A stretch of DNA of 64,000 nucleotides from Methanococcus aeolicus Nankai-3 (lineage in GTDB: Archaea > AGJL01 > Methanococci > Methanococcales > Methanococcaceae), in contig NC_009635.1 in the NCBI RefSeq assembly GCF_000017185.1, positions 312,563 through 376,562 of the forward strand. Direction: 5' to 3'. Positions 1 through 64,000 of the stretch are shown here, piece after piece (the stretch's first letter is position 1; each line of letters opens with the position of its first letter). The translations under genes were made by a program, and so were the position numbers. A model generated the notes under the pieces. It ran no database searches and had not been told where the DNA came from. It worked only from the letters and a program-made list of their open reading frames with translations.

Positions 1-1
1 A

Positions 2-154
2 GAAAAATTTAGATTAAAAATATATTGTTGTATTCTTACTAACTATCATAATTACAATTATTATGGTGATGGCAAATATAATAATAATACCAATCCATTA
101 ATTTTAGGATATGATGATGAAGTTTCAAAATATAAAATAAACATAAATAAATAA
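2..154 (+). CDS. 3' end of an unidentified ORF (partial)
   Basis: A reading frame open from the window edge ends at TAA 152-154, giving about 50 residues rich in Asn and Tyr and ending DDEVSKYKININK. It converges on leuC, whose stop lies 48 bases further on. The residues match no family I recognise, and low complexity makes chance openness possible, so this is only a candidate C-terminus. The upstream sequence would settle it. Confidence 0.35.
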   Translation, partial: EKFRLKIYCCILTNYHNYNYYGDGKYNNNTNPLILGYDDEVSKYKININK

Positions 155-201
155 TTGTTAAAAAATATATAAAATAATATAAAGATATTAAATTTATTTT
201 T

Positions 202-1479
202 TTATAAATCTCTTGGGTCTATTAATTCCCCTTTAACCGCACAAGCTGCTGCTGTGATTGGTGAGGCCAAATAAACTTCTGATTCCAATGAACCTTCTCT
301 TCCTCTGAAATTTCTATTTGAGGTAGCAACCCCAACTTCATTAGGTCCCAATATACCATAGAGGGCCCCCATACATGCAGAACATGACGGATTTGTTACG
401 ACACAGCCATATTCATAGAATTTTTGAATAATTCCTTCGTTAATTGCCTCCAACATTACCTCTCTTGAAGCTGGGGTGACTACAACCCTAACATCATCAG
501 CTATACCTCCATGCTGGTCTATGATGTTTATTGCAGCTCTTAAATCCTCAACTCTTCCGTTGGTGCAACTTCCGATAAATACTTGGTCAATAGGTCTTCC
601 AGCAACTTCTCTTGCAGTTTTTACATTATCCACAGCATGAGGGCAAGCGAATAATGGTTCTAAGTCATTTACTTCTATTTCATAGGTTTCTTCAAATTTA
701 GCGTCTTCGTCTCCTTTTAGTGCGGTGTATGGTCTTGTTGTCCCGTGCTTTTGCATAGCCCTTTTTATGAAATATGTTGTTTTTACATCTGGTTCTATAA
801 GTCCAGCTTTTGCACCCATTTCAATGGCCATATTTGACATGGTCATTCTTGAAGAAATGGACATCTCTTCAACTGTTTCACCGCCATACTGGGCTGCTTT
901 GTAAGTTGCGCCATCAAATCCAACTTCTCCAATTATTTTTAATATTACATCTTTTGAGGTAACGAAATCGTTTAATTTTCCACTTACATTAAAGTATAGC
1001 GTTTCAGGTACTTTAAACCATAATTCTCCTGTTGCAAATACTGCTGCCATGTCTGTGCTTCCTATTCCTGTTGCAAATGTTCCAAATGCTCCATATGTGC
1101 AAGTGTGGGAATCTGCTCCAACTGCAACGGTTCCTGGTAAAACATGTCCTTTTTCAGGTAAAACTTGATGGCAAACTCCTTCTCTAATATCATAGAAGTT
1201 TTTTATGCCTTGTTCTTTTACAAATTTTCTTAAAAGGGCATGGTTTTCTGCTGCGGTTATACTATCCGCAGGTATTTGGTGGTCGAAAAGTATTGTTATT
1301 TTCTCTTCATTATCCCATACTTTTTCTATTCCTTCATTTTTTAATGTATTCACTGTCAATGGTCCAGTAATATCATGAGCCATTGCCGTTTCTATTTTGG
1401 CCATTACTATGTCTCCGGGAGCTACTGTTTTATTTCCTGATGCTTTTGCAAGTATTTTTTCTGCTAATGTCATTGCCAT
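202..1479 (-). CDS. leuC: 3-isopropylmalate dehydratase large subunit (LeuC)
   Basis: Large subunit (425 aa) of the Fe-S isomerase that interconverts 2- and 3-isopropylmalate in leucine synthesis; methanococcal LeuCD also acts on citramalate for isoleucine. The three [4Fe-4S] cysteines are in GSCTNGR (about residue 306) and NPSCSACMG (about 366-374). The N-terminus [15 protein letters not shown] and the [12 protein letters not shown] segment match the M. jannaschii LeuC (MJ0499) type; the second large subunit at 23916 matches the homoaconitase type. GAGG lies 6 bases before the ATG. The gene is monocistronic, and its likely small subunit is at 56575, 55 kb away. Confidence 0.93.
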
Positions 1480-1519
1480 AATTTGCCTCTATTTAAATTA
1501 TTTTGTTTTTAATAAACGG

Positions 1520-1674
1520 TATAGTGTGCTCGGAAAAAACTCTTTCCTTGAAAATCTATAAATCCAAAGGAAAAGGATTATAATATTTATATATGTGTTG
1601 TGGTCAATCATATAATGTAATACAAAATACATGACGACCCAGTTGGAACAAACTTTTTGAACACACCGATATAT
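1520..1674. repeat. Degenerate short inverted-repeat element
   Basis: The left end TATAGTGTGCTCGG and the right end GAACACACCGATATA form an imperfect inverted repeat (GTGTGCTC/GAACACAC). The inner edges AAAAAACTCTTTCC and GGAACAAACTTTTT resemble the ends of elements at 20910, 29410 and 59967. It looks like a decayed member of the window's MITE-like family. Confidence 0.4.
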
Positions 1675-2130
1675 ATTATGCCCGTATTATACATAATATA
1701 CTTTCATATGTTCAATATGTATAGGATTATAAACTATAAATAATATTTGTTTATGATATAAATTATTATATAATAATTATAATAATTATGGTTAATTGAC
1801 AATATATGTTCTTAAATATACAATAATTAAAGACACATATAATACTACTAAACAGTAATTAAGGCATAATTTTCCATCTGACATATATATTATAATAAAA
1901 AATATCCATACAGTTCAAAGATTTAATCCATATAATATGGCAAATATAATATATTGTAATATAATATTTATGGCCATAGAACAAACATGAATATGTAATA
2001 ATTATGTCCAATAGAAACTTATATATAATATACATTCAGAAACTATAAAAAGTATTATATATTAGAAATAGCTAATAACTTTCGATATAATAAAACACAC
2101 AATATTTTTTTATTTTCGTGAGGTGTAAAT
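1675..2130. other. AT-rich intergenic region upstream of lsm
   Basis: About 450 bases, almost all A and T, between the leuC promoter side and lsm. I see no coding frame and no convincing RNA. Several TATA-like stretches (for example around 2030 and 2050) could carry the lsm promoter. The minus-strand frame overlapping lsm is a shadow. Confidence 0.5.
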
Positions 2131-2346
2131 ATGATAGACAACCAAAGACCATTGGATGCATTAGGCAAATCAATAAATACTAATGTTTTAGTTAAATTAA
2201 AAGACGGACAAACCGTAAAAGGTAGGTTAAAAGCATATGATTTGCATTTAAATGTTGCATTAGAAAATGCTAAATTCGATGGAGAAGAAAAAGAATATCC
2301 TCTCATTGTAGTAAGGGGAGACAATGTATTATTTATATCATTATAA
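2131..2346 (+). CDS. lsm: Archaeal Sm-like (Lsm) RNA-binding protein
   Basis: A 71-residue protein with a complete Sm fold. Sm1 is visible as NTNVLVKLKDGQTVKGRLKA (about 18-37), with ALENAK following; Sm2 is VVRGDNVLFISL at the C-terminus. Lsm proteins form homoheptameric rings that bind U-rich RNA. GAGGTG lies 6 bases before the ATG. The L37e gene follows after 79 bases on the same strand, the usual archaeal lsm-rpl37e pairing. Confidence 0.95.
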   Translation: MIDNQRPLDALGKSINTNVLVKLKDGQTVKGRLKAYDLHLNVALENAKFDGEEKEYPLIVVRGDNVLFISL

Positions 2347-2425
2347 ATGACCAATATATTGGATAAAACTATATTAATATAAAAAAGATATATCTATATC
2401 ATATAATTAAAACACGGTGAATTAA

Positions 2426-2614
2426 ATGAGTAAAGGAACGCCATCACAAGGTAAGCATAACAAAGGTTCAAACCATATAATATGTAGAAGATGTGGAAGA
2501 AGATCATACCATGTTAGAAAAAAAGCATGTTCAGCATGTGGATTTGGAGCAAGTAAAAGATTAAAGACATTTGCATGGAAAAACAAAAAAATAAATGGAC
2601 AAAGAGTTAGATAA
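2426..2614 (+). CDS. rpl37e: Ribosomal protein L37e
   Basis: A 62-residue basic protein of the large ribosomal subunit. The four-cysteine zinc ribbon is visible as CRRCG (about 20-24) and CSACGFG (about 35-41), preceded by the family N-terminus [17 protein letters not shown]. Length and motif are typical. CGGTGA sits 6 bases before the ATG. It follows lsm and is probably co-transcribed with it. Confidence 0.97.
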
Positions 2615-2925
2615 ATAATAAATTTAATATTTATTTATTATTTTTTTAATCAATACTATGTATTATATAACATATATGTTATTTAGGCTTTATTTTTATT
2701 TATTTTATTTTTATTTATCATCAATCTTCGGTAGTTCCCTGTATATTGTCCCTGAGAACAGATGATAAAAACCAAAGATTTTATAGTCCATTGGTTTAGC
2801 TAATCTACAAGTTCGAAGGAATTTGACTTTTCGAACATGCCATAATTTTAGAAACATTCATTAATTATAAATATATATTATAGATATTAGAATAATATAT
2901 ATTAAAAATATTATTAGTGATAACA
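2615..2925. other. Intergenic region with repeat-like segments
   Basis: About 310 bases between rpl37e and purF. A T-rich run after the rpl37e stop may be the terminator. TCAATCTTCGGTAG at 2720-2733 matches the end motif of the 51727 array, and CTTTTCGAACATGCC at 2827-2841 matches the TTCGAACA-type ends of other short elements. This is probably a decayed element. The purF promoter must lie in the AT-rich 2860-2915 stretch. Confidence 0.4.
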
Positions 2926-4305
2926 ATGTGTGGAATTTTTGGAATATATTCGTTTTTAAATAATGATGTTGCAAGTAAAATTTATTATGGCCTTTACGCT
3001 TTACAGCATAGGGGGCAGGAAGGTTCAGGCATAGCTACCTTTGATGGGGAAAAAATTAATTCCTACAAGGGCCTTGGTTTAGTTCCTGAAATATATACAA
3101 ATGAAATATTATCGGAGCTCCATGGTTCTGTTGGTATTGGTCATGTTAGATACTCCACAACAGGAGATAGCTGTATTGAAAATTGTCAGCCATTTGTAGT
3201 AAGTAGCTCCATAGGTTCTCTCTCAATAGTCCATAATGGAGATATTGTAAATTCCGATAAATTAAAAATTGAGTTAGAAAAATTAGGGCATATTTTTATG
3301 TCTTCAACAGATTCAGAAGTTATAGCCCACCTTTTAGTTAGGGAGCTCCTAAAAACTGACGATATTGTTGAGGCAGTGACAAATATTTCAAAAGAATTAA
3401 TCGGTTCATATGCCATTATAATTATGCACAATAATAAACTTATAGCTGTTAGAGGTCCAAACGGATTTAAACCACTTTGTGTAGGAAAAGATGAAGATGG
3501 TTCCTTATATGTTTCCTCTGAAAGCTGTGGATTAGATGTAATTAATGCAAAATTAATAAGAGATGTGAAACCAGGAGAAATTATAGTAATAGATGGCAAT
3601 GGTATGGAATCATATAATATGATGCCTGAAAATGAAAAACCAGTGCCATCAAGCTGTATGTTTGAATATGTTTATTTTGCAAGACCTGATTCCATAATTG
3701 ATGGAGTTAATGTATATGATGTTAGGAGAAATATAGGAAAAATACTTGCAAAAGAACACCCTTGCGATGCTGATATTGTTGTCCCAGTTCCTGATTCTGG
3801 AATTACCTCTGCTATGGGATATTCCGAGGAAGCCAATATTCCATATTATGAAGGCCTAATAAAAAATAGATATGTGGGAAGAACATTTATCATACCCTCG
3901 CAGGAAGCCAGAGTTTTAGCTGTTAGATTAAAGTTGAATCCCATAAAGCATCTTATTAAAGATAAAAAAGTGGTTTTAATAGATGATAGTATAGTCAGAG
4001 GGACTACTTCACAAAGATTAATCGACTTAGTAAGAAAAGCAGGGGCAAAAGAAGTTCATTTAAGAGTAGGTTCTCCAAAAATAATTTCACCATGCTTTTA
4101 TGGTATAGATATGCCAACAAAAGAAGAATTAATAGGGAGCTCCAAAACGGTTGAAGAAATAAGGGAGCATATAACAGCTGATTCATTAGGTTATTTAAGT
4201 ATAAAGGGATTAATAAAGGCCATAGGAAGAAAAGATTTATGTTTTGCCTGCTTAACAGGAAACTATCCTACTGAAGTATCCAATAAGTTAAACAATGTCA
4301 AATAA
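2926..4305 (+). CDS. purF: Amidophosphoribosyltransferase (PurF)
   Basis: First committed enzyme of purine synthesis: PRPP plus glutamine gives phosphoribosylamine. I use the ATG at 2926 rather than the in-frame GTG nine bases upstream, because the protein then begins MCGIFGIYS. The Ntn-type glutaminase needs Cys2 at the N-terminus after Met removal. The PRPP-binding motif is VVLIDDSIVRGTTS. LQHRGQEGSG and the C-terminal CFACLTGNYP are family features; cysteines there bind an Fe-S cluster in related enzymes. Length (459 aa) is normal. Single gene, followed by a convergent PHP gene. Confidence 0.95.
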   Translation: MCGIFGIYSFLNNDVASKIYYGLYALQHRGQEGSGIATFDGEKINSYKGLGLVPEIYTNEILSELHGSVGIGHVRYSTTGDSCIENCQPFVVSSSIGSLSIVHNGDIVNSDKLKIELEKLGHIFMSSTDSEVIAHLLVRELLKTDDIVEAVTNISKELIGSYAIIIMHNNKLIAVRGPNGFKPLCVGKDEDGSLYVSSESCGLDVINAKLIRDVKPGEIIVIDGNGMESYNMMPENEKPVPSSCMFEYVYFARPDSIIDGVNVYDVRRNIGKILAKEHPCDADIVVPVPDSGITSAMGYSEEANIPYYEGLIKNRYVGRTFIIPSQEARVLAVRLKLNPIKHLIKDKKVVLIDDSIVRGTTSQRLIDLVRKAGAKEVHLRVGSPKIISPCFYGIDMPTKEELIGSSKTVEEIREHITADSLGYLSIKGLIKAIGRKDLCFACLTGNYPTEVSNKLNNVK

Positions 4306-4372
4306 TATTGCGTAATTTATTTAATTTTCTGATCAATCATAAACAAATATCATAATATATTTAAATATGCAC

Positions 4373-5266
4373 CTATATATTATCAATATTTTTATTTACT
4401 TCTTTTAATTTATGTTTTGCCTTTCTTTTAAGATACATATTTCCTAAAACACCAGAAACTACTGGAAGTGGTGTGGCGACATATATAATCCCCCCAAGTA
4501 TTGCAAGAAGTTTTTTATGAAGTGCAATATCTAATTCAGTTTTAGATATCATGGATTTTATAATTTTTTTTTCAGAGGTATAAACCATTTTATAGCTCCA
4601 AAGAATTATCTCCTGTAATGGCGTGGGAGCTCCCCCAAAAGATGTTTTTCTTTTAACTATGGAATTATACAACTCTTCTTTTGAATTTCCTTCAAACATG
4701 GTATATCCATTACCTACCATTTTTGCCAAATGTCCATCGCTATTCCCGATAAATGCCACAGGTTTTTTGTGATAATTATTAACAACCTTTTTTAAAGCTA
4801 TATTATTTATAATTCCATCTCTATGGTATGCGTTAAATACCTCAACACCATCTAATTTTAAATTAAATATTTTATCGCCCAATGCATGACATATTGGACT
4901 ATATGGATGCGGAGCTATGGCTAAACCTCCTTGCGCGTGGATTTTTTCAACAGTTTCCTCAGCAGTTAGTCCTTTTGGAATTTCCTCATTTAAATATAAT
5001 CCAAGGAGCTCCCCATCTTTTGTCATTATTTCGCTTCCAACAATTACCTCTACACCATATTCTTTTTCAAGTTTTTTAGTTTCCAATCCTCCCCTTATGG
5101 TATTATGGTCAGTGATGGCAATTATATCCAATCCTTTTTTTTTAGCACTCCTAATAATGTTTTTTGGTTCTTCAACAGAATCAGGAAATGTCAGCCCCAT
5201 ATATTTCATTAATCCCGAATATTTAGAATGAATATGCAAATCTGCTTTTGAGTGGCAATCATTCAT
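4373..5266 (-). CDS. PHP-domain metal-dependent phosphoesterase
   Basis: A 297-residue protein of the PHP superfamily. Metal ligands show as DLHIHS (about 9-14), ITDHNTIRGG (about 56-65), the GSE motif (about 77), APHPYSP (about 117) and NSDGH (about 175-179). Relatives hydrolyse phosphate esters such as nucleoside 3',5'-bisphosphates, but the substrate here cannot be read from sequence. The last 40 residues contain a hydrophobic stretch (LAILGGIIYVATPLPVVSGV) that could associate with membrane, which is unusual for the family. AGAGGGA precedes the ATG. An IS element begins about 45 bases upstream. Confidence 0.8.
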   Translation of the reverse strand: MNDCHSKADLHIHSKYSGLMKYMGLTFPDSVEEPKNIIRSAKKKGLDIIAITDHNTIRGGLETKKLEKEYGVEVIVGSEIMTKDGELLGLYLNEEIPKGLTAEETVEKIHAQGGLAIAPHPYSPICHALGDKIFNLKLDGVEVFNAYHRDGIINNIALKKVVNNYHKKPVAFIGNSDGHLAKMVGNGYTMFEGNSKEELYNSIVKRKTSFGGAPTPLQEIILWSYKMVYTSEKKIIKSMISKTELDIALHKKLLAILGGIIYVATPLPVVSGVLGNMYLKRKAKHKLKEVNKNIDNI

Positions 5267-5318
5267 TGAATCCCTCTTAAATAATAAATAATCATAGTTT
5301 TATATGCATTAGTGTGAA

Positions 5319-6566
5319 TTACCCCTCCCTTACGGACGGGGTTGAACGAAAACCTTTCGGTTTTCGTAGCCCTCGCCCTTCGGGCAAGGCTTCCTGATTC
5401 ATAGGAGATACTTGCCCAGAGATTACCTTTATATAAGGTATAACTCTGAGTAGAGGTCTCCCCTCCGCAGGCACAACGGACTCTCCTAGCCCTGACTTTA
5501 ATATATTCAAGGATGCGTTGTAATCCCTATCAATTTTCCAACCGCAGTTGGGACAAAAAAAGATTCTATCAGACAATCTTAAACTACTAACTACACAACC
5601 GCAGTTGAAACATTTTTTAGAAGTATAGGCAGGATTTATGAGTATTACTTCTCTACCAGCACCTTCCGCCTTATAAAGAAGTAAGTTTATAAATTTTTTC
5701 CAAGAACCATCAAGAATATGACGGTTTAAGGTCTTCTGACCTTTTTTGTTTTCAACCATTGATTTTATGTTTAAATCCTCTAAAACTATTTTATCATAAT
5801 TGTTTATGTAGTATCTTGATAATTTATGTAGAAAATCATTTTTCTGATTATTTAGTTTATCATAAACCTTGATAAGTTTTAATTTGGTCTTTTTATAGTT
5901 ATTAGAACCCCTAACCTTTCGAGATAGGTTCTTTTGGACTTTCTTTATTTTATCTAATGTTTCATCTATAAATTTGGGATTTTCAAACTTGTTTCCGTCT
6001 GAATCGATGGTATAACCATCAATTCCTAAATCGATACCTACAACCTTATTGGTTTTAGGTAGTGGTTTAGGTTCTTCTTCCACTTGAAAGAAAGCAAACC
6101 ACTTGTTTGTTAATTCTTTTTTTATAATTACTCCTTTAATTTCTCCTTTGATTTTTCTATGTAGTTTTATAGAAATTTCTCCTATTTTAGATAGGTAAAG
6201 TTTGTTATCCTTTATCTTAAAACCTGATTGATTGTATTCTATCGTTTTATAGTGATTTTTAGATGATTTGAATCTTAATTTACCTACTTTATGTCCATTC
6301 TGTTTTAGTTTTCCCAATGCTTTGAGATTGCCCCAAAGTTTATTATTTACCATTTGAAGGGCTTTGGAATGGACTTTTTTAAGTTCAGGATTCTCCTTTT
6401 TATGCTCTGTGATTAATTTTTGAGTATCCCCTTTGTTTAGTTTCGGATTTTTAGTTTTTTGTTCTAAAAGGTAATTATAGAGGTATCTACAAATGTTTAG
6501 GTGCTCTTCTATTGTTTCTTGGATACTCTTGGATATGTAAATCCTGAACTTATAAGTTCTCATCAT
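5319..6566 (-). CDS. tnpB: RNA-guided nuclease TnpB of IS605 type
   Basis: About 415 residues with an apparently complete RuvC-type active site: Asp in VVGIDLGIDG, Glu in IVLEDLNIKSM, and the final Asp in DRDYNASLNIL. Between the last two lies the four-cysteine zinc finger (CFNCG and CPNCGW). An N-terminal helix-turn-helix-like segment begins MRTYKFRIY. The start is set at the ATG just before that segment, after the tnpA stop. The last ~50 codons overlap strong hairpins near 5345-5390, where the guide (omega) RNA of such elements normally lies; the guide would then be read from host sequence below about 5312. Probably functional as a nuclease. Confidence 0.9.
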   Translation of the reverse strand: MMRTYKFRIYISKSIQETIEEHLNICRYLYNYLLEQKTKNPKLNKGDTQKLITEHKKENPELKKVHSKALQMVNNKLWGNLKALGKLKQNGHKVGKLRFKSSKNHYKTIEYNQSGFKIKDNKLYLSKIGEISIKLHRKIKGEIKGVIIKKELTNKWFAFFQVEEEPKPLPKTNKVVGIDLGIDGYTIDSDGNKFENPKFIDETLDKIKKVQKNLSRKVRGSNNYKKTKLKLIKVYDKLNNQKNDFLHKLSRYYINNYDKIVLEDLNIKSMVENKKGQKTLNRHILDGSWKKFINLLLYKAEGAGREVILINPAYTSKKCFNCGCVVSSLRLSDRIFFCPNCGWKIDRDYNASLNILKSGLGESVVPAEGRPLLRVIPYIKVISGQVSPMNQEALPEGRGLRKPKGFRSTPSVREG

Positions 6567-6567
6567 A

Positions 6568-6979
6568 TTATTTACTCTGTTGTTCATCAACATATTTTTT
6601 CAACATATCGAGAGTCACTTGTCCAGATGTTGCCAGAAAATACGACGGTGACCATAGTGCATTTTTCCATAGTTTTTCTTTGACTTCTGGAAAATTACGC
6701 CTAATTTCCCGTGAAGTTATTGTTTTTAACGCATTTATGTATTTAGTAATATTCAATGTAGGTTTAGATTTGAATAGTGTATATGAATATGGTCGTCATC
6801 GCACTCCATAGCAACAATACTTACTTCAAAATTATGGGATATTTCATATACCTTCTGTTTAAGAAAATCTATTATTTTATCATTTATAAAAATATTTTTC
6901 TTCTGTATTTAACTACAATAATAAGATGATAATGCAAAGAATACACTGAATGACAACCCTTATCAAGTTTATATTTCAT
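6568..6979 (-). pseudogene. tnpA: Broken IS200/IS605 transposase tnpA (Y1 HUH family)
   Basis: The minus strand starts at ATG 6979 with a TnpA-like sequence (MKYKLDKGCHSVYSLHYHL, then KYRRKIF). It shifts frame at about 6891, continues to the HUH motif DDDHIHI, shifts again near 6780, and finishes in the frame containing PTLNITKYINA and the catalytic-tyrosine region SPSYFLATSGQVT. Two frameshifts in a gene of about 137 codons make a product unlikely. All catalytic motifs are still readable, so the damage is recent. Its end abuts the start of tnpB, as in intact elements. Confidence 0.85.
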
Positions 6980-7029
6980 AATTATCACAAATATGGTATA
7001 ACTATGTTTATACTATATATTTTGCCCGC

Positions 7030-7074
7030 ATTTCCGAGCGAAGCGAAGGAAATATATAAAAACCGAAGGTTTTT
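7030..7074. repeat. Pair of hairpins inside the left end of the IS element
   Basis: Hairpin 1 pairs ATTTCC (7030-7035) with GGAAAT (7048-7053) around a loop with GCGAA repeated. Hairpin 2 is AAAAACC-GAA-GGTTTTT (7058-7074). Hairpin 1 is identical, base for base, to the one at 8546-8569 in the neighbouring nnr gene. This places the two-hairpin module between the IS tip and tnpA. Confidence 0.7.
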
Positions 7075-7317
7075 ATCATAATTCATCCCCTCCCTTACGG
7101 AAGGGGACTTCTTGCGGAATAAGTTAAAATATATAATAATATGTATTTTATATTATTTTACTGTTTATAAAAATAGTAACTATTCTATATTATATAATTA
7201 TACTTTTTTTTATAATATTTCAATCTAAAATTTATAAAAAATTAAAAAATGTATTAAATATTTAACTTTATTCTAAAAAAATCTTAAAATTTATTTACTC
7301 TTAGGTTAAATTAATAT

Positions 7318-8880
7318 CTATCCATATAATGCTAAAACGATTGGTATGTTGTCAATTATATCAATAACATTATAATAATATCCCTTCTCTTTAAGCAATA
7401 AATCTCCTGCATATCCGTTTATAAATGCACCACAACACCCCGAAATAAAGGCGTCATTTTTGCAAAATAATGCTCCAATTATGCCACACAATGCATCTCC
7501 TGTTCCCCCAACAGTCATACCGGCGTTTCCTGTTTTGTTTATTTTTATATTATTTTTATTAAATATTAAGTCGTATTTTCCCTTTAAAACTATTGTGGAG
7601 CTCCAAGGTATCCCATAAATATTATTTATATTATTGACATCAAGCCCCATATATTCAAATTCTTTTTTATGTGGTGTGAAAATAAAATTCTCATTGAAAA
7701 TAAAATTCTCATACTCTATTACCTTTATAGCATCTGCATCAATTACAACTTTTTTGTTTAATTTATCCATTTCCATTAAAAATCCATTTACAAACTTTTT
7801 TGTAGAGTTATTTACACTTAATCCATTCCCCAAAATAACAACATTGTATTTTTTAGAGAGCTCTACAATTTCATTTATATGTTCCTCTCCAAAATAATTC
7901 CCTTCAATTTCATAGCCCATTAATTCCGGATAGTTTCTTAAAGCATCCATGGTATTTTTAACGGATGCAACAGTTACCAAATCCACTATTTTTGAAGATG
8001 CTAATGCAGATAAAATCGGAGCTCCGAAAAATTCCTTGGAGCCACCAACAACCAAAACCTTTCCATTATCTCCCTTATGTGAATCTGGATTAATCTTAGA
8101 TAATGCCTTTAAATCCCCCCAACCAACAATATGCTCTGCTATTGGTGGAATGCCTATTTTTTTAAGATTGGTTTTATTTAACTCATTATCTAATTTATGT
8201 TTGTGGAATGTAATTATTAAATCCCCGTTTAATCCCTTAGTTTCGGTATCTACGGAGATTATTTTTATATTATTTGATTTATTTAAATTATTTAATTCAT
8301 TTACCACAGTTTTAAATGGTTCTCGGAGCTCCCCTTTAATACCTGTTCCCAGCATGGCATCTATAATTATTACATTTTCCTTTTCTGTTTTAATATTTTT
8401 AATTACCTTTAAAATTTCATTTGGACATGCCATTTCCTTTATTTTCAGTCTAAAATCCAACTCACCGATATTTTTTAAAATCTTAAAATTTTCCTTTGAT
8501 TCATAGGTTTTTATTTCCTTTTCTTTTCCAAGTAGTATTACGGTTATTTCCGAGCGAAGCGAAGGAAATCGTATAAATCCGGAGGATTTTGAGATTTTAT
8601 CCATATAATCGCAGTATCCTATTAAATGACGAATCGCAACAAATCCATCTCCACCGTTGTTTCCAAGTCCGCAAAATACGAATATTTTATTTTTATTATT
8701 TTTAACTAAATAATTTACCACTTCGTCGGCGATGGATTTTCCAGCATTTTCCATAAGAACCATTTTCGGAATTCCTAGATATTCACAATTATTATCTGTA
8801 ATGTTCATCTCTTTTGGTGAAATATATTTTTTTATTCCATAATTTTTTAAAAGTATGTTGTGGAGCTCTAAATTATCCAT
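7318..8880 (-). CDS. nnr: Bifunctional NAD(P)H-hydrate epimerase / dehydratase (NnrE-NnrD)
   Basis: Repairs hydrated NAD(P)H: the N-terminal YjeF domain (NnrE, about 1-240; NAGKSIADEVV, FCGLGNNGGDGFVA) epimerises it, and the C-terminal ribokinase-like domain (NnrD, about 250-515; SHKGDNGKVLVVGG, GNAGMTVGGTGDALCG) dehydrates it using a nucleotide. I start at the ATG at 8880, which has GGTGA 5 bases upstream; an in-frame start 30 bases earlier lacks this. Between HLIGYCDY and VTVILLGKEKEI there is an extra segment of about 17 residues (roughly 96-112) encoded by a hairpin repeat (8546-8598); the frame is kept. Monocistronic or co-transcribed with copA, 34 bases upstream. Confidence 0.92.
   Translation of the reverse strand: MDNLELHNILLKNYGIKKYISPKEMNITDNNCEYLGIPKMVLMENAGKSIADEVVNYLVKNNKNKIFVFCGLGNNGGDGFVAIRHLIGYCDYMDKISKSSGFIRFPSLRSEITVILLGKEKEIKTYESKENFKILKNIGELDFRLKIKEMACPNEILKVIKNIKTEKENVIIIDAMLGTGIKGELREPFKTVVNELNNLNKSNNIKIISVDTETKGLNGDLIITFHKHKLDNELNKTNLKKIGIPPIAEHIVGWGDLKALSKINPDSHKGDNGKVLVVGGSKEFFGAPILSALASSKIVDLVTVASVKNTMDALRNYPELMGYEIEGNYFGEEHINEIVELSKKYNVVILGNGLSVNNSTKKFVNGFLMEMDKLNKKVVIDADAIKVIEYENFIFNENFIFTPHKKEFEYMGLDVNNINNIYGIPWSSTIVLKGKYDLIFNKNNIKINKTGNAGMTVGGTGDALCGIIGALFCKNDAFISGCCGAFINGYAGDLLLKEKGYYYNVIDIIDNIPIVLALYG
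8546..8598 (-). repeat. Two-hairpin module inserted in frame inside nnr
   Basis: On the minus strand the module reads ATCTCAAA, hairpin AAATCC-TCC-GGATTT (8575-8589), TACGA, then hairpin ATTTCC...GGAAAT (8546-8569). Flanks and order match the modules at 27281, 29434, 57958 and 59991. It codes for the extra stretch in the epimerase domain. Confidence 0.75.
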
Positions 8881-8913
8881 AATTTCACCATTTTTTATTT
8901 TTATTATCAATTA

Positions 8914-11148
8914 TTATTTTTCATTGGCATATGGGTTGTATCTTTTCAGCAACAATGATAAACTTACAACTGTAATTGAACTTAATGTCATGGCAAATGC
9001 AGCGAGCTCAGGTCTAAATACTATACCATATGGATAAAGAACACCAGCTGCCACAGGAATTAACGCTAAATTATAGGCAAATGCCCAGAAGATATTTAGT
9101 TTTATCTGTTTTAATATTCTTTTACTGAGTCTTACAAACCCAACTACATCCTTTAATCTATTTTTTATTAAAACAACATTTCCGCTTTCAATTGCTATAT
9201 CTGTCCCTCCTCCAATAGCCACGCCCACATCTGCTGTTGAAAGTGCAGGGGCATCATTTATACCATCCCCTACAAATCCCACATATCCATTAACATTGTT
9301 TCTAATTTTTTCAACAATTTTTGCTTTTTCATCTGGTAGCACATTGGCAAATATGTTATTTTCTACAATACCCACATTTTTACCAATTATTTTTGCAGTT
9401 TTTTCGTTATCTCCTGTAATCATATATGTGTTTATTCCCATATTTTTCAGTGCTTCGATAGTTTCCTTAGCATCCTCTTTTATTTTATCCGATATTCCAA
9501 TAACTCCCTTTATTTCTTCATCTACTGCCACAATCAAAGTGGTTTTCCCATCATTTTCAAGTTTTTGGGCAATATTCTCATAATTATAATTATCCTTATT
9601 ATTATCCTTATCATCTGTATTGCTATTCTTGTTATTTCCCATATATTCCTCAATAAATAATTTATTTCCAATGACTACTTCCTTACCATCAACAAATCCT
9701 ATTACACCTTTTCCACTAATTGCTCTAAATTTTTCAACCTTTTTATTACTAATATCTAAATTCTGCTCCAAAGCCTTTTTTACTATGGCATTGGCAATGG
9801 GATGCTCTGAATTACTTTCCAATATAGATACCATCTTTAAAAATCCATTGGTATCCATATCTGTAATTATATCCATAACCTCAGGTTCCCCTATGGTAAT
9901 AGTTCCGGTTTTATCAAATATCATGGCATTTAATTTGTCCGATACATCAAACACCCTACTATCTTTAATCAATATGCCGAGCTCAGCTCCCCTACCAATT
10001 CCAACAGTTATTGCAGTAGGTGTGGCAAGCCCCAATGCACAGGGGCAGGCCACCACAAGAACGGATATCAATATGGTTGTGGCAAACAAAAATCCATTTA
10101 CAAAATGCCAATATGTGGCAGATATTAAAGCTATTATTAAAACTGTTGGAATAAAATAGCTAACAACCTTATCGGCCAAACCCTGTATTTCTGGTTTTGA
10201 TGACTGAGCATTTTTGACGAGCTCTATAATTTGAGATAATAAAGTATCCTTCCCCACTTTTTCAGCTTTTATTCTCAGAGCTCCGTTGGTATTTATGGTT
10301 CCTCCAATAACTTTATCTCCTGATTTTTTTAAATTTGGAACTGGTTCTCCTGTAATCATCGACTCATCAACATAACTCTCCCCTTCAACCACAACAGCAT
10401 CAACAGGTATCTTTTCTCCCGGTCTAACAACTATTATGTCCCCTATTTTTACATTTTCTATTAATACTTCAACCTCTTTACCATCTTTAATTATCTTCGC
10501 AGTTTTTGGTTTTAAACCCATAAGCTTTTTGATGGCCTCAGAAGTCTTTCCCTTTGCCCGTTCTTCTAAATATCTTCCAAGTGTTAAAAGAGTGGCAAGC
10601 ATTATTGTAGTATCGTAGAACATGAATTCCTTTGGTAGAATCCCAGCAGTTACCATAACGGCGGACAAATATGCCACACCCATTCCCATTGAATACATTA
10701 CATCCATATTTAATGATTTAGTTTTTAGAGAGTTAAAACCTGCCTTAAATATTGGCATTGCAACATATATCAACGGCGGTAAGGACAGTAAAAAAGCTAA
10801 ATATGGCTTGTATGGAATATTTATATACATCATGGAGAATAAAACTACTGAAAAAACAGCCCCTACAATTACCCTATGCAGTTTATCTTTTAGTTCTAAC
10901 TCTTTATGCTCTTCCACATCCTCTAAATTTTCATCCTCTCCTATTCCAACAACATCAAAACCAAGCTTTTCAATTTTTTTGCCGATTTCTTCAATCGAAA
11001 TAACATCTGGATTAAAATCCACTTCTGCACTTTCATCTACAAGATTTACGGTGATGCTATTTACCCCATCAGTTTTGCTCAACACTTTTTCAATGGTTTT
11101 GGCACATACTGCACATGTCATGCCGGATATTTTAATTTTAACATTCAT
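8914..11148 (-). CDS. copA: Copper-exporting P1B-type ATPase (CopA-like)
   Basis: About 744 residues. An N-terminal heavy-metal-associated domain with GMTCAVC (about 7-13) is followed by transmembrane segments, the actuator loop (TGEPVP), the transport motif CPC in [15 protein letters not shown], the phosphorylated Asp in DKTGT, SEHPIA and [13 protein letters not shown] with one HMA domain points to Cu(I). The nucleotide-binding domain carries an Asn/Asp-rich insertion ([14 protein letters not shown]). I start at [10 protein letters not shown]; a start 27 bases upstream is also possible. Only 33 bases separate it from nnr downstream. The CopZ-like chaperone at 15283 may be a partner. Confidence 0.92.
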
Positions 11149-11367
11149 AATATTTCCCCCTAAGCCGATTTTCATTCACTATATACGCATATAACATCCC
11201 AAATAAAATATTCTAATATATTTTAATATAAATTATGTATGTATTTAAATCTTTCGTCTTGATATAAGGAACAAATTAGATATATTAAAAATGAATAACT
11301 AAGTTTAATTAATTTATTATATGTTAAGTAATTAATATTAATTAATATTAATTAATATGGTGATAAA

Positions 11368-11610
11368 ATGGATGAGATTGACGCAATAGCAATAAATATG
11401 TTGATAAATGCCCCATTGATGTCAGAGAAAGAAATGAAATATGCAACAAATAGATTGAAAATTATGGCAAAGAAAAAAATATTAAATAAACGAGCAAAGC
11501 GATTTTTGAATAACAAAAACCGTTTAGGTGGTTTTCATCTAACAAATGAAATAAATAATATATTGGATTATTGGGCTGATGAAGCTTATATTATTTCAAT
11601 GAAACTATAA
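11368..11610 (+). CDS. Small hypothetical protein
   Basis: Eighty residues, acidic N-terminus MDEIDAIAINMLINAPLM, no membrane segment and no family I recognise. A good GGTGA lies 5 bases before the ATG, supporting translation. The middle (NKRAKRFLNNKNRLGGF) is encoded by a hairpin-rich stretch near 11495-11545 (AAAACC/GGTTTT arms), like the other in-frame hairpin insertions here; the flanking parts would join into a smaller helical protein. It precedes the mod operon operators by 30 bases, but a functional link is not shown. Confidence 0.6.
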   Translation: MDEIDAIAINMLINAPLMSEKEMKYATNRLKIMAKKKILNKRAKRFLNNKNRLGGFHLTNEINNILDYWADEAYIISMKL

Positions 11611-11640
11611 TTACCGAAAACTTTATATATTTGCAATACA

Positions 11641-11690
11641 TAGGAAATAATATTCCTATTAATATAATTTCATAAGGAAATATATTTCCT
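11641..11690. promoter_or_regulatory. Two dyad operators upstream of the mod operon
   Basis: TAGGAAATAATATTCCTA (11641-11658) and AGGAAATATATTTCCT (11675-11690) are two inverted repeats sharing GGAAAT-ATTTCC/ATTCC half sites, centred about 33 bases apart (roughly three DNA turns). They lie just before modA (ATG 11709). I infer a metal- or oxyanion-responsive repressor site; no regulator gene is in the window. Confidence 0.6.
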
Positions 11691-11708
11691 AATATACGGT
11701 GAAAAATT

Positions 11709-12539
11709 ATGAACAATATAAAATTATCCATCATATTATCAACATTACTCCTTTCGAGCAGCATTATTTTTTCAGGGTGTATAGATAGTCCACAAACTAT
11801 AAAAATAGATAAATTTGAAGATTTGGGGAATAAAGGCGTAAGTATATCAATAGGCAATCCCGAGCATGTTCCCGCAGGAAAGTATGCCATGAAAATTTTA
11901 GATAATCTAAAAAAATCAAACCCTGAGTTCGCAGACAATATAACAAAAAATATTGTTTCAAAAGAAGTTAATGTTAGGGCAGTTCTAGACAAAGTTGTTT
12001 CAAAAGAAGTGGATGCAGGATTTGTTTATAGGACTGATGCATTCATGGAAAAGGATAAATTAAATATTATCAAAATCCCGGACGATGTTAGTGTAACTCC
12101 CGAATATCCAATTTCAGTATTGAAAGATAGTGACAATAAAAAATCATCAGAAGAATTTGTGAAATTTATTCTTTCAAAAGATGGTCAAGATATACTGTCA
12201 AAATATGGATTTATAAGCCCTGTGGAAAACCCAAAACCCTATGAAGTCAGTGGCATTAATGATGAAATTGTAGTTTATGCCGCAGCATCATTAACTGATG
12301 CATTTAATGAAATTGCAGACGAATTCGAGAAAAAAACAGGATGTAATGTAAAACTATCATTTGCAAGCTCTGGGTCATTAAGGCAGAAGATAGAAGGTGG
12401 CGCAGTAGGTGGGACCAATGGAGCCGATGTATTTGCCTCAGCAAGTTTAAAACATATGGACATACTTAAAAATGAAGAATTTATAGGGAATTATTCAATA
12501 TTTGCAAAAAACGAGATGGTAGTAATTACCCCAAAATAA
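11709..12539 (+). CDS. modA: Molybdate/tungstate-binding lipoprotein, apparently circularly permuted ModA
   Basis: The 276-residue product has a lipoprotein signal with lipobox FSGC (Cys24), so it should sit on the outer face of the membrane. Family order is reversed. Residues about 29-171 (KFEDLGNKGVSISIGNPEHV ... SKYGFISP) match the usual C-terminal part of ModA. After a linker (PVENPKPYEVSGIND), residues 186-276 (EIVVYAAASLTDAFNEIADE, FASSGSLRQKI, ADVFASASLKHM ... FAKNEMVVITPK) match the usual N-terminal part. The oxyanion-contacting serines of AASL and SSGSL are present. The break falls at the inter-lobe hinge, and the total length is that of one normal ModA. GGADVF is interrupted by VGGTN. 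It is followed by modB and modC, and the frame is intact, so I think it works. Confidence 0.85.
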   Translation: MNNIKLSIILSTLLLSSSIIFSGCIDSPQTIKIDKFEDLGNKGVSISIGNPEHVPAGKYAMKILDNLKKSNPEFADNITKNIVSKEVNVRAVLDKVVSKEVDAGFVYRTDAFMEKDKLNIIKIPDDVSVTPEYPISVLKDSDNKKSSEEFVKFILSKDGQDILSKYGFISPVENPKPYEVSGINDEIVVYAAASLTDAFNEIADEFEKKTGCNVKLSFASSGSLRQKIEGGAVGGTNGADVFASASLKHMDILKNEEFIGNYSIFAKNEMVVITPK

Positions 12540-12567
12540 TGCATGGTCGTGTGTGAAGTGGTAATAT

Positions 12568-13392
12568 ATGAAGGCAATATTATTTAAATTACTAATGGTA
12601 TTTAGCATCACAGGATTTGTTGTGTTGATTATCCTACCACTTTTGGCATTATTAATCAACATATTTTCAAATCCATCATTTCAATCTATCGATTATAATT
12701 TAGTACTAAACCCATTAATTTTAAGTATTACAACATCTCTTGCATCAACAATAGTTTCGCTTTTTATAGGTATTCCTCTAGCATATATTCTTACATATAA
12801 AAAATTTCCATTAAAAGATATGTTGGATACTATTGTTAATCTTCCCCTTGTAGTGCCCCCAACTGTTGCAGGATATTTACTCCTGATAACTTTTGGAAGA
12901 TATGGGTTGATAGGACACCCACTGCATTTATTGGGAATTACAATAATGTTCACGACATTTGCAATTATTGTTGCCCAAACATTTGTTGCATTGCCATTTA
13001 TGATAAGGGGAGTTAGGACATCCCTTCAAGAGATTTCGCCTTCATTAGTTGATGCTGCAAAAACTCTTGGGGCAGATGAATATGAAATATTTAAGGAAAT
13101 AATTATACCAATGTCAAAACCGGGCATTATTTCAGGAACAATATTAACCTATGCCAGAGCAGTGGGCGAATTTGGGGCCACTGTAATGGTATGTGGGCTT
13201 TTGGAAACATTACCAATAGCAATATATAATAATGCATTAAGTGGAAATAGGGAGGTTGCAAATATATTGGCCTTAATTTTAATTATAATGTCTTTTGGAA
13301 CCTTAACTTTATTCAAAAGAATTAGCTTTGAAAAATCGATGAAATCATATCGTTATTTAAAAAGATTATTAATTAAAATTATTCCATGGTAG
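12568..13392 (+). CDS. modB: Molybdate/tungstate ABC transporter permease
   Basis: A 274-residue membrane protein with about six transmembrane segments (first at VFSITGFVVLIILPLLALLI). It carries the EAA loop that docks the ATPase: DAAKTLGADEYEIFKEIIIP at about 169-188. The VGEFGATVMVCG segment is typical of ModB/WtpB/CysT permeases. It begins 28 bases after modA with GTGGT upstream and is transcribed with it. Confidence 0.93.
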   Translation: MKAILFKLLMVFSITGFVVLIILPLLALLINIFSNPSFQSIDYNLVLNPLILSITTSLASTIVSLFIGIPLAYILTYKKFPLKDMLDTIVNLPLVVPPTVAGYLLLITFGRYGLIGHPLHLLGITIMFTTFAIIVAQTFVALPFMIRGVRTSLQEISPSLVDAAKTLGADEYEIFKEIIIPMSKPGIISGTILTYARAVGEFGATVMVCGLLETLPIAIYNNALSGNREVANILALILIIMSFGTLTLFKRISFEKSMKSYRYLKRLLIKIIPW

Positions 13393-13532
13393 TCGTTGCA
13401 CATTGTAGTCCTAAAATCCTGTAAAAGAGGGGCAGAGGCTTGACCACCTTTGTAGGGTTAAACCCTACTAAATAACCCCAGAATAAATTCGTGGGAGTGT
13501 GTCAAAGTAATTTTATTAAATAATTTAGAGAG
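13393..13532 (+). other. modB-modC intergenic leader with perfect hairpin
   Basis: This 140-base gap is less AT-rich than the other spacers. It holds an exact 8-bp hairpin, GTAGGGTT-A-AACCCTAC (13452-13468), preceded by AGAGGGGCAGAGGC. It could be an attenuator, processing site or remnant element controlling ATPase level. I do not recognise a known riboswitch. Confidence 0.5.
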
Positions 13533-13541
13533 ATGAGGCGT

Positions 13542-14693
13542 ATGATAAAGATAGATAATGTATCTAAAAAAATGGGGAACCAGAATATTCTAAATAATGT
13601 TAGCTTACAGGTGCATGACGGCGAGATAATGGTTTTGTTAGGCCCTAGCGGTTGTGGAAAAACCACCCTTCTTAAAATTATTGCCGGATTATTAAAACAA
13701 GACTCCGGGAATATAATTATTAACAATAATATAATTAATGACTTTCCGTCCAAAGAAAGAAATATGGGATTTGTATTTCAAGATTATGCATTATTTCCCC
13801 ATAAAAATGTTTATGATAATATAGCATTTGGCTTAAAATTAAGAAAAGTTCCCGAAAATGAAATTAATATTAAGATAAATGAAATAATGGAAATTCTTGA
13901 AATTGACCATTTAAAAGATAAAAAAATTCCACAGTTGAGCGGAGGTCAGAAACAGAGGGTTGCACTAGCAAGGGCTTTGGTTATAGACCCTGATGTTTTA
14001 TTACTTGATGAACCATTAAGTGCTTTGGACCCCATTTTAAGAGAAAAGCTAAGGGAAGAGTTAAAAACCATACTTAACACCCTTGGAGTTACGGGAATTT
14101 ATGTAACTCATGATTTAACCGAGGCCATGATATTGGGGGATAATGTCGCAGTAATGAATAATGGAATAATACAACAAATTGAAAAGCCTGATGATATATT
14201 TTATCATCCAAAAAATGAATTTGTTGCAGAGTTTGTTGGTGTAAAGAATATATTAAAAGGAAGAATATTCGAATATGATGGGGAGGATGTAATAATAACC
14301 ATAAATAATCCCAATTTAAAAGCTCCATTTAATATAAAGGTTAATAATTACCCAATATTTGAAAGAAAAAAAGAAAAAGAAATATCTTTGTGCATACATC
14401 CCGAAGAAATAAAATTAAATAATGTAAAGAATGGGGAAAATAATATAAAAGGAAAAATTATAAATATATTTCCAAATGGCTCAGTATTAAAGGTGGTGTT
14501 GGATATTGGCGGTATGGAACTTTATGCAATAACAACAAGAAATTTATTAAAATATGGCATAAATGATGAAGTCTGGATTTCATTTAATAAAGGAGCTCCC
14601 CACCCAATGTGCGGTAAAAGATGTAAAACACCAAATCGAGAATTATTGTGTAAATGTAAACCACCACAAGAAAGTTTAGATATTGCACAATAA
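13542..14693 (+). CDS. modC: Molybdate/tungstate ABC transporter ATP-binding protein
   Basis: About 383 residues. Walker A GPSGCGKTTL (about 36-45), Q loop VFQDYALFPH, signature LSGGQKQR, Walker B VLLLDEPLSALD and switch His in YVTHDLTEA are all present. The C-terminal 130 residues form a TOBE-like regulatory part ending in a Cys-rich tail (CGKRCKTP, LLCKCKPP), which could sense metal or redox state. I start at the second ATG, since GAGGCGT precedes it; an ATG nine bases upstream is possible. Last gene of the mod operon. Confidence 0.92.
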   Translation: MIKIDNVSKKMGNQNILNNVSLQVHDGEIMVLLGPSGCGKTTLLKIIAGLLKQDSGNIIINNNIINDFPSKERNMGFVFQDYALFPHKNVYDNIAFGLKLRKVPENEINIKINEIMEILEIDHLKDKKIPQLSGGQKQRVALARALVIDPDVLLLDEPLSALDPILREKLREELKTILNTLGVTGIYVTHDLTEAMILGDNVAVMNNGIIQQIEKPDDIFYHPKNEFVAEFVGVKNILKGRIFEYDGEDVIITINNPNLKAPFNIKVNNYPIFERKKEKEISLCIHPEEIKLNNVKNGENNIKGKIINIFPNGSVLKVVLDIGGMELYAITTRNLLKYGINDEVWISFNKGAPHPMCGKRCKTPNRELLCKCKPPQESLDIAQ

Positions 14694-14760
14694 TTAAATA
14701 AAAATATAGACGATTAATTAAATAAATTAATTTAAATTAATAAAAAATATTCGTGATATT

Positions 14761-15252
14761 ATGTCCGTTGTAACAATTAAAAAAGAGATAGACGAAATTA
14801 AAAAGAAATTGATAGAAAAAGATGCAAATAGTTTAATGGTAATAGGTTGTGGTAAATGTGCAAAAAGCAGTAAAACAGGAGGTCCAGAGGAAGTAATAGA
14901 CATAAAAGAAATATTGTCAAAAAATGGATTTAAAATATTTAAAAATGAAAACTTGCCCGAGGTTTTGGACGAAGGGTTATGCAGATATAGCGATGTTCAA
15001 AAATTATCAGAGGATATCATAGATGGGTCCTTTGATTCCATACTTGTGCTTGCATGCGGAGCTGGATTAAAGGCTATTTCCGATAACTTTAATGATAAAA
15101 CAATTATTTCAGGAGTAAATACAATAGGCATAGGTATAAAAGAAAATCTTGTATGTCTTGCATGCGGAGATTGTAGTTTTGATAATGGCATATGTAATAG
15201 ATTATCAATAATTGAAGAAATAAACAATCACCTGAAAAAATCATATAATTAA
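14761..15252 (+). CDS. Cysteine-rich protein of the MTHFR C-terminal (MetV-like) family
   Basis: 163 residues with cysteine groups GCGKCAKS (about 29-36), CRYSD, LACGAG and LACGDCSFDNGIC (about 139-151). The pattern and the GCGKC...GGPEEV start resemble the zinc/Fe-S domain seen at the C-terminus of methylene-tetrahydrofolate reductases and in MetV, the small subunit of acetogen MTHFR complexes. Methanogens use other reductases for this step, so the role here is unknown; cluster binding is an inference from the cysteines. It stands alone after modC (67 bases). Confidence 0.6.
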   Translation: MSVVTIKKEIDEIKKKLIEKDANSLMVIGCGKCAKSSKTGGPEEVIDIKEILSKNGFKIFKNENLPEVLDEGLCRYSDVQKLSEDIIDGSFDSILVLACGAGLKAISDNFNDKTIISGVNTIGIGIKENLVCLACGDCSFDNGICNRLSIIEEINNHLKKSYN

Positions 15253-15282
15253 ATTAAAAAAATAAAAAAAGAATAAACTATA

Positions 15283-15495
15283 TTATATTTTTTCAGCAGA
15301 ATATAGCTCAAAAGCTTCATTATTTAATATTTTATTTTCAGTTATTTTATTTTCATCATATTTTATAATGCCTATTCCATCTTCTAAGTTTATATCTACT
15401 TCAATTATACCATCTAATTCAGATAATAAGTTTTTTATGGTTTTTACACACATATTACAACTCATTCCTTCTATTTTAAGTTTTAATTCTTTCAT
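15283..15495 (-). CDS. HMA-domain metal chaperone (CopZ-like)
   Basis: Seventy residues forming one heavy-metal-associated domain with the binding motif GMSCNMC (about 10-16) and the expected beta-alpha-beta pattern. Such proteins carry Cu(I) to CopA-type ATPases; a CopA-like ATPase is 4 kb away. It starts one base after the CBS-protein stop, so the two are translationally linked. The C-terminus (NNEAFELYSAEKI) departs from the usual last strand. Confidence 0.85.
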   Translation of the reverse strand: MKELKLKIEGMSCNMCVKTIKNLLSELDGIIEVDINLEDGIGIIKYDENKITENKILNNEAFELYSAEKI

Positions 15496-15496
15496 A

Positions 15497-15883
15497 TTAT
15501 CCCCTGTTGATGTTATGAATGTATTTTAATATATCAAAAATAGATAATGTCCCAACAACTTCATTATTATTGTTTGTGACCGGATGGGCCATGTCCTCAT
15601 TTTTAATCATTTCATTTATTAAATCATCAGTTAGTTCATCTTCTTTATTTAATATCTTTATCTCATCTACAAAAAACATTAAATCTTCAACTTTTGAGTG
15701 TTTGCATCCAACCAATAAATCCAGTGCATTAACCCATCCCTCAAGTTTTTCATCTTCAACTACTGGAGCATATGCCTTTCTATTTTTATACAGTATTTGA
15801 ACTGCTTCACCGCCCACTAACTCAGGAGCAAGTTTTATAAATTTATTATTCATTACATCCTTTATTTTTATTTTTGAATTCAT
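15497..15883 (-). CDS. CBS-domain pair protein
   Basis: 128 residues consisting of two CBS motifs: KIKDVMNNKFIKLAP... with GWVNALDLLVG, then a second with MAHPVTNNNNEVVGTLSIFD. CBS pairs bind adenine nucleotides and act as energy or ligand sensors. It sits between the glutaredoxin-FTR fusion gene (25 bases upstream) and the HMA chaperone (1 base downstream), so the three form an operon. Confidence 0.88.
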   Translation of the reverse strand: MNSKIKIKDVMNNKFIKLAPELVGGEAVQILYKNRKAYAPVVEDEKLEGWVNALDLLVGCKHSKVEDLMFFVDEIKILNKEDELTDDLINEMIKNEDMAHPVTNNNNEVVGTLSIFDILKYIHNINRG

Positions 15884-15908
15884 ATTATCTCCATTTTATA
15901 GTCAATAT

Positions 15909-17657
15909 TTAACCGTATTTATTTTTTAATTTTTTACTTACTACAACTCCAAGAAGCATGGCAACTGGAACGAAAAATGATGCTAAAACATAGGCATCAT
16001 ATTTTACAATATGGGCATGATTTAGCCCTTCAAAAACTATCAAGGCGAGTTCTGTAAAATAAAATGCTGCAAAGATTGTATATAATCCCTCCACCGCCCT
16101 ATGCATATTTAACTGAGTTTTTGCCGTTTTATGTATTTCATTTTGTAAATTTATGGTTTTATTATTTTGGGAGATATTTACATTTGTTTCAAGTATTCCT
16201 ATTAATTCATTTACGGTATTTTTCATAATACTGAGCTCATTCAATAAATGTGTGAAATCATTGAGGAGCTCCCTATACTCCATACTATATCCTGCTGAAT
16301 CTAAAAAGGATTTAAATTTTTGGTCGTCTAATTTTTTCGCCATATAATATTCAAATAGACTATATTTTTTTGTAAGTTTCTCTTGAAGGTTAGATATATT
16401 TTTAACACTTATCGATAGCATCGACAAATATTCTTCAAATGAATGTTCTTTATCAATATTTACATCTATTACAAGCTGATTTATATCTTGTTGTAATGAT
16501 TCTACTTTTTTTGAATATTCTAAGTATAAATCATTCATTATTTCATTCATTTGTCCAACAACTTCCAACACAATTATATTGTCAATTCCGTTGATAATAT
16601 TTAAATTATTTCCTTCAATTAAATATCTTCTACGATATTGTGTAGTGTTGTAGTTTGTGGTTATAGTTAGCCCGTTATATTCTATTTTTTCTCCATCTGG
16701 AACTTCTATTGGCACATTTATTGCAATATCAAATTCATAATCGCTAAAAATGTCCCCTACCTTATTCTTATTGTTATAATAGTCATTAAAATCATTATAC
16801 CACAATTGAAGGTTTTTATGTGCCTCATCTTCTTTGAATTTAATCAATATATCATTTTTAATCCCATATCCGCTATTTTTTAATCTATATGTTTTATCAA
16901 GGAGCTCCTCAATAATTAAATCAGAAGATTTAGAATTTCCTTCAATCATACCTTTGTTAAATAATATATGAATTTTTAAAAAATGGCTATTGATATTATT
17001 TGGAATATCTTCATATTTTTTAATGTTTCTGTTAGAAAGCATTAATGGAGTATCCATTTTTTTCCAATTTTCTATATATTCATTCGATACATAAAGTCCG
17101 CAAAAACAATGCCCGTATGTTTTAATCTCATGTTTTACATCGGGGCAGGGGCAGGGCACATTTCCGAGCTTGCAGGGGCAGTATTTTATTCCGTTTTCTT
17201 GATTCTTTAACTGGGTATTAAGCACATTTAAAACATAATCTTTATCAGGATTTAAATAATAGCCACTATATTCACTGAATAATTCAACTTTATTATAATA
17301 TTCTATCAGATTATTTTTATCATTACTATCGTTATTATGCTTGTTATGTTTTGCAAAATCAATAAATGATTTTTCGGTAACAGGTGGCTTTAACAATTTT
17401 TTATTTAATAGTTTTTCTAATTTTTCTATGTTGTAGCCCACAATTATCTCATTGCCCAGTACAATGGATGGAAATGCAATATTTTTAATATCTCCAATAT
17501 TATTGAAGACTTTAAATTCCTCATTTAAATCAGATTCTTCAATATCTTCTATATTTATTAATTCAAATTTAATATTATTATATTCCAAAATATTCTTTAA
17601 AATATTGCATAGTGGGCATGTTGAATTTACATATAATTTTAATAAATTATTGGCCAT
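15909..17657 (-). CDS. Glutaredoxin - FTR catalytic domain - membrane protein fusion
   Basis: A 582-residue fusion. Residues about 5-75 are glutaredoxin-like with CPLC (about 15-18). Residues about 135-195 match the ferredoxin:thioredoxin reductase catalytic chain, with its cysteines in YCPCKLGNVPCPCPD and GHCFCGLYVS. A region with beta-rich character follows, then a long helical coiled coil (about 380-530). Two membrane spans close the protein (LYTIFAAFYFTELALIVF; VLASFFVPVAMLLGVVV), recalling membrane-anchored DUF3422 proteins. I infer a membrane-tethered disulfide reductase fed by ferredoxin. It is first in an operon with CBS and HMA proteins. The domains are clear; the combined role is unknown. 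Confidence 0.75.
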   Translation of the reverse strand: MANNLLKLYVNSTCPLCNILKNILEYNNIKFELINIEDIEESDLNEEFKVFNNIGDIKNIAFPSIVLGNEIIVGYNIEKLEKLLNKKLLKPPVTEKSFIDFAKHNKHNNDSNDKNNLIEYYNKVELFSEYSGYYLNPDKDYVLNVLNTQLKNQENGIKYCPCKLGNVPCPCPDVKHEIKTYGHCFCGLYVSNEYIENWKKMDTPLMLSNRNIKKYEDIPNNINSHFLKIHILFNKGMIEGNSKSSDLIIEELLDKTYRLKNSGYGIKNDILIKFKEDEAHKNLQLWYNDFNDYYNNKNKVGDIFSDYEFDIAINVPIEVPDGEKIEYNGLTITTNYNTTQYRRRYLIEGNNLNIINGIDNIIVLEVVGQMNEIMNDLYLEYSKKVESLQQDINQLVIDVNIDKEHSFEEYLSMLSISVKNISNLQEKLTKKYSLFEYYMAKKLDDQKFKSFLDSAGYSMEYRELLNDFTHLLNELSIMKNTVNELIGILETNVNISQNNKTINLQNEIHKTAKTQLNMHRAVEGLYTIFAAFYFTELALIVFEGLNHAHIVKYDAYVLASFFVPVAMLLGVVVSKKLKNKYG

Positions 17658-17704
17658 AGTTTCATTATTTTTTTTAGTTATTTTTTTAGTTATCGTATTA
17701 TGTG

Positions 17705-18829
17705 TTATTTATTATTCTGTTCCCGCAATATTATCAATCTATCGGTGCAGGTAAAACAGGGGTCGCAACTTGCCACTATAAGCTCGGCATCGGACACATG
17801 ATAATCTTTTAATACTTCCTCCATACATGCCAAATTTGTAGCTGTGGGAGTCCTGACCTTAGCCTGTCTTACTCTACCTTCGTTATCTACTCCATATGTA
17901 TAATATTGCTGACCTCTTTGTGCCTCAGTATAACAATCTATCGGTTTAAATTCCTTTATCTCATAATTTGGATTATAAAATTTTTCAGGGAGACTTGGGA
18001 GCTCCTTTAATGCCTGTTTTATTATTTTAACACTTTCAATACATTCGTAGAATCTAACGGCTACTCTTGCATATACATCGCCATCATCAAGAATTATCTC
18101 ATCGAACTCAAAACAGTCATATTCAGGCACATAGCCCATTTTTCTCATGTCGCTTTTTATCCCACTTCCCCTTGCAGTCGGTCCCAAAGCATGGTATTTT
18201 GCCGCTGTTTTCCTATCTAAAACCCCAATATCTTTCATACGAGAAACTAACAATGGGTCGTTAATGGTCCTTCCAATTATTTTATTTAATGCATCTTCAT
18301 ATTTTTCCATTCTTTCAAGATATGCTGAAATCTGACTGTCTTTTATATCGCATCTTGGTCTTATTCCTCCTATAATTGGGCATGAATACTGAACCCTACT
18401 TCCACTTATATCAAATAATGTTTGCATTATTGGCTCTCTTAGCATGAATGCCCTCATTGACATTGTTTCATGTCCAAGAATTTCAAAGGCATGCCCAAAT
18501 AGTAGCGTATGTGAGTGTAATCTTTCTAATTCTTCAACTATTACTCTTATGTGGTTTGCACGCTCTGGAACTTCTATATCGCTTCCTATCTCACATACCC
18601 TAACAGCACTCCAAAGATGTATATGGGAACATATTCCACAAATTTTTTCAGTTAGGATTGTTGCTTTTTCAGGAGGTAGTCCTTCCATAAGTCGCTCTAT
18701 GCCTCTATGATTAACCCCTATGGTGAGCTCGGCATCTTTTATAATTTCGTCTTCTATAAATAATCTTAATCTATGCGGTTCCAATATTGCAGAATGAATA
18801 GGTCCTATTGCAATTTCTCCTTCATACAT
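17705..18829 (-). CDS. ehbN: Energy-converting [NiFe] hydrogenase large subunit (EhbN-like)
   Basis: 374 residues. Both nickel-binding cysteine pairs are present: CGICSH (about 64-69) and DPCFTC (about 357-362). The order and the short length are those of the complex I-related Ech/Eha/Ehb group. EhbN is a stand-alone gene in M. jannaschii (MJ1027), whereas EhaO lies in a long operon, so the isolated position favours EhbN. Ehb uses ion motive force to reduce ferredoxin for CO2 assimilation. The fusion gene at 17657 follows after 47 bases. Confidence 0.8.
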
Positions 18830-18982
18830 AATATTACCTTACTAATTTTTTTAATAATTTAATTATCATTAATATTTTTTTATTCCATTTTCTTTTATTA
18901 AAGTAATTTTATATTATATTTTTCATTATTAATTATGATAGATTATTTTAATATATATTTTTATGCTTTTGCTTTTTATGGT

Positions 18983-19000
18983 ATTATACAATTGTATAAT
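18983..19000. promoter_or_regulatory. 18-bp perfect palindrome in the ehbN-hdrC divergent region
   Basis: ATTATACAATTGTATAAT is an exact palindrome located 154 bases upstream of ehbN and 203 bases upstream of hdrC, which diverge here. It is a candidate operator for either. In such AT-rich sequence, 18 exact bases could still partly be chance. Confidence 0.4.
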
Positions 19001-19050
19001 TAAAGTGCTGTGTTTGTTATTTATATATATAATTTTTAACACAATAAAAT

Positions 19051-19186
19051 ACAGTGCTTTCGAAAAAATTGTTTGGATGTGTTTAAAAATTATCTAGCAT
19101 AATTTTAATTATGATTATAGAAGTGGGAGCTCCGGAGCTCCAATATAAATATGATAATACTAATTATAGATATTTTCGAAAGTAGT
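19051..19186. repeat. MITE-like element upstream of hdrC
   Basis: The ends ACAGTGCTTTCGAAAA (19051-19066) and TTTTCGAAAGTAGT (19173-19186) share a 10-bp exact inverted repeat, CTTTCGAAAA. Inside are two abutting copies of GGAGCTCC (19126-19141). The hdrC ribosome binding site begins right after the right end, so the element probably forms part of the hdrC leader. Confidence 0.55.
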
Positions 19187-19202
19187 ATAAAAAGGTGAAA
19201 AT

Positions 19203-19793
19203 ATGACAATAAAATCAACAGATTTAAACCCAAAATTCACGGAGAAAATAATTGAAGCAGGAGAAGCTATTGGGGAAGGAGATATAATAAGTTCCTTTAA
19301 AAGATGCTACCAGTGCGGAACATGCACAGGAGGATGCCCAAGCGGTAGAATTACAGCATATAGGGTAAGACAGCTAATTAGGTCAGCAATGTTTGGATTG
19401 GGAGACTATGTAAAAACCGAAGACCTTTGGAAATGCACAACATGCTACACATGCTATGAAAGATGTCCAAGAGATGTTAAAATCACAGAAATTATAAAGG
19501 CTATGAGAAATGTTGCAGCTCAAATGGGATATTTAGCAACAGCTCACAGAAAAACCTGTTTATATGTATTCCTTACAGGACATGCTGTTCCAGTAAATGA
19601 CGAAATAAAAGAAGTAAGAAAGAAAATAGGATTAACCGAAATTCCACCTACAACTCATAAATATCCAGAAGTAGTTGAAGAAATGAGAGGTATAATGGAA
19701 GATTTAAAATTATGTGAAAAAGTAGGAATATGCCCAACAACTAAAAAATTACAGGAGCTCACCCCAATGGATTGGAGCGATATGAGTGAATAA
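19203..19793 (+). CDS. hdrC: CoB-CoM heterodisulfide reductase subunit C
   Basis: 196 residues with two [4Fe-4S] motifs, [12 protein letters not shown] (about 36-47) and [12 protein letters not shown] (about 79-90). It passes electrons to HdrB, where the CoM-S-S-CoB heterodisulfide formed in the last step of methanogenesis is reduced; in Methanococcus the complex is HdrABC with a hydrogenase, bifurcating to ferredoxin. AAGGTGAAAAT precedes the ATG. hdrB follows after 70 bases; hdrA is not in the window. Confidence 0.95.
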
Positions 19794-19863
19794 TCAGCAT
19801 AAATACAAATAATAATGACCAATAACTAAAATATTATATAATAATCTTATATATGGTGAAAAG

Positions 19864-20757
19864 ATGGACGATATGGAATTTATATTCTTTTTAGGTTGTA
19901 TTGCACCAAACAGATATCCGGGTATTGAAAGTGCGACATATAAAGCATTAGATAAATTAGGAATAAAATTAAACCCATTTGAAAAGGCATCATGCTGTCC
20001 AGCGCCTGGAGTTTTCGGTTCTTTTGATATGCCAACATGGTTAACATTGGCAGCAAGAAACCTATGTGTAGCAGAAGAAAAAGAATTAGATGTTTTAACA
20101 ATTTGCAATGGATGCTATGGTTCATTGTATGAAGCTAACCACTTACTCCATGAAAATGAAATAGCAAGAGAAAAAGTAAATAAAGCTCTTTCAAAATATG
20201 GATATGAATTTAAAGGAACAATTAAAGTAAGACACCTTCCAGAAGTTTTATACTTTGATTATGGTGCTGAAAACATTGCAGAAAAAGTTGAAAAACCGAT
20301 TGATTTGAACATTGGTGTTCATTACGGTTGCCACTACTTAAAACCAACAGATGTAAAACATCTTGAAGGGGCAGAAAGACCAAAATCATTCGATGCACTT
20401 GTTGAAGCAATTGGAGCTAAATCCATGGATTACAGGGAAAAACAAATGTGCTGTGGTGCTGGTGGTGGAGTAAGAGCAAGAGATTTAAAAACATCATTAG
20501 AAATTACAGAAACAAAAATTAAAAACATGCTTGCTGTTGGTGTGGATTGTATTACAGAAGTATGTCCATTCTGTCATTTACAGTTTGATAGAGGACAAAT
20601 CGACATCAAAGAGCAGTTAGATAGAGAATACAATGTTCCAGTTATACACTACTCCCAGTTATTAGGTTTAGCTATGGGAATGAAACCAGAAGAAGTGGCT
20701 TTGGATTTACACTTTATTTCCTGCGACCCAGTTCTTGAAAAATTAGGATTAAAATAA
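19864..20757 (+). CDS. hdrB: CoB-CoM heterodisulfide reductase subunit B
   Basis: 297 residues carrying the two cysteine-rich CCG-type domains that hold the noncubane [4Fe-4S] clusters: [13 protein letters not shown] with KASCCPAPG and CNGCYG; then [16 protein letters not shown] and CPFCHLQ. The second domain's tandem cysteine is in CCGAGG; the first has CCPAPG. This subunit is the site of heterodisulfide reduction. GGTGAAAAG precedes the ATG. Partner of hdrC. Confidence 0.95.
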
Positions 20758-20844
20758 ATAATAATTAATAACTATAAAATTAATAATTAATTAATTTTTT
20801 TCTCTTTTTCCACTATTGGATTTCGTTTTTATTTTCAATAGGGC

Positions 20845-20908
20845 ATAGTCAATGAGAAAAGCTTATTCGTTAAATATTTCATTAATGCAAAAAGTCCTTA
20901 TTGACTAT
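20845..20908. repeat. 64-bp inverted-repeat element
   Basis: The ends ATAGTCAAT (20845-20853) and ATTGACTAT (20900-20908) are exact 9-bp inverted repeats. The same end motif recurs at 58031 and 60057. One base separates it from the next element. Confidence 0.65.
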
Positions 20909-20909
20909 T

Positions 20910-21027
20910 AGTATGTTCAAAAAGTTTGTCCCCCATAGGTCAGAAAATCATGGAGATATATTTAAAATATCAGTAATATTTTACATATAATAATGTTTTA
21001 TTATTGCAAAAAGTTCTTGAACATACT
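20910..21027. repeat. 118-bp MITE-like element
   Basis: The ends AGTATGTTCAA (20910-20920) and TTGAACATACT (21017-21027) are exact 11-bp inverted repeats. The inner flanks AAAGTTTGTCCC and GCAAAAAGTTC resemble the ends at 29410, 56409 and 59967 (GAGAACTTTTT). It has no coding capacity. Confidence 0.7.
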
Positions 21028-21277
21028 GTATAATTTATTTTAGATGTCTATTTTATATATGTTCATAAAAAAGTTTTATAATATTTGTGAATTTAAACCT
21101 ATTGAATACAGAGAAATATAGAATTTGTTGGTATGGGAATTTGTTGGTATGGGAGCTCCCGAACATACAAATATATTGTTATTACGATATCGGAAATTAT
21201 TAATATTATTATATCGCAGTTATTGTTATTATTAAAATATGTATAAAATTTAAAAAATTAAATTTAAAGTGATATAT

Positions 21278-22648
21278 ATGGATTTTAAAAGAATAATTTT
21301 AGCAGGGACTTCTTCAATGGTTGGAAAGACCACAATATCCACGGGGATAATGAAAGCACTTTCAAAAAAATATACAATTCAACCCTATAAAATAGGACCA
21401 GATTACATTGACCCAACATACCATACAACAGCCACTAAAAACCAAAGTCGGAATTTGGACTCTTTTTTTATGGACGATGGCCAAATAATGGAGTTATTTA
21501 AAAGAAATTCTAAAAATAGCAATGCCGATATAAGTGTTATAGAGGGTGTTAGGGGACTATATGAAGGTATTTCCCCATATAATGATATAGGAACTACGGC
21601 CTCAATCTCTAAATCATTAAATGCTTCCACAATATTGATAGTTGATGGAAGAAGCCTAACACGAAGTGCCGCAGCAATTATAAAAGGGTTTAAAAGCTTT
21701 GACACAGATGTAAATATTGATGGAGTAATATTTAATAAAATTAGGGGGGAAAAACATTATAAAAAATTAAAAGAAGCTATAAATTATTATGTTCCAGATA
21801 TAGAAGTTATCGGAGCTCTACCGCGAGATGAAAAACTTGAAGTATCTCAAAGACATTTGGGGCTTGTTCCAACCCCAGAAAATAGGGAAAAACTTAATAA
21901 TGATGTGGAGCTTTGGGGAAAAGTTGTTGAAGAACATCTTGATTTAGATAAAATAGTTGAATTAAGTAATAGATATGAATTAGAGGAGGCAGAGGCAAAT
22001 AATACAATAAATACAACAGAACATACCAAATTATATGAATTAAATAAAAATAAATGCACAGTAGGGGTTGCATATGATGAAGTTTTTAATTTCTACTATT
22101 GGGATAATTTTAAAGCATTAGAGGATAATGGGGCAAAAATAAAGTTTTTTAGTCCTTTGAATGATGAATATATTCCAGATTGCGATGTGTTGTATTTGGG
22201 CGGAGGATATCCTGAAATTTATGCCAATGAATTAAATAAAAATAAATCTATGATGGAAAGTATTAAAAATTTTGATGGAAAAATATATGGCGAATGTGGA
22301 GGTTTAATGTATTTAACTAATTCAATAAATGGCATTAAAATGACGGGGGTTTTGGACTGTGATTCAATTATGACAGATAGAGTGCAGGGGTTAAGTTATG
22401 TTAAAGCAACTTTTATGTCGGATTGTATGGTAGGTAAAAAAGGAGCGGAATTTAAAGCACATGAATTCCACTATTCAAAATTAATAAATATAAAAGAAAA
22501 ATCATTTGCATATGATATAAATAGAGGAACAGGGATAATAAATAATAAAGATGGCATAATTAAAGACAATAGGATATTGGGCGGATATGCACATCAACAT
22601 TGTGTAGCAAATCCTTATTTTGCATGTTCTTTGGTAAATAATATTTAA
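21278..22648 (+). CDS. cfbB: Cobyrinate / Ni-sirohydrochlorin a,c-diamide synthase (CbiA/CfbB)
   Basis: 456 residues. The N-terminal P-loop domain begins [18 protein letters not shown]; the C-terminal class I glutaminase-like domain has the nucleophile in [10 protein letters not shown] (about 337-346) and the late AHQHC His. It amidates the a and c acetate side chains with glutamine and ATP; in methanogens the enzyme works in F430 synthesis (CfbB), and one copy may also serve cobamides. I use the ATG at 21278 because GTGAT lies just upstream; an in-frame GTG at 21269 is weaker. Confidence 0.9.
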
Positions 22649-22709
22649 TAATTAAAAAAATAATGTAAAGAAATTATAATGTAAATATAAATATAAAAAA
22701 TGGGAAAAT

Positions 22710-23576
22710 ATGTGGTCTAAATCGATTTTAAAACATGGGTATGAATTGGCTATTGATACCAATGCCGAAATATTTATAATATTTACTGAATCAGGTCTGA
22801 CTTATGAAATATTTAAGGAGCTCCAATTAAAAAAATCAGAAAATTTAAAAGTAATAATGGCCACACCCAATAAGGATACCTATTTTAAATTATGTAATGA
22901 AAAAGGAATAATACCAATATTAATGAATTTTAGAAATAAAAATAAATCAATCATGATAAATCAATGTATCGCAAAGCTATTGGAAAATAATCTTGTAAAA
23001 AAAGATGATTTAATAGTTTCTGTATATGGTATCCCAAAAGTCATAGGCGGAACAGATACAATTTCATTAAATAAAGTAGGTAAATCAAGTCCCATATTGA
23101 AATTTTACCAATATGTTGGCACATTGGATGCTTCAACGGGTCGGGTCCTCACAGAATTATTGAATATTGCCATGGAGCTCGGGGTTGAAGGGAGAGAAGG
23201 GCAACCCGTAGGGGCAATATTTGTGGTGGGCGATACCGAAAAAGTTTTAACTATGTCAAGTCAGCTTATATTAAATCCTTTTGAACATCATGATGCAATA
23301 ATATTTGATAGTAAAGTAAAGGGAACAATAAAAGAGCTATCTACCATAGATGGGGCATTTATAATTAATGAAAAGGGCAAAGTAGTTTCTGCTGGAAGAT
23401 ACCTTGATTGCACCTGCGGACATATTATAATTCCATCAGGATTGGGTGCAAGACATTATGCTGCTGCTGCTATCTCAAAACATACAAAGGCAATTGCAAT
23501 AGTGGTATCTGAAAGCGGGGGAGTAATTAGGGTGTTTAAAGATGGCAAAATATTTGTAAAATTAGAATCGGCATAA
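22710..23576 (+). CDS. dacZ: Archaeal diadenylate cyclase (DacZ)
   Basis: 288 residues. The C-terminal DAC (DisA_N) domain has DGAFIINEKGKVVSAGRYL (about 214-232) and GLGARHYAAAAIS (about 246-258), the two ATP-binding motifs. The N-terminal ~120 residues form a pyruvate-kinase-like regulatory domain. It makes c-di-AMP, which in euryarchaea is tied to osmotic and potassium control. In M. jannaschii the same gene stands next to the homoaconitase gene, and here hacA is the next gene too, though 339 bases apart. Confidence 0.88.
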   Translation: MWSKSILKHGYELAIDTNAEIFIIFTESGLTYEIFKELQLKKSENLKVIMATPNKDTYFKLCNEKGIIPILMNFRNKNKSIMINQCIAKLLENNLVKKDDLIVSVYGIPKVIGGTDTISLNKVGKSSPILKFYQYVGTLDASTGRVLTELLNIAMELGVEGREGQPVGAIFVVGDTEKVLTMSSQLILNPFEHHDAIIFDSKVKGTIKELSTIDGAFIINEKGKVVSAGRYLDCTCGHIIIPSGLGARHYAAAAISKHTKAIAIVVSESGGVIRVFKDGKIFVKLESA

Positions 23577-23915
23577 ATTATAAATCGACGGACACTAATT
23601 TAATTATATATTAAGTTGGTTTTTAGAAATATATTTTATAAAAATTTATATAATATTATGATATTGTTTTATAGGTCAATTATAATGAAAATATGATATT
23701 CTAATACGGGATATATTCAAGAACTATTTATGATAATAAAATACTGTAAATATTAAATAGAATATAGTGAATCGACGAACATCACAGCAAGATATTGATT
23801 AAACAAATCTATCAAGATTGTGACTCGAACCATAGGTTTGATTTTCTTATTGGATATATAAGGACTTTAACTATTAATTAACAATATTTAAAATTCAAAA
23901 TAAACGAGGATAAAT
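23577..23915. other. Long leader of hacA with direct repeats
   Basis: 339 bases without a coding frame. AATCGACGGACA (23583-23594) and AATCGACGAACA (23770-23781) are near-identical direct repeats about 190 bases apart. The stretch 23785-23850 has scattered complementary segments (CAAGATATTGATT, AATCTATCAAGATTG) and could fold, but I cannot assign an RNA family. Either a degraded mobile element or a regulatory leader. Confidence 0.4.
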
Positions 23916-25181
23916 ATGACATTGGCAGAGGAAATATTATCAAAAAAAGTAGGAAAAAAAGTAAAAGCAGGAGATGTTGTAGAAATAGATATAGATTTAG
24001 CAATGACTCATGATGGAACAACACCATTATCTGCAAAGGCATTTAAACAGATAACCGATAAGGTATGGGACAATAAAAAAATAGTCATAGTATTTGACCA
24101 TAATGTCCCAGCAAATACATTAAAAGCCGCAAATATGCAAAAAATTACACGAGAATTTATAAAAGAACAAAATATAATAAATCATTATTTGGATGGTGAA
24201 GGCGTATGCCATCAAGTGCTACCTGAAAACGGACATATACAACCAAACATGGTTATAGCTGGTGGAGATAGTCACACATGCACCTATGGGGCATTTGGGG
24301 CATTTGCAACAGGATTTGGGGCTACCGACATGGGGAATATATATGCAACAGGAAAAACTTGGTTAAAAGTTCCAAAAACCATAAGAATAAATGTTAATGG
24401 AGAAAATGATAAAATTACTGGAAAAGATATTATTTTAAAAATTTGTAAAGAAGTTGGACGAAGTGGAGCTACTTACATGGCACTTGAATACGGCGGGGAA
24501 GCAATAAAAAAATTAAGTATGGACGAAAGAATGGTTTTAAGCAATATGGCTATCGAAATGGGCGGAAAAGTTGGGCTTATCGAAGCCGATGAAACCACAT
24601 ATAATTACCTTAGAAATGTAGGAATTAGTGAAGAAAAAATATTAGAATTGAAAAAAAATCAAATAACCATTGATGAGAACAATATAGATAATGATAATTA
24701 TTATAAAATTATAAATATAGATATTACAGACATGGAGGAGCAAGTGGCATGCCCTCACCATCCCGATAATGTTAAAAATATTTCGGAAGTAAAAGGAGCT
24801 CCCATAAATCAGGTGTTCATAGGTTCATGCACAAATGGTAGGTTGAACGATTTAAGAATAGCCTCAAAATATTTAAAAGGAAAAAAGGTTCATAATGATG
24901 TTAGATTAATAGTAATACCTGCTTCAAAATCAATATTTAAACAGGCATTAAAAGAAGGATTAATTGATATTTTTGTAGATGCTGGAGCTTTAATTTGCAC
25001 CCCCGGATGCGGTCCTTGTTTGGGGGCCCACCAAGGAGTTTTAGGAGATGGTGAAGTTTGTTTAGCCACCACAAATAGAAATTTCAAAGGAAGAATGGGA
25101 AATACGACAGCGGAAATATATTTATCCTCCCCCGCTATTGCCGCAAAAAGTGCAATTAAAGGATATATCACAAATGAATAA
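23916..25181 (+). CDS. hacA: Homoaconitase large subunit (HacA/AksD)
   Basis: 421 residues of the aconitase family with cluster cysteines in GSCTNGR (about 305-311) and CTPGCGPCLG (about 362-371). The N-terminus MTLAEEILSKKVGKKVKAGD with MTHDGTTPLSAKAF closely matches the methanogen homoaconitase large subunit (MJ1003), distinct from LeuC. The enzyme converts homocitrate and its longer homologues to homoisocitrate forms in making 2-oxosuberate for coenzyme B. Its small subunit (HacB type) is not in the window. Confidence 0.92.
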   Translation: MTLAEEILSKKVGKKVKAGDVVEIDIDLAMTHDGTTPLSAKAFKQITDKVWDNKKIVIVFDHNVPANTLKAANMQKITREFIKEQNIINHYLDGEGVCHQVLPENGHIQPNMVIAGGDSHTCTYGAFGAFATGFGATDMGNIYATGKTWLKVPKTIRINVNGENDKITGKDIILKICKEVGRSGATYMALEYGGEAIKKLSMDERMVLSNMAIEMGGKVGLIEADETTYNYLRNVGISEEKILELKKNQITIDENNIDNDNYYKIINIDITDMEEQVACPHHPDNVKNISEVKGAPINQVFIGSCTNGRLNDLRIASKYLKGKKVHNDVRLIVIPASKSIFKQALKEGLIDIFVDAGALICTPGCGPCLGAHQGVLGDGEVCLATTNRNFKGRMGNTTAEIYLSSPAIAAKSAIKGYITNE

Positions 25182-25207
25182 AATAATAAATTTTGGGAGC
25201 TCCCAAT

Positions 25208-26548
25208 TTATATTTTTTGCCCTACAATTATATTATCTTGCACCCTATTTATTTTAACATTTACAGTTTTTCCTTCTAATTTCTGGTAATTTTTATTTAT
25301 ATTAATTATTTGAATTATCCTATTTTTTGCCACCCCCATAACTTCACCAGTTACTCTACCATCTAAAACTACCTTAGTTTTTACAACCTCATTTAATTTA
25401 AATGGACTTGGCAATTTTTTTCTTTTATGGGTACCAAATGCTTTAAATTTTGATAAATCAAGATTAACAGTTATGCCTTTATTTTTATATTCTTGCTCAT
25501 ACTCCCTTAATAATTCGTAGAAGGCATTTAATTTCCAGCTTTTCATTTTTTTAATTTTTCTACCAAATTTATAAGATAAACACATCTGAACTCCCAATAT
25601 AGGGTTTTTCTTTTTAGTAATTGGATTTATTATATTTTGGGGATTTTTTTGTTCTAACTCCACAGCAAAATCAATTACTTTTTTAAATTCCTCATCATTT
25701 ATATTTGGCAATAATAAAGATGTTACCAACAAATGTATTTTTGAGTTTTTTATATATTCTGCAATATCCAATATTTTATTTATATCGTATGTTTTACTAC
25801 CTGATAGCATTCTACTTTTTATTTCATCTATGGCATTTATTGACAGATTAATCCGATGTAGTCCAGCTTCTTCCAATTCATCTATTAATTTATAGGATAA
25901 ATTTACACCATTTGACTGCATAGATACTAATCCGTCTCCCTTTTTATTAATTTCATTTAAATTTTGAATTAACTCCGGAAGTGGATAATATAAAGATGGT
26001 TCGCCTTGCCCATCAAGATGTGCCTCAATTCGTTTATTTCCTTTAAATTCAACTATTTTTTTATACTCCTCAACTAAATAATCCATATCAACATAATAAT
26101 CGTTTTTTCTTGTTTTGGAGTGTTTTCCCTCATCTACGGAACAGAATGGACAATTTATATTGCATCCACTTAATCCTCTAACTTGAATTATATTCGTGCC
26201 CCTATCAATTAAACCAAATGCCGTATGCCCAATTAATGGTATTTGGGAGCTCCCTGAAATATAGTATGTTTTTCTATTTGTATATTTATTTACTAAATTT
26301 TGGGATACATTTATCGATATTAAATTTAATATGCCTGATTTTAAGGATTCTATTCGTTTTTTATGAATGTTTTTTAATAAATCATGGCTAAAAAAAAGTT
26401 TATTGTCTTCTAAATAAGTATCGTAATCCAATATAACTGCTGTTTCATAATTTTTGTTTATCTCAATGACTAATTTATTTTTATATTGCTTTACATCTGT
26501 AATCATTTTAAAATTGTTAAAATCGATAAAATCATTATTAATATCCAT
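25208..26548 (-). CDS. Radical SAM protein with C-terminal TRAM domain
   Basis: 446 residues. The SAM-cluster motif is CNINCPFCSVDEG (about 128-140), followed by the GQGEP region (EAHLDGQGEPSLYYPLP) and a radical SAM barrel. The last ~60 residues (VVKTKVVLDGRVTGEVMGVA ... GKTVNVKINRVQ) look like a TRAM RNA-binding domain, so the substrate may be an RNA. It converges on hacA, stops 26 bases apart, with one GGGAGCTCCC between them. Exact reaction unknown. Confidence 0.8.
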   Translation of the reverse strand: MDINNDFIDFNNFKMITDVKQYKNKLVIEINKNYETAVILDYDTYLEDNKLFFSHDLLKNIHKKRIESLKSGILNLISINVSQNLVNKYTNRKTYYISGSSQIPLIGHTAFGLIDRGTNIIQVRGLSGCNINCPFCSVDEGKHSKTRKNDYYVDMDYLVEEYKKIVEFKGNKRIEAHLDGQGEPSLYYPLPELIQNLNEINKKGDGLVSMQSNGVNLSYKLIDELEEAGLHRINLSINAIDEIKSRMLSGSKTYDINKILDIAEYIKNSKIHLLVTSLLLPNINDEEFKKVIDFAVELEQKNPQNIINPITKKKNPILGVQMCLSYKFGRKIKKMKSWKLNAFYELLREYEQEYKNKGITVNLDLSKFKAFGTHKRKKLPSPFKLNEVVKTKVVLDGRVTGEVMGVAKNRIIQIININKNYQKLEGKTVNVKINRVQDNIIVGQKI

Positions 26549-26622
26549 AATATCCCGAGGTTATAATCTATATATCTTATATGAATTCATTGTATTTTTA
26601 TTGTTTTTATTGAATTTGTTAA

Positions 26623-27246
26623 TTATATGAATTTAATTTCATTATTATTCAAATTATTATTGGTATTGTTGCTATTGTTGCTATTGTTGTTTTTATTGAC
26701 TGTTTTGTTTTTTTTATAGTTTTTTCCCCTTTTATTATTTCGTTTTTTATTTGTTTTTTGTTTATTTGATTTAATTCTATTTACTATTTTTCTATTTAAT
26801 GGGCTTCCACATACATCACAAATATCATCATTGTAATTTAAATCGTACATTTTTTTACAGCCTTTGCAAATTAATTTCCAGACAACTCTTCCATTAATTC
26901 CTTCAAATATTATGTTCTCTGTTTTTATGTTGAATCGTTCCGATACATTTTGAAGTCCATAATCGTCGGTATATAGCACACCATTTAAATCAATGGCAAG
27001 GGCAAGTATTTCTATATCATTTTTAGAAAGAGTATCTCCTGTTATATCTATTGCCATTTTTCTAACTTTTTCGACAGTCTCTGGTTCCGGTTCTCTTATT
27101 TTTAATTTTCCATATTCTATGGAGAGCTCCACAACCTCACTTTTAGTAATTACTTCATCTATTATCCCGCGGGTTGCATAATGTATTCCCTCTTCTATTG
27201 AAGGATTATATCCATGTATAAAAGACGATGCATCAAGTATTTTCAA
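26623..27246 (-). CDS. nob1: rRNA endonuclease Nob1 (PIN domain plus zinc ribbon)
   Basis: About 207 residues. The PIN domain starts LKILDASSFIHGY with the first acidic ligand; later acids are in LALAIDLNGVLYTDDYGLQ. A zinc ribbon follows (CKGCKKMY ... CDVCGSPL). Nob1 makes the 3' end of 16S rRNA. I set the start at a TTG (27246) because GGTGG lies 5 bases upstream and the protein then begins at the PIN strand; the longer ATG frame reads through a hairpin module. The tail of about 50 residues is a Lys/Asn-rich low-complexity stretch with repeated SNN and TNN. Confidence 0.88.
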   Translation of the reverse strand: MKILDASSFIHGYNPSIEEGIHYATRGIIDEVITKSEVVELSIEYGKLKIREPEPETVEKVRKMAIDITGDTLSKNDIEILALAIDLNGVLYTDDYGLQNVSERFNIKTENIIFEGINGRVVWKLICKGCKKMYDLNYNDDICDVCGSPLNRKIVNRIKSNKQKTNKKRNNKRGKNYKKNKTVNKNNNSNNSNNTNNNLNNNEIKFI

Positions 27247-27280
27247 AAATACCACCATAAATATCCAATTATAAAACTTC

Positions 27281-27339
27281 AAAAATTTTCCTTTGGAAAA
27301 TTTTTTACAGTCGTAAAACTTACTATGCAAGTTTGAGAT
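27281..27339 (-). repeat. Two-hairpin module upstream of nob1
   Basis: On the minus strand: ATCTCAAA, hairpin AAACTT-GCATAGT-AAGTTT (27316-27334), TTTTACGAC, then an 11-bp perfect hairpin, AAAAATTTTCC-AAA-GGAAAATTTTT (27281-27305). The flanks agree with the modules at 8546, 29434, 57958 and 59991, while both stems differ in sequence. It lies in the nob1 leader, 35 bases before the TTG. Confidence 0.75.
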
Positions 27340-27420
27340 TTTAAAAATAAAAATATAATTAATTTAAATTATTAAAATTAATTTAAAAATAAAAAAGTAT
27401 AGATGATAATAGTTAATAAA

Positions 27421-27723
27421 TTATAATTTATCAATATCGGCAACTTTTTCTTTTAAGCTTTTTTCCTCTTCTTTTTCCACTTCTGCACCTACTTCTTCGT
27501 ATTCTTCGTCATCATTGCCACTTTCTACTACTGCTGAAATAGCCACATTTTCTTCTTTTTTATTTCCTTCTATGTCCCTAAAACTTATGCCAAATTCCCC
27601 GTTTAAGTTAAGTTCCCCCAATTTAAACTTTGACAATTTTAATGTTTTATTTATGTCCATTCTTATTATTAATTCTTTATTACTTAATGAATCTATTAAC
27701 TGTCCAACATCATCTTTTGCCAT
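27421..27723 (-). CDS. Conserved-looking hypothetical acidic protein
   Basis: About 100 residues beginning MAKDDVGQLIDSLSNKELII, with a central beta-rich part (LNLNGEFGISFRDIEGN) and a very acidic tail (DDEEYEEVGAEVEKEEE) that looks disordered. The start is chosen because GGGTGA lies 5 bases before this ATG. No family recognised. It sits between nob1 and tpiA on the same strand. Confidence 0.65.
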   Translation of the reverse strand: MAKDDVGQLIDSLSNKELIIRMDINKTLKLSKFKLGELNLNGEFGISFRDIEGNKKEENVAISAVVESGNDDEEYEEVGAEVEKEEEKSLKEKVADIDKL

Positions 27724-27782
27724 ATTGTCACCCATTATATTTTTGTTTTTTATGGTATATAATATTTTTTAATAGATTTTAC

Positions 27783-28463
27783 TTAAATATTCCGTAGGAG
27801 CTCCCTAATAGATTCCTCAACATTTTTTGCCTTTACAACACCTGATGCCAATAAAACACCATCAGCCCCGAGCTCCATAGCAGCAGATACATCCTCCCCT
27901 TTTGATATTCCTGCCCCACATAATATAGTTACAGTTTTATTTAATTTTCTTACTTCATTTACGGTATTTTCTACGATTTCAGGGTTGGCTTTGGATACTG
28001 GAATACCTGAACCTATTAATTCTGGCGGTTCTATTGCCAACATTGTAGGATTCATCACAGCTACGGCTTTTGAAACTACAATATTATTTGTGCATACAAC
28101 AGATTCAAAATTATATTTATTTGCTAAATTTATGGCCTCCTCTAAGTCGGCTAAAACCATTCTTTTTTCCGAGTGATTTAACAAACTTCCATTTAAACCA
28201 CAATCTGCAATTGTTTCTGCAAATACATACCCGGTATTACTTCCAGCACCCACTGCATCAAAATGTTGGGCATAAACTGGAATATTTACATTATCCTTAA
28301 CTGTTTTTAAGTCTAAATATTGGGGGGCTACACCAATTGAAATTCCGCTTTCTTCCGAAATTTTTTCACATGCTTTTGCTATATTTAATCCTTTTTTTCC
28401 CACACTTTCTGAATATGTTTTATAATTTATAATGATAATTGGAGAGTTAATAATAATCACCAT
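27783..28463 (-). CDS. tpiA: Triosephosphate isomerase (archaeal type)
   Basis: 226 residues, the short archaeal form. Catalytic residues: Lys in INYKTYSES (about 14), His in LLNHSEKR and Glu in AIEPPELIGSG; the phosphate loop is ILCGAGIS and LLASGVVKA. It interconverts dihydroxyacetone phosphate and glyceraldehyde 3-phosphate in gluconeogenesis. The N-terminus (MVIIINSPIIIINYKTY) is some 6-9 residues longer than usual; GGTGA overlaps the annotated ATG, so the true start could be just downstream at a non-ATG codon. Confidence 0.92.
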   Translation of the reverse strand: MVIIINSPIIIINYKTYSESVGKKGLNIAKACEKISEESGISIGVAPQYLDLKTVKDNVNIPVYAQHFDAVGAGSNTGYVFAETIADCGLNGSLLNHSEKRMVLADLEEAINLANKYNFESVVCTNNIVVSKAVAVMNPTMLAIEPPELIGSGIPVSKANPEIVENTVNEVRKLNKTVTILCGAGISKGEDVSAAMELGADGVLLASGVVKAKNVEESIRELLRNI

Positions 28464-28522
28464 CGATTGAATATTATTATATACTTATTTTATTTTTATA
28501 ATTATAATTAATTATTAATTTT

Positions 28523-29338
28523 TTATTTTTTAATTACTTTTAAAGCTTCTTCCACATCCGCATTTTCATGAACAACCATTGCCGTAGCCTTTGTAATTCC
28601 AATAACATCTTTATGCTGGAAGACATTTCTACCAGAAGCTACACCGGCCCCTCCTGCTTCAATAGAATCTTTAACCATTTGTAAATATTCCGCATCTGTG
28701 GATTTTGCACCGCCTGCTATAATAATTGGAGCCGGGCAACCTTTTACAACATCCTTAAATGAGTCAATATCGCCTGTGTAATTTGTTTTTATAATATCTG
28801 CCCCCAATTCTGCCCCCAATCTTGCAGCATGAGCTACAAATTCTGGGTCTTTTTCGTCCGTTATTTTTTCTCCTCTTGGATACATCATAGCAATAAGTGG
28901 CATGCCCCAGTATTCGCATGTTTCAGCTATTTTTCCCAAATCTTGGTACATCTGGCAATCTGTGGGAGCTCCCATATTTACATGCACAGAAACAGCATCT
29001 GCCCCCATTCTTATGGCTTCCTCCACGCTTGTAACTATTACTTTTTCGTTTGGGTCGGGGGATACCCCTGTTCCTGCGGATAAATGTATTATTAAACCGA
29101 TATCTTTGCCGTATCCTCTGTGCCCGTGTCTAACTATTCCTTTATGAACCAATACAGAGTTTGCACCGCCCTCTGCAACGGAGTTTATTGCAGTTCGCAT
29201 ATCCTTTAATCCTGCAACAGGTCCAGATGATACACCATGGTCCATAGGAATAATTACGGTTTTTTCTGATTTTTTATCGAATATTCTTTCTAATCTTATT
29301 AATTTTCCTGTATTTTTGATATTGTTAAACATTTTCAT
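28523..29338 (-). CDS. aroA': 2-amino-3,7-dideoxy-D-threo-hept-6-ulosonate synthase
   Basis: 271 residues of the class I aldolase (DhnA) type, very close throughout to the M. jannaschii ADTH synthase MJ0400. It starts the archaeal shikimate route from aspartate semialdehyde and 6-deoxy-5-ketofructose phosphate. The Schiff-base Lys is in [11 protein letters not shown] (about 184); [10 protein letters not shown] and HGHRGYGKD are family motifs. The start is MKMFNNIKN, with GGTGG 4 bases upstream; the longer frame only adds its own ribosome binding site. Confidence 0.92.
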
Positions 29339-29409
29339 AATTCCACCGACTAACATAATAATATTTATGATATAATGACATATTTCAATTGTATTTGTAG
29401 TTTATATAT

Positions 29410-29584
29410 TATAGTCTGTTCGAGAACTTTTTGCATCTCAAAATCGCAAAGCGATTTTTACGATTTTAAAAAAGCAAAGCTTTTTTATAACAATGTCTAT
29501 TGTATAATCCAATATTGTAAAGTATTATGTTTAAATATTAATATACTAAGACCTTAATGGAACAGACCTTCCGAACAGACTATA
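29410..29584. repeat. 175-bp MITE-like element carrying a two-hairpin module
   Basis: The ends TATAGTCTGTTCG (29410-29422) and CGAACAGACTATA (29572-29584) are exact 13-bp inverted repeats. Inside, CATCTC (from 29434) leads to hairpin AAAATCGC-AAA-GCGATTTT (29440-29458), TTACGA and hairpin AAAAAAGC-AAA-GCTTTTTT (29468-29486). Nearly the same 80 bases recur at 59967. No transposase is encoded. Confidence 0.85.
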
Positions 29585-29628
29585 TATTTGATATTATTGC
29601 TTTGTTATATAATTTATTATTATATAAA

Positions 29629-30321
29629 TTATTCTATTCGATATATATCGACTGGAACATTTATAAACTTCTTTTTATGGAATTCGTATATTTTTGATAT
29701 CTTAAAATCCGCTTGAAATATATTTGTGATGTTTCTGTTTTTACTTTCTATATAATTTATTATAAAATCTCTTGTGGGTGTGTTATGTATTGTGTATATT
29801 ATATCCCCTAATTCCAATGCCTTCTCTAAAAATATCCTATCTGCATATTTTTTTTGTGAGCCGAACGGTGGATTTTGTATTATTATATTTTTGGCTTTAT
29901 TGCCCTCTTTATTATTTTCATATAATTTATATTTGCTTATAAATTCCATATCAATATTTTTTACATCCTCTTTGATAAATTGAATATTTTTAACAATATC
30001 TGTTATTTCGTCATTAGAGTATAATTTATTTATTATTTCAAGGTTTTTTAAATTTTTTAAATTATATTGTGCCGTATTTAGGGTTTCTTCGTCAATATCA
30101 ATTCCGATTACTGAATTTGCACCCATTAATTTTGCACCTATTGAAAGTTTTCCAGTTCCACAACCCAAATCAATTACAAAATTATTTAAAATATCTTCTT
30201 TTGCAAAAAATAATATTTCACTTGCCAACTTTCCTTCCATCGTATATTGTTCTAAATTTGATTTTGGATTAGGGTGCGGTTTTAAATTATCTAAAATCAT
30301 TTCTAAATATCTTTTTTTCAT
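29629..30321 (-). CDS. METTL5-like RNA adenine methyltransferase
   Basis: About 230 residues with a Rossmann SAM motif (FVIDLGCGTGKLSIGAKLMG) and the amino-methyltransferase motif NPPFGSQKKYADR (about 155-167). This arrangement matches archaeal METTL5-type enzymes, which make N6-methyladenosine in small-subunit rRNA in eukaryotes; the target here is inferred. The start is MKKRYLEMIL because GTGAG precedes it; the longer frame adds seven residues without a site. Confidence 0.82.
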   Translation of the reverse strand: MKKRYLEMILDNLKPHPNPKSNLEQYTMEGKLASEILFFAKEDILNNFVIDLGCGTGKLSIGAKLMGANSVIGIDIDEETLNTAQYNLKNLKNLEIINKLYSNDEITDIVKNIQFIKEDVKNIDMEFISKYKLYENNKEGNKAKNIIIQNPPFGSQKKYADRIFLEKALELGDIIYTIHNTPTRDFIINYIESKNRNITNIFQADFKISKIYEFHKKKFINVPVDIYRIE

Positions 30322-30378
30322 AATCTCACAAAATATCGGCATAAATATATAAAAAATTTAAAAAAAATAAAAAAGAAA

Positions 30379-31599
30379 TTATAATGCGTCAAGAGTCATT
30401 TCCATAATTTTATCAACTGCTTTGGCAAGTTTTGGCGGTAATCCTTTTATATCGACACTTAAAAATCCTTTTATAATTAAAGAGGTAGCTTCGTCCACTG
30501 TTAATCCTCTTGACATTAAATACATCAATTGGTCTTCTGCGATTTTTCCAACTGCGGCTTCATGAGACAAGTCAAGGTTTGTTTTTTTAGCTTCCAACTC
30601 TGGAACAGCATGAATATGTGCATCATCTGATAATATGAGTCCTCTACATTCCAAATGTCCTTTTACATCATCATTTGCACCTACAAGATGCCCTCTTGCG
30701 ATTATCTTGGAGTTATCTACTACAATAGTTCTTGAAATCATATCCGCAGTACTGTTTTTACCATCTAGAATTACTCTTGAACCCATGTCCATTACAGAAT
30801 TTCCTGACCCATATGCCACGGTTTGGAATGTTGCACTTGAATTATCTCCTTTACAGTGTGCCGTAGGATAGCTTTGAATGGATTTAACCGGTGATAGTAC
30901 TACATAATTACTTATAAATACTCCGTTTTCCTTAATTTGAAGTCCTGTTCTTGGTCTTACATGAACATTTTCTCCCCAATCATGTATCATAGTGTATGTT
31001 AATTTTGCATCTTTTCCTACATAGAATTCTGAAACTCCAATGTGGAGTCCGGATTTAATATGTGGTGAGGTTGCACAACCTGTAATTACATTTAATTCTC
31101 CTCCTTCTTCCACAATTATTATATTATGAACATTTTGAGAGGAGCTCTCTTCACCAATTAATAAACATGTTTGTAAGGGTATGGTTTCTTTTACTCCCTT
31201 TGGAACCCTTATAAAAAATCCTTCTGTTAGTTCCAATGCAGTTCTTGCTGCATATTTGTCTTTAATATCAACAACATTCCATAAATATTCATCTAAATTA
31301 TATTTTTCCAATGCCTCAGATATTGGTATCATTTCAATTTTTGATTCAATTTTTGAATAAACTGCTTTATTATTTACTTGAAGATATGAACCTATGGTTG
31401 CTTTTTCCTCGGTATCGATTCCAAGTTGTGCTAATTTTGATTTATATTCTTCATCAAGTTCGGCAAAGGAATCTATTGATATGCCTCCTTTTTCTATTTT
31501 ATAGTCTTCAAGATTGATATCTTCTCCAAATGGTGCCGGAACATCTTTATATTTTTGTGCCTGTTCCAGTATTTTTAATGTTTTTTCTTTTGATAGCAT
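30379..31599 (-). CDS. sufB: Fe-S cluster assembly scaffold SufB/SufD
   Basis: About 406 residues of the SufBD family. The beta-helix region is evident ([20 protein letters not shown] ... [14 protein letters not shown]), and the end has [19 protein letters not shown]. Archaea often have a single SufBD that works with SufC. I start at the ATG preceded by GAGGTG; this makes a 25-base overlap with the end of sufC, indicating coupled translation. Confidence 0.9.
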
Positions 31600-32315
31600 G
31601 CTATGCACCTCTTATATCCGTGGTTTATTAGATTATTAAGAATTTCTCTTGGATTTCCAGAACATGAAATTACTCCATCACATAAAACATGAGCTTTATC
31701 AACTTCCATAAAATCTAAAATATGTCCCATGTGTGTGATGATTAAACCACTTTTATTTCTTTCACAAATTTTCAGTTCTTTATCGAGCAATTTATTAATT
31801 GTATTTCCAATTAATTCTACATTCTCAACATCTACTCCACTATCTGGTTCATCAAACATGATAAAATCTGGATTTTGGGAATATATTTGAAGTATTTCAG
31901 ACCTTTTTACCTCTCCTCCGGAGAATCCTACATTTACCTCCCTATCCATGAACTTTTCAAAGTTCAAATGTTTTACCATTTTTTCAACATCTTCCCAATC
32001 TCTTTTTGATATAATTTTTAAAAGATTTTTTAACTTTACTCCTGAAATTGCAGGTGGGCTTTGGTAGGATATACCTATTCCAAGTTTTGCCCTTTCATGC
32101 ATCGGCATGTCCGTAATATCTTTTCCATTAAAATAGATGCTACCATTTGCAACCTCATATTTTGGATTTCCAAGTATTGTATTTATCAATGTAGATTTAC
32201 CTGCTCCATTTGGACCAAATAATACATGAGTTTCTCCTTTTTCGATGTGTAAATTAATATCGGTCAATATTTCTTTATCTCCTATTTTTACACATAAATT
32301 TTCAATTCTAAGCAT
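31575..32315 (-). CDS. sufC: Fe-S cluster assembly ATPase SufC
   Basis: 246 residues. Walker [11 protein letters not shown], signature GFSGGEVKR (about 129-137), Walker [13 protein letters not shown] and switch His in [10 protein letters not shown]. SufC is a cytosolic ABC-type ATPase that drives scaffold changes in SufBC2D-like complexes, without membrane partners. First gene of the sufCB operon; a GTGAT-like site precedes the ATG. Confidence 0.93.
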
Positions 32316-32688
32316 CTGTTAATCACCATTTTGATAAATAAGATGTATTCGGAAGTTTATCCTCGCAGGTCATAAATATTTGTGATACTCCATTAAATTT
32401 TATTCTGCGGAGCTCCGAACGAACTACAATAAAATATTTTGAAATGTATTTAATAAATATATATTTATTATTTTTAGTTATATGGCATATATAAATAAAC
32501 AACAGAAACTATAATTCCAAATATCTATCATTTACTACATATAATATATGTCACAATAAATTATATTTTCGACCTATTTAAAAATTGTTTATTATAAAAT
32601 ACAATATTATTGATTACAATCTTTATTTATAAATAGATGTTGATTTATGATTTAATATTACAAAAAATTATTAACATAATTATATATT
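32316..32688. other. Intergenic region between sufC and afpA
   Basis: About 370 bases upstream of sufC. One CGGAGCTCCG palindrome lies at 32408-32417. The rest is AT-rich with several TATA-like tracts that may hold the suf promoter. I see no gene, RNA or further repeat. Confidence 0.5.
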
Positions 32689-33243
32689 TTAATCGTTAGT
32701 ATCGACATATTTTAAAATTATTTCTCTTATATCATCTACGCCATCTAAAATTGTAATGCCGTCCATTTTTCTTAATTTATCAACATTCTCTACATCTTCT
32801 TTTCTAATATATAACTTCAAAGTTTTTCCACTGGGAATTATTGTTTCAATTTCTCCCATTTTATTATCTGGTGGGTAAATATATGTAGGAACCTTTGCTT
32901 TAATACCTTGGGCAATGGAATTTGTAATAAGAGTATCGGCTATGCAATGAGATACCTTTGCAACAGTGTTTGCAGTGGTTGGAGCTACGATAAAAATATC
33001 ATATTTTCCAGTTTGCAATTTTCCCGGTAAAAATGGGGCATTTGCATCTACTTCTAATCTAATGTCATAGAATTCATCCATTATCAAATTCCAAAGTTTA
33101 TACCACTTTAAAACAGCCTTTGCACTTTTTGAGGCATATACATCAATATCTAAATTATATTTATTTTTTAAATCAATCATCATATGGACTATTTCCTCTA
33201 TCTTATCTCCACATCCGGTAATGCCCCATGCAATTTTAACCAT
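32689..33243 (-). CDS. afpA: Archaeoflavoprotein AfpA
   Basis: 184 residues of the flavoprotein family close to AfpA: KIAWGITGCGDKIEEIV at the N-terminus, FIVAPTTANTVAKVSHCIAD in the FMN-binding region and TYIYPPDN. The characterised AfpA from Archaeoglobus takes electrons from ferredoxin. Its neighbour is an iron-sulfur flavoprotein (33318), a plausible redox partner. It opens the oxygen-defence block on the minus strand. Confidence 0.85.
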   Translation of the reverse strand: MVKIAWGITGCGDKIEEIVHMMIDLKNKYNLDIDVYASKSAKAVLKWYKLWNLIMDEFYDIRLEVDANAPFLPGKLQTGKYDIFIVAPTTANTVAKVSHCIADTLITNSIAQGIKAKVPTYIYPPDNKMGEIETIIPSGKTLKLYIRKEDVENVDKLRKMDGITILDGVDDIREIILKYVDTND

Positions 33244-33317
33244 GATTTCACCTTTATTACAATATATCTGTGCGTATATATTTTACTATATATATGTTAT
33301 ATATATGCATAACCTAC

Positions 33318-33911
33318 TTAAACCCTATTTTTGGACAATGTATTATAAAATTTATTTAAAGTTTTTCTTAATACCCTTAATCCTTCTTCATCTTTCATAA
33401 TTCCGTCCTTTCCTTTATCCTTTGACCAAAATGTAGCACCCAAATTTGCACCAAATGAACCTCCGCCTACCGGAATCATTTCATTTATCATATAAAAGTC
33501 ATGGATTGTTCTTAATGCTATTTCCTGTCCACCGTTTCTATCTCCTCCAATCGTTATGCCCATTCCAATTTTACCATTTAAAACCTTTGGATTTTTTGCA
33601 ACTATTGCCCTACTTCTATCCATCATAGTTTTTAGCTGTCCAGTGATATTGCCCTGATAAACCGGAGCTCCCATTATTATTCCATCCGCCCATATTAAAT
33701 TTTCATAAACTTCATTCATATCGTCCTTATGAATACAGCCCTCTTTTTTTCTTATACAGTAATCGCAATGCATACAGAATTTTATTTCTTTCCGAGCAAC
33801 TGAAAAATACTTAATTTCGCATCCTTTTTCTTTTAAATAATCCAATGCATAATTCACTGCATAATTAGTACCCTGTAATCTTGGACTTCCACTTATGCCA
33901 AAGATTTTCAT
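33318..33911 (-). CDS. isf: Iron-sulfur flavoprotein (Isf-like NADPH-dependent FMN reductase family)
   Basis: 197 residues: a flavodoxin-like fold starting KIFGISGSPRLQGTNYAV, with the compact cluster motif CMHCDYCIRKKEGC (about 46-59) and GAPVYQGNITGQLK. Isf proteins of methanogens move electrons between ferredoxin and oxidants including O2 and H2O2. GGTGA precedes the ATG. Located between afpA and the FprA region. Confidence 0.88.
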   Translation of the reverse strand: MKIFGISGSPRLQGTNYAVNYALDYLKEKGCEIKYFSVARKEIKFCMHCDYCIRKKEGCIHKDDMNEVYENLIWADGIIMGAPVYQGNITGQLKTMMDRSRAIVAKNPKVLNGKIGMGITIGGDRNGGQEIALRTIHDFYMINEMIPVGGGSFGANLGATFWSKDKGKDGIMKDEEGLRVLRKTLNKFYNTLSKNRV

Positions 33912-33968
33912 TATCTCACCATTTAAATATATAAAAAAATAAAAAAATAAAATAATATATTATTTATA

Positions 33969-34256
33969 TTATAATTCTTCTTTTTCCTTCTTTTCGATTA
34001 CACATTTATTGGATAGCTTTATAGCCAAATCCTCAAAATCTTTTATTGGAAAATCTGAATCAAGCATTAATTTAACTAATTCTCCTGCTTCGATATCCCC
34101 ACAAGGCAATGATAAACCACAAGGTAGTGCATTTGCTAATTCAACTTTACTTTTTATTGGAAATACGGCTTTATTTTTAAAGAATTCAGCTAATTTTAAT
34201 TTAAACTCTTGAATATCTTTTAACGGTTCATACAATGGATGGTTTGTTGTTATCAT
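33969..34256 (-). CDS. MTH865-family small protein
   Basis: 95 residues. The pattern FPIKSKVELANALPCG ... CGDIEAGELVKLM ... FPIKDFEDLAIKL, with two similar halves, resembles the MTH865 family (structure known, function unknown). It sits inside the oxygen-defence block, between isf and fprA. Upstream lies a simple ATT repeat (34268-34300). Confidence 0.7.
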   Translation of the reverse strand: MITTNHPLYEPLKDIQEFKLKLAEFFKNKAVFPIKSKVELANALPCGLSLPCGDIEAGELVKLMLDSDFPIKDFEDLAIKLSNKCVIEKKEKEEL

Positions 34257-34321
34257 ATCTTATCACCAAATAACTATTATTATTATTATTATTATTATTA
34301 TATAATTTTTGTAATCTGTAT

Positions 34322-35500
34322 TTATAAAATATCTTTTGATAATTTTTTTCCAAATTCATGACATTTTTTAATATGCTCTTCTTTTGGAACAAATTTACAT
34401 TTTAAACATTCATCATCTATAATCTTAAAGTTTAATTTTTCAAAGGATTTTTTTATAACTTCTGTTGCCATTTCCATCCATCCGTAGGAGCCAAATGCAG
34501 CCGCTATTTTACCATCTGGTTTTAACCCTTCTAGGTATGCTAAAAACATTGCAACAGGAGGATACACATTTGAGTTTAATGTTGGGGAGCCGATTAAAAT
34601 ATATTTTGCATCTAAAATCTCCCTCATTATCGTATTCATCGGAGTTCCGGAGATGTTATAAATTTTTACTTCAACCCCATTATCTAGCAATCCATTTCCT
34701 ATGGCATGTGCTATTTTTTTGGTTGAATCGTACATGCTATCATAAGCTATAACTGCCTTATTTTTACACTCTCCAGACGACCACTCCAAATATTTGTTTA
34801 AGATTTTTTCTATTTCTTCTTTCCATATTATTCCGTGGGAGGGGCAAATATATTCAATATCTAAATCATTTACAGTATTAACTGCGTTGGGTATGAGCAT
34901 TTTATATGGCAATAATATATTTGCAAAATATTCCTTTGCATCTTCAAAAATTTCTTCAATATTTCCAAGTTCATAGTCAAATCTTTCTGATGTTGCTACA
35001 TGCTGTCCAAAAGCATCATTCGAGAATAAAATTTTGTCCTCAATGCAGTATGTAACCATATTATCTGGCCAATGAAGCATCGGAGTTTTTATGAATTTTA
35101 AAGTTCTTTTTCCAATGTTTATCTCATCGCCAGTATCCGCTATTACAAACTCCCAATCATCTGTATTAAATTGAAGCTCCAAATGTTCCTTCCCTTTCTC
35201 ATTTGTAATGACCTTTGCACCAGATAATTTAACAATTTTATCAATACATCCGCTGTGGTCTTTTTCTGCATGATTTGCCACTATGTAATCAATGTCCCTT
35301 GGGTCAATCACTGTTTTAATACCACCTATTAACTCTTCAAACATATAATGTTTTGCAGAATCGATTAAAACATTTTTTTCATCCACTATTAAGTATGAAT
35401 TATAGGAGCTCCCCTTTGAAGTTTCATATCCATGGAACTCTCTAACTTCCCAATCCACTGAACCACTCCAATATATGCCATCTTTTATTTTAACTACCAT
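34322..35500 (-). CDS. fprA: F420H2 oxidase (A-type flavoprotein FprA)
   Basis: About 392 residues. The N-terminal metallo-beta-lactamase-like diiron domain has HAEKDH (about 83-88), FSNDAFG and CPSHGIIW; the C-terminal flavodoxin domain starts KAVIAYDSMYDSTKKIA. It reduces O2 to water with F420H2. I start at MVVKIKDGIYW, preceded by GGTGA; the longer frame runs back through an inverted repeat. Key gene of the oxygen-defence block. Confidence 0.93.
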   Translation of the reverse strand: MVVKIKDGIYWSGSVDWEVREFHGYETSKGSSYNSYLIVDEKNVLIDSAKHYMFEELIGGIKTVIDPRDIDYIVANHAEKDHSGCIDKIVKLSGAKVITNEKGKEHLELQFNTDDWEFVIADTGDEINIGKRTLKFIKTPMLHWPDNMVTYCIEDKILFSNDAFGQHVATSERFDYELGNIEEIFEDAKEYFANILLPYKMLIPNAVNTVNDLDIEYICPSHGIIWKEEIEKILNKYLEWSSGECKNKAVIAYDSMYDSTKKIAHAIGNGLLDNGVEVKIYNISGTPMNTIMREILDAKYILIGSPTLNSNVYPPVAMFLAYLEGLKPDGKIAAAFGSYGWMEMATEVIKKSFEKLNFKIIDDECLKCKFVPKEEHIKKCHEFGKKLSKDIL

Positions 35501-35517
35501 GAATATCACCTTGTTGC

Positions 35518-35563
35518 GGAGCTCCCTACAATATTTAGTATTCATAATATTACAGGGAGCTCC
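35518..35563. repeat. Inverted repeat bracketed by two GGAGCTCC palindromes
   Basis: GGAGCTCCCTACAATATT (35518-35535) and AATATTACAGGGAGCTCC (35546-35563) are imperfect inverted repeats of 18 bases. It lies just upstream of fprA and may form a strong hairpin or cruciform, perhaps acting as terminator of the upstream DsrE-like gene. Confidence 0.6.
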
Positions 35564-35625
35564 CAAACATAACACACTATAAATTGTAAATAATTATAAT
35601 ATAAAAAAAATAATATAAATTATAA

Positions 35626-35976
35626 TTAAAACTTAATTACATTAAAACCTTCATCTAAATATTTCTTTAAGCTTATATGCCCAAATAAATCATTTTCAAC
35701 GGTTAGATTATCTTTTATATCGCCCAATACGCCAAACATACTTGCACAGGCTTCACAAACTACAAAATTATCCATTAATTGTTTAGCATGGTTTGAAAAT
35801 GGGTGTTCTTCATTTAACAAATCCTTCGCCCAATTAACTCCTTCGCCCTCAAATATTATTTTTACATCTTCTCCTTTTTCCTTCATTTCATTTGCAAATA
35901 ATAGCACATGCAACATCAAAGGCATATTTGGCTTATCGTTGTGAGTGTAAGAAAACACTAAAAATGCATTTTTCAT
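35626..35976 (-). CDS. DsrE-like protein
   Basis: 116 residues with a DsrE/F fold pattern (AFLVFSYTHND; MLHVLLFANEMKEKGEDVKI; VVCEACASMFGV). A conserved cysteine region (CEACA, about 74-78) could carry sulfur, as in sulfur-relay relatives. Location between fprA and rubrerythrin suggests a redox or sulfur-handling task in stress. Exact role unknown. Confidence 0.75.
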   Translation of the reverse strand: MKNAFLVFSYTHNDKPNMPLMLHVLLFANEMKEKGEDVKIIFEGEGVNWAKDLLNEEHPFSNHAKQLMDNFVVCEACASMFGVLGDIKDNLTVENDLFGHISLKKYLDEGFNVIKF

Positions 35977-36011
35977 AATATATCGCCCCTTTAATTATTA
36001 TTTAATTATAA

Positions 36012-36599
36012 TTAGTATTTTTCACACAATATTTCAAAATACTTCGCTGGATGACTGCAAGATGAACATTCTTTTGGTGGTTCATTTCCTTCATGCGTAT
36101 ATCCGCACTTCCTACAAACCCACTCAACCGGTTCATTTTTCTTAAAAACTGTTCCATTTTCAACTTCTTTTAATAATTTATTAAATCTATTCTCATGATG
36201 ATTTTCAGCAATTGCAATTGCCCTTAATCGTTCTGCAACATCATTCAATCCTTCTTTTTCTGCTATTTCAGCAAACTTCGGATACATTTCAGTATGTTCA
36301 AAATGTTCCCCTTCAATTGATGCCATTAAATTTTCAGCAGTATTTCCTAAAACAGTTGGAACTTCAACATCATTTACAGTTATTGAATTCCCCTCAATGT
36401 TGTATTTATTTTTTAATTCGGTAATTAAATAGAACAGCCACTTAGCATGTTCCCTTTCATTCTCAGCAGTTAATAAAAATATCTCGGATATTTGCTCATA
36501 TCCCTCCTGCTTTGCAATTTTTGCATAGCATGTATATCTATTCCTTGCCAAGCTCTCCCCAATATATGCCTTTATTAAATTTACAATTGTTTCGTCCAT
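36012..36599 (-). CDS. rbr: Rubrerythrin
   Basis: 195 residues. The N-terminal ferritin-like four-helix domain has diiron ligands in EREHAKWL and EGEHFEHTEMYP, with a second EN(H)H motif later; the C-terminal rubredoxin domain has CRKCGYTHEG and CSSCSHP. It reduces H2O2 using rubredoxin-type donors. Length and domain order are standard. Confidence 0.95.
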   Translation of the reverse strand: MDETIVNLIKAYIGESLARNRYTCYAKIAKQEGYEQISEIFLLTAENEREHAKWLFYLITELKNKYNIEGNSITVNDVEVPTVLGNTAENLMASIEGEHFEHTEMYPKFAEIAEKEGLNDVAERLRAIAIAENHHENRFNKLLKEVENGTVFKKNEPVEWVCRKCGYTHEGNEPPKECSSCSHPAKYFEILCEKY

Positions 36600-36687
36600 A
36601 TTTATACCTCAGTCCAATCCACATATTCCCAAAAAATTACAGAGTAATAATCTGAATATAAAATAAAAAGTAGGATAATTAATTAAT

Positions 36688-37332
36688 TTATTCCAATTTT
36701 TTACAGCAAAGCCACCAATCAAGGCATTCTATTTCTCCTTTTTCAGCGGCTTCCTTTCTACTCTTCATTTCTTCAACCGTGGAAGCAGGGGGGACTATTA
36801 CTTTATCCCCAATAATCTCATTGTTGGGCCAGTTTGCTGGAAGCGCCACTCCTTTATCGGATGTTTGAAGTGCTTTAACTAATCTTATTATTTCATCGAT
36901 ATTTCTTCCAGCTTCCTGTGGATAATATAATATTGCCCTAATTGCTCCCTTATCATCTACAATAAATACAGCTCTAACTGTGTTATTACCTTTATATGGG
37001 CTCACCATACCTAATCTTTCAGCCAACTGTCCCCTATCATCTGCGACTACTGGGAATTCAATATCAACATCCAAATTATCCTTTATCCACTCAATCCATT
37101 TTAAATGGCTGAATACCTGGTCTATACTTAAACCTATTAATTCAGTATTTAGCTCCTTAAATTGGTCATATCTATTTTGAAATGCCACAAATTCAGTGGT
37201 GCAAACTGGTGTAAAGTCCGCAGGATGACTAAATAAAACAAACCATTTACCTTCAAAGTGTTCCGGTAATTTTATTGCTCCTTGTGTAGTTTTAACTTCT
37301 ACTTCAGGGAATTTCTCACCTATTAATGGCAT
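36688..37332 (-). CDS. Peroxiredoxin (1-Cys/Prx6-type, archaeal)
   Basis: About 214 residues. The peroxidatic Cys is in [13 protein letters not shown] (about 35-47), and the Prx6-type C-terminal arm ends [12 protein letters not shown] with further cysteines. The family start is [11 protein letters not shown], with GGAG upstream; an in-frame ATG 36 bases earlier (GGGGGAT upstream) would add [12 protein letters not shown], two extra cysteines, and is a serious alternative. It removes peroxides, probably with the thioredoxin or NADH-linked donors nearby. Confidence 0.92.
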
Positions 37333-37407
37333 TTTATATTCTCCAATGCAACATATATCTTCATGCATAATTTATCCCCCCAATATTTTTATGTTTTTTA
37401 ATTTTAA

Positions 37408-37599
37408 TTAAAATTTACTTTCATTATTCGGTGTCCTTGCAACCAATTTTGGGTCATAACCTTGACATCCACATTCCGGAGTATAACAAGTTACATCATA
37501 AAAAGTGCAAATTTCGCCACAATTTGGGCATTTTTCAGGCACCTTATTGGCCTCGGCCTCGAATAAGTATCCACAGTTGGAACATTTCCACCATGCCAT
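37408..37599 (-). CDS. Small rubredoxin-like metal protein
   Basis: 63 residues. A rubredoxin-type knuckle pair (CSNCGY at about 6-11 and CPNCGE at about 24-29) is followed by a further Cys set (CYTPECGC). The first part would bind Fe or Zn as in rubrerythrin C-terminal domains. It probably carries electrons or stabilises partners among peroxiredoxin, rubrerythrin and ferritin genes on either side. Confidence 0.8.
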
Positions 37600-37622
37600 A
37601 ATATCACCTACATTTTAGAATA

Positions 37623-38135
37623 TTAATTTTTAGTAATTAATGAAACATAGACCCTTTGACCCAAATCTTTGTCGAGCATAAACAAACCTCTTTTGTCCCC
37701 ACCTAATAACTTTAATTTATCTATGATTTCCAAGAATGAAGATTCTTCCTCTACTTGTTCATCTATATACCATTGAAGCATATTAATTGTAGCATAATCC
37801 TTTTCAGAAACTGCTAAATCCATTAGGTTATTTATTGATTCGGTTATAATCTGCTCATGCTCGTAGCCATTCTCAAAAACTTCCAATATTGATAACCATT
37901 TATTTTTTGGTTTTTCGATGGTCACCAATTCAATTTCTCCCCCTCTTTCAAGCACATAATTATAAAATTTCATGGCGTGGTCGAGCTCTTCTTGATACTG
38001 AACTTTTAGCCACTGTGAAAACCCTTTTAATCCCTTGGATTCAGTATAGGCAGACATAGATAAATAAAGATACGCTGAAAACAGCTCTTTATTTATCTGT
38101 TTATTTAATGCCTTCAATATATTGTCTTTAATCAT
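37623..38135 (-). CDS. ftn: Ferritin
   Basis: 170 residues with a four-helix ferritin pattern: INKELFSAYLYLSMS, YQEELDHAMKFYNYV (ferroxidase Glu and His), then EKDYATINMLQWYIDEQVEE. It oxidises and stores iron, lowering Fenton chemistry. I start at the ATG about 10 bases after GGTGAG; the TTG nine bases earlier is too close to the site. Upstream gene ends 11 bases away. Confidence 0.92.
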   Translation of the reverse strand: MIKDNILKALNKQINKELFSAYLYLSMSAYTESKGLKGFSQWLKVQYQEELDHAMKFYNYVLERGGEIELVTIEKPKNKWLSILEVFENGYEHEQIITESINNLMDLAVSEKDYATINMLQWYIDEQVEEESSFLEIIDKLKLLGGDKRGLFMLDKDLGQRVYVSLITKN

Positions 38136-38145
38136 AAAATACAAC

Positions 38146-38403
38146 TCACCTACTCAAATTTTCCCTAAGATAGTTTTCAAGTTGCTCAATTGAAGGAGCT
38201 CCCAAAAATGCAATTTCCCCATTTATGACGATAGTCGGAACTGTCATTATATTGTATTTCTCTACGGTTCCCGGGTCTTCTGTTACATCGATATATTTTA
38301 CTTCAATGTCGTCACAACTTACCTTTTTTACAACTTCTTCAACTACTTTTTTAGCAGTAGGGCAGTGAGGACATTGAGGGGAAGTAATTACTTCTACTAA
38401 CAT
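38146..38403 (-). CDS. Thioredoxin/glutaredoxin-like small disulfide protein
   Basis: 85 residues with a thioredoxin fold: MLVEVITSPQCPHCPTAKKV (active site CPHC at about 11-14) and cis-Pro region TVPTIVING. Small archaeal proteins of this class reduce disulfides. I start at MLVEVI, directly after GGCAG; the longer frame overlaps the rubredoxin gene and reads its end. Placed between ferritin and rubredoxin. Confidence 0.88.
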   Translation of the reverse strand: MLVEVITSPQCPHCPTAKKVVEEVVKKVSCDDIEVKYIDVTEDPGTVEKYNIMTVPTIVINGEIAFLGAPSIEQLENYLRENLSR

Positions 38404-38437
38404 TTTTCTGCCTTTTTTAATAATAAATACCAAATAA

Positions 38438-38593
38438 TTAAATTTTCCTAAATGCACTTTTACTTAAACCACACTGCGGACATTTGAATGTATCGGGCAA
38501 ATCTTCAAACTTGGTATTTGGTGTTATATTTTGGGAAGGTTCCCCAACAGATTCATCATATATCCATCCACACATACATTGATATTTTGTCAT
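38438..38593 (-). CDS. rub: Rubredoxin
   Basis: A 51-codon gene, short enough to be missed by size-filtered gene finding. It encodes MTKYQCMCGWIYDESVGEP at the start and the second knuckle CPQCGLSKSAF near the end. CxxC spacing, the WIYDE segment and length are typical of rubredoxin, the one-electron donor to rubrerythrin and superoxide reductase. GGGGCGAT lies just before the ATG. It sits between the thioredoxin-like and superoxide reductase genes. Confidence 0.92.
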   Translation of the reverse strand: MTKYQCMCGWIYDESVGEPSQNITPNTKFEDLPDTFKCPQCGLSKSAFRKI

Positions 38594-38645
38594 ATTATCG
38601 CCCCATATTTTTAATTATAATAATATTGAATATCCATTGACCTCA

Positions 38646-39002
38646 TTATTCTATTTTTATCTCTTTTTCATATTTCCATATGCCGTGAAGATTGCAATAT
38701 GCATATGCGGTTAATTTCATTACAGTACCTTTATGACCTTCTGATGGAGCTTTTATATGAAATACTACTTCAGGTTTAGCATATTGTGTCAAATCTGCTC
38801 TTGCCAAAGGAATATCTCCTATCCTAAGTCCCATAAATTGAATAAAATGTCCGTCATCCATTGGATGTTCGACCCCTGCGGTATGAATTTTAACCTCAAA
38901 AATTTCCCCTGTCTTTACTGTATCTTTACACTCAATCATTGGAGTGTGTTTTTTTTCAAAATCAGTTCCTTCTACCATGGTTTTTGCATCAGTGCAACTC
39001 AT
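38646..39002 (-). CDS. sor: Superoxide reductase (neelaredoxin type)
   Basis: 118 residues with the SOR iron ligands: EKKHTPMI (Glu-Lys and His), HTAGVEHPMDDGHF (His, His) and AYCNLHGIWK (Cys and His). The N-terminal desulforedoxin domain is absent, so this is the one-iron type. It reduces superoxide to H2O2, taking electrons from rubredoxin, whose gene is 52 bases downstream. Confidence 0.94.
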   Translation of the reverse strand: MSCTDAKTMVEGTDFEKKHTPMIECKDTVKTGEIFEVKIHTAGVEHPMDDGHFIQFMGLRIGDIPLARADLTQYAKPEVVFHIKAPSEGHKGTVMKLTAYAYCNLHGIWKYEKEIKIE

Positions 39003-39086
39003 GCTATCTCCTGTTTTATTTTTTTAATCTATATTAAATAAATTATGCAAATGAATATGTATAATATATTTAATAAATATTTAACT

Positions 39087-39122
39087 ATTCGAATTTCGTT
39101 ATTAACCATTCGAATTTCGTTA
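39087..39122. promoter_or_regulatory. Two direct copies of ATTCGAATTTCGTTA upstream of sor
   Basis: ATTCGAATTTCGTTA occurs at 39087-39101 and 39108-39122, a 21-base period (two DNA turns), each with a TTCGAA core. It lies between the CMD gene and sor, about 85 bases upstream of the sor start. It is a candidate binding site for a regulator of the defence block; no regulator gene is visible nearby. Confidence 0.45.
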
Positions 39123-39142
39123 AATATTAAAAAATAATACTA

Positions 39143-39457
39143 TTAAAGTTCATACAATATTTTCATAGCTTTTGTGAATGCAGGCATACCCGAAGTAAGA
39201 AGCACCACATTTAAAACATCACATATTTCATCTTTTGTAATGTCAAGCTCAGCCATTCCACTTTTCATCTGTTTTTTAGTTGATTTTTCATCCCCTGTTG
39301 ATGCCGCAATACCAATTGCTATTAATTTCTGGGCTTTATAATCTAAAACCTTTCCAGAATACACTGCATTGTTTAATTTAACAATTGATTCATACAACTC
39401 CGGACAGTCCTCTTTAACATGCTTCATTCCTTCTCCCACAAAGACTTCATTTTTCAT
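39143..39457 (-). CDS. Carboxymuconolactone decarboxylase (AhpD-like) family protein lacking the CxxC
   Basis: 104 residues with the CMD helical pattern (KLNNAVYSGKVLDYKAQKLI, KSGMAELDITKDEICDVL). The redox motif usually seen as ExxCxxCxxxH is replaced by STGDEKSTKKQMKSG, so the AhpD-type disulfide chemistry cannot occur here. It opens the oxygen-defence block on this strand and may have another, perhaps structural, role. Confidence 0.82.
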   Translation of the reverse strand: MKNEVFVGEGMKHVKEDCPELYESIVKLNNAVYSGKVLDYKAQKLIAIGIAASTGDEKSTKKQMKSGMAELDITKDEICDVLNVVLLTSGMPAFTKAMKILYEL

Positions 39458-39644
39458 TTTATCCCCTCGTTTTATTTTATTTTAATTTTTTTTATTATAT
39501 TCAACATATGCTTTTATTTTTTGGTATTTATATAATTTTTGATATGTGGCCATATAAACTTTATACTATTAGAAAATCTAAATAATAAATTATAAATATT
39601 AATATAATTAAAAATGCAGTATATATCATAAATAAGGTGAAATT

Positions 39645-40691
39645 GTGAAAAAATACATGCCCATTATGGCCCTACTCGGGGTAATTTTATTTTTGAGTAT
39701 CAGCGGATGTATTAATGACCAAAGTCCTACGGTTATATCATCAGAAGGACCTCCCACAGAAGAAAAAGTTATTAATATCTATGCTGCTTACGGTGGATTA
39801 GATACGATTGCAGAAGAATTTGAAAAAGATACAGGTATAAAAGTAAATTATGTTTCAATGTCCTCGGGAGAAGCGTTATCTCGGTTGATGGCAGAAAAGA
39901 ACAATCCTTCATGTGATGTATGGTTCGGTGGAGGTATTGATGCATTTATAAAAGCAAAAAACGAAAAATTATTAACCTCATATGAATCGCCAAATGCAAA
40001 ATATATAGATAGTAAATTTGTCGATGAAGAGCATTATTGGACTGGTGTATCCCTTGTTACAATTGGAGTTTTGGAAAATACCCAATTAATTAAAGATAAA
40101 AATCTTCCAGAACCAAAAACATGGGATGATTTGATAAAACCAGAATATAAAGGAGAACTCATAGCATCAAATCCAACAATATCTGGAACAGCATATTTCA
40201 CAATATGTGGAATACTTCAAATGAAAGGAAAAGATGAAGGTTGGATATATCTTGATAAATTTTATGGAAATACTCCATTTTTAACAAAAAGAGGTTCTGG
40301 ACCTAGCAAAAAAGTTATTTCAGGCGAATATGCTTATGGAGTAGCTCCTGACCCTCATAGTAAAAAAATAAAAAATCCTGACCTACCTATAAAAGCCATA
40401 TATCTTGACAAGGTGGTTTGGTGGCCTTCACCAGTTGCAATAATTAAAGACAGTAAACATCCAAATAATGCAAAGACATTTGTAGATTGGGCATTGTCAG
40501 AAAGAGGACAGAAAATTTTAATGAGTGCAAGTCCAAGAGTTCCTGTAAGAAGCGATATAAAAACCCTTGAAGGAGTTCCAAATCCTAGTGAATTAGATTT
40601 CATAGATATGGACTTTGTATATTGGGGGGAGCATAGGGATGAAGTATTAAATGAGTGGAAAAATAGATATCAATCAATAACAACACAATAA
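39645..40691 (+). CDS. Iron(III)-type ABC transporter binding lipoprotein
   Basis: 348 residues with a lipoprotein signal (MALLGVILFLSISGC, lipobox ISGC). The mature part, INIYAAYGGLDTIAEEFEK, CDVWFGGGIDAF and SGTAYFTICGIL, fits family 6/11 periplasmic proteins (FbpA/AfuA), which bind ferric iron or other oxyanion complexes. It starts at a GTG with GGTGA 5 bases upstream. First gene of a three-gene transporter next to the oxygen-defence block, consistent with iron but not proof. Confidence 0.82.
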   Translation: MKKYMPIMALLGVILFLSISGCINDQSPTVISSEGPPTEEKVINIYAAYGGLDTIAEEFEKDTGIKVNYVSMSSGEALSRLMAEKNNPSCDVWFGGGIDAFIKAKNEKLLTSYESPNAKYIDSKFVDEEHYWTGVSLVTIGVLENTQLIKDKNLPEPKTWDDLIKPEYKGELIASNPTISGTAYFTICGILQMKGKDEGWIYLDKFYGNTPFLTKRGSGPSKKVISGEYAYGVAPDPHSKKIKNPDLPIKAIYLDKVVWWPSPVAIIKDSKHPNNAKTFVDWALSERGQKILMSASPRVPVRSDIKTLEGVPNPSELDFIDMDFVYWGEHRDEVLNEWKNRYQSITTQ

Positions 40692-40811
40692 ATTATTATT
40701 ATGTATGGTTGCATATTACAGGGAGCTCCCATGAGGAGTTAATTGAATTCTTTTTTCAATTAATATATATCTATATCTTATACATAATATATTTTCTTTT
40801 TTGGTGTTTGT

Positions 40812-42443
40812 ATGGGTTATTATAAAAAATTTAAAAAGATGACTGATATAAAATTTAAAAAATATTTGCCCCATATGGTAGGATTTATTTTTTTAATAAT
40901 ATTTGTAATATTTCCGGTATCTTCCGTTCTTTTACAGTCATTTTATGATAATGGATTTACATTGAAATATTATATAGAATTTATTAAAAGTCCATATTAT
41001 TACGGTATTTTAAAAAACAGTTTAATGGTGGCATGTTTATCAACTACATTGTCATTATTTATGGGATTATTGTTTTCATTGCTTATCTTTAAAACAGATA
41101 TTAAAGGAAAGATTTTTTTAAAAATTGCAGTATTGCTTCCAATAATTACTCCGGGATTTATAGATTCACTAGCTTATGTGTTTCTATTCGGAAGACATGG
41201 GTTAATAACCCATGGGCTTTTGGGATTGGAACCAAATATATATGGCTGGAAAAGTGTGGTTGTCCTTCAATCGATTGATTATACCACCACTGCATTTTTA
41301 ATAATGTCTGCTGTTTTATTGGGCATATCTTCTAACTTAGAAGATGCAGCTCGAAATTTAGGTTCCAGCGAATTTAAGGTGTTTAAAAATATCACATTTC
41401 CTCTACTTCTACCGGGAATATTAAGTGCCGGGCTTTTAATATTTATGAGCTCTATGGCAGATTTTGGAACTCCAATTATAGTCGGTGGAAATTTCAACAC
41501 TCTTGCAACAGCTTCTTATTTTGAAATAATAGGCAACTTTAATACGGCCATGGCTTCAACATTGAGCGTAATCTTGTTAATTCCTTCTTTAATATTGTTT
41601 ACATTATACAATAGAATTTACAAAGAGCATGGTCAAAAAACCACAAAAATAAAACCTTATTCAGTAAGTGGTAGCTCCAAACTATTGTTATCCGTACCTC
41701 CCGCAGTTTTTGCCATTGTAGTTTTTATGCTGTTTTCAGCAGTATTTTTAGCCGCATTTACAAAGAGTTTCGGATATAATTACACATTTACATTGGAGTA
41801 TTTTGTAGAGGCATTAAATAAAGGCATGCCTGCATTAAAAAATACTATAATATTTGCACTATCATCAAGTGCATTGGTTGGATTGATGGGCATGATTTTT
41901 GCATATATAATTGTAAGAGATAGATTTTTTGGGAGAAAAATGCTGGATTTAATAATATTAATTCCTTTTGCCATTCCCGGAACATTTATTGGTATTGGTT
42001 ATCTATTGTCTTTCAATACTCAACCCCTGTTATTGACCGGGACTGCTTTAATTATTATTTTAAATTGTGTTGTTAGAAAACTTCCATTTTCATATAAAAC
42101 TGGATATGCCACACTCACCCAAATAGAAAAATCCATAGAAGAAGCATCTCTTAATTTAGGTGCAGATAAATTAAAAACATTTTATATGATTGTTTTGCCG
42201 ATGTTAAAGCCTGCAATAATTTTCAGCATGATATATACATTTATTGCCACGGTAAAAACTTTGGGTTCGATTATATTCCTCATAACTGCAAACACAAAGG
42301 TTTTATCTGCCATGGTGTTTGAAGCCACCATTAACGATGACTTTGGAGTTGCAGCATGTTATTCTTTAATGATGATAATTTTATCAGTTATCGGAGTTTT
42401 ATTAATCTGGAAACTAAAAGGTAAAAATTTTATTGCCGATTAA
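40812..42443 (+). CDS. Iron(III)-type ABC transporter permease, double-length
   Basis: 543 residues containing two fused permease halves of about six spans each, as in FbpB/AfuB. Two EAA loops are visible: EDAARNLGSSEFKVFKNITF (about 177) and EASLNLGADKLKTFYMIVLP (about 440). First membrane span FIFLIIFVIFPVSSVLL. The 120-base gap from the binding-protein gene holds a GGGAGCTCCC palindrome and an AATTGAA/TTCAATT hairpin (about 40742-40761) that may lower downstream expression. Confidence 0.9.
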   Translation: MGYYKKFKKMTDIKFKKYLPHMVGFIFLIIFVIFPVSSVLLQSFYDNGFTLKYYIEFIKSPYYYGILKNSLMVACLSTTLSLFMGLLFSLLIFKTDIKGKIFLKIAVLLPIITPGFIDSLAYVFLFGRHGLITHGLLGLEPNIYGWKSVVVLQSIDYTTTAFLIMSAVLLGISSNLEDAARNLGSSEFKVFKNITFPLLLPGILSAGLLIFMSSMADFGTPIIVGGNFNTLATASYFEIIGNFNTAMASTLSVILLIPSLILFTLYNRIYKEHGQKTTKIKPYSVSGSSKLLLSVPPAVFAIVVFMLFSAVFLAAFTKSFGYNYTFTLEYFVEALNKGMPALKNTIIFALSSSALVGLMGMIFAYIIVRDRFFGRKMLDLIILIPFAIPGTFIGIGYLLSFNTQPLLLTGTALIIILNCVVRKLPFSYKTGYATLTQIEKSIEEASLNLGADKLKTFYMIVLPMLKPAIIFSMIYTFIATVKTLGSIIFLITANTKVLSAMVFEATINDDFGVAACYSLMMIILSVIGVLLIWKLKGKNFIAD

Positions 42444-42496
42444 TACCTGCCCCATAAAAATACTTCATAAATCCCAATTTTAATAAAGGTGATAAA

Positions 42497-43486
42497 ATGG
42501 CTGTTCTAAAACTCGCCAATGTATCAAAGGCATATTCCAATACAAAAATTTTGAACAACATAAATTTTGAATGTGAAAATGAGCTCATCTCATTGCTGGG
42601 GCCAAGTGGGTGTGGGAAGACCACCTGCCTAAGGACAATAGCAGGTTTTGAAATACCCAGCAATGGAAAGATTTTTTTAAATGGGAATGATATTACCAAT
42701 ATTCCACCAAATAAGAGAAATATAGGCATGGTATTTCAAAGTTACGCACTTTTTCCCCATCTAAATGTTTATGAAAATGTAGCCTATGGTTTAAAAATTA
42801 AAAAATTAAAAAAGAATGAGATAAAAGAAAAGGTTAAAGATGCATTGAATATGGTTAATTTAGAGGGATTTGAGAACTACAATATAAATGAGTTAAGCGG
42901 TGGGATGCAGCAAAGGGTGGCAGTAGCCCGGGCATTGGTAATTGAACCAGAAGTATTACTACTTGATGAACCCCTTAGCAATTTGGATGCAAAATTGAGA
43001 ATAAAAATGAGGAGGGAGTTAAAAAAACTTCAAAGGGACTTAGATATACCTTCCATATATGTTACGCATGACCAGGAGGAGGCACTGACAATATCTGATA
43101 GAATAGGCGTTATGAATAACGGCAAAATTGAACAGTTGGATAGGCCTGAAAATATATATACCTATCCAAAAACAGAATTCATCGCAAACTTTATAGGAAA
43201 TATAAATGAAGTTTCAAAAAATATCCTAACTTATTTAAATATAGACTATGATAAGAAATATAAATATTTTGTGAGACCCGAAAATGTAGTTGTGGGAAAG
43301 GGAGATTTTACTGGAAAAATAGTAGATATTGAATATCTTGGCAACCTTGTAAGATATGCCATAAAATATGATGATAATATTATAATTTCTGAAATTCACA
43401 ATACAAAAACGATTTTAAAAGAAGGGGACGAAGTTTCATTTAATATCGAAAAAGACGATATTTTAAAATTAACTCATAAGATTTAA
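42497..43486 (+). CDS. Iron(III)-type ABC transporter ATPase
   Basis: 329 residues: Walker A GPSGCGKTT, VFQSYALFPH, signature LSGGMQQR, Walker B LLLDEPLSNLD, switch His in YVTHDQEEAL. A shorter TOBE-like C-terminal part follows. GGTGAT precedes the ATG. Last gene of the transporter; a hairpin-poor 110-base stretch then leads to the H/ACA RNA. Confidence 0.92.
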   Translation: MAVLKLANVSKAYSNTKILNNINFECENELISLLGPSGCGKTTCLRTIAGFEIPSNGKIFLNGNDITNIPPNKRNIGMVFQSYALFPHLNVYENVAYGLKIKKLKKNEIKEKVKDALNMVNLEGFENYNINELSGGMQQRVAVARALVIEPEVLLLDEPLSNLDAKLRIKMRRELKKLQRDLDIPSIYVTHDQEEALTISDRIGVMNNGKIEQLDRPENIYTYPKTEFIANFIGNINEVSKNILTYLNIDYDKKYKYFVRPENVVVGKGDFTGKIVDIEYLGNLVRYAIKYDDNIIISEIHNTKTILKEGDEVSFNIEKDDILKLTHKI

Positions 43487-43599
43487 AAATTCTCCTATCC
43501 GTTTTTTATAGGTGTTATTCTTATTTTTAAGTTCAATTGTATTTTATGTTTGTCTTATTATGGTTAATATCAATAACACGGTTAAATAATAAAATAAGA

Positions 43600-43613
43600 T
43601 ATAAATATAAATA
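43600..43613 (+). promoter_or_regulatory. TATA box of the H/ACA RNA gene
   Basis: TATAAATATAAATA sits about 24-37 bases before the first base of the folded RNA, the spacing expected for an archaeal promoter. No coding gene starts within 350 bases downstream, so it most likely serves the RNA. Confidence 0.6.
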
Positions 43614-43633
43614 GGTAATGTAATATAACTATA

Positions 43634-43793
43634 TACGCCTCCAATAAACCGACCTACATGAAGCCTGTGGATTACCTTGCTGTGATAGAGGGTTCGAAAT
43701 TGGAGGTACAATTTTATTACACTCTCGACATGGGTTAGCTACCTGATGTGGCGTATGCTTAGAATGAAGGATCAGTGTTAATGTCGGGAGACA
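43634..43793 (+). ncRNA. Two-hairpin H/ACA-type guide RNA candidate
   Basis: Less AT-rich than its surroundings and strongly folded. Hairpin 1: CCTCCAAT (43638-43645) pairs with ATTGGAGG (43699-43706), followed by ACA (43708-43710). Inside, ATGA and GTGA face each other between CTA/TAG and AGC/GCT, a kink-turn; the upper stem ends 16 bases before ACA. Hairpin 2: CTCTCGACAT (43722-43731) pairs with ATGTCGGGAG (43781-43790) with one U-G, followed by ACA (43791); the upper stem CTGAT/ATCAG ends 15 bases before ACA. These are the spacing rules of archaeal H/ACA pseudouridylation guides. The likely guide pockets are 43732-43742 with 43776-43780, and the corresponding loops of hairpin 1. Target unknown. 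Confidence 0.72.
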
Positions 43794-43943
43794 GCTATTC
43801 AATATCTAACAGGTACTATTCAATACTATTTAACACATTACATAATTTTAATTGTTATCAATATTCGAATTTTCGAGTGTAGTGTGTGATTATTTTTATA
43901 CTTTATTTGCATGTTAAAAATATACAATAATTATAAATAACAT

Positions 43944-43959
43944 TTGAACAAATGTTCAA
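43944..43959. promoter_or_regulatory. ArsR/SmtB-type operator upstream of cadA
   Basis: TTGAACA-AA-TGTTCAA is a perfect 7-2-7 inverted repeat with the TGAACANNTGTTCA core of ArsR/SmtB metal repressors (ZiaR, SmtB, CzrA). TTATTTTTATACTTTATTT at about 43890 could be the promoter. The operator lies 17 bases before a small ORF and 63 before cadA. No ArsR gene is present in the window. Confidence 0.75.
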
Positions 43960-43975
43960 TTGAACTGGTGATATA

Positions 43976-44020
43976 ATGTCTTATATTTGTGAAGTTTACA
44001 AAGAACATTTAGGTGAGTAA
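43976..44020 (+). pseudogene. 14-codon stub, possibly the N-terminus of a lost ArsR repressor
   Basis: ATG TCT ... TAA encodes MSYICEVYKEHLGE. A perfect ribosome binding site, CTGGTGATATA, precedes it. Its stop overlaps the ribosome binding site of cadA (GGTGAGTAAA). The Cys-containing ICEVYKEH recalls the N-terminal metal-site region of CadC-type repressors. I read it as what remains after deletion of the repressor body, although a translated leader peptide is also possible. Confidence 0.5.
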
Positions 44021-44021
44021 A

Positions 44022-46094
44022 ATGTCAAAAAAACTTAAATTGAAAGGTTTAGATTGTGCAAACTGTGCATATAAGATTGAAAATGCCTTAAAAAAAGAGG
44101 GGTTTGAGTCTGCATCAGTTAACTTCGCTACCGGTGAGCTCACCATTGAAGGGGATATAGAAAAAGCCAAAAATATAGTGAAGAAAGTTGATTCAGGGGT
44201 TGAAGTAATAGAAAAAGAAGAACATCACCATGACTGCCATGATCACGGTGAAGATCCAAAGAAAATGCTTTACTTCATAGTTCCATCGTTAATTCTTTTT
44301 GTAATTGGGGTACTACTTAGGTACTACTACAACTACGACAATATTTTTGTATTTGGAATATTTGTCGTAGGCTATATGTTAGTAGGGTGGAAAGTTCTAA
44401 GGAACGCTGTTGTAAACTCCATCCACGGAAATGTCTTTGATGAGAACTTTCTTATGACAATAGCCACTTTAGGAGCCTTTGCTATTGGAGAATATCCTGA
44501 AGCCGTAGGTGTTATGCTCTTCTATATGGTGGGTGAGTTCTTCCAGAACTTATCAATAAATCGTTCTAGAAAATCAATTAAAGGGTTGTTAGCATTAAAG
44601 GCAGACTACGCAAACTTAAAGATTGGAGATAAGACAATTAAAGTTAAACCTGAGGATGTTAAAGTTGGTGATCTAATCTTAGTAAAACCTGGAGAACGGG
44701 TACCATTGGACGGATTGGTGATTGAAGGTTCATCAACTGTTGACTCTTCAGCACTAACTGGTGAAAGTATACCTAGGGTAGTCAAAGAAGGAGATGAGCT
44801 CCTATCAGGAATATTAAACTTAAATGGTCTTTTAACAGTTAAGGTTGCAAAGGAGCTCAAAGAATCGACGATTTCAAGAATCTTTGAACTAGTTGAGAAT
44901 GCAAGTGCAAGAAAAGCAAAAACAGAGCGTTTTATTACCAGATTTTCCAGATATTATACTCCAATAGTCGTAGGTTTAGCAGTACTGATAGCCACAATCC
45001 CACCCCTGGTTTTTGGAGAACCTTTATCCAATTGGGTATATAGGGCATTGGTACTATTGGTTATATCCTGCCCCTGTGCATTGATGCTTTCAATTCCTTT
45101 AGTCTACTTCGGAGGAATTGGAAAGTCTGCCAGAGAGGGGATACTCGTCAAAGGTTCAAACTTTCTCGATGCACTGGGCAAAGCTAGAATTGTGGCATTT
45201 GATAAAACAGGGACTTTAACAAAAGGAGTATTTAAGACGGTACAGATAGTCGCAAAGAACAGCTTTAACAAAGATGAAATCTTAAAATTTATGGCACTGG
45301 CTGAAGCTCATTCAAGTCATCCAATTGCAAATGCACTAAAAGAGGCTTATGGAAAAGAAATTAATGAAAACGAGATTAAAGAACATGAGGAAATACCAGG
45401 GTATGGAGTTAGAGCCAAAATTAATGGAAAAGAAATAATGGTTGGAAATGATAGGCTTTTGCATAAATTTAACATCGAACATGACACCTGCCATGTAAAA
45501 GGTACGGTTGTCCATGTGGTTGTTGATGGAGAGTATGCAGGTTACATAATAATATCCGACGAGATAAAAAAAGATGCTTTAGAAACCATACAGGAGCTCA
45601 GAAAACTTGGAGTTAAAAAGATTGTAATGCTTACCGGTGACAGCAAGGATGTTGCAGAAGAGATAGCAAAAAAAATCGGCTTAGATGAGTTTTACGCTGA
45701 ACTGCTACCTGAGGATAAGGTAAATATTATCGAAAAGCTTGGGGCAGAGAAAGAAAATGGTACCGTTGTTTTCGTTGGAGACGGAATAAACGATGCCCCA
45801 GTTATTGCAAGGTCAGATTTAGGTGTTGCAATGGGAGCTCTGGGAAGTGACGTTGCCATAGAAACAGCAGATATAGTTATAATGGACGATAAACCTTCGA
45901 AGCTACCTTTAGGAATTAAAATATCAAAGAAGGTACAGAATATAGTTATGGAAAACATAATCTTAATTTTAATCGTTAAACTGTCATTTGTACTACTCGG
46001 AGCTCTTGGACAGGTCACAATATGGGGGGCCATATTTGCAGATGTTGGAGTTGCACTACTCGCAGTTTTTAACTCGATGAGGATATTAAAATAG
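44022..46094 (+). CDS. cadA: Zn/Cd/Pb-type P1B ATPase (CadA/ZntA-like)
   Basis: 690 residues. HMA domain with GLDCANC (about 8-14), a His/Asp-rich metal stretch (HHHDCHDHGED), membrane spans, TGES, the CPC transport motif in VISCPCALMLSIP, DKTGT, SHPIA and [12 protein letters not shown] plus the His-rich segment and the ArsR-type operator argue for divalent metal efflux rather than copper. Start ATG 44022 has GGTGA 5 bases upstream. Base composition is visibly richer in G+C than neighbours, and the downstream ITPase remnant points to import of this segment. Confidence 0.92.
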   Translation: MSKKLKLKGLDCANCAYKIENALKKEGFESASVNFATGELTIEGDIEKAKNIVKKVDSGVEVIEKEEHHHDCHDHGEDPKKMLYFIVPSLILFVIGVLLRYYYNYDNIFVFGIFVVGYMLVGWKVLRNAVVNSIHGNVFDENFLMTIATLGAFAIGEYPEAVGVMLFYMVGEFFQNLSINRSRKSIKGLLALKADYANLKIGDKTIKVKPEDVKVGDLILVKPGERVPLDGLVIEGSSTVDSSALTGESIPRVVKEGDELLSGILNLNGLLTVKVAKELKESTISRIFELVENASARKAKTERFITRFSRYYTPIVVGLAVLIATIPPLVFGEPLSNWVYRALVLLVISCPCALMLSIPLVYFGGIGKSAREGILVKGSNFLDALGKARIVAFDKTGTLTKGVFKTVQIVAKNSFNKDEILKFMALAEAHSSHPIANALKEAYGKEINENEIKEHEEIPGYGVRAKINGKEIMVGNDRLLHKFNIEHDTCHVKGTVVHVVVDGEYAGYIIISDEIKKDALETIQELRKLGVKKIVMLTGDSKDVAEEIAKKIGLDEFYAELLPEDKVNIIEKLGAEKENGTVVFVGDGINDAPVIARSDLGVAMGALGSDVAIETADIVIMDDKPSKLPLGIKISKKVQNIVMENIILILIVKLSFVLLGALGQVTIWGAIFADVGVALLAVFNSMRILK

Positions 46095-46165
46095 AGAAAC
46101 TTAAAGTATTTATATAACTATTTTTATTCTATTATTCTTATTCACTACTACTGCATAATTATTAA

Positions 46166-46584
46166 TTAGAATATACTCATGTTACTTATGAGAAGATAAA
46201 ACCGATAATAGTTGAAGACAGTGGTTTTTTTGTTGAAGAGCTCAATGGGTTCCCAGGTACCTATTCAAAATATGTTCAAGAAACCATAGGAAATGAAAGA
46301 ATTTTAAAACTTCTCGAAGGTAAGAAAAACAGAAATGCCTATTTTAAAACTGTTATTGGATACTGCGATGAAAATGGAGTTAAATTATTTAAGGGAATTG
46401 TAAGATGAAAAGTATCAGAGGAAATCAGAAGTAAAGGATTTGGATTCGCCTATGACAGTGTATTTATTCCTGAAGGAGAAGATAGAACTTTTGCAAAAAT
46501 GACTGCCGAGAAAAAAGTGGAATATCACATAGAAAAAGAGCTTTTGAGGAATTTAAAAAACATTTAGGGGGCTTAAAAAAATAA
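46166..46584 (+). pseudogene. rdgB: Truncated, broken XTP/dITP pyrophosphatase (RdgB/HAM1)
   Basis: The frame from about 46166 reads [20 protein letters not shown] and [20 protein letters not shown], nearly identical to the M. jannaschii ITPase MJ0226, but the first ~65 residues are missing. A TGA at 46406-46408 stands where the relative has Gly (GIVR[14 protein letters not shown]). After AKMTAEKK a one-base slip leaves the old frame ([17 protein letters not shown]) out of phase; the shifted frame stops at 46567. Three lesions make it dead. Its similarity to a hyperthermophile protein suggests it came with cadA. Confidence 0.9.
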
Positions 46585-47164
46585 CGAAGTTATCATTTAT
46601 GCATCTTTTTTTCCATTCTTCGCATAATTTTTTGTTTATATTTAATTTTTTCAGCAAATCACAATTACCCTTTAAAATGTGTTTTTTAAAATAATTATAA
46701 TCAATATCATATTTCTTTTTCAAAAAATAATCAAGATAATCATATATTTTTAAATTTTCTTCAAGGGATATGTTGTATTTTAATCGTATATTATACTTCC
46801 ATAAGTTATCAATTTTTATATGCAGGCCATAACCCAAACAAAAAGAATATTCTACTCTATTTTTTGGTTCAAAGAATTCAAAAACATTGTTGTCATAAAA
46901 ATGCGTAATCCTCCTCTCTAATTTAGAAATATGGTTTATATCTGGAATTATGCAGCCAAAATAAAAGTTGTCCAAATCAATATTATTTATTATTTTATTT
47001 ATCATTTTTTTATTATTATTTACCGTATTAAAATCTGTGATTTTATAATTTTCCAAAAATCTTCGATTTTTGTCTCCCAACGGTTCCAAAAATCTTCGAT
47101 TTTTGTCTCCCAACGGTTCCAAAAATAATTTTCCAAAAATTAAATGGGCATGTGCATTAGGCAT
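46553..47164 (-). CDS. Zn-dependent phospholipase C-like protein with in-frame repeat insertion
   Basis: 203 residues. [27 protein letters not shown] and RRITHFYD recall the zinc-dependent phospholipase C/DUF family (N-terminal His, PDI, THF), but no activity can be inferred. Residues about 14-38 contain two copies of an 11-residue unit ([11 protein letters not shown]) coded by a 33-base tandem hairpin repeat that splits LIFGKLF from YKITDFNT. The last codons lie in sequence of the neighbouring imported segment, overlapping the rdgB remnant by 32 bases, so the C-terminus may be new. GTGAAAAAA precedes the ATG. Confidence 0.65.
47051..47125. repeat. 33-bp tandem repeat, two copies plus 9 bases
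   Basis: Two exact units start at 47051 and 47084, then TTCCAAAAA. Each unit holds the hairpin CAAAAATC-TTC-GATTTTTG. The 33-base length preserves the reading frame of the gene on the minus strand. Confidence 0.9.
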
Positions 47165-47176
47165 TTTTTTCACGCA

Positions 47177-48475
47177 TTATTCTTTTAAATGCTCAATATC
47201 ATCATCATCATTTGGAATATATTTTAGGATGGAGCTCCCACTTCTCAAACCATAAAGCAGAGCTCTGTCAGTATAGTTCAAAATAACATTCATCAAATCT
47301 TTTGAAAATATCCTTAAATGACCTTTTGAGCATGCTATTTCGTTAAATTCTTTAACATCATCAAATCGGACATTTTTTCCAACAACCACAATGGGAACGC
47401 TTTCCCCTGAATGAATAAGACTTCCAACAGATGGTGTTGAGTGGTCGGCGGTAATTACTATTAAATTTTCATCCAAATTAATGTTTAAAAGTGGGGCTAA
47501 ATATTTATCAATCTTTTCAATTACTTTAACTTTATTCATAGGATTTTTTGTGTGTGCAGCTTCATCTGTTTCTTTTGTATGAATATGGACAAAATCATAA
47601 TCCATTAAATTTATTCCAGTATTTACTGCATTTTCAAAGTCCCCAATGGCCATATATTCCATTTTCAAAAGTTTTGATAGTCCTTTAAAAACAGCACTAT
47701 CTGCTATAATAATTCCATTCATGCCCCATTTTTCTTTAAATGGTGGAACGGTTTTATATTTTCCAGCCCATTTTGTCAGTAGAAAGTTTGCAGGTTGTTT
47801 TTGTTTTCTCTTTCTTTTAATATTTATATCGTGGTTTTCAAGGATTTTATGGCATTTTAATAGATATTTATTTAATGCATTGCATGTGCTTTCCGCTTTT
47901 CGATATTCTATATCATTTTTACATAATTCATTTACAGGTGATACTTTCATTACATGCCTATCTTTATAAAATGGGTCAGAATCAGAAATTTTATCAGAAA
48001 TCCACCCATTTTCTTCTTTTATTTTTAATATAAAATGCACATCATAAGAATATTTTAATTTAAATTCATACCCTTCGACAAAATTTGGCAGTGAATCTAT
48101 TAATTTCCTTATATCTTCCAGAGGCATATTTTTTGTTCTTCTGTCCCTCACATAATAACCCTTTTCATCATATTTCACAAATCCAAGAGATGCCCTTAAA
48201 TAAATAGCATTATCTTCCATCCCCATATCTTCCCCAAGTGCCTCAATAACCCCCCTTCCAGGAAAATCGTTAAGAGAATACCCCCATAGTAAAAAATGGG
48301 CAACCTCAGTTCCCAATGGAATACCATCCTTATATGGAACCATAAGTCCAGTCATGCCTTTTTCTGCAAGTTTATCCAAGTTTGGAGTTTTGGAATATTC
48401 AAGTGGTGTTTTTCCGCCTAAAACTTCCGAGCTCCTATCACCCAACCCATCGAGTAATATTAAAATAGTTCTCAT
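47177..48475 (-). CDS. apgM: Cofactor-independent phosphoglycerate mutase, archaeal type
   Basis: 432 residues of the alkaline phosphatase superfamily: ILILLDGLGDRSSEVLGGKT at the N-terminus (metal Asp), PLGTEVAHFLLWGY, and late metal ligands in HTKETDEAAH and ITADHSTPSV. It interconverts 3- and 2-phosphoglycerate in gluconeogenesis/glycolysis. GGTGATGTC precedes the ATG. It starts a series of minus-strand genes (PP-loop protein and TIM-barrel protein lie upstream). Confidence 0.9.
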   Translation of the reverse strand: MRTILILLDGLGDRSSEVLGGKTPLEYSKTPNLDKLAEKGMTGLMVPYKDGIPLGTEVAHFLLWGYSLNDFPGRGVIEALGEDMGMEDNAIYLRASLGFVKYDEKGYYVRDRRTKNMPLEDIRKLIDSLPNFVEGYEFKLKYSYDVHFILKIKEENGWISDKISDSDPFYKDRHVMKVSPVNELCKNDIEYRKAESTCNALNKYLLKCHKILENHDINIKRKRKQKQPANFLLTKWAGKYKTVPPFKEKWGMNGIIIADSAVFKGLSKLLKMEYMAIGDFENAVNTGINLMDYDFVHIHTKETDEAAHTKNPMNKVKVIEKIDKYLAPLLNINLDENLIVITADHSTPSVGSLIHSGESVPIVVVGKNVRFDDVKEFNEIACSKGHLRIFSKDLMNVILNYTDRALLYGLRSGSSILKYIPNDDDDIEHLKE

Positions 48476-48507
48476 GACATCACCAAAATTAAAAAATTTC
48501 TAAAATT

Positions 48508-49341
48508 TTAAATAAAGTTTTTTACAATCTCAATGTATCTAAAATCCCCTTCATAGCCTTTTTTTATAATTTCAACCGATGATGGATATATAAATTCATT
48601 TAATATATTTAATATGTTTTCCTTATCAAAGATAACTTTACCATCCTTATCTCGGTAATTTCCGCTAAATACACATGAGAATTGATTTTTACCCTGTTCC
48701 CATTTATAGCCAATAATTTCTTTTATCCTATCTCCTTCCCTTATATCCTTTACAGATAATAGGAGCTCTACGCCAAAATTATCGCATAATTTATGGTATG
48801 TCTCTAAAACATCTGTAAATTGGTCGATTTTAAAATCTTTATTGTGATGGATTCTTTCACCACTTATTATTTTCTCACCCAACTGTTTTGCGAGGGGGAT
48901 TCTTATAATTCTTAAATATGAATGACATCCAATACATGGAGTATAATAATTATATTTTTTTAGTATCTTTACTACAAATCTACCATTAATGGCATTCCAT
49001 AATTTTGGCTCAAACATAAAATGAAGCGGTAAAAGTGTTTTATTTTTATATAGTTTATTTATCCTTTTGTTCAGGAGCTCCCAATTTTTATAAAATATAT
49101 CTACCTCCCCATAATCTGTTCCTGTAAATGCCACTATTGGAAGAACAACATTTATGTCGTCATTTTCCATTGCCTTTATTATTGCCGCGGCACTATCTCT
49201 CCCTGAAAATTCCCCAATTACTATATTTTTTAAATCTATGCGCCTATTATAGATTATATTCATAGTTTCTTTTGAGAGCTCCAACTCATTAAATGACTTT
49301 TTGAAATCAATAAAATTATCTTTATAACCAACTGTGTTCAA
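48508..49341 (-). CDS. PP-loop ATPase-like protein (PAPS reductase/ATP pyrophosphatase fold)
   Basis: 277 residues. The PP-loop appears as GEFSGRDSAAAI (about 38-49), a variant of SGGxDS with Arg for the second Gly and Ala residues after. A Cys pair, YTPCIGCHSYLR (about 130), and ISGERIHHNK follow. The fold activates substrates by adenylation; substrate unknown. The start is a TTG with GGTGA 4 bases upstream. It is 32 bases upstream of apgM. Confidence 0.7.
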   Translation of the reverse strand: MNTVGYKDNFIDFKKSFNELELSKETMNIIYNRRIDLKNIVIGEFSGRDSAAAIIKAMENDDINVVLPIVAFTGTDYGEVDIFYKNWELLNKRINKLYKNKTLLPLHFMFEPKLWNAINGRFVVKILKKYNYYTPCIGCHSYLRIIRIPLAKQLGEKIISGERIHHNKDFKIDQFTDVLETYHKLCDNFGVELLLSVKDIREGDRIKEIIGYKWEQGKNQFSCVFSGNYRDKDGKVIFDKENILNILNEFIYPSSVEIIKKGYEGDFRYIEIVKNFI

Positions 49342-49377
49342 GATTTCACCCTATCTTTCTATTATTCTTAATCCTCT

Positions 49378-50079
49378 CTATTTGTGGTCATTTAAATAAT
49401 TTTTCAAAAGATTTTTTGTAGATATAATTTCATCCAGTTTCATAAGTTCAATGAGCCAGAAATCGCATTTATTGTCTAATAGTTTGTCTAAAACAGGTTT
49501 TAAATTATCCAAATTATCTGGTGCAATATGCCCAATTTTATCTTTTTCGAGCTCATACATGTGAACATTATATATTCTATCAGAAAATAGATCAATAAAT
49601 TCTATCCTATCTTCATAATTTGTATGGCCGATGTCAAAAGTTATATTGCAGTTGCAAATATCTGCCATTTCAACCAGGTTGTTGGGATTTGATGAAAATC
49701 CAGTCCTTAAATTTTCAATGCATAATTTTATATTGTTCCTTTTTGCATAATTGCTTATTTCCGATAAATTATTTATTAAAGTATCCTGATCTGGCTCTCT
49801 TCCATTGTGCAAATGAATTGTTAGGTAATCATGCCCTTTTATTTCATCAATTACATTTTTTAATGCCCCTAAACAAGTTTTATTTTTATCTGCTGGATTC
49901 CCCAAATCGATTATTGGTGCATGGAATCCTATTATATATTCGTTTTTTATTATTTTTGGACAGTAATGAAGTCCCCAATCAATGCATTTAAAATTTATAT
50001 CCGAGTTTTGGGTCGAAGTTTCAACCAAAGAATGCCAAGGGGCCTCTCCTAACTTTGAACGCATACAAACACCGAGCAT
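49378..50079 (-). CDS. Xylose isomerase-like TIM-barrel protein (AP endonuclease 2 superfamily)
   Basis: 233 residues. Metal-ligand motifs typical of the superfamily: CIENLRTGFSSNPN (Glu), TFDIGHTNYED (Asp, His) and YNVHMYELEKDKIGH. Members are sugar isomerases, epimerases or endonuclease IV; the short length and lack of the endonuclease IV signature favour a sugar-phosphate enzyme. GGTGATTTT precedes the ATG. Confidence 0.75.
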   Translation of the reverse strand: MLGVCMRSKLGEAPWHSLVETSTQNSDINFKCIDWGLHYCPKIIKNEYIIGFHAPIIDLGNPADKNKTCLGALKNVIDEIKGHDYLTIHLHNGREPDQDTLINNLSEISNYAKRNNIKLCIENLRTGFSSNPNNLVEMADICNCNITFDIGHTNYEDRIEFIDLFSDRIYNVHMYELEKDKIGHIAPDNLDNLKPVLDKLLDNKCDFWLIELMKLDEIISTKNLLKNYLNDHK

Positions 50080-50245
50080 AAAATCACCGTTTAAATATTA
50101 ATCTTAATGTTGTGTATTAGATTATATAAACATTATCATTAAAAAAATTAATGTTGTAAATTTAAATCTTTGGATTATATTGTTGAAAACATAAAAAAGA
50201 TGGATAGATTAATATTAAAAAAGAAAAAATAATTTAATTGTTCAC

Positions 50246-50662
50246 TTATTCGATGTTTGAAATAACAATTTTTGTTAATATCATACTTAAATAAGCCGCT
50301 CTCTTTGGTTTTACGATTATTGAGGAATGATTATCTTCCCTATGGAATCCTATTAATATGGATGCTGTCCTTTTTTCATCTGCGGGTAAAATTGCAATTG
50401 AAACTCTCCTACCATCATTTACAAAGCAGGTTCCGATATCTTGAATTTTCTGTAATTTAATGCCTTCTCTTTTAAATCTCTTATTTATCATTTCTGCTTC
50501 GATTACTCCACTATTTACTAATACGGAAAGTAAAGAAGCTGTTTCCTTGTCCATATTTACGCTTTCTATTTCTTTATCGTCTTCATCCCTAAGATTTAGT
50601 ATAATAAGCCCTTCTTCGTATTTAGGAACTAATATTTTCCCCTGAGCACCTGATATATGCAT
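50246..50662 (-). CDS. Hypothetical protein, probably conserved in Methanococcales
   Basis: 138 residues, soluble, mixed alpha-beta pattern, beginning MHISGAQGKILVPKYEEG and containing TCFVNDGRRVSIAILPAD and IIVKPKRAAYLSMILTKIV. I do not recognise a family. GGTGAGGGA before the ATG supports the start. Monocistronic, with 165 bases to the next gene downstream. Confidence 0.65.
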   Translation of the reverse strand: MHISGAQGKILVPKYEEGLIILNLRDEDDKEIESVNMDKETASLLSVLVNSGVIEAEMINKRFKREGIKLQKIQDIGTCFVNDGRRVSIAILPADEKRTASILIGFHREDNHSSIIVKPKRAAYLSMILTKIVISNIE

Positions 50663-50924
50663 TCCCTCACCTGCGGATGTTTTCTAATTTATTGTATGGT
50701 ATATATATTGTATTTAATATATATTAATAAATATAACCTAATGTTTATTATAATATTTATAGGTTATAGTTTAAATATAAATATACCGAATAAAGCATGT
50801 TCAAAAAGTCTGTTTTAATAATCAATATATATGTATTGAATATATGAAAACCATCATACTTAAAATATTAATATATTTTAGATAGATTATAATTTACTAG
50901 TAATAATATAGAATATATGATAAT

Positions 50925-51671
50925 ATGATACATAAAAAAATCTCAATAATGGAAACAAATATAAATTTAAAGGTAGATGATGATAAATATATAAATCTTG
51001 CTAAAAACACCATTTTAAGGGAAAGGGCAAATATTCAAAATTATATATTGGATTATCCTGAATTTTTAACGAGCTATACTCCCATAAAGGTTAGCCCCGA
51101 TGCACCAGCAATAGTAAAAACAATGGCAAAGGCGGGAGAAATTGCAGCCGTTGGACCAATGGCATCGGTAGCAGGAACCATAAGTGAATTTATTGTAAAA
51201 AATGCCGTAGAATATGGCTGTAAAAATATAATCTCTGAAAATGGGGGGGATATTGCACTAAAAACTGAAAAATCCGTTGTAGTTGGATTATATGCAGGGA
51301 GCTCCCCACTATCATATACAATAGGATTTAAAATAAACGAAGATAAAGCCAATAATGGATATGGAGTATGCACCTCCTCAGGAACTGTTGGGCACTCCGT
51401 AAGCTTTGGAAATGCCGATGCCATAGTAGTTTTTGCAAAAAAAGCATCAATTGCAGATGCATCGGCTACAAGTATAGGTAATTTTGCTGTGGGAGCTCCT
51501 GACGATGCCATAAATAAATGCCTTGAAAAAGCCGAAGATATTGAATATATTGACGGTGTTTTTGTGGTGATGGGAGAATTTGCAGGTAAAATGGGAAAAA
51601 TACCACAAATGGTTAAAACGGACGAAAAAATTGTAAAAACTTCAATGGGAGAATATTTTGATATGATATAA
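50925..51671 (+). CDS. UPF0280 family protein
   Basis: 248 residues matching the archaeal UPF0280 family: MASVAGTISEFIVKNAVEYG, IISENGGDIALKT, CTSSGTVGHSVSFGNADAIV. The GTIAE-like and ENGGD segments recall ApbE-type flavin transferases, to which the family is distantly related; function unproven. The start could also be the ATG at 50949 (METNINLK). It stands between two repeat-rich spacers. Confidence 0.82.
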   Translation: MIHKKISIMETNINLKVDDDKYINLAKNTILRERANIQNYILDYPEFLTSYTPIKVSPDAPAIVKTMAKAGEIAAVGPMASVAGTISEFIVKNAVEYGCKNIISENGGDIALKTEKSVVVGLYAGSSPLSYTIGFKINEDKANNGYGVCTSSGTVGHSVSFGNADAIVVFAKKASIADASATSIGNFAVGAPDDAINKCLEKAEDIEYIDGVFVVMGEFAGKMGKIPQMVKTDEKIVKTSMGEYFDMI

Positions 51672-51726
51672 TTTTGAAATAACCATATGTACTATTTCCA
51701 CAGTAAATATTGGAGCTCCCATTATA

Positions 51727-52101
51727 GTTAATCTTCAATAATTGTCCTTTATTTGTCTTATTAGTGTAATTTATTTATGTATCAGAATATGGCAGATAAA
51801 TTAGCTTTTAATGGATAAGTTAATGAAATAGACCGAAGATTAACTATCAGTTAATCTTCAATAATTGTCCTTTATTTGTCTTATTAGTGTAATTTATTTA
51901 TGTATCAGTAATATGGCAGATAAATTAGCTTTTAATGGATAAGTTAATGAAATAGACCGAAGATTAACTATCAGTTAATCTTCAATAACTGTCCGTTATC
52001 CGTCCTAATTATTGGGTACATTTACCCGTTTTTAGCGTATAATATATGAGGATTTTGTCCTTTTTAATTATGGTATTACGAGAAATCGTCCGAAGATTGA
52101 C
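51727..52101. repeat. Tandem array of three ~120-bp inverted-repeat elements
   Basis: Units at 51727-51844, 51850-51968 and 51974-52101 each begin GTTAATCTTCAATAA and end CCGAAGATTAAC (CCGAAGATTGAC in the third). Units 1 and 2 are nearly identical; unit 3 keeps the ends but has a different interior. The period is 123-124 bases. The flanking TATAGT/ACTATC matches other elements in the window. Confidence 0.9.
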
Positions 52102-52136
52102 TGCAAATAATAAATAAATGTAAAATCCTTCGGTTT

Positions 52137-52727
52137 TTAAAGAATTATTTTTTTATCCATTAATTTTTTAATTATCTCTTTATGGACTTCCTCAACTGTT
52201 TTATTGTCTGTATTTATTAAAATATATCCGTTTTTTGGTTCAAATAATCTTTCATTTATAATATTCATATATTTTTTATTTACTTTTTGCAATATTTCTT
52301 TATTTTCAAATATTTCTTTACTGTCCCTATCCCCCATTCTTTTTAATGATTCTTCAATAGAAACATCTAAATATATTAAAACATCAGGTATTTTTGCAAA
52401 TCTGTTTATACTTGCAATAAAATCAATATCAATACCTTGAATCGATTGATAAACCATGGAGGAATAAACATATCTATCACAAATTACCATATTTTCTATC
52501 AATTTGTGCTCTATTTCTTTAATATGTTCCACCCTATCTCCTGCAAAAAGTAAAGCCAACGATTCCTTTTCGCAGTTTTTACCGCCCAACACCTTTCTAA
52601 TTAATTGACCTATTTCTCCATTTGTAGGTTCGCAGGTATAAATTCCATTTAAATAATCGGCTAATAATTTTGCCTGAGTGGTTTTTCCGCTTCCATCAAT
52701 TCCTTCAAACACTATAAATTTGTTCAT
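52137..52727 (-). CDS. tmk: Thymidylate kinase
   Basis: 196 residues: P-loop FEGIDGSGKTTQAK (about 6-19), the DRYVYSS motif (about 87-93) and the YLDV segment with the Arg-containing lid. It phosphorylates dTMP to dTDP. GGTGTTATT precedes the ATG. The third repeat unit of the 51727 array ends 36 bases after its stop, so the array forms its 3' flank. Confidence 0.94.
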   Translation of the reverse strand: MNKFIVFEGIDGSGKTTQAKLLADYLNGIYTCEPTNGEIGQLIRKVLGGKNCEKESLALLFAGDRVEHIKEIEHKLIENMVICDRYVYSSMVYQSIQGIDIDFIASINRFAKIPDVLIYLDVSIEESLKRMGDRDSKEIFENKEILQKVNKKYMNIINERLFEPKNGYILINTDNKTVEEVHKEIIKKLMDKKIIL

Positions 52728-52859
52728 AATAACACCAAAAACAACAATAACAAATAATCATATTAATTTCGTAATAACACCAACAATAAAAAAAAGTAAA
52801 TTATAATGAATAATATTAATAATATCTAATATTATTTATAGTAATATCTATATGTTATA

Positions 52860-54815
52860 TTATAATTCCTTTAATAATTCAATTTCTTTATCTAAATCAA
52901 CAGATTTTACATTTCTTACAGAGAATTCAAGGTCATTATATCCAGTTTTAGCCAATCCAGAAAATACAAATTCACTTCCCAATATATTTTCTAAAATATC
53001 TAAATTAGCATCTTTTAACTCATTTAGTGGCGTATTTGTTAATTTTGCCACAGCAGAGCCATATAATTTGCAAGATATGTTGCTTGTTCCATCATCCACT
53101 GTAATAGTTGCAGTAATTAATTCTTTTGGAGATACCTCTCCACATTCTTCACAATCATAAACTCCTTCGACTAATGCCACTCTTTTATTACAATTAGGAC
53201 ATAAATATAGCACTAAATTTTGTTTTCTGTAATCTACGACAGCCCCCCTAATTTCCGTAGTATCTTCCTCTTGGAGCTCCTTAATAAATTTCCTACTGGT
53301 TTTTATATCGACGGATATTCCCTCTGGATTAATTATTAATTTTCCAATTCTACCAATATTTAGGTCGTAATAGTCCCCATTTTCTTTAACATATCCCCTT
53401 ACTACTTTTATTACATCTCCCTCTTTAATTTCTAATTCAGCATCACTATCCCATAGAGTTAATCTAATTTTACCAGTTTCATCCTCTAACATTAAACTTC
53501 TAACTTTTCCAGTTGAGCCATTTCTTCTTTCAAATGTCCTAAGGTCGTATAAATCTGATACCTTACCAATTACAGAAATATCATTCCTTTTTTCTTCATC
53601 TAAACTAAATATATCTTTTATTTTTATAATATTTTCAGAATATTCGGGAGCTCCCACAGTTTCATCTTTAATTATTTCAGTGCCATATTGTGCAGACAAA
53701 GAAGCTATAATTTTTCCTTCGTAATTTTCGTAGGTTTTTACCTTACAATTTGTAATTTTTACTCCGTCTCCTTCTTTAATCGAAGCTTCTTTTATTTTAT
53801 TCATGGCATTTCCCCAGAAAGCCACACCAATAGTCCCAGTGCTATCTGTAATTGTAATTTCTTGAACTTCCACATCCCTATCCCCAAAATTAACGGTTTT
53901 TGGATTTGATATATTTATTATTCTTCCCTTTACATTTACAATTTCCCCGTTGCAATTTGGTAAATTTTCAATGGTTTCATCTTTTGCCTCAATTTCCTCA
54001 ACTTCTGCCTTTCCTATAATTTTAATATTATTTACATTAATGTCAAGTCCCTCTCTAAATCCTTCTTTAACCATTCCTTTTACTTCTACGATATCACCTT
54101 TATTTAGGTTTATTTCGGTGTTATCGTCCCAAAGGGTTCCCCTAATTGTGCCAGTTTCGTCTTTTAATATAAATGATTTTACTCTACCGGTTTCGCCGTT
54201 TCTTTTTGGAAATTCTCTTACGGCATAGCATATTGTAATCTCCCCCTTAATTGTGGCAGGATTATTTGCTTGGAGCTCCCCTATTTTATAATAATCTTTT
54301 ACTATGGGATACATGGATTCGTCATAATCTCCTATTTCTATTTTTTCAATTTTTGTATCGGAACCACTATTTAATTCAATTCTATTGTTCCATTGTCTTG
54401 AAAAGGCACCTGTTATTTCTATTACATCTCTTATTTCCAAGTTATCTACTATGTTGGCTTTATCATTCCAAAGAGTTAATCTAATGGAGCCCGTATTATC
54501 TGCAATAACTATACTTCTAACAGTCCCAGTTGTGCCATCTTTTTTATTAAATTCTCTTAAATCAGTCATATCTATAATTTTTGCTGTTATTTCCACATTT
54601 GACTGTCCTTCGGAGATATCTTTAATTAAAAATTTACATTCTTCCTCATCATATTCTTCTTCAATATTAATCCCAATGTCCCTTGCTATTGTATTAATTG
54701 CGGCGTCTTCTCCGATTAATCCGCCATGTTCTTGGATTATACTGTCTATTTCTTTAGCCAATTCCTCTTCGGATATTTTTTCTAGTATTTTTTGTTTTAT
54801 TTTATCAATATTCAT
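52860..54815 (-). CDS. rpa: Replication protein A (single-stranded DNA-binding), multi-OB
   Basis: 651 residues. Four OB folds are recognisable by the repeated signature NGxTGxVRSxxLxDxTGxIRxTLWD (about 95-125, 195-230, 305-335 as a variant and 430-460), then a C4 zinc finger (CPNCNKRV ... CEECGE, about 550-575) with a final OB-like part. This is the M. jannaschii-type single-subunit RPA. It coats single-stranded DNA in replication and repair. GGTGG precedes the ATG. Confidence 0.93.
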   Translation of the reverse strand: MNIDKIKQKILEKISEEELAKEIDSIIQEHGGLIGEDAAINTIARDIGINIEEEYDEEECKFLIKDISEGQSNVEITAKIIDMTDLREFNKKDGTTGTVRSIVIADNTGSIRLTLWNDKANIVDNLEIRDVIEITGAFSRQWNNRIELNSGSDTKIEKIEIGDYDESMYPIVKDYYKIGELQANNPATIKGEITICYAVREFPKRNGETGRVKSFILKDETGTIRGTLWDDNTEINLNKGDIVEVKGMVKEGFREGLDINVNNIKIIGKAEVEEIEAKDETIENLPNCNGEIVNVKGRIINISNPKTVNFGDRDVEVQEITITDSTGTIGVAFWGNAMNKIKEASIKEGDGVKITNCKVKTYENYEGKIIASLSAQYGTEIIKDETVGAPEYSENIIKIKDIFSLDEEKRNDISVIGKVSDLYDLRTFERRNGSTGKVRSLMLEDETGKIRLTLWDSDAELEIKEGDVIKVVRGYVKENGDYYDLNIGRIGKLIINPEGISVDIKTSRKFIKELQEEDTTEIRGAVVDYRKQNLVLYLCPNCNKRVALVEGVYDCEECGEVSPKELITATITVDDGTSNISCKLYGSAVAKLTNTPLNELKDANLDILENILGSEFVFSGLAKTGYNDLEFSVRNVKSVDLDKEIELLKEL

Positions 54816-54868
54816 AATTCCACCAAATAATTTAATAATATAAATAATATAATAAAAGATTATAAAAA

Positions 54869-54888
54869 TATAGTATAAATATACTATA
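54869..54888. promoter_or_regulatory. 20-bp inverted repeat upstream of rpa
   Basis: TATAGTATA-AA-TATACTATA is exact apart from the 2-base centre and lies 54 bases upstream of the rpa start. It could be an operator or part of the promoter; the AT-only composition weakens the case. Confidence 0.35.
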
Positions 54889-55106
54889 AATATAATATAT
54901 AAGACAATAGATCAATAATAAATAAGAATATAAGATATATTGAATATAAATTATACATAAGATAATAATTATATTATGTTTTAATATATATAATGATATT
55001 TTATATAATCTTTATATAATATAGTGATTAAGTCTTATAAAAAATCTATAAAATATTAATATTATGATTAACTACAAAAATAAATTAAAAAAATCGATGT
55101 GATATT

Positions 55107-56321
55107 ATGATTCAAAAATGTATCGTTTGTGGAAAGGAATATGATATTGACGAAATTATATATACTTGCGAATGTGGCTCATTGTTGGAGATAATCTATG
55201 ATTATGAGGCAATAAAAGAAAATATATCAAAAGAGGAGCTCCGGAAAAGAAGAATAGGAGTATGGAGATATTTAGAATATTTGCCAGTGAAAGACCCTAA
55301 AAAGATTGTATCGCTATGGGAAGGTGGAACTCCATTATATAAATGTGATAATCTTGCAAAAAAATTAGGATTAAAGGAGTTATATGTTAAAAATGAAGGA
55401 GCTAACCCAACAGGAAGTTTCAAAGACAGAGGTATGACAATGGGAACAACACGAGCAAATGAGCTTGGAGTTGAAATAATAGGTTGTGCATCTACTGGAA
55501 ATACTTCGGCATCATTGGCAGCATATACAGCAAAATCTAATAAAAAGTGCATTGTATTATTACCTAGTGGAAATGTTGCACTTGGAAAACTTGCTCAGGC
55601 TATGTTTTATGGTGCAAAAGTTATACAAATCAATGGAAACTTTGATGATGCTATGGATATGGTTAAAGAATTGGCATTACAAGGTAAAATATATTTATTA
55701 AATTCAATAAATCCATTTAGATTGGAAGGTCAAAAAACCATTGGATTTGAGATTTGCGACCAGTTGGATTGGGAAGTTCCAGATAGAGTAATACTTCCAG
55801 TTGGAAATGCGGGAAATATAAGTGCAATATGGAAAGGATTTAAAGAATTTAAAGAAACAGGGATAATAGATAAATTACCAAAAATGACAGGAATTCAAGC
55901 GGAAGGAGCTAAACCAATCGTAGAAGCATTTAAGAAAGGAGTAAAAGAAATAATTCCAGAAGAGCACCCAGAAACAATAGCTACGGCAATTAGAATCGGA
56001 AATCCTGTAAATTATACAAAAGCAATGGATGCAATATACTCCTCGAATGGATTTGCTGATTCAGTGAATGATGAGGAAATAACAAAAGCTCAAAAATTGC
56101 TTGCTCAAACAGAAGGAATATTTGTAGAGCCTGCATCAGCGGCATCAATAGCAGGACTTATAAAATTAATAGAAACAGGCGTTATTGACAAAAATGAAAA
56201 AATTGTATGTATCACCACAGGAAATGGATTAAAAGACCCAGATGCAGCAATAAGGGTAAGCGATAAACCTATTGAAATTGAATGTGATATGGACATATTA
56301 AATGATGTAATTAATGAATAA
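55107..56321 (+). CDS. thrC: Threonine synthase
   Basis: 404 residues of the PLP fold type II family. The PLP Lys is in NPTGSFKDRGM (about 101-111), with the phosphate-binding loop LPVGNAGNISA; an N-terminal zinc-ribbon-like part (CIVCGKEYD ... CECGS) is typical of archaeal forms. It converts O-phosphohomoserine to threonine. GTGAT precedes the ATG. Confidence 0.94.
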   Translation: MIQKCIVCGKEYDIDEIIYTCECGSLLEIIYDYEAIKENISKEELRKRRIGVWRYLEYLPVKDPKKIVSLWEGGTPLYKCDNLAKKLGLKELYVKNEGANPTGSFKDRGMTMGTTRANELGVEIIGCASTGNTSASLAAYTAKSNKKCIVLLPSGNVALGKLAQAMFYGAKVIQINGNFDDAMDMVKELALQGKIYLLNSINPFRLEGQKTIGFEICDQLDWEVPDRVILPVGNAGNISAIWKGFKEFKETGIIDKLPKMTGIQAEGAKPIVEAFKKGVKEIIPEEHPETIATAIRIGNPVNYTKAMDAIYSSNGFADSVNDEEITKAQKLLAQTEGIFVEPASAASIAGLIKLIETGVIDKNEKIVCITTGNGLKDPDAAIRVSDKPIEIECDMDILNDVINE

Positions 56322-56408
56322 ATATGCAATAAAATTAATTATATAATATAAAATAATAAAAATGAAAAAAATATATAATATATTATTTATCCTATATTAT
56401 TATATATT

Positions 56409-56541
56409 TATAGTCTGTTCGAGAACTTTTTATGATAACGAAGAGACATTATTCTATATTTATTATAAGATTTATCTAATTATAATAAATATCGTAAGAT
56501 GGCATCAGACATTTAAGAACTCACTTTCCGAACAGAATATA
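56409..56541. repeat. 133-bp MITE-like element upstream of leuD
   Basis: The ends TATAGTCTGTTCG (56409-56421) and CGAACAGAATATA (56529-56541) are inverted repeats with one mismatch pair. The left 23 bases are identical to the element at 29410, but the interior lacks the hairpin module. It ends 33 bases before leuD. Confidence 0.8.
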
Positions 56542-56574
56542 TATTAACATTATTCAAAGATAAAAGGCGATATA

Positions 56575-57081
56575 ATGGATAAAACAATAGAAGGAAAAGT
56601 ATGGAAATTTGGAGATAATATCGATACAGATGCAATATTACCTGCAAGATACTTAGTTTATACCACAGAAGAAGAATTGGCAAAATTTGTAATGGCTGGA
56701 ACAGACCCAGAATTTGCTGAAAAAGTGGAAAAAGGAGACATCATAATAGGGGGAACAAACTTTGGCTCTGGTTCAAGTAGGGAACATGCACCAATGGGAT
56801 TAAAAGGAGCAGGTATATCTTTGGTAATAGCTGAAAGTTTTGCAAGAATATTTTACAGAAATTCAATAAATATCGGGCTTCCATTATTGGAATGTAAAGA
56901 CATCACAAAACATGTGAATGAAGGAGATGTTTTACAAATAAATTTAGACGAAGGAACCATAATAAACAAAACAACAGGAAAAGAGTTAAAAGGTCAAAAA
57001 CTTCCCGAGTTTATGATGGATATACTTAATGATGGCGGATTAATGCCACATTTAAAAAAGAAGTTATCGTCTAATGAATAA
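56575..57081 (+). CDS. leuD: 3-isopropylmalate dehydratase small subunit (LeuD)
   Basis: 168 residues of the aconitase swivel domain: [18 protein letters not shown] and [14 protein letters not shown]. The substrate-loop sequence YLVY (about 24-27) is that of the isopropylmalate/citramalate enzyme; homoaconitase small subunits have YLRT at this place. So it should pair with LeuC (202-1479), not HacA, though neither is adjacent. GGCGAT precedes the ATG. Confidence 0.9.
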
Positions 57082-57163
57082 ATAACTATATTATTTTTTT
57101 ATATGGTGGAGCTCCCGAATATATATACCATATTTTTTAATTTTTTAAATTGGTGATTAATTA

Positions 57164-57811
57164 ATGAAAAAACATTTGAATAAACATGGCAAAAAATACC
57201 AAGCCTTTTTTGCCATTGGAATATGTTCAATGCTGTTATTTACTGGATATTTTTATAGGGACCCCGATAGAACAATGCCCATTCAAGATAATATTTGTAT
57301 ATCTCCTGCTGATGGGAAAGTTATGTATATTTATGAATATAATGGTTCTCCAATATTGTTTAAAGATGGAAATAAATATGTGTTAAATAATATTTCAAAA
57401 TATTACCCAAATGGTTGTGTTGTTGTCGGTATTTTCATGTCTCCATTTGATGTCCATTATAACAGAGCTCCGATGAATGGAACTGTAATATTAAATCATC
57501 ATGTTGATGGAGGATTTTATCCTGCATACGATGAAATAAACTCAAAAAAGAACGAAAGAAATATAATCATTATTAAAAATAAATATGGCGAAAATATAGG
57601 AGTTGTGCAAATTGCAGGTATTGCAGCAAGACGAGTAGTTTCTTATGTTAATGAAGGAGATACCGTAGAAATAGGTCAAAAAATAGGTCAAATAAAATTA
57701 GGTTCTCAAACAGCAATTATACTTCCAAAAGATAAATACAATATAACTGTAAAAATGGATGAACAAACCTATGCAGGAGAGACCATAATTGCCAAAAGAA
57801 TAGCCAATTAA
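57164..57811 (+). CDS. asd: Archaetidylserine decarboxylase proenzyme (Psd family)
   Basis: 215 residues. An N-terminal membrane segment (AFFAIGICSMLLFTGYF) is followed by the PSD-A pattern: FYRDPDRTMP, SPADGKVMYI, FMSPFDVHYNRAPMNG and the self-cleavage site KLGSQTAI, where Ser becomes the pyruvoyl group. It makes archaetidylethanolamine from archaetidylserine. GGTGAT precedes the ATG. Located 82 bases after leuD, with a GGAGCTCC palindrome between. Confidence 0.88.
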   Translation: MKKHLNKHGKKYQAFFAIGICSMLLFTGYFYRDPDRTMPIQDNICISPADGKVMYIYEYNGSPILFKDGNKYVLNNISKYYPNGCVVVGIFMSPFDVHYNRAPMNGTVILNHHVDGGFYPAYDEINSKKNERNIIIIKNKYGENIGVVQIAGIAARRVVSYVNEGDTVEIGQKIGQIKLGSQTAIILPKDKYNITVKMDEQTYAGETIIAKRIAN

Positions 57812-58040
57812 TATAGTAAGTTCAATAACTCTCTTCCTTATCCGTCCAATTATTACGAATTTCTTAATTTATAAATTTCTTAATTTATAGGCATATGGTA
57901 GAGATTTTAGTTTAATATGATATCTAAATTTTTCTCTAAAAAATTTATACGACCTTAAAAATTCCTCCGGAATTTTGGGTCGTAAAAACTCCTTCGGAGT
58001 TTTGAGATGGTTTAGTGAATAATACCGAAGATTGACTATA
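57812..58040. repeat. 229-bp MITE-like element with two-hairpin module
   Basis: Left end TATAGTAAGTTCAATAACTC, right end CCGAAGATTGACTATA (to 58040). Inside is a duplicated ATTTCTTAATTTATA, then, on the minus strand, CATCTC, hairpin AAAACTCC-GAA-GGAGTTTT (57985-58003), TACGACC and hairpin AAAATTCC-GGA-GGAATTTT (57958-57976), closed by an inverted GGTCGT/ACGACC pair. Ends match the 51727 family; the module matches 29434 and 59991. Confidence 0.8.
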
Positions 58041-58154
58041 TATAGTGTTTTCAGAACGAAAATTCAAACATTATATTTATAAATTATTTTTATATATTTG
58101 CTTTTTTTAAATATTTACTATAATTAATAATTTAATTTTTTAAAGTGGGATATT

Positions 58155-59105
58155 ATGGAATTTACAAACGAAATTAGCAATTCTTTGAGAGTTACAAAAG
58201 ATGAGCTAATTAATACAATACTTGAAAAAGTATATGATATAAGAAAGGAATTGAATTTAAACCATTGTGATATTAATATTGTGAATATAGAATTAAAAGA
58301 TATAAACAGTAGTAGTGGCGACAATGATAAAAATAATAAAAATTGTTATTTAACAATATATGCCCACACTCGTTCAGATAAATCTTCATTAATAGGTCCG
58401 GGGGGATGGGTGATCGGAAAATTGAGAGAAGAATTAAAAGAATTAATTGATAAAAATTTAATTATAATTGTGGAAGATTATGGAGATAAAATAATAAACA
58501 ATGAAAAAAAAGAAAAAGCCTTAAATTATTTATTGAATATTGGATTAAATAAAGGAGACAATATTGCCGTGCTTGTTCAATGTGAATATGACATTTCAAT
58601 TATTGATTATTTAAAGAATTATTATACCGTATATGCCCTGTCTTTTGAGGCTGGAACTTTTGTTCTACCATATAAAAATAAGAATATTATTAAGGATTAT
58701 TTGATATCCAATAAAATACCTCATAAATTTATATCCTGTAAATTAGATAAATCTATTTTATCGTTATTATCCGATGAATTCCCCTGCGATTTAGCCTGTA
58801 ATAGTTTGATAAATTATGCTGTTGAAGAATGTAAAAATAAAAATATAAAATATTTTATTAATAATCATGGTAAAAATAAATATGATAAAAAATATAATAT
58901 ACGAATCATAAATTTCTTGGAGCTCCATCCATTTAAAAAGTCTTCATTTAAAAATTATTTAAGCTGCCCTTTAATGATACAATCATGTAAAAAGAATAAA
59001 AATACCAAAATAAAGTTAATAAATAAAGTAGTGAGCGATACATATGATGGATTAATGGAGCCAACAGGGAGCTCCGAGAAGATTATGAAAATATTAAATT
59101 TGTAG
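58155..59105 (+). CDS. KH-domain protein of unknown function
   Basis: 316 residues. A KH-type motif, LIGPGGWVIGKLREELKEL (about 75-93), suggests RNA binding. A central alpha-beta domain (ALNYLLNIGLNKGDNIAVLV; SFEAGTFVLPYK) and a C-terminal segment with LSCPLMIQSCKK (about 277) follow; the layout recalls tRNA-thiolation or PP-loop proteins, but no PP-loop SGGxDS motif is present. The linker is rich in Asn/Lys. GTGGGAT precedes the ATG. It is followed by the minD-like gene after 74 bases. Confidence 0.6.
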   Translation: MEFTNEISNSLRVTKDELINTILEKVYDIRKELNLNHCDINIVNIELKDINSSSGDNDKNNKNCYLTIYAHTRSDKSSLIGPGGWVIGKLREELKELIDKNLIIIVEDYGDKIINNEKKEKALNYLLNIGLNKGDNIAVLVQCEYDISIIDYLKNYYTVYALSFEAGTFVLPYKNKNIIKDYLISNKIPHKFISCKLDKSILSLLSDEFPCDLACNSLINYAVEECKNKNIKYFINNHGKNKYDKKYNIRIINFLELHPFKKSSFKNYLSCPLMIQSCKKNKNTKIKLINKVVSDTYDGLMEPTGSSEKIMKILNL

Positions 59106-59179
59106 TATAATAATATAAATATAATATAAATATGTATTAATACATTATTTACTTTTATTATTAATCATTTGGTGAGTAT

Positions 59180-59965
59180 ATGATAATCACTGTGGCGTCT
59201 GGAAAAGGAGGTGTTGGAAAAACCACCACCACAGCAAATTTAGGGGTTGCCCTTTCAAAAATAGGAAAAAATGTCCTAATAGTAGATGGAGATATTTCAA
59301 TGGCAAATCTTGCCCTAATATTTGGATTTGAGAAAAAAAGACCCTCCTTGCATGAAGTTCTTTCTGAGGAATGTGAAGTTGGAGAAGCAATATATAAACA
59401 TAATTCTGGAGTATCTGTTTTACCTGCTAGTTTATCTATTGAAGGATATAAAAAATCGGATTTGGACATATTTCCGGATGCAATTTCGGAGGTTGCCGAC
59501 GATTATGATTATGTGTTAATTGATGCCCCAGCAGGATTAAATAGGGATATGGCAATACATCTAGCAATTGCTGATAAGGTTCTTATAGTTCTAACACCTG
59601 AATTATTTTCAATAGCAGATGGATTAAAGATAAAACAAAGTAGCGAAATGGCGGGGACTTCAATAATTGGCGCTATTTTAAATAGGACTGGGAGAGATTA
59701 TGGGGAAATGAAAATTGATGAAATTGAAATGATTGTTCAGGAAAAAATTATATGTGCCATACCAGAGGATGGAAATATAAGAAATTCCACCCTTAAACGA
59801 AGAAGTGTAATAGAATATGACCCAAACACCCCCGCATCAAAGGCATATATGGAGCTTGCACTAAAAATAACAGGTTCTTATGTAAGCGTAAATAAAATAG
59901 AAGAAATATATAATGAAAATTTGACTTCCAAAATAAAAAGATTTTTTTCAAAATTTAAAAGATAG
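59180..59965 (+). CDS. minD: MinD/ParA-type ATPase
   Basis: 261 residues with the deviant Walker A VASGKGGVGKTTTTANLG (about 5-22), IDAPAG (about 114), and a C-terminal helix (TSKIKRFFSKFKR) rich in Lys and Phe that resembles a membrane-targeting amphipathic helix. Archaeal MinD homologues position membrane or polar structures. GGTGAG precedes the ATG. It shares a neighbourhood with a GTPase and SepF, suggesting cell-surface or division organisation. Confidence 0.88.
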   Translation: MIITVASGKGGVGKTTTTANLGVALSKIGKNVLIVDGDISMANLALIFGFEKKRPSLHEVLSEECEVGEAIYKHNSGVSVLPASLSIEGYKKSDLDIFPDAISEVADDYDYVLIDAPAGLNRDMAIHLAIADKVLIVLTPELFSIADGLKIKQSSEMAGTSIIGAILNRTGRDYGEMKIDEIEMIVQEKIICAIPEDGNIRNSTLKRRSVIEYDPNTPASKAYMELALKITGSYVSVNKIEEIYNENLTSKIKRFFSKFKR

Positions 59966-59966
59966 T

Positions 59967-60178
59967 TACAGTCTGTTCGAGAACTTTTTACATCTCAAAA
60001 TCGCAAAGCGATTTTTACGATTTTAAAAAAGCAAAGCTTTTTTATAACAATATCAATTGTATATAGTCAATCTTCGGTCTTTTTCACTAAACCGTGTGCT
60101 ATTAAAAGATAAATTACACAGGCCCATAGGAACAAACTTTCTGGAAATACCATATATAGTAAAAACCGAAGGTTTTTA
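59967..60178. repeat. Composite repeat: MITE left end plus other element ends
   Basis: TACAGTCTGTTCG at 59967-59979, then about 80 bases nearly identical to 29423-29500, including the hairpins AAAATCGC-AAA-GCGATTTT and AAAAAAGC-AAA-GCTTTTTT. It then switches at about 60057 to ATAGTCAATCTTCGGT, an end of the 51727 family, and later GGAACAAACTTTCTGG and AAAAACCGAAGGTTTTT (60161-60177). The expected CGAACAGACTATA right end is missing. It reads as one element cut by another. It begins one base after the minD stop. Confidence 0.75.
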
Positions 60179-60275
60179 CATAATGGTTATTATTTATTGG
60201 GAGCTCCCAATAAAAGTTTTATAATATTAATAAAAATAAAAAAATATATGGATTTAGTTAAAATTAAGGTATAAT

Positions 60276-60845
60276 ATGATAGATTTAAATGATGAAGCAG
60301 TCGATTTTAAAATAGTATTAATTGGTCCCGAAAATTCAGGTAAGTCCGCAATAATAAATTCCATTTTTGGAAAATATATTTCTACGGTTTCGGAAGTAGG
60401 TGGCACAACCAAAATGCCCATAAAAAAATTTTGGGGCCAGATTAAAATAGGAAAATCCAAGAAAAATCCAAAATTTGCAAAATTATCATTTGTAGATTTA
60501 GGAGGATTATATGCGGGTGAAAAAAAATCCCCCATAATGGTGGGCAGAATATTGGATGAAACATACAAAGAAATAGATAATGCCCATTTAATAATTCATG
60601 TTGTTGATGGTAAAAAGGGACTTTCAAAAAGTTTTGAAAAACTCCATCATTTACTTAAATATAGATACCAAAAACCAATTATAGTAGTTATATCTAAAAG
60701 TGATTTGATAGATGCCAATAATATCAATGATTTAAAAAATCATATCGAGAAACGATTGGAAAATAAAACCATAATTACTTCAACAATAACATACCAAGGC
60801 ATAACTGAATTACTTAATACCATAATAGAATTATTAAAAAAATAA
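60276..60845 (+). CDS. Small Ras-like GTP-binding protein
   Basis: 189 residues: G1 GPENSGKSAI (about 14-23), G2 Thr in VGGTTKMP, G3 DLGG (about 74-77), G4 SKSD (about 146-149). The DLGG and the short length fit archaeal Arf/Rab-like GTPases. AAGGT precedes the ATG. Between the MinD-like ATPase and SepF, so a role in membrane or division dynamics is a reasonable guess, not established. Confidence 0.82.
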   Translation: MIDLNDEAVDFKIVLIGPENSGKSAIINSIFGKYISTVSEVGGTTKMPIKKFWGQIKIGKSKKNPKFAKLSFVDLGGLYAGEKKSPIMVGRILDETYKEIDNAHLIIHVVDGKKGLSKSFEKLHHLLKYRYQKPIIVVISKSDLIDANNINDLKNHIEKRLENKTIITSTITYQGITELLNTIIELLKK

Positions 60846-60909
60846 TATTAAAATAATACACATATAAATAATGCTAATATATAAATAATATTTGATAAAT
60901 AGGATAAAA

Positions 60910-61059
60910 TATAGTAAATCTGCAATTCGTGGCACATACTAATATTAATAATAATTAGTTGATAATTTAGTTATATTTTATGAATAAAGTGGGTAAAATT
61001 TAGAGATAATTTTGAGATTTACGACCCCTATTAACACAAATATCTGCTGATTTACTATA
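60910..61059. repeat. 150-bp MITE-like element upstream of sepF
   Basis: The ends TATAGTAAATCTGCA (60910-60924) and TGCTGATTTACTATA (61045-61059) are inverted repeats, 11 bases exact at the tips. The interior is AT-rich with TGAGATTTACGACC, a possible trace of the two-hairpin module. It ends 44 bases before sepF. Confidence 0.75.
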
Positions 61060-61103
61060 TGCATATTGTGATATAATATGGGGGAGCTCCCTTAGGTGAT
61101 AGT

Positions 61104-61553
61104 ATGTTTGAATCGTTAAAAGAAATATTCCAAGGAAAAAAAACAAAATCCTCAAATTTGACATATGGTGTTAGTTCAATTGAAGATTATGAATATGATG
61201 AAATACCTGTTCAGATTAATGACGATAGCAATATTATAAAAATGAAAGCATGTGATCTTGAAGATTATAGGGATGCTACTGATATAACAGTATTGGTGGA
61301 AGCTGGTTACATTGTCATTGCAAATACTATTGATATGGAAAGAGATATGAATGAAGATTATGCTGCGGTATTAAAATATTTACAGGAAAAAATTGCAGAA
61401 TGCGATGGCAATATTGTTATGTTAGCACCTAAAAAAATAATGGCCGTTCCAAAAAATGTGGTAATTGAAAAATTAATTAAGGAACCGGAGGATTTAAATA
61501 AACCATCTCAAAATGCTGAATCCAGTAGCAGTATTGGGGAATCCAAGAAATAA
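61104..61553 (+). CDS. sepF: Cell division protein SepF (archaeal)
   Basis: 149 residues. The N-terminus MFESLKEIFQGKK is an amphipathic membrane-targeting helix; the core domain runs about 45-125 (ACDLEDYRDATDITVLVEAG, VLKYLQEKIAECDGNIVML). The tail of about 20 residues is Ser/Gln-rich. SepF links FtsZ to the membrane in archaea that lack FtsA. AGGTGAT precedes the ATG. It is next to a MinD-like ATPase, a GTPase and the marker 8 gene. Confidence 0.88.
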   Translation: MFESLKEIFQGKKTKSSNLTYGVSSIEDYEYDEIPVQINDDSNIIKMKACDLEDYRDATDITVLVEAGYIVIANTIDMERDMNEDYAAVLKYLQEKIAECDGNIVMLAPKKIMAVPKNVVIEKLIKEPEDLNKPSQNAESSSSIGESKK

Positions 61554-61569
61554 AAAATGGGGGGAAAAT

Positions 61570-62472
61570 ATGGAGGATATTCATATAATGGAAGCACTTG
61601 GAAAATCAAAAATAGTAGTAAAAAACGGAAAAGTCGTTGAAGTGGGCGAACCTTTGATAAAATACTGTCCATTATTTGCAAAGCACAGGGGCATAAATGA
61701 ATTAAATAAAGATACAATTAAAGAAAATATTGAATTTAGAATAAAAGAATTTGGATTATTTACCGAAAATAGAGTTGTTGAAACCAAAGAATATGTCGTG
61801 GGTTTTGGAACATCTGAAATATTCTTAACTGCTTTAAAAAATAAATTACTTGATGCCGTGGTAATTGTTAGCGATTGTGCTGGAACAATTATAACTGATA
61901 ATCCATATTTAGTTCAAGGACTATGTGGGCGAATATCTGGCATAATAAAAACCACACCAATTCCAAAAGTTATTGAAAAAATAGAAAATGCTGGAGGGGT
62001 TGTGCTAAATAAAGAAAATGCAGAAATTAACCAGTATAAAGGAGTTAAAAAGGCATTGGAATTAGGCTATAAAAAAATAGGGGTAAGCATAGGTAATTTG
62101 GAGGATGCCAAAAAAATTAAAGAGTTGGAAAACCAAATAATTACTAATGCCGAATGTTCTATAAAGGCTAAATCCGACCCAGTTCAAGATGTAAAAATAA
62201 TAACTTTTGGAGTTCATACAACAGGATATAGCAAATTAGAATTTAAAAAATTTGTCAAATATTTTGATTTGACAACATGCTGTGCTTCAAAAGGTGTTTT
62301 AGGGGCAGTTAAAGGTCATGTAAAGATTCAAGTTGGAAAATCCGTTCCGATATTTGCACTTTCTCAAAATGGGAAAGAATTAATAATAGAACGAATGAAA
62401 GAATTGGAACGACCATTATTAATTACACCAAATGATGAATTGCCTGTGGTCAAGGGAGATTTTTATATTTAA
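61570..62472 (+). CDS. Methanogenesis marker protein 8 (DUF2099)
   Basis: About 300 residues. The N-terminal GKVVEVGEPLIKYCPLFAKH and SDCAGTIITDNPYLVQGLCG with several Cys (YCPLF, CCASKG) match the methanogen-only marker 8 family, whose biochemical role is not established. I start at the ATG with GGGGGAAAAT upstream; the longer frame would overlap sepF. The gap to sepF is 16 bases, so the two are probably co-transcribed. Confidence 0.8.
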   Translation: MEDIHIMEALGKSKIVVKNGKVVEVGEPLIKYCPLFAKHRGINELNKDTIKENIEFRIKEFGLFTENRVVETKEYVVGFGTSEIFLTALKNKLLDAVVIVSDCAGTIITDNPYLVQGLCGRISGIIKTTPIPKVIEKIENAGGVVLNKENAEINQYKGVKKALELGYKKIGVSIGNLEDAKKIKELENQIITNAECSIKAKSDPVQDVKIITFGVHTTGYSKLEFKKFVKYFDLTTCCASKGVLGAVKGHVKIQVGKSVPIFALSQNGKELIIERMKELERPLLITPNDELPVVKGDFYI

Positions 62473-62576
62473 ATATTTATTTTTAATATATTATTACTAT
62501 TTTCCTATTTTTCTATTTATATATTATAAATTTAAAATAATAAAAAAATAAAACAAGATAAACAAAAATTATTAAA

Positions 62577-63491
62577 TTATTTGCTAAAAATATATTTAAA
62601 TACTGCTTTTTGGGCATGAAGTCTATTTTCGGCTTCATCATATACAACGGATTGTTCTCCATCGATTACCTCGTCAGTTATTTCCATACCCCTATTTGCA
62701 GGTAAACAGTGCATAACAATAGCATCTTTTTTAGCATAACTTAAAAGTTTTTCATTTATTTGATATGGAGGGAATATTTTTAAAACTTCATCGATATTTT
62801 TATTTTTATCACTCATACTAACCCATACATCAGTATAAAGCACATCGGCATCTTTTGCACAGATTATTGCATCATCTGTTATAGTTATACTACCCTCCCC
62901 CTGTTTATCTATTATTTGTTGTGCCATTTTAACAAATTTTTCATTTGGTTCATAACCTTCGGGAGTGGCAACAAATATATCCATACCCATAATGGCACAT
63001 CCTAAAATAAGGGAATTGCAAACATTATTTCCATCTCCGAAATATGCAAATTTAAGACCACTTAATTTATTTTTATGTTCTTTGATTGTTAAAAGGTCAG
63101 CTAATATTTGGCATGGATGAGATAAATCACTTAAAGCATTTATAACTGGAACATTTCCATATTTAGTAAAGTCTTCGAGTGTACTGTGTTCTTTAACTCG
63201 GGCAACAATTACATCTACAAATCTACTTAATACTTTTGCCGTATCTTTTGTGCTTTCTTTCTTACTCACATGAGTTTCCCCCGTGTTTAATGTTAAAGAA
63301 TGCCCACCCAATTCATTTACAGCAATATCAAAGCTTATTCTCGTTCTTGTCGATGGACTTTCGAAAATCAATGCTACGGTTTTTTCTTTTAAAATATTTT
63401 CTGATTTTCTATTTTTTTTAAAATATATTGCATCATTTAATATATTTTCAATATCTTTTCTTTCTAAATTTTCAAGAGTTAGGAGATGCAC
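62577..63491 (-). CDS. argF: Ornithine carbamoyltransferase
   Basis: 304 residues: carbamoyl-phosphate loop SPSTRTR (about 50-56), HPCQ (about 130), ornithine-side motifs DVWVSM and HCLPANRG (about 264-271). It forms citrulline for arginine synthesis. The start is a GTG at 63491 with GGTGA 4 bases upstream. The enzyme length is typical. Confidence 0.95.
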
Positions 63492-63612
63492 GGTATCACC
63501 AATAAAAAGTATATCTATTACGGCAGGTTCAGGAATTTTTTAACTTCAAAATATTTTATATTATTGATATTTTATGCCGTTATAGCAGATATGGATAATA
63601 TATAATATTAAA

Positions 63613-63643
63613 GGAACTGACATTTTGAACATGCTATATACGC
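63613..63643. repeat. Isolated end of a short repeat element
   Basis: GGAACTGACATTTTGAACATGCTATATA resembles the right ends of the 20910 and 29410 elements (GGAAC...TTGAACAT-CTATA). The matching left end is not obvious, so it is a fragment. The rest of the spacer to 63768 is AT-rich with one GGGAGCTCCC at 63741. Confidence 0.45.
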
Positions 63644-63768
63644 CGATATTCTCGTAATATAATTTTATAAAATAATATATTTATAAAATAATGAGATGGT
63701 ATATTTATATAATATAGTATTTAAACCATATAGTATATTTGGGAGCTCCCTGTTAGTAAAATATTTTA

Positions 63769-64000
63769 TTATCTTTTTAACTCAATAAATTCTCCCTTAC
63801 TTAATGAATTAACTTCTTCATCCGTTAGTTTTTCATCAATTACCCCATCTCCGATTATTAAACTATGTCCAGTAGGGTCTTCAATTATCAAGGTTGCAGT
63901 TTCTTTCCCCTGTTTTATGGCCTCTAATTTTTTAGCAATTTTTTCGGCCTGTTTTTTTTCGGCCTCTGTTTCAGCCCCTCTTGATAACATCATTAAAGAT
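63769..64000 (-). CDS. ZPR1-type zinc finger protein, C-terminal part
   Basis: The gene enters from beyond the right edge and stops at 63769. The visible 77 residues (AEKIAKKLEAIKQGKETATL, IIEDPTGHSLIIGDGVIDEK) match the C-terminal half of an archaeal ZPR1-related protein; the C4 zinc finger should lie outside the window. The frame continues through the edge with no start in its final bases. Confidence 0.75.
   Translation of the reverse strand, partial: SLMMLSRGAETEAEKKQAEKIAKKLEAIKQGKETATLIIEDPTGHSLIIGDGVIDEKLTDEEVNSLSKGEFIELKR

Follow-up and report, generated by a model that had tools for sequence, protein, structure and literature searches.

Within a window of 64,000 nucleotides of the Methanococcus aeolicus Nankai-3 genome (NC_009635.1, positions 312,563 to 376,562), one open reading frame (ORF) encodes a molybdate-binding protein whose two halves stand in the reverse of the usual order, which raises the question of whether such a chain can be a working ModA and what its importer would serve. 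Our analysis indicates that this protein, modA-cp, is very probably a functional, lipid-anchored ModA that was circularly permuted once, long ago, and that belongs to a modABC importer mainly serving nitrogenase in methanococci.

modA-cp is a circularly permuted molybdate-binding lipoprotein of 276 residues (11709..12539; the gene with its parts and upstream elements, modB, modC and the gene after modC are all on the + strand). It begins with a lipoprotein signal peptide (11709..11780) with lipobox Cys24 (..IIFSGC24), a cysteine that is invariant in an 18-row alignment of permuted proteins. Residues 29-171 (KFEDLG...SKYGFISP; 11793..12221) match what is normally the second part of ModA (TIGR01256 87-217), and residues 185-276 (EIVVYAAASL...VVITPK; 12261..12536) match what is normally the first (TIGR01256 1-82). 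Between these two profile matches lies a linker of 13 residues, 172-184 (12222..12260), at the junction of the ancestral C- and N-termini; it is NPKPY-like in Methanococcaceae copies and variable elsewhere. The whole protein passes the NCBIfam ModA model TIGR01256 with 163.6 bits (cutoff 62.5). Searched alone, the first block aligned over residues 34-167 with profile positions 87-217 (E 6.8e-28) and the second over residues 192-276 with positions 1-82 (E 1.6e-19). A collinear N-to-C match to ModA was absent, and by chain order modA-cp is a permutant of the family. Profile positions 1-217 are covered once, with the break between 82 and 87, so that no part of ModA is absent or doubled. These results agree with a preliminary description of the locus, which had put the total at one ModA length and had placed the two blocks, the lipobox and the order swap where the ORF and the separate profile matches now fix them to the residue. 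Solved ModA structures such as 7tav, 4kd5, 8zj6 and 1amf likewise aligned with both halves of modA-cp in two swapped-order stretches.

We searched for the same order by scanning 84,980 species genomes with a family alignment as query and then applying an explicit order test to each ORF; with the modA-cp protein alone as query the scan gave no match, and the family alignment recovered the family. By this test the ModA-like ORFs examined were overwhelmingly of normal order, and permuted calls are therefore not something that the test itself produces. The permuted order was found in 19 loci: seven Methanococcaceae genomes, three other archaeal metagenome-assembled genomes (MAGs; L083-L085) and nine bacterial MAGs, the bacterial count being a lower bound because it rests on only the best 80 of 511 loci. 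The six further Methanococcaceae genomes, three from the same genus (G005, G007, G008) and three from sister genera (G012, G014, G016), each carry a long collinear match to modA-cp at 57-79% identity. Bacterial copies come from MAGs of Desulfotomaculum and Desulforudis (L078, L079, L081, L082), from a Thermodesulfovibrionales MAG (L080) and from four Desulfobacterota/Tharpellota-type MAGs (L086-L089), these last four being very divergent (31-36% identity) and on a long branch. Across 394 archaeal genomes from 248 genera, permuted modA occurred only in the seven Methanococcaceae and in the three genomes apparently behind L083-L085.

An AlphaFold2 model of modA-cp gave a single fold with a mean pLDDT of 93.1, in which the signal peptide region alone was uncertain. 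The input alignment combined 17 permuted proteins with, for each half, 54 normal-order ModA rows, all translated without change, and the halves aligned cleanly; with only 7 close rows the pLDDT was 40. A predicted structure that does not close into one fold had been named in advance as an outcome that would speak against permutation, and the modelled chain does close, with a pTM of 0.85 for which between-half contact information comes mainly from the 17 permuted rows, as the remaining rows hold the halves separately. Searching the PDB with Foldseek returned PstS2 (4h1x) first and OpuAC second, a ranking that keeps chain order and so cannot judge whether the model equals ModA. In the model, the new C-terminus is formed by strand 270-275. 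In type II binding proteins, the equivalent strand follows directly on the first inter-lobe crossing. Neither crossing should therefore be lost, and the two new ends are expected in lobe II, next to the hinge. The lipid anchor would have shifted from lobe I to lobe II.

In E. coli ModA, the oxyanion is contacted by Ser12, Ser39, Ala125, Val152 and Tyr170 (structure 3r26; PMC8895017). All five contacts are kept in modA-cp: A56, V89 and Y107, the equivalents of Ala125, Val152 and Tyr170, are in the first block, and S194 and S221, the equivalents of Ser12 and Ser39, are in the second, which bears out the earlier claim that both binding serine loops are retained. S221, A56, V89 and Y107 are invariant in 18 of 18 aligned permuted copies. 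We infer that modA-cp binds molybdate and takes part in its transport. In three Methanothermococcus copies (L009, L010, L011), Gly takes the place of the Ser12 equivalent (YGGAGM), and in the four bacterial copies L086-L089 Val does (AAAVF), which suggests altered oxyanion contacts in these proteins.

The genes around modA-cp form the intact modABC operon that the preliminary description had recognized. In the window, modB (12568..13392) encodes a molybdate ABC permease of the NifC-like/ModB type, which passes the ModB model TIGR02141 (202.8 bits, cutoff 182.6) and falls just below the cut-off of the NifC-like ABC porter model TIGR01581 (209.0 versus 210.3). It is followed by modC (13533..14693), an ATPase (ABC_tran, TOBE_2) with a TOBE domain and a Cys-rich C-terminal tail. 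In all permuted loci, modB begins no more than 33 bp downstream of the permuted modA and modC comes next.

Upstream of modA-cp we found an archaeal BRE/TATA-like promoter element (ACCGAAAACTTTATATA; 11613..11629), with a similar element in G014 and G016, and two GGAA-N6-TTCC sites resembling NrpR operators, site 1 at 11643..11656 and site 2 (GGAAATATATTTCC) 33 bp from it at 11676..11689. We take GGAA-N6-TTCC to be the consensus of NrpR nitrogen operators. Such a site lies no more than about 90 bp from the start in seven of seven Methanococcaceae permuted modA copies. The 33-bp spacing in the window recurs in G012 and before nifH of the M. aeolicus genome, where the listed GGAA-N6-TTCC sites include no other 33-bp pair, and one identical 14-mer is common to the window pair and the pair upstream of nifH. 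The nitrogen repressor NrpR probably binds these paired sites. The two normal-order modA paralogues of this genome have no GGAA-N6-TTCC within 250 bp. Since such sites do accompany several modA genes of normal order in other methanococci, they are a mark of nitrogen-linked molybdate operons rather than of the permutation.

Gene neighbourhoods provide a second link to nitrogen fixation. The permuted operon adjoins nif genes in eight loci: in G005, G007, G008 and G012 its immediate neighbour is the nif cluster (nifH, I1, I2, D, K, X, E, N), and in L078, L079, L081 and L082 it lies beside nif-type genes or homocitrate synthase. Among 36 genomes of the phylum, the permuted operon was present in 7 of 17 with nif (nifD) and in none of 19 without (Fisher p 0.0023, uncorrected for kinship). 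The ten other nif-positive genomes lack the permuted form, and normal-order ModA is the alternative there. In M. aeolicus itself, a normal-order modA with transporter genes comes straight after the nif cluster (G000:C1:1476324-1488906, L171), and the genome thus holds two candidate nitrogen-linked molybdate importers that differ in the order of their ModA.

Of the other ways to read these data, the one that survives best is that modA-cp has a different ligand, mainly tungstate or another oxyanion, and that the link to nif is incidental. Methanogens also need tungsten, and some copies have lost the Ser12 equivalent, but the window copy keeps the molybdate contacts. WtpA shares its fold class and a first-half motif with modA-cp, yet with the two WtpA models (TIGR03730, NF003196) modA-cp scored far below the cut-offs, at 50.4 bits for one (cut-off 355) and 35.3 for the other (cut-off 242.75). 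Genomic context also points both ways: the G016 operon comes after fwd and moeA genes and the operons of the archaeal MAGs are not adjacent to nif, whereas within the phylum the operon is confined to nif-positive genomes and has operator pairs of the nif type. On balance we regard another ligand as unlikely.

We favour a permuted molybdate importer that works as follows. The ancestral C- and N-termini would have been fused through the short linker, and the loop that follows the strand making the first inter-lobe crossing would have been cut open to give new ends, leaving a chain predicted to start with lobe II and to finish with the first-crossing strand. Both lobes would still build one cleft with the usual five molybdate contacts, and modA-cp would pass molybdate on to ModB and ModC, the importer whose genes come next. 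The main role of the operon in methanococci would be to serve nitrogenase, as it adjoins nif genes or has paired GGAA-N6-TTCC operators of the nifH type, and it would have travelled with nif genes into Bacillota and Nitrospirota.

To place the permuted proteins among ModA sequences, we cut them at the linker, re-ordered them to the normal order and combined them with normal-order ModA in trees. After removal of very long rogue rows, the permuted set formed one clade (support 97/95, 99% of bootstrap trees); in the tree that kept these rows, it formed one side of a branch with a support of 22/96. The rogue rows were dropped once the first result was known, and we give both supports for this reason. 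The ModB proteins of the permuted operons also group together (78/90). One clade of re-ordered sequences argues for one old permutation, probably with later horizontal spread, and the permutant was probably derived from a normal-order ModA in a single event. Bacillota and Nitrospirota copies are placed among Methanococcaceae copies, although some inner branches are weak, and this placement, taken with the nif neighbours, suggests that subsurface bacteria acquired these genes from methanogens. Overall, the arrangement is supported as an old, horizontally spread family linked to nif.

Natural permutation has precedents among binding proteins. When S. pneumoniae PstS2, with a query sequence identical to PDB 4h1x, was compared with the PstS structures 4q8r, 1twy and 4gd5, it aligned in two swapped-order stretches and is thus a natural permutant; a published statement of its permutation was not found in the open-licence literature. 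PstS2 resembles modA-cp in being of single length and in having the second lobe first, but it belongs to a phosphate family, comes from a Gram-positive organism and has very low identity to modA-cp. It also has about 25 residues beyond the equivalent of the ModA cut, which makes it a parallel case rather than a shared event. OpuAC, ProX, ModA and CysB have been reported as permutation-related structures (the CPSARST 'CP family', PMC2395249). As with modA-cp, OpuAC and ProX represent natural permutation between related two-lobe binding proteins; however, the relations among OpuAC, ProX and ModA are structural, at less than 24% identity and across functions, whereas modA-cp is a permutation within one functional family with clear sequence identity and a single origin. 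The preliminary description had supposed natural permutants of periplasmic binding proteins to be rare and this one to be undescribed. The first part needs qualifying in view of these precedents, and the second stands, as we found no published permuted molybdate-binding protein in the open-licence literature.

The similar cut in PstS2 shows that such a break can recur in a related family, and repeated, independent permutation of ModA at one and the same hinge loop would also accommodate the divergence of L086-L089 and the 22/96 support of the first tree. Against this, the cut points are equivalent among the permuted copies, the permuted set is one clade once the rogue rows are removed, and the partner ModB proteins cluster as well, so we consider repeated origins quite improbable. 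Circular permutation is usually explained by an in-frame duplication whose outer parts are then lost, a plausible route to modA-cp that would fit its single-length product. No duplication intermediate was found in the permuted modA lineage; tandem pairs of normal-order modA were seen only in unrelated bacteria (L099, L115).

Two further readings fare worse. The permuted gene could be a decaying, non-functional relic, and the G014 copy (L008:1423-1582) has a frameshift between the lipobox and the first block, from either a mutation or an assembly error in this draft assembly; but the ORF is intact in every other copy, about 37 residues are invariant, binding-site positions among them, and the family spans two domains of life with its operon intact, which makes decay very hard to credit. 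Nothing was found in favour of an assembly or sequencing artefact that scrambled a normal modA in the M. aeolicus record, which is one complete contig, and this reading is ruled out for practical purposes: the same order, cut points and operon recur in separate assemblies at 18 other loci (the single-contig genomes G005, G012 and G016 among them), so that neither a normal-order modA at this place in relatives nor a rearranged assembly, the outcomes named beforehand as telling against the permutation, was encountered.

modA-cp combines the hallmarks of ModA (TIGR01256; E. coli 1AMF), namely full profile coverage, the same binding residues, a lipoprotein signal and a modABC operon, with reversed halves, ends predicted beside the inter-lobe hinge, a 13-residue linker and an anchor ahead of lobe II. 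Natural permutants that stem from one event, are kept across two domains and have close unpermuted relatives are uncommon. With permuted and normal-order ModA in the one M. aeolicus genome, it can be tested directly how chain order affects folding, the closing of the lobes, anchoring and the hand-over to the permease. One possibility, which we hold only tentatively and think doubtful, is that the permutation is an adaptation in which the lobe II anchor and the ends at the hinge alter lobe dynamics or docking to ModB, and that it was selected and transferred as a unit; if so, this would be a distinct molybdate importer for nitrogen fixation, exchanged between archaea and bacteria. The family also offers a case of a nif-linked molybdate importer that seemingly passed from methanogens to subsurface bacteria, and of an intact family member that order-sensitive annotation can hide.

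Several genes and features beside the permuted modA also recur. An 80-aa ORF ('INAPLMSEKEM'; window 11368-11610) lies upstream of it, with a partial counterpart at the same place in G016 (L036:6996-7244) that overlaps the promoter there. The nif-type permuted operons (window 14600-14690, L035-L040, L081, L082) share a Cys-rich ModC tail (HPxCGKxC...CKC), which the archaeal-MAG and Desulfobacterota-type operons either lack or have in another form; of the normal-order ModC proteins, those examined have at most 3 Cys in the last 40 residues. After modC, the window encodes a Cys-rich protein of 163 aa (14761..15252) with no Pfam or NCBIfam match, whose homologues occupy the same place in L035, L036, L039 and L040; in Methanococcaceae permuted operons this protein has 153-164 aa and conserved Cys motifs (L035:9358-9852, L039:3534-3998, L040:11371-11832). 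In the three archaeal MAGs, the position directly 3' of modC is taken by a Tfx-like helix-turn-helix gene (L083:4413-4820, L084:4289-4696, L085:4384-4791), which may be a molybdate-responsive regulator.
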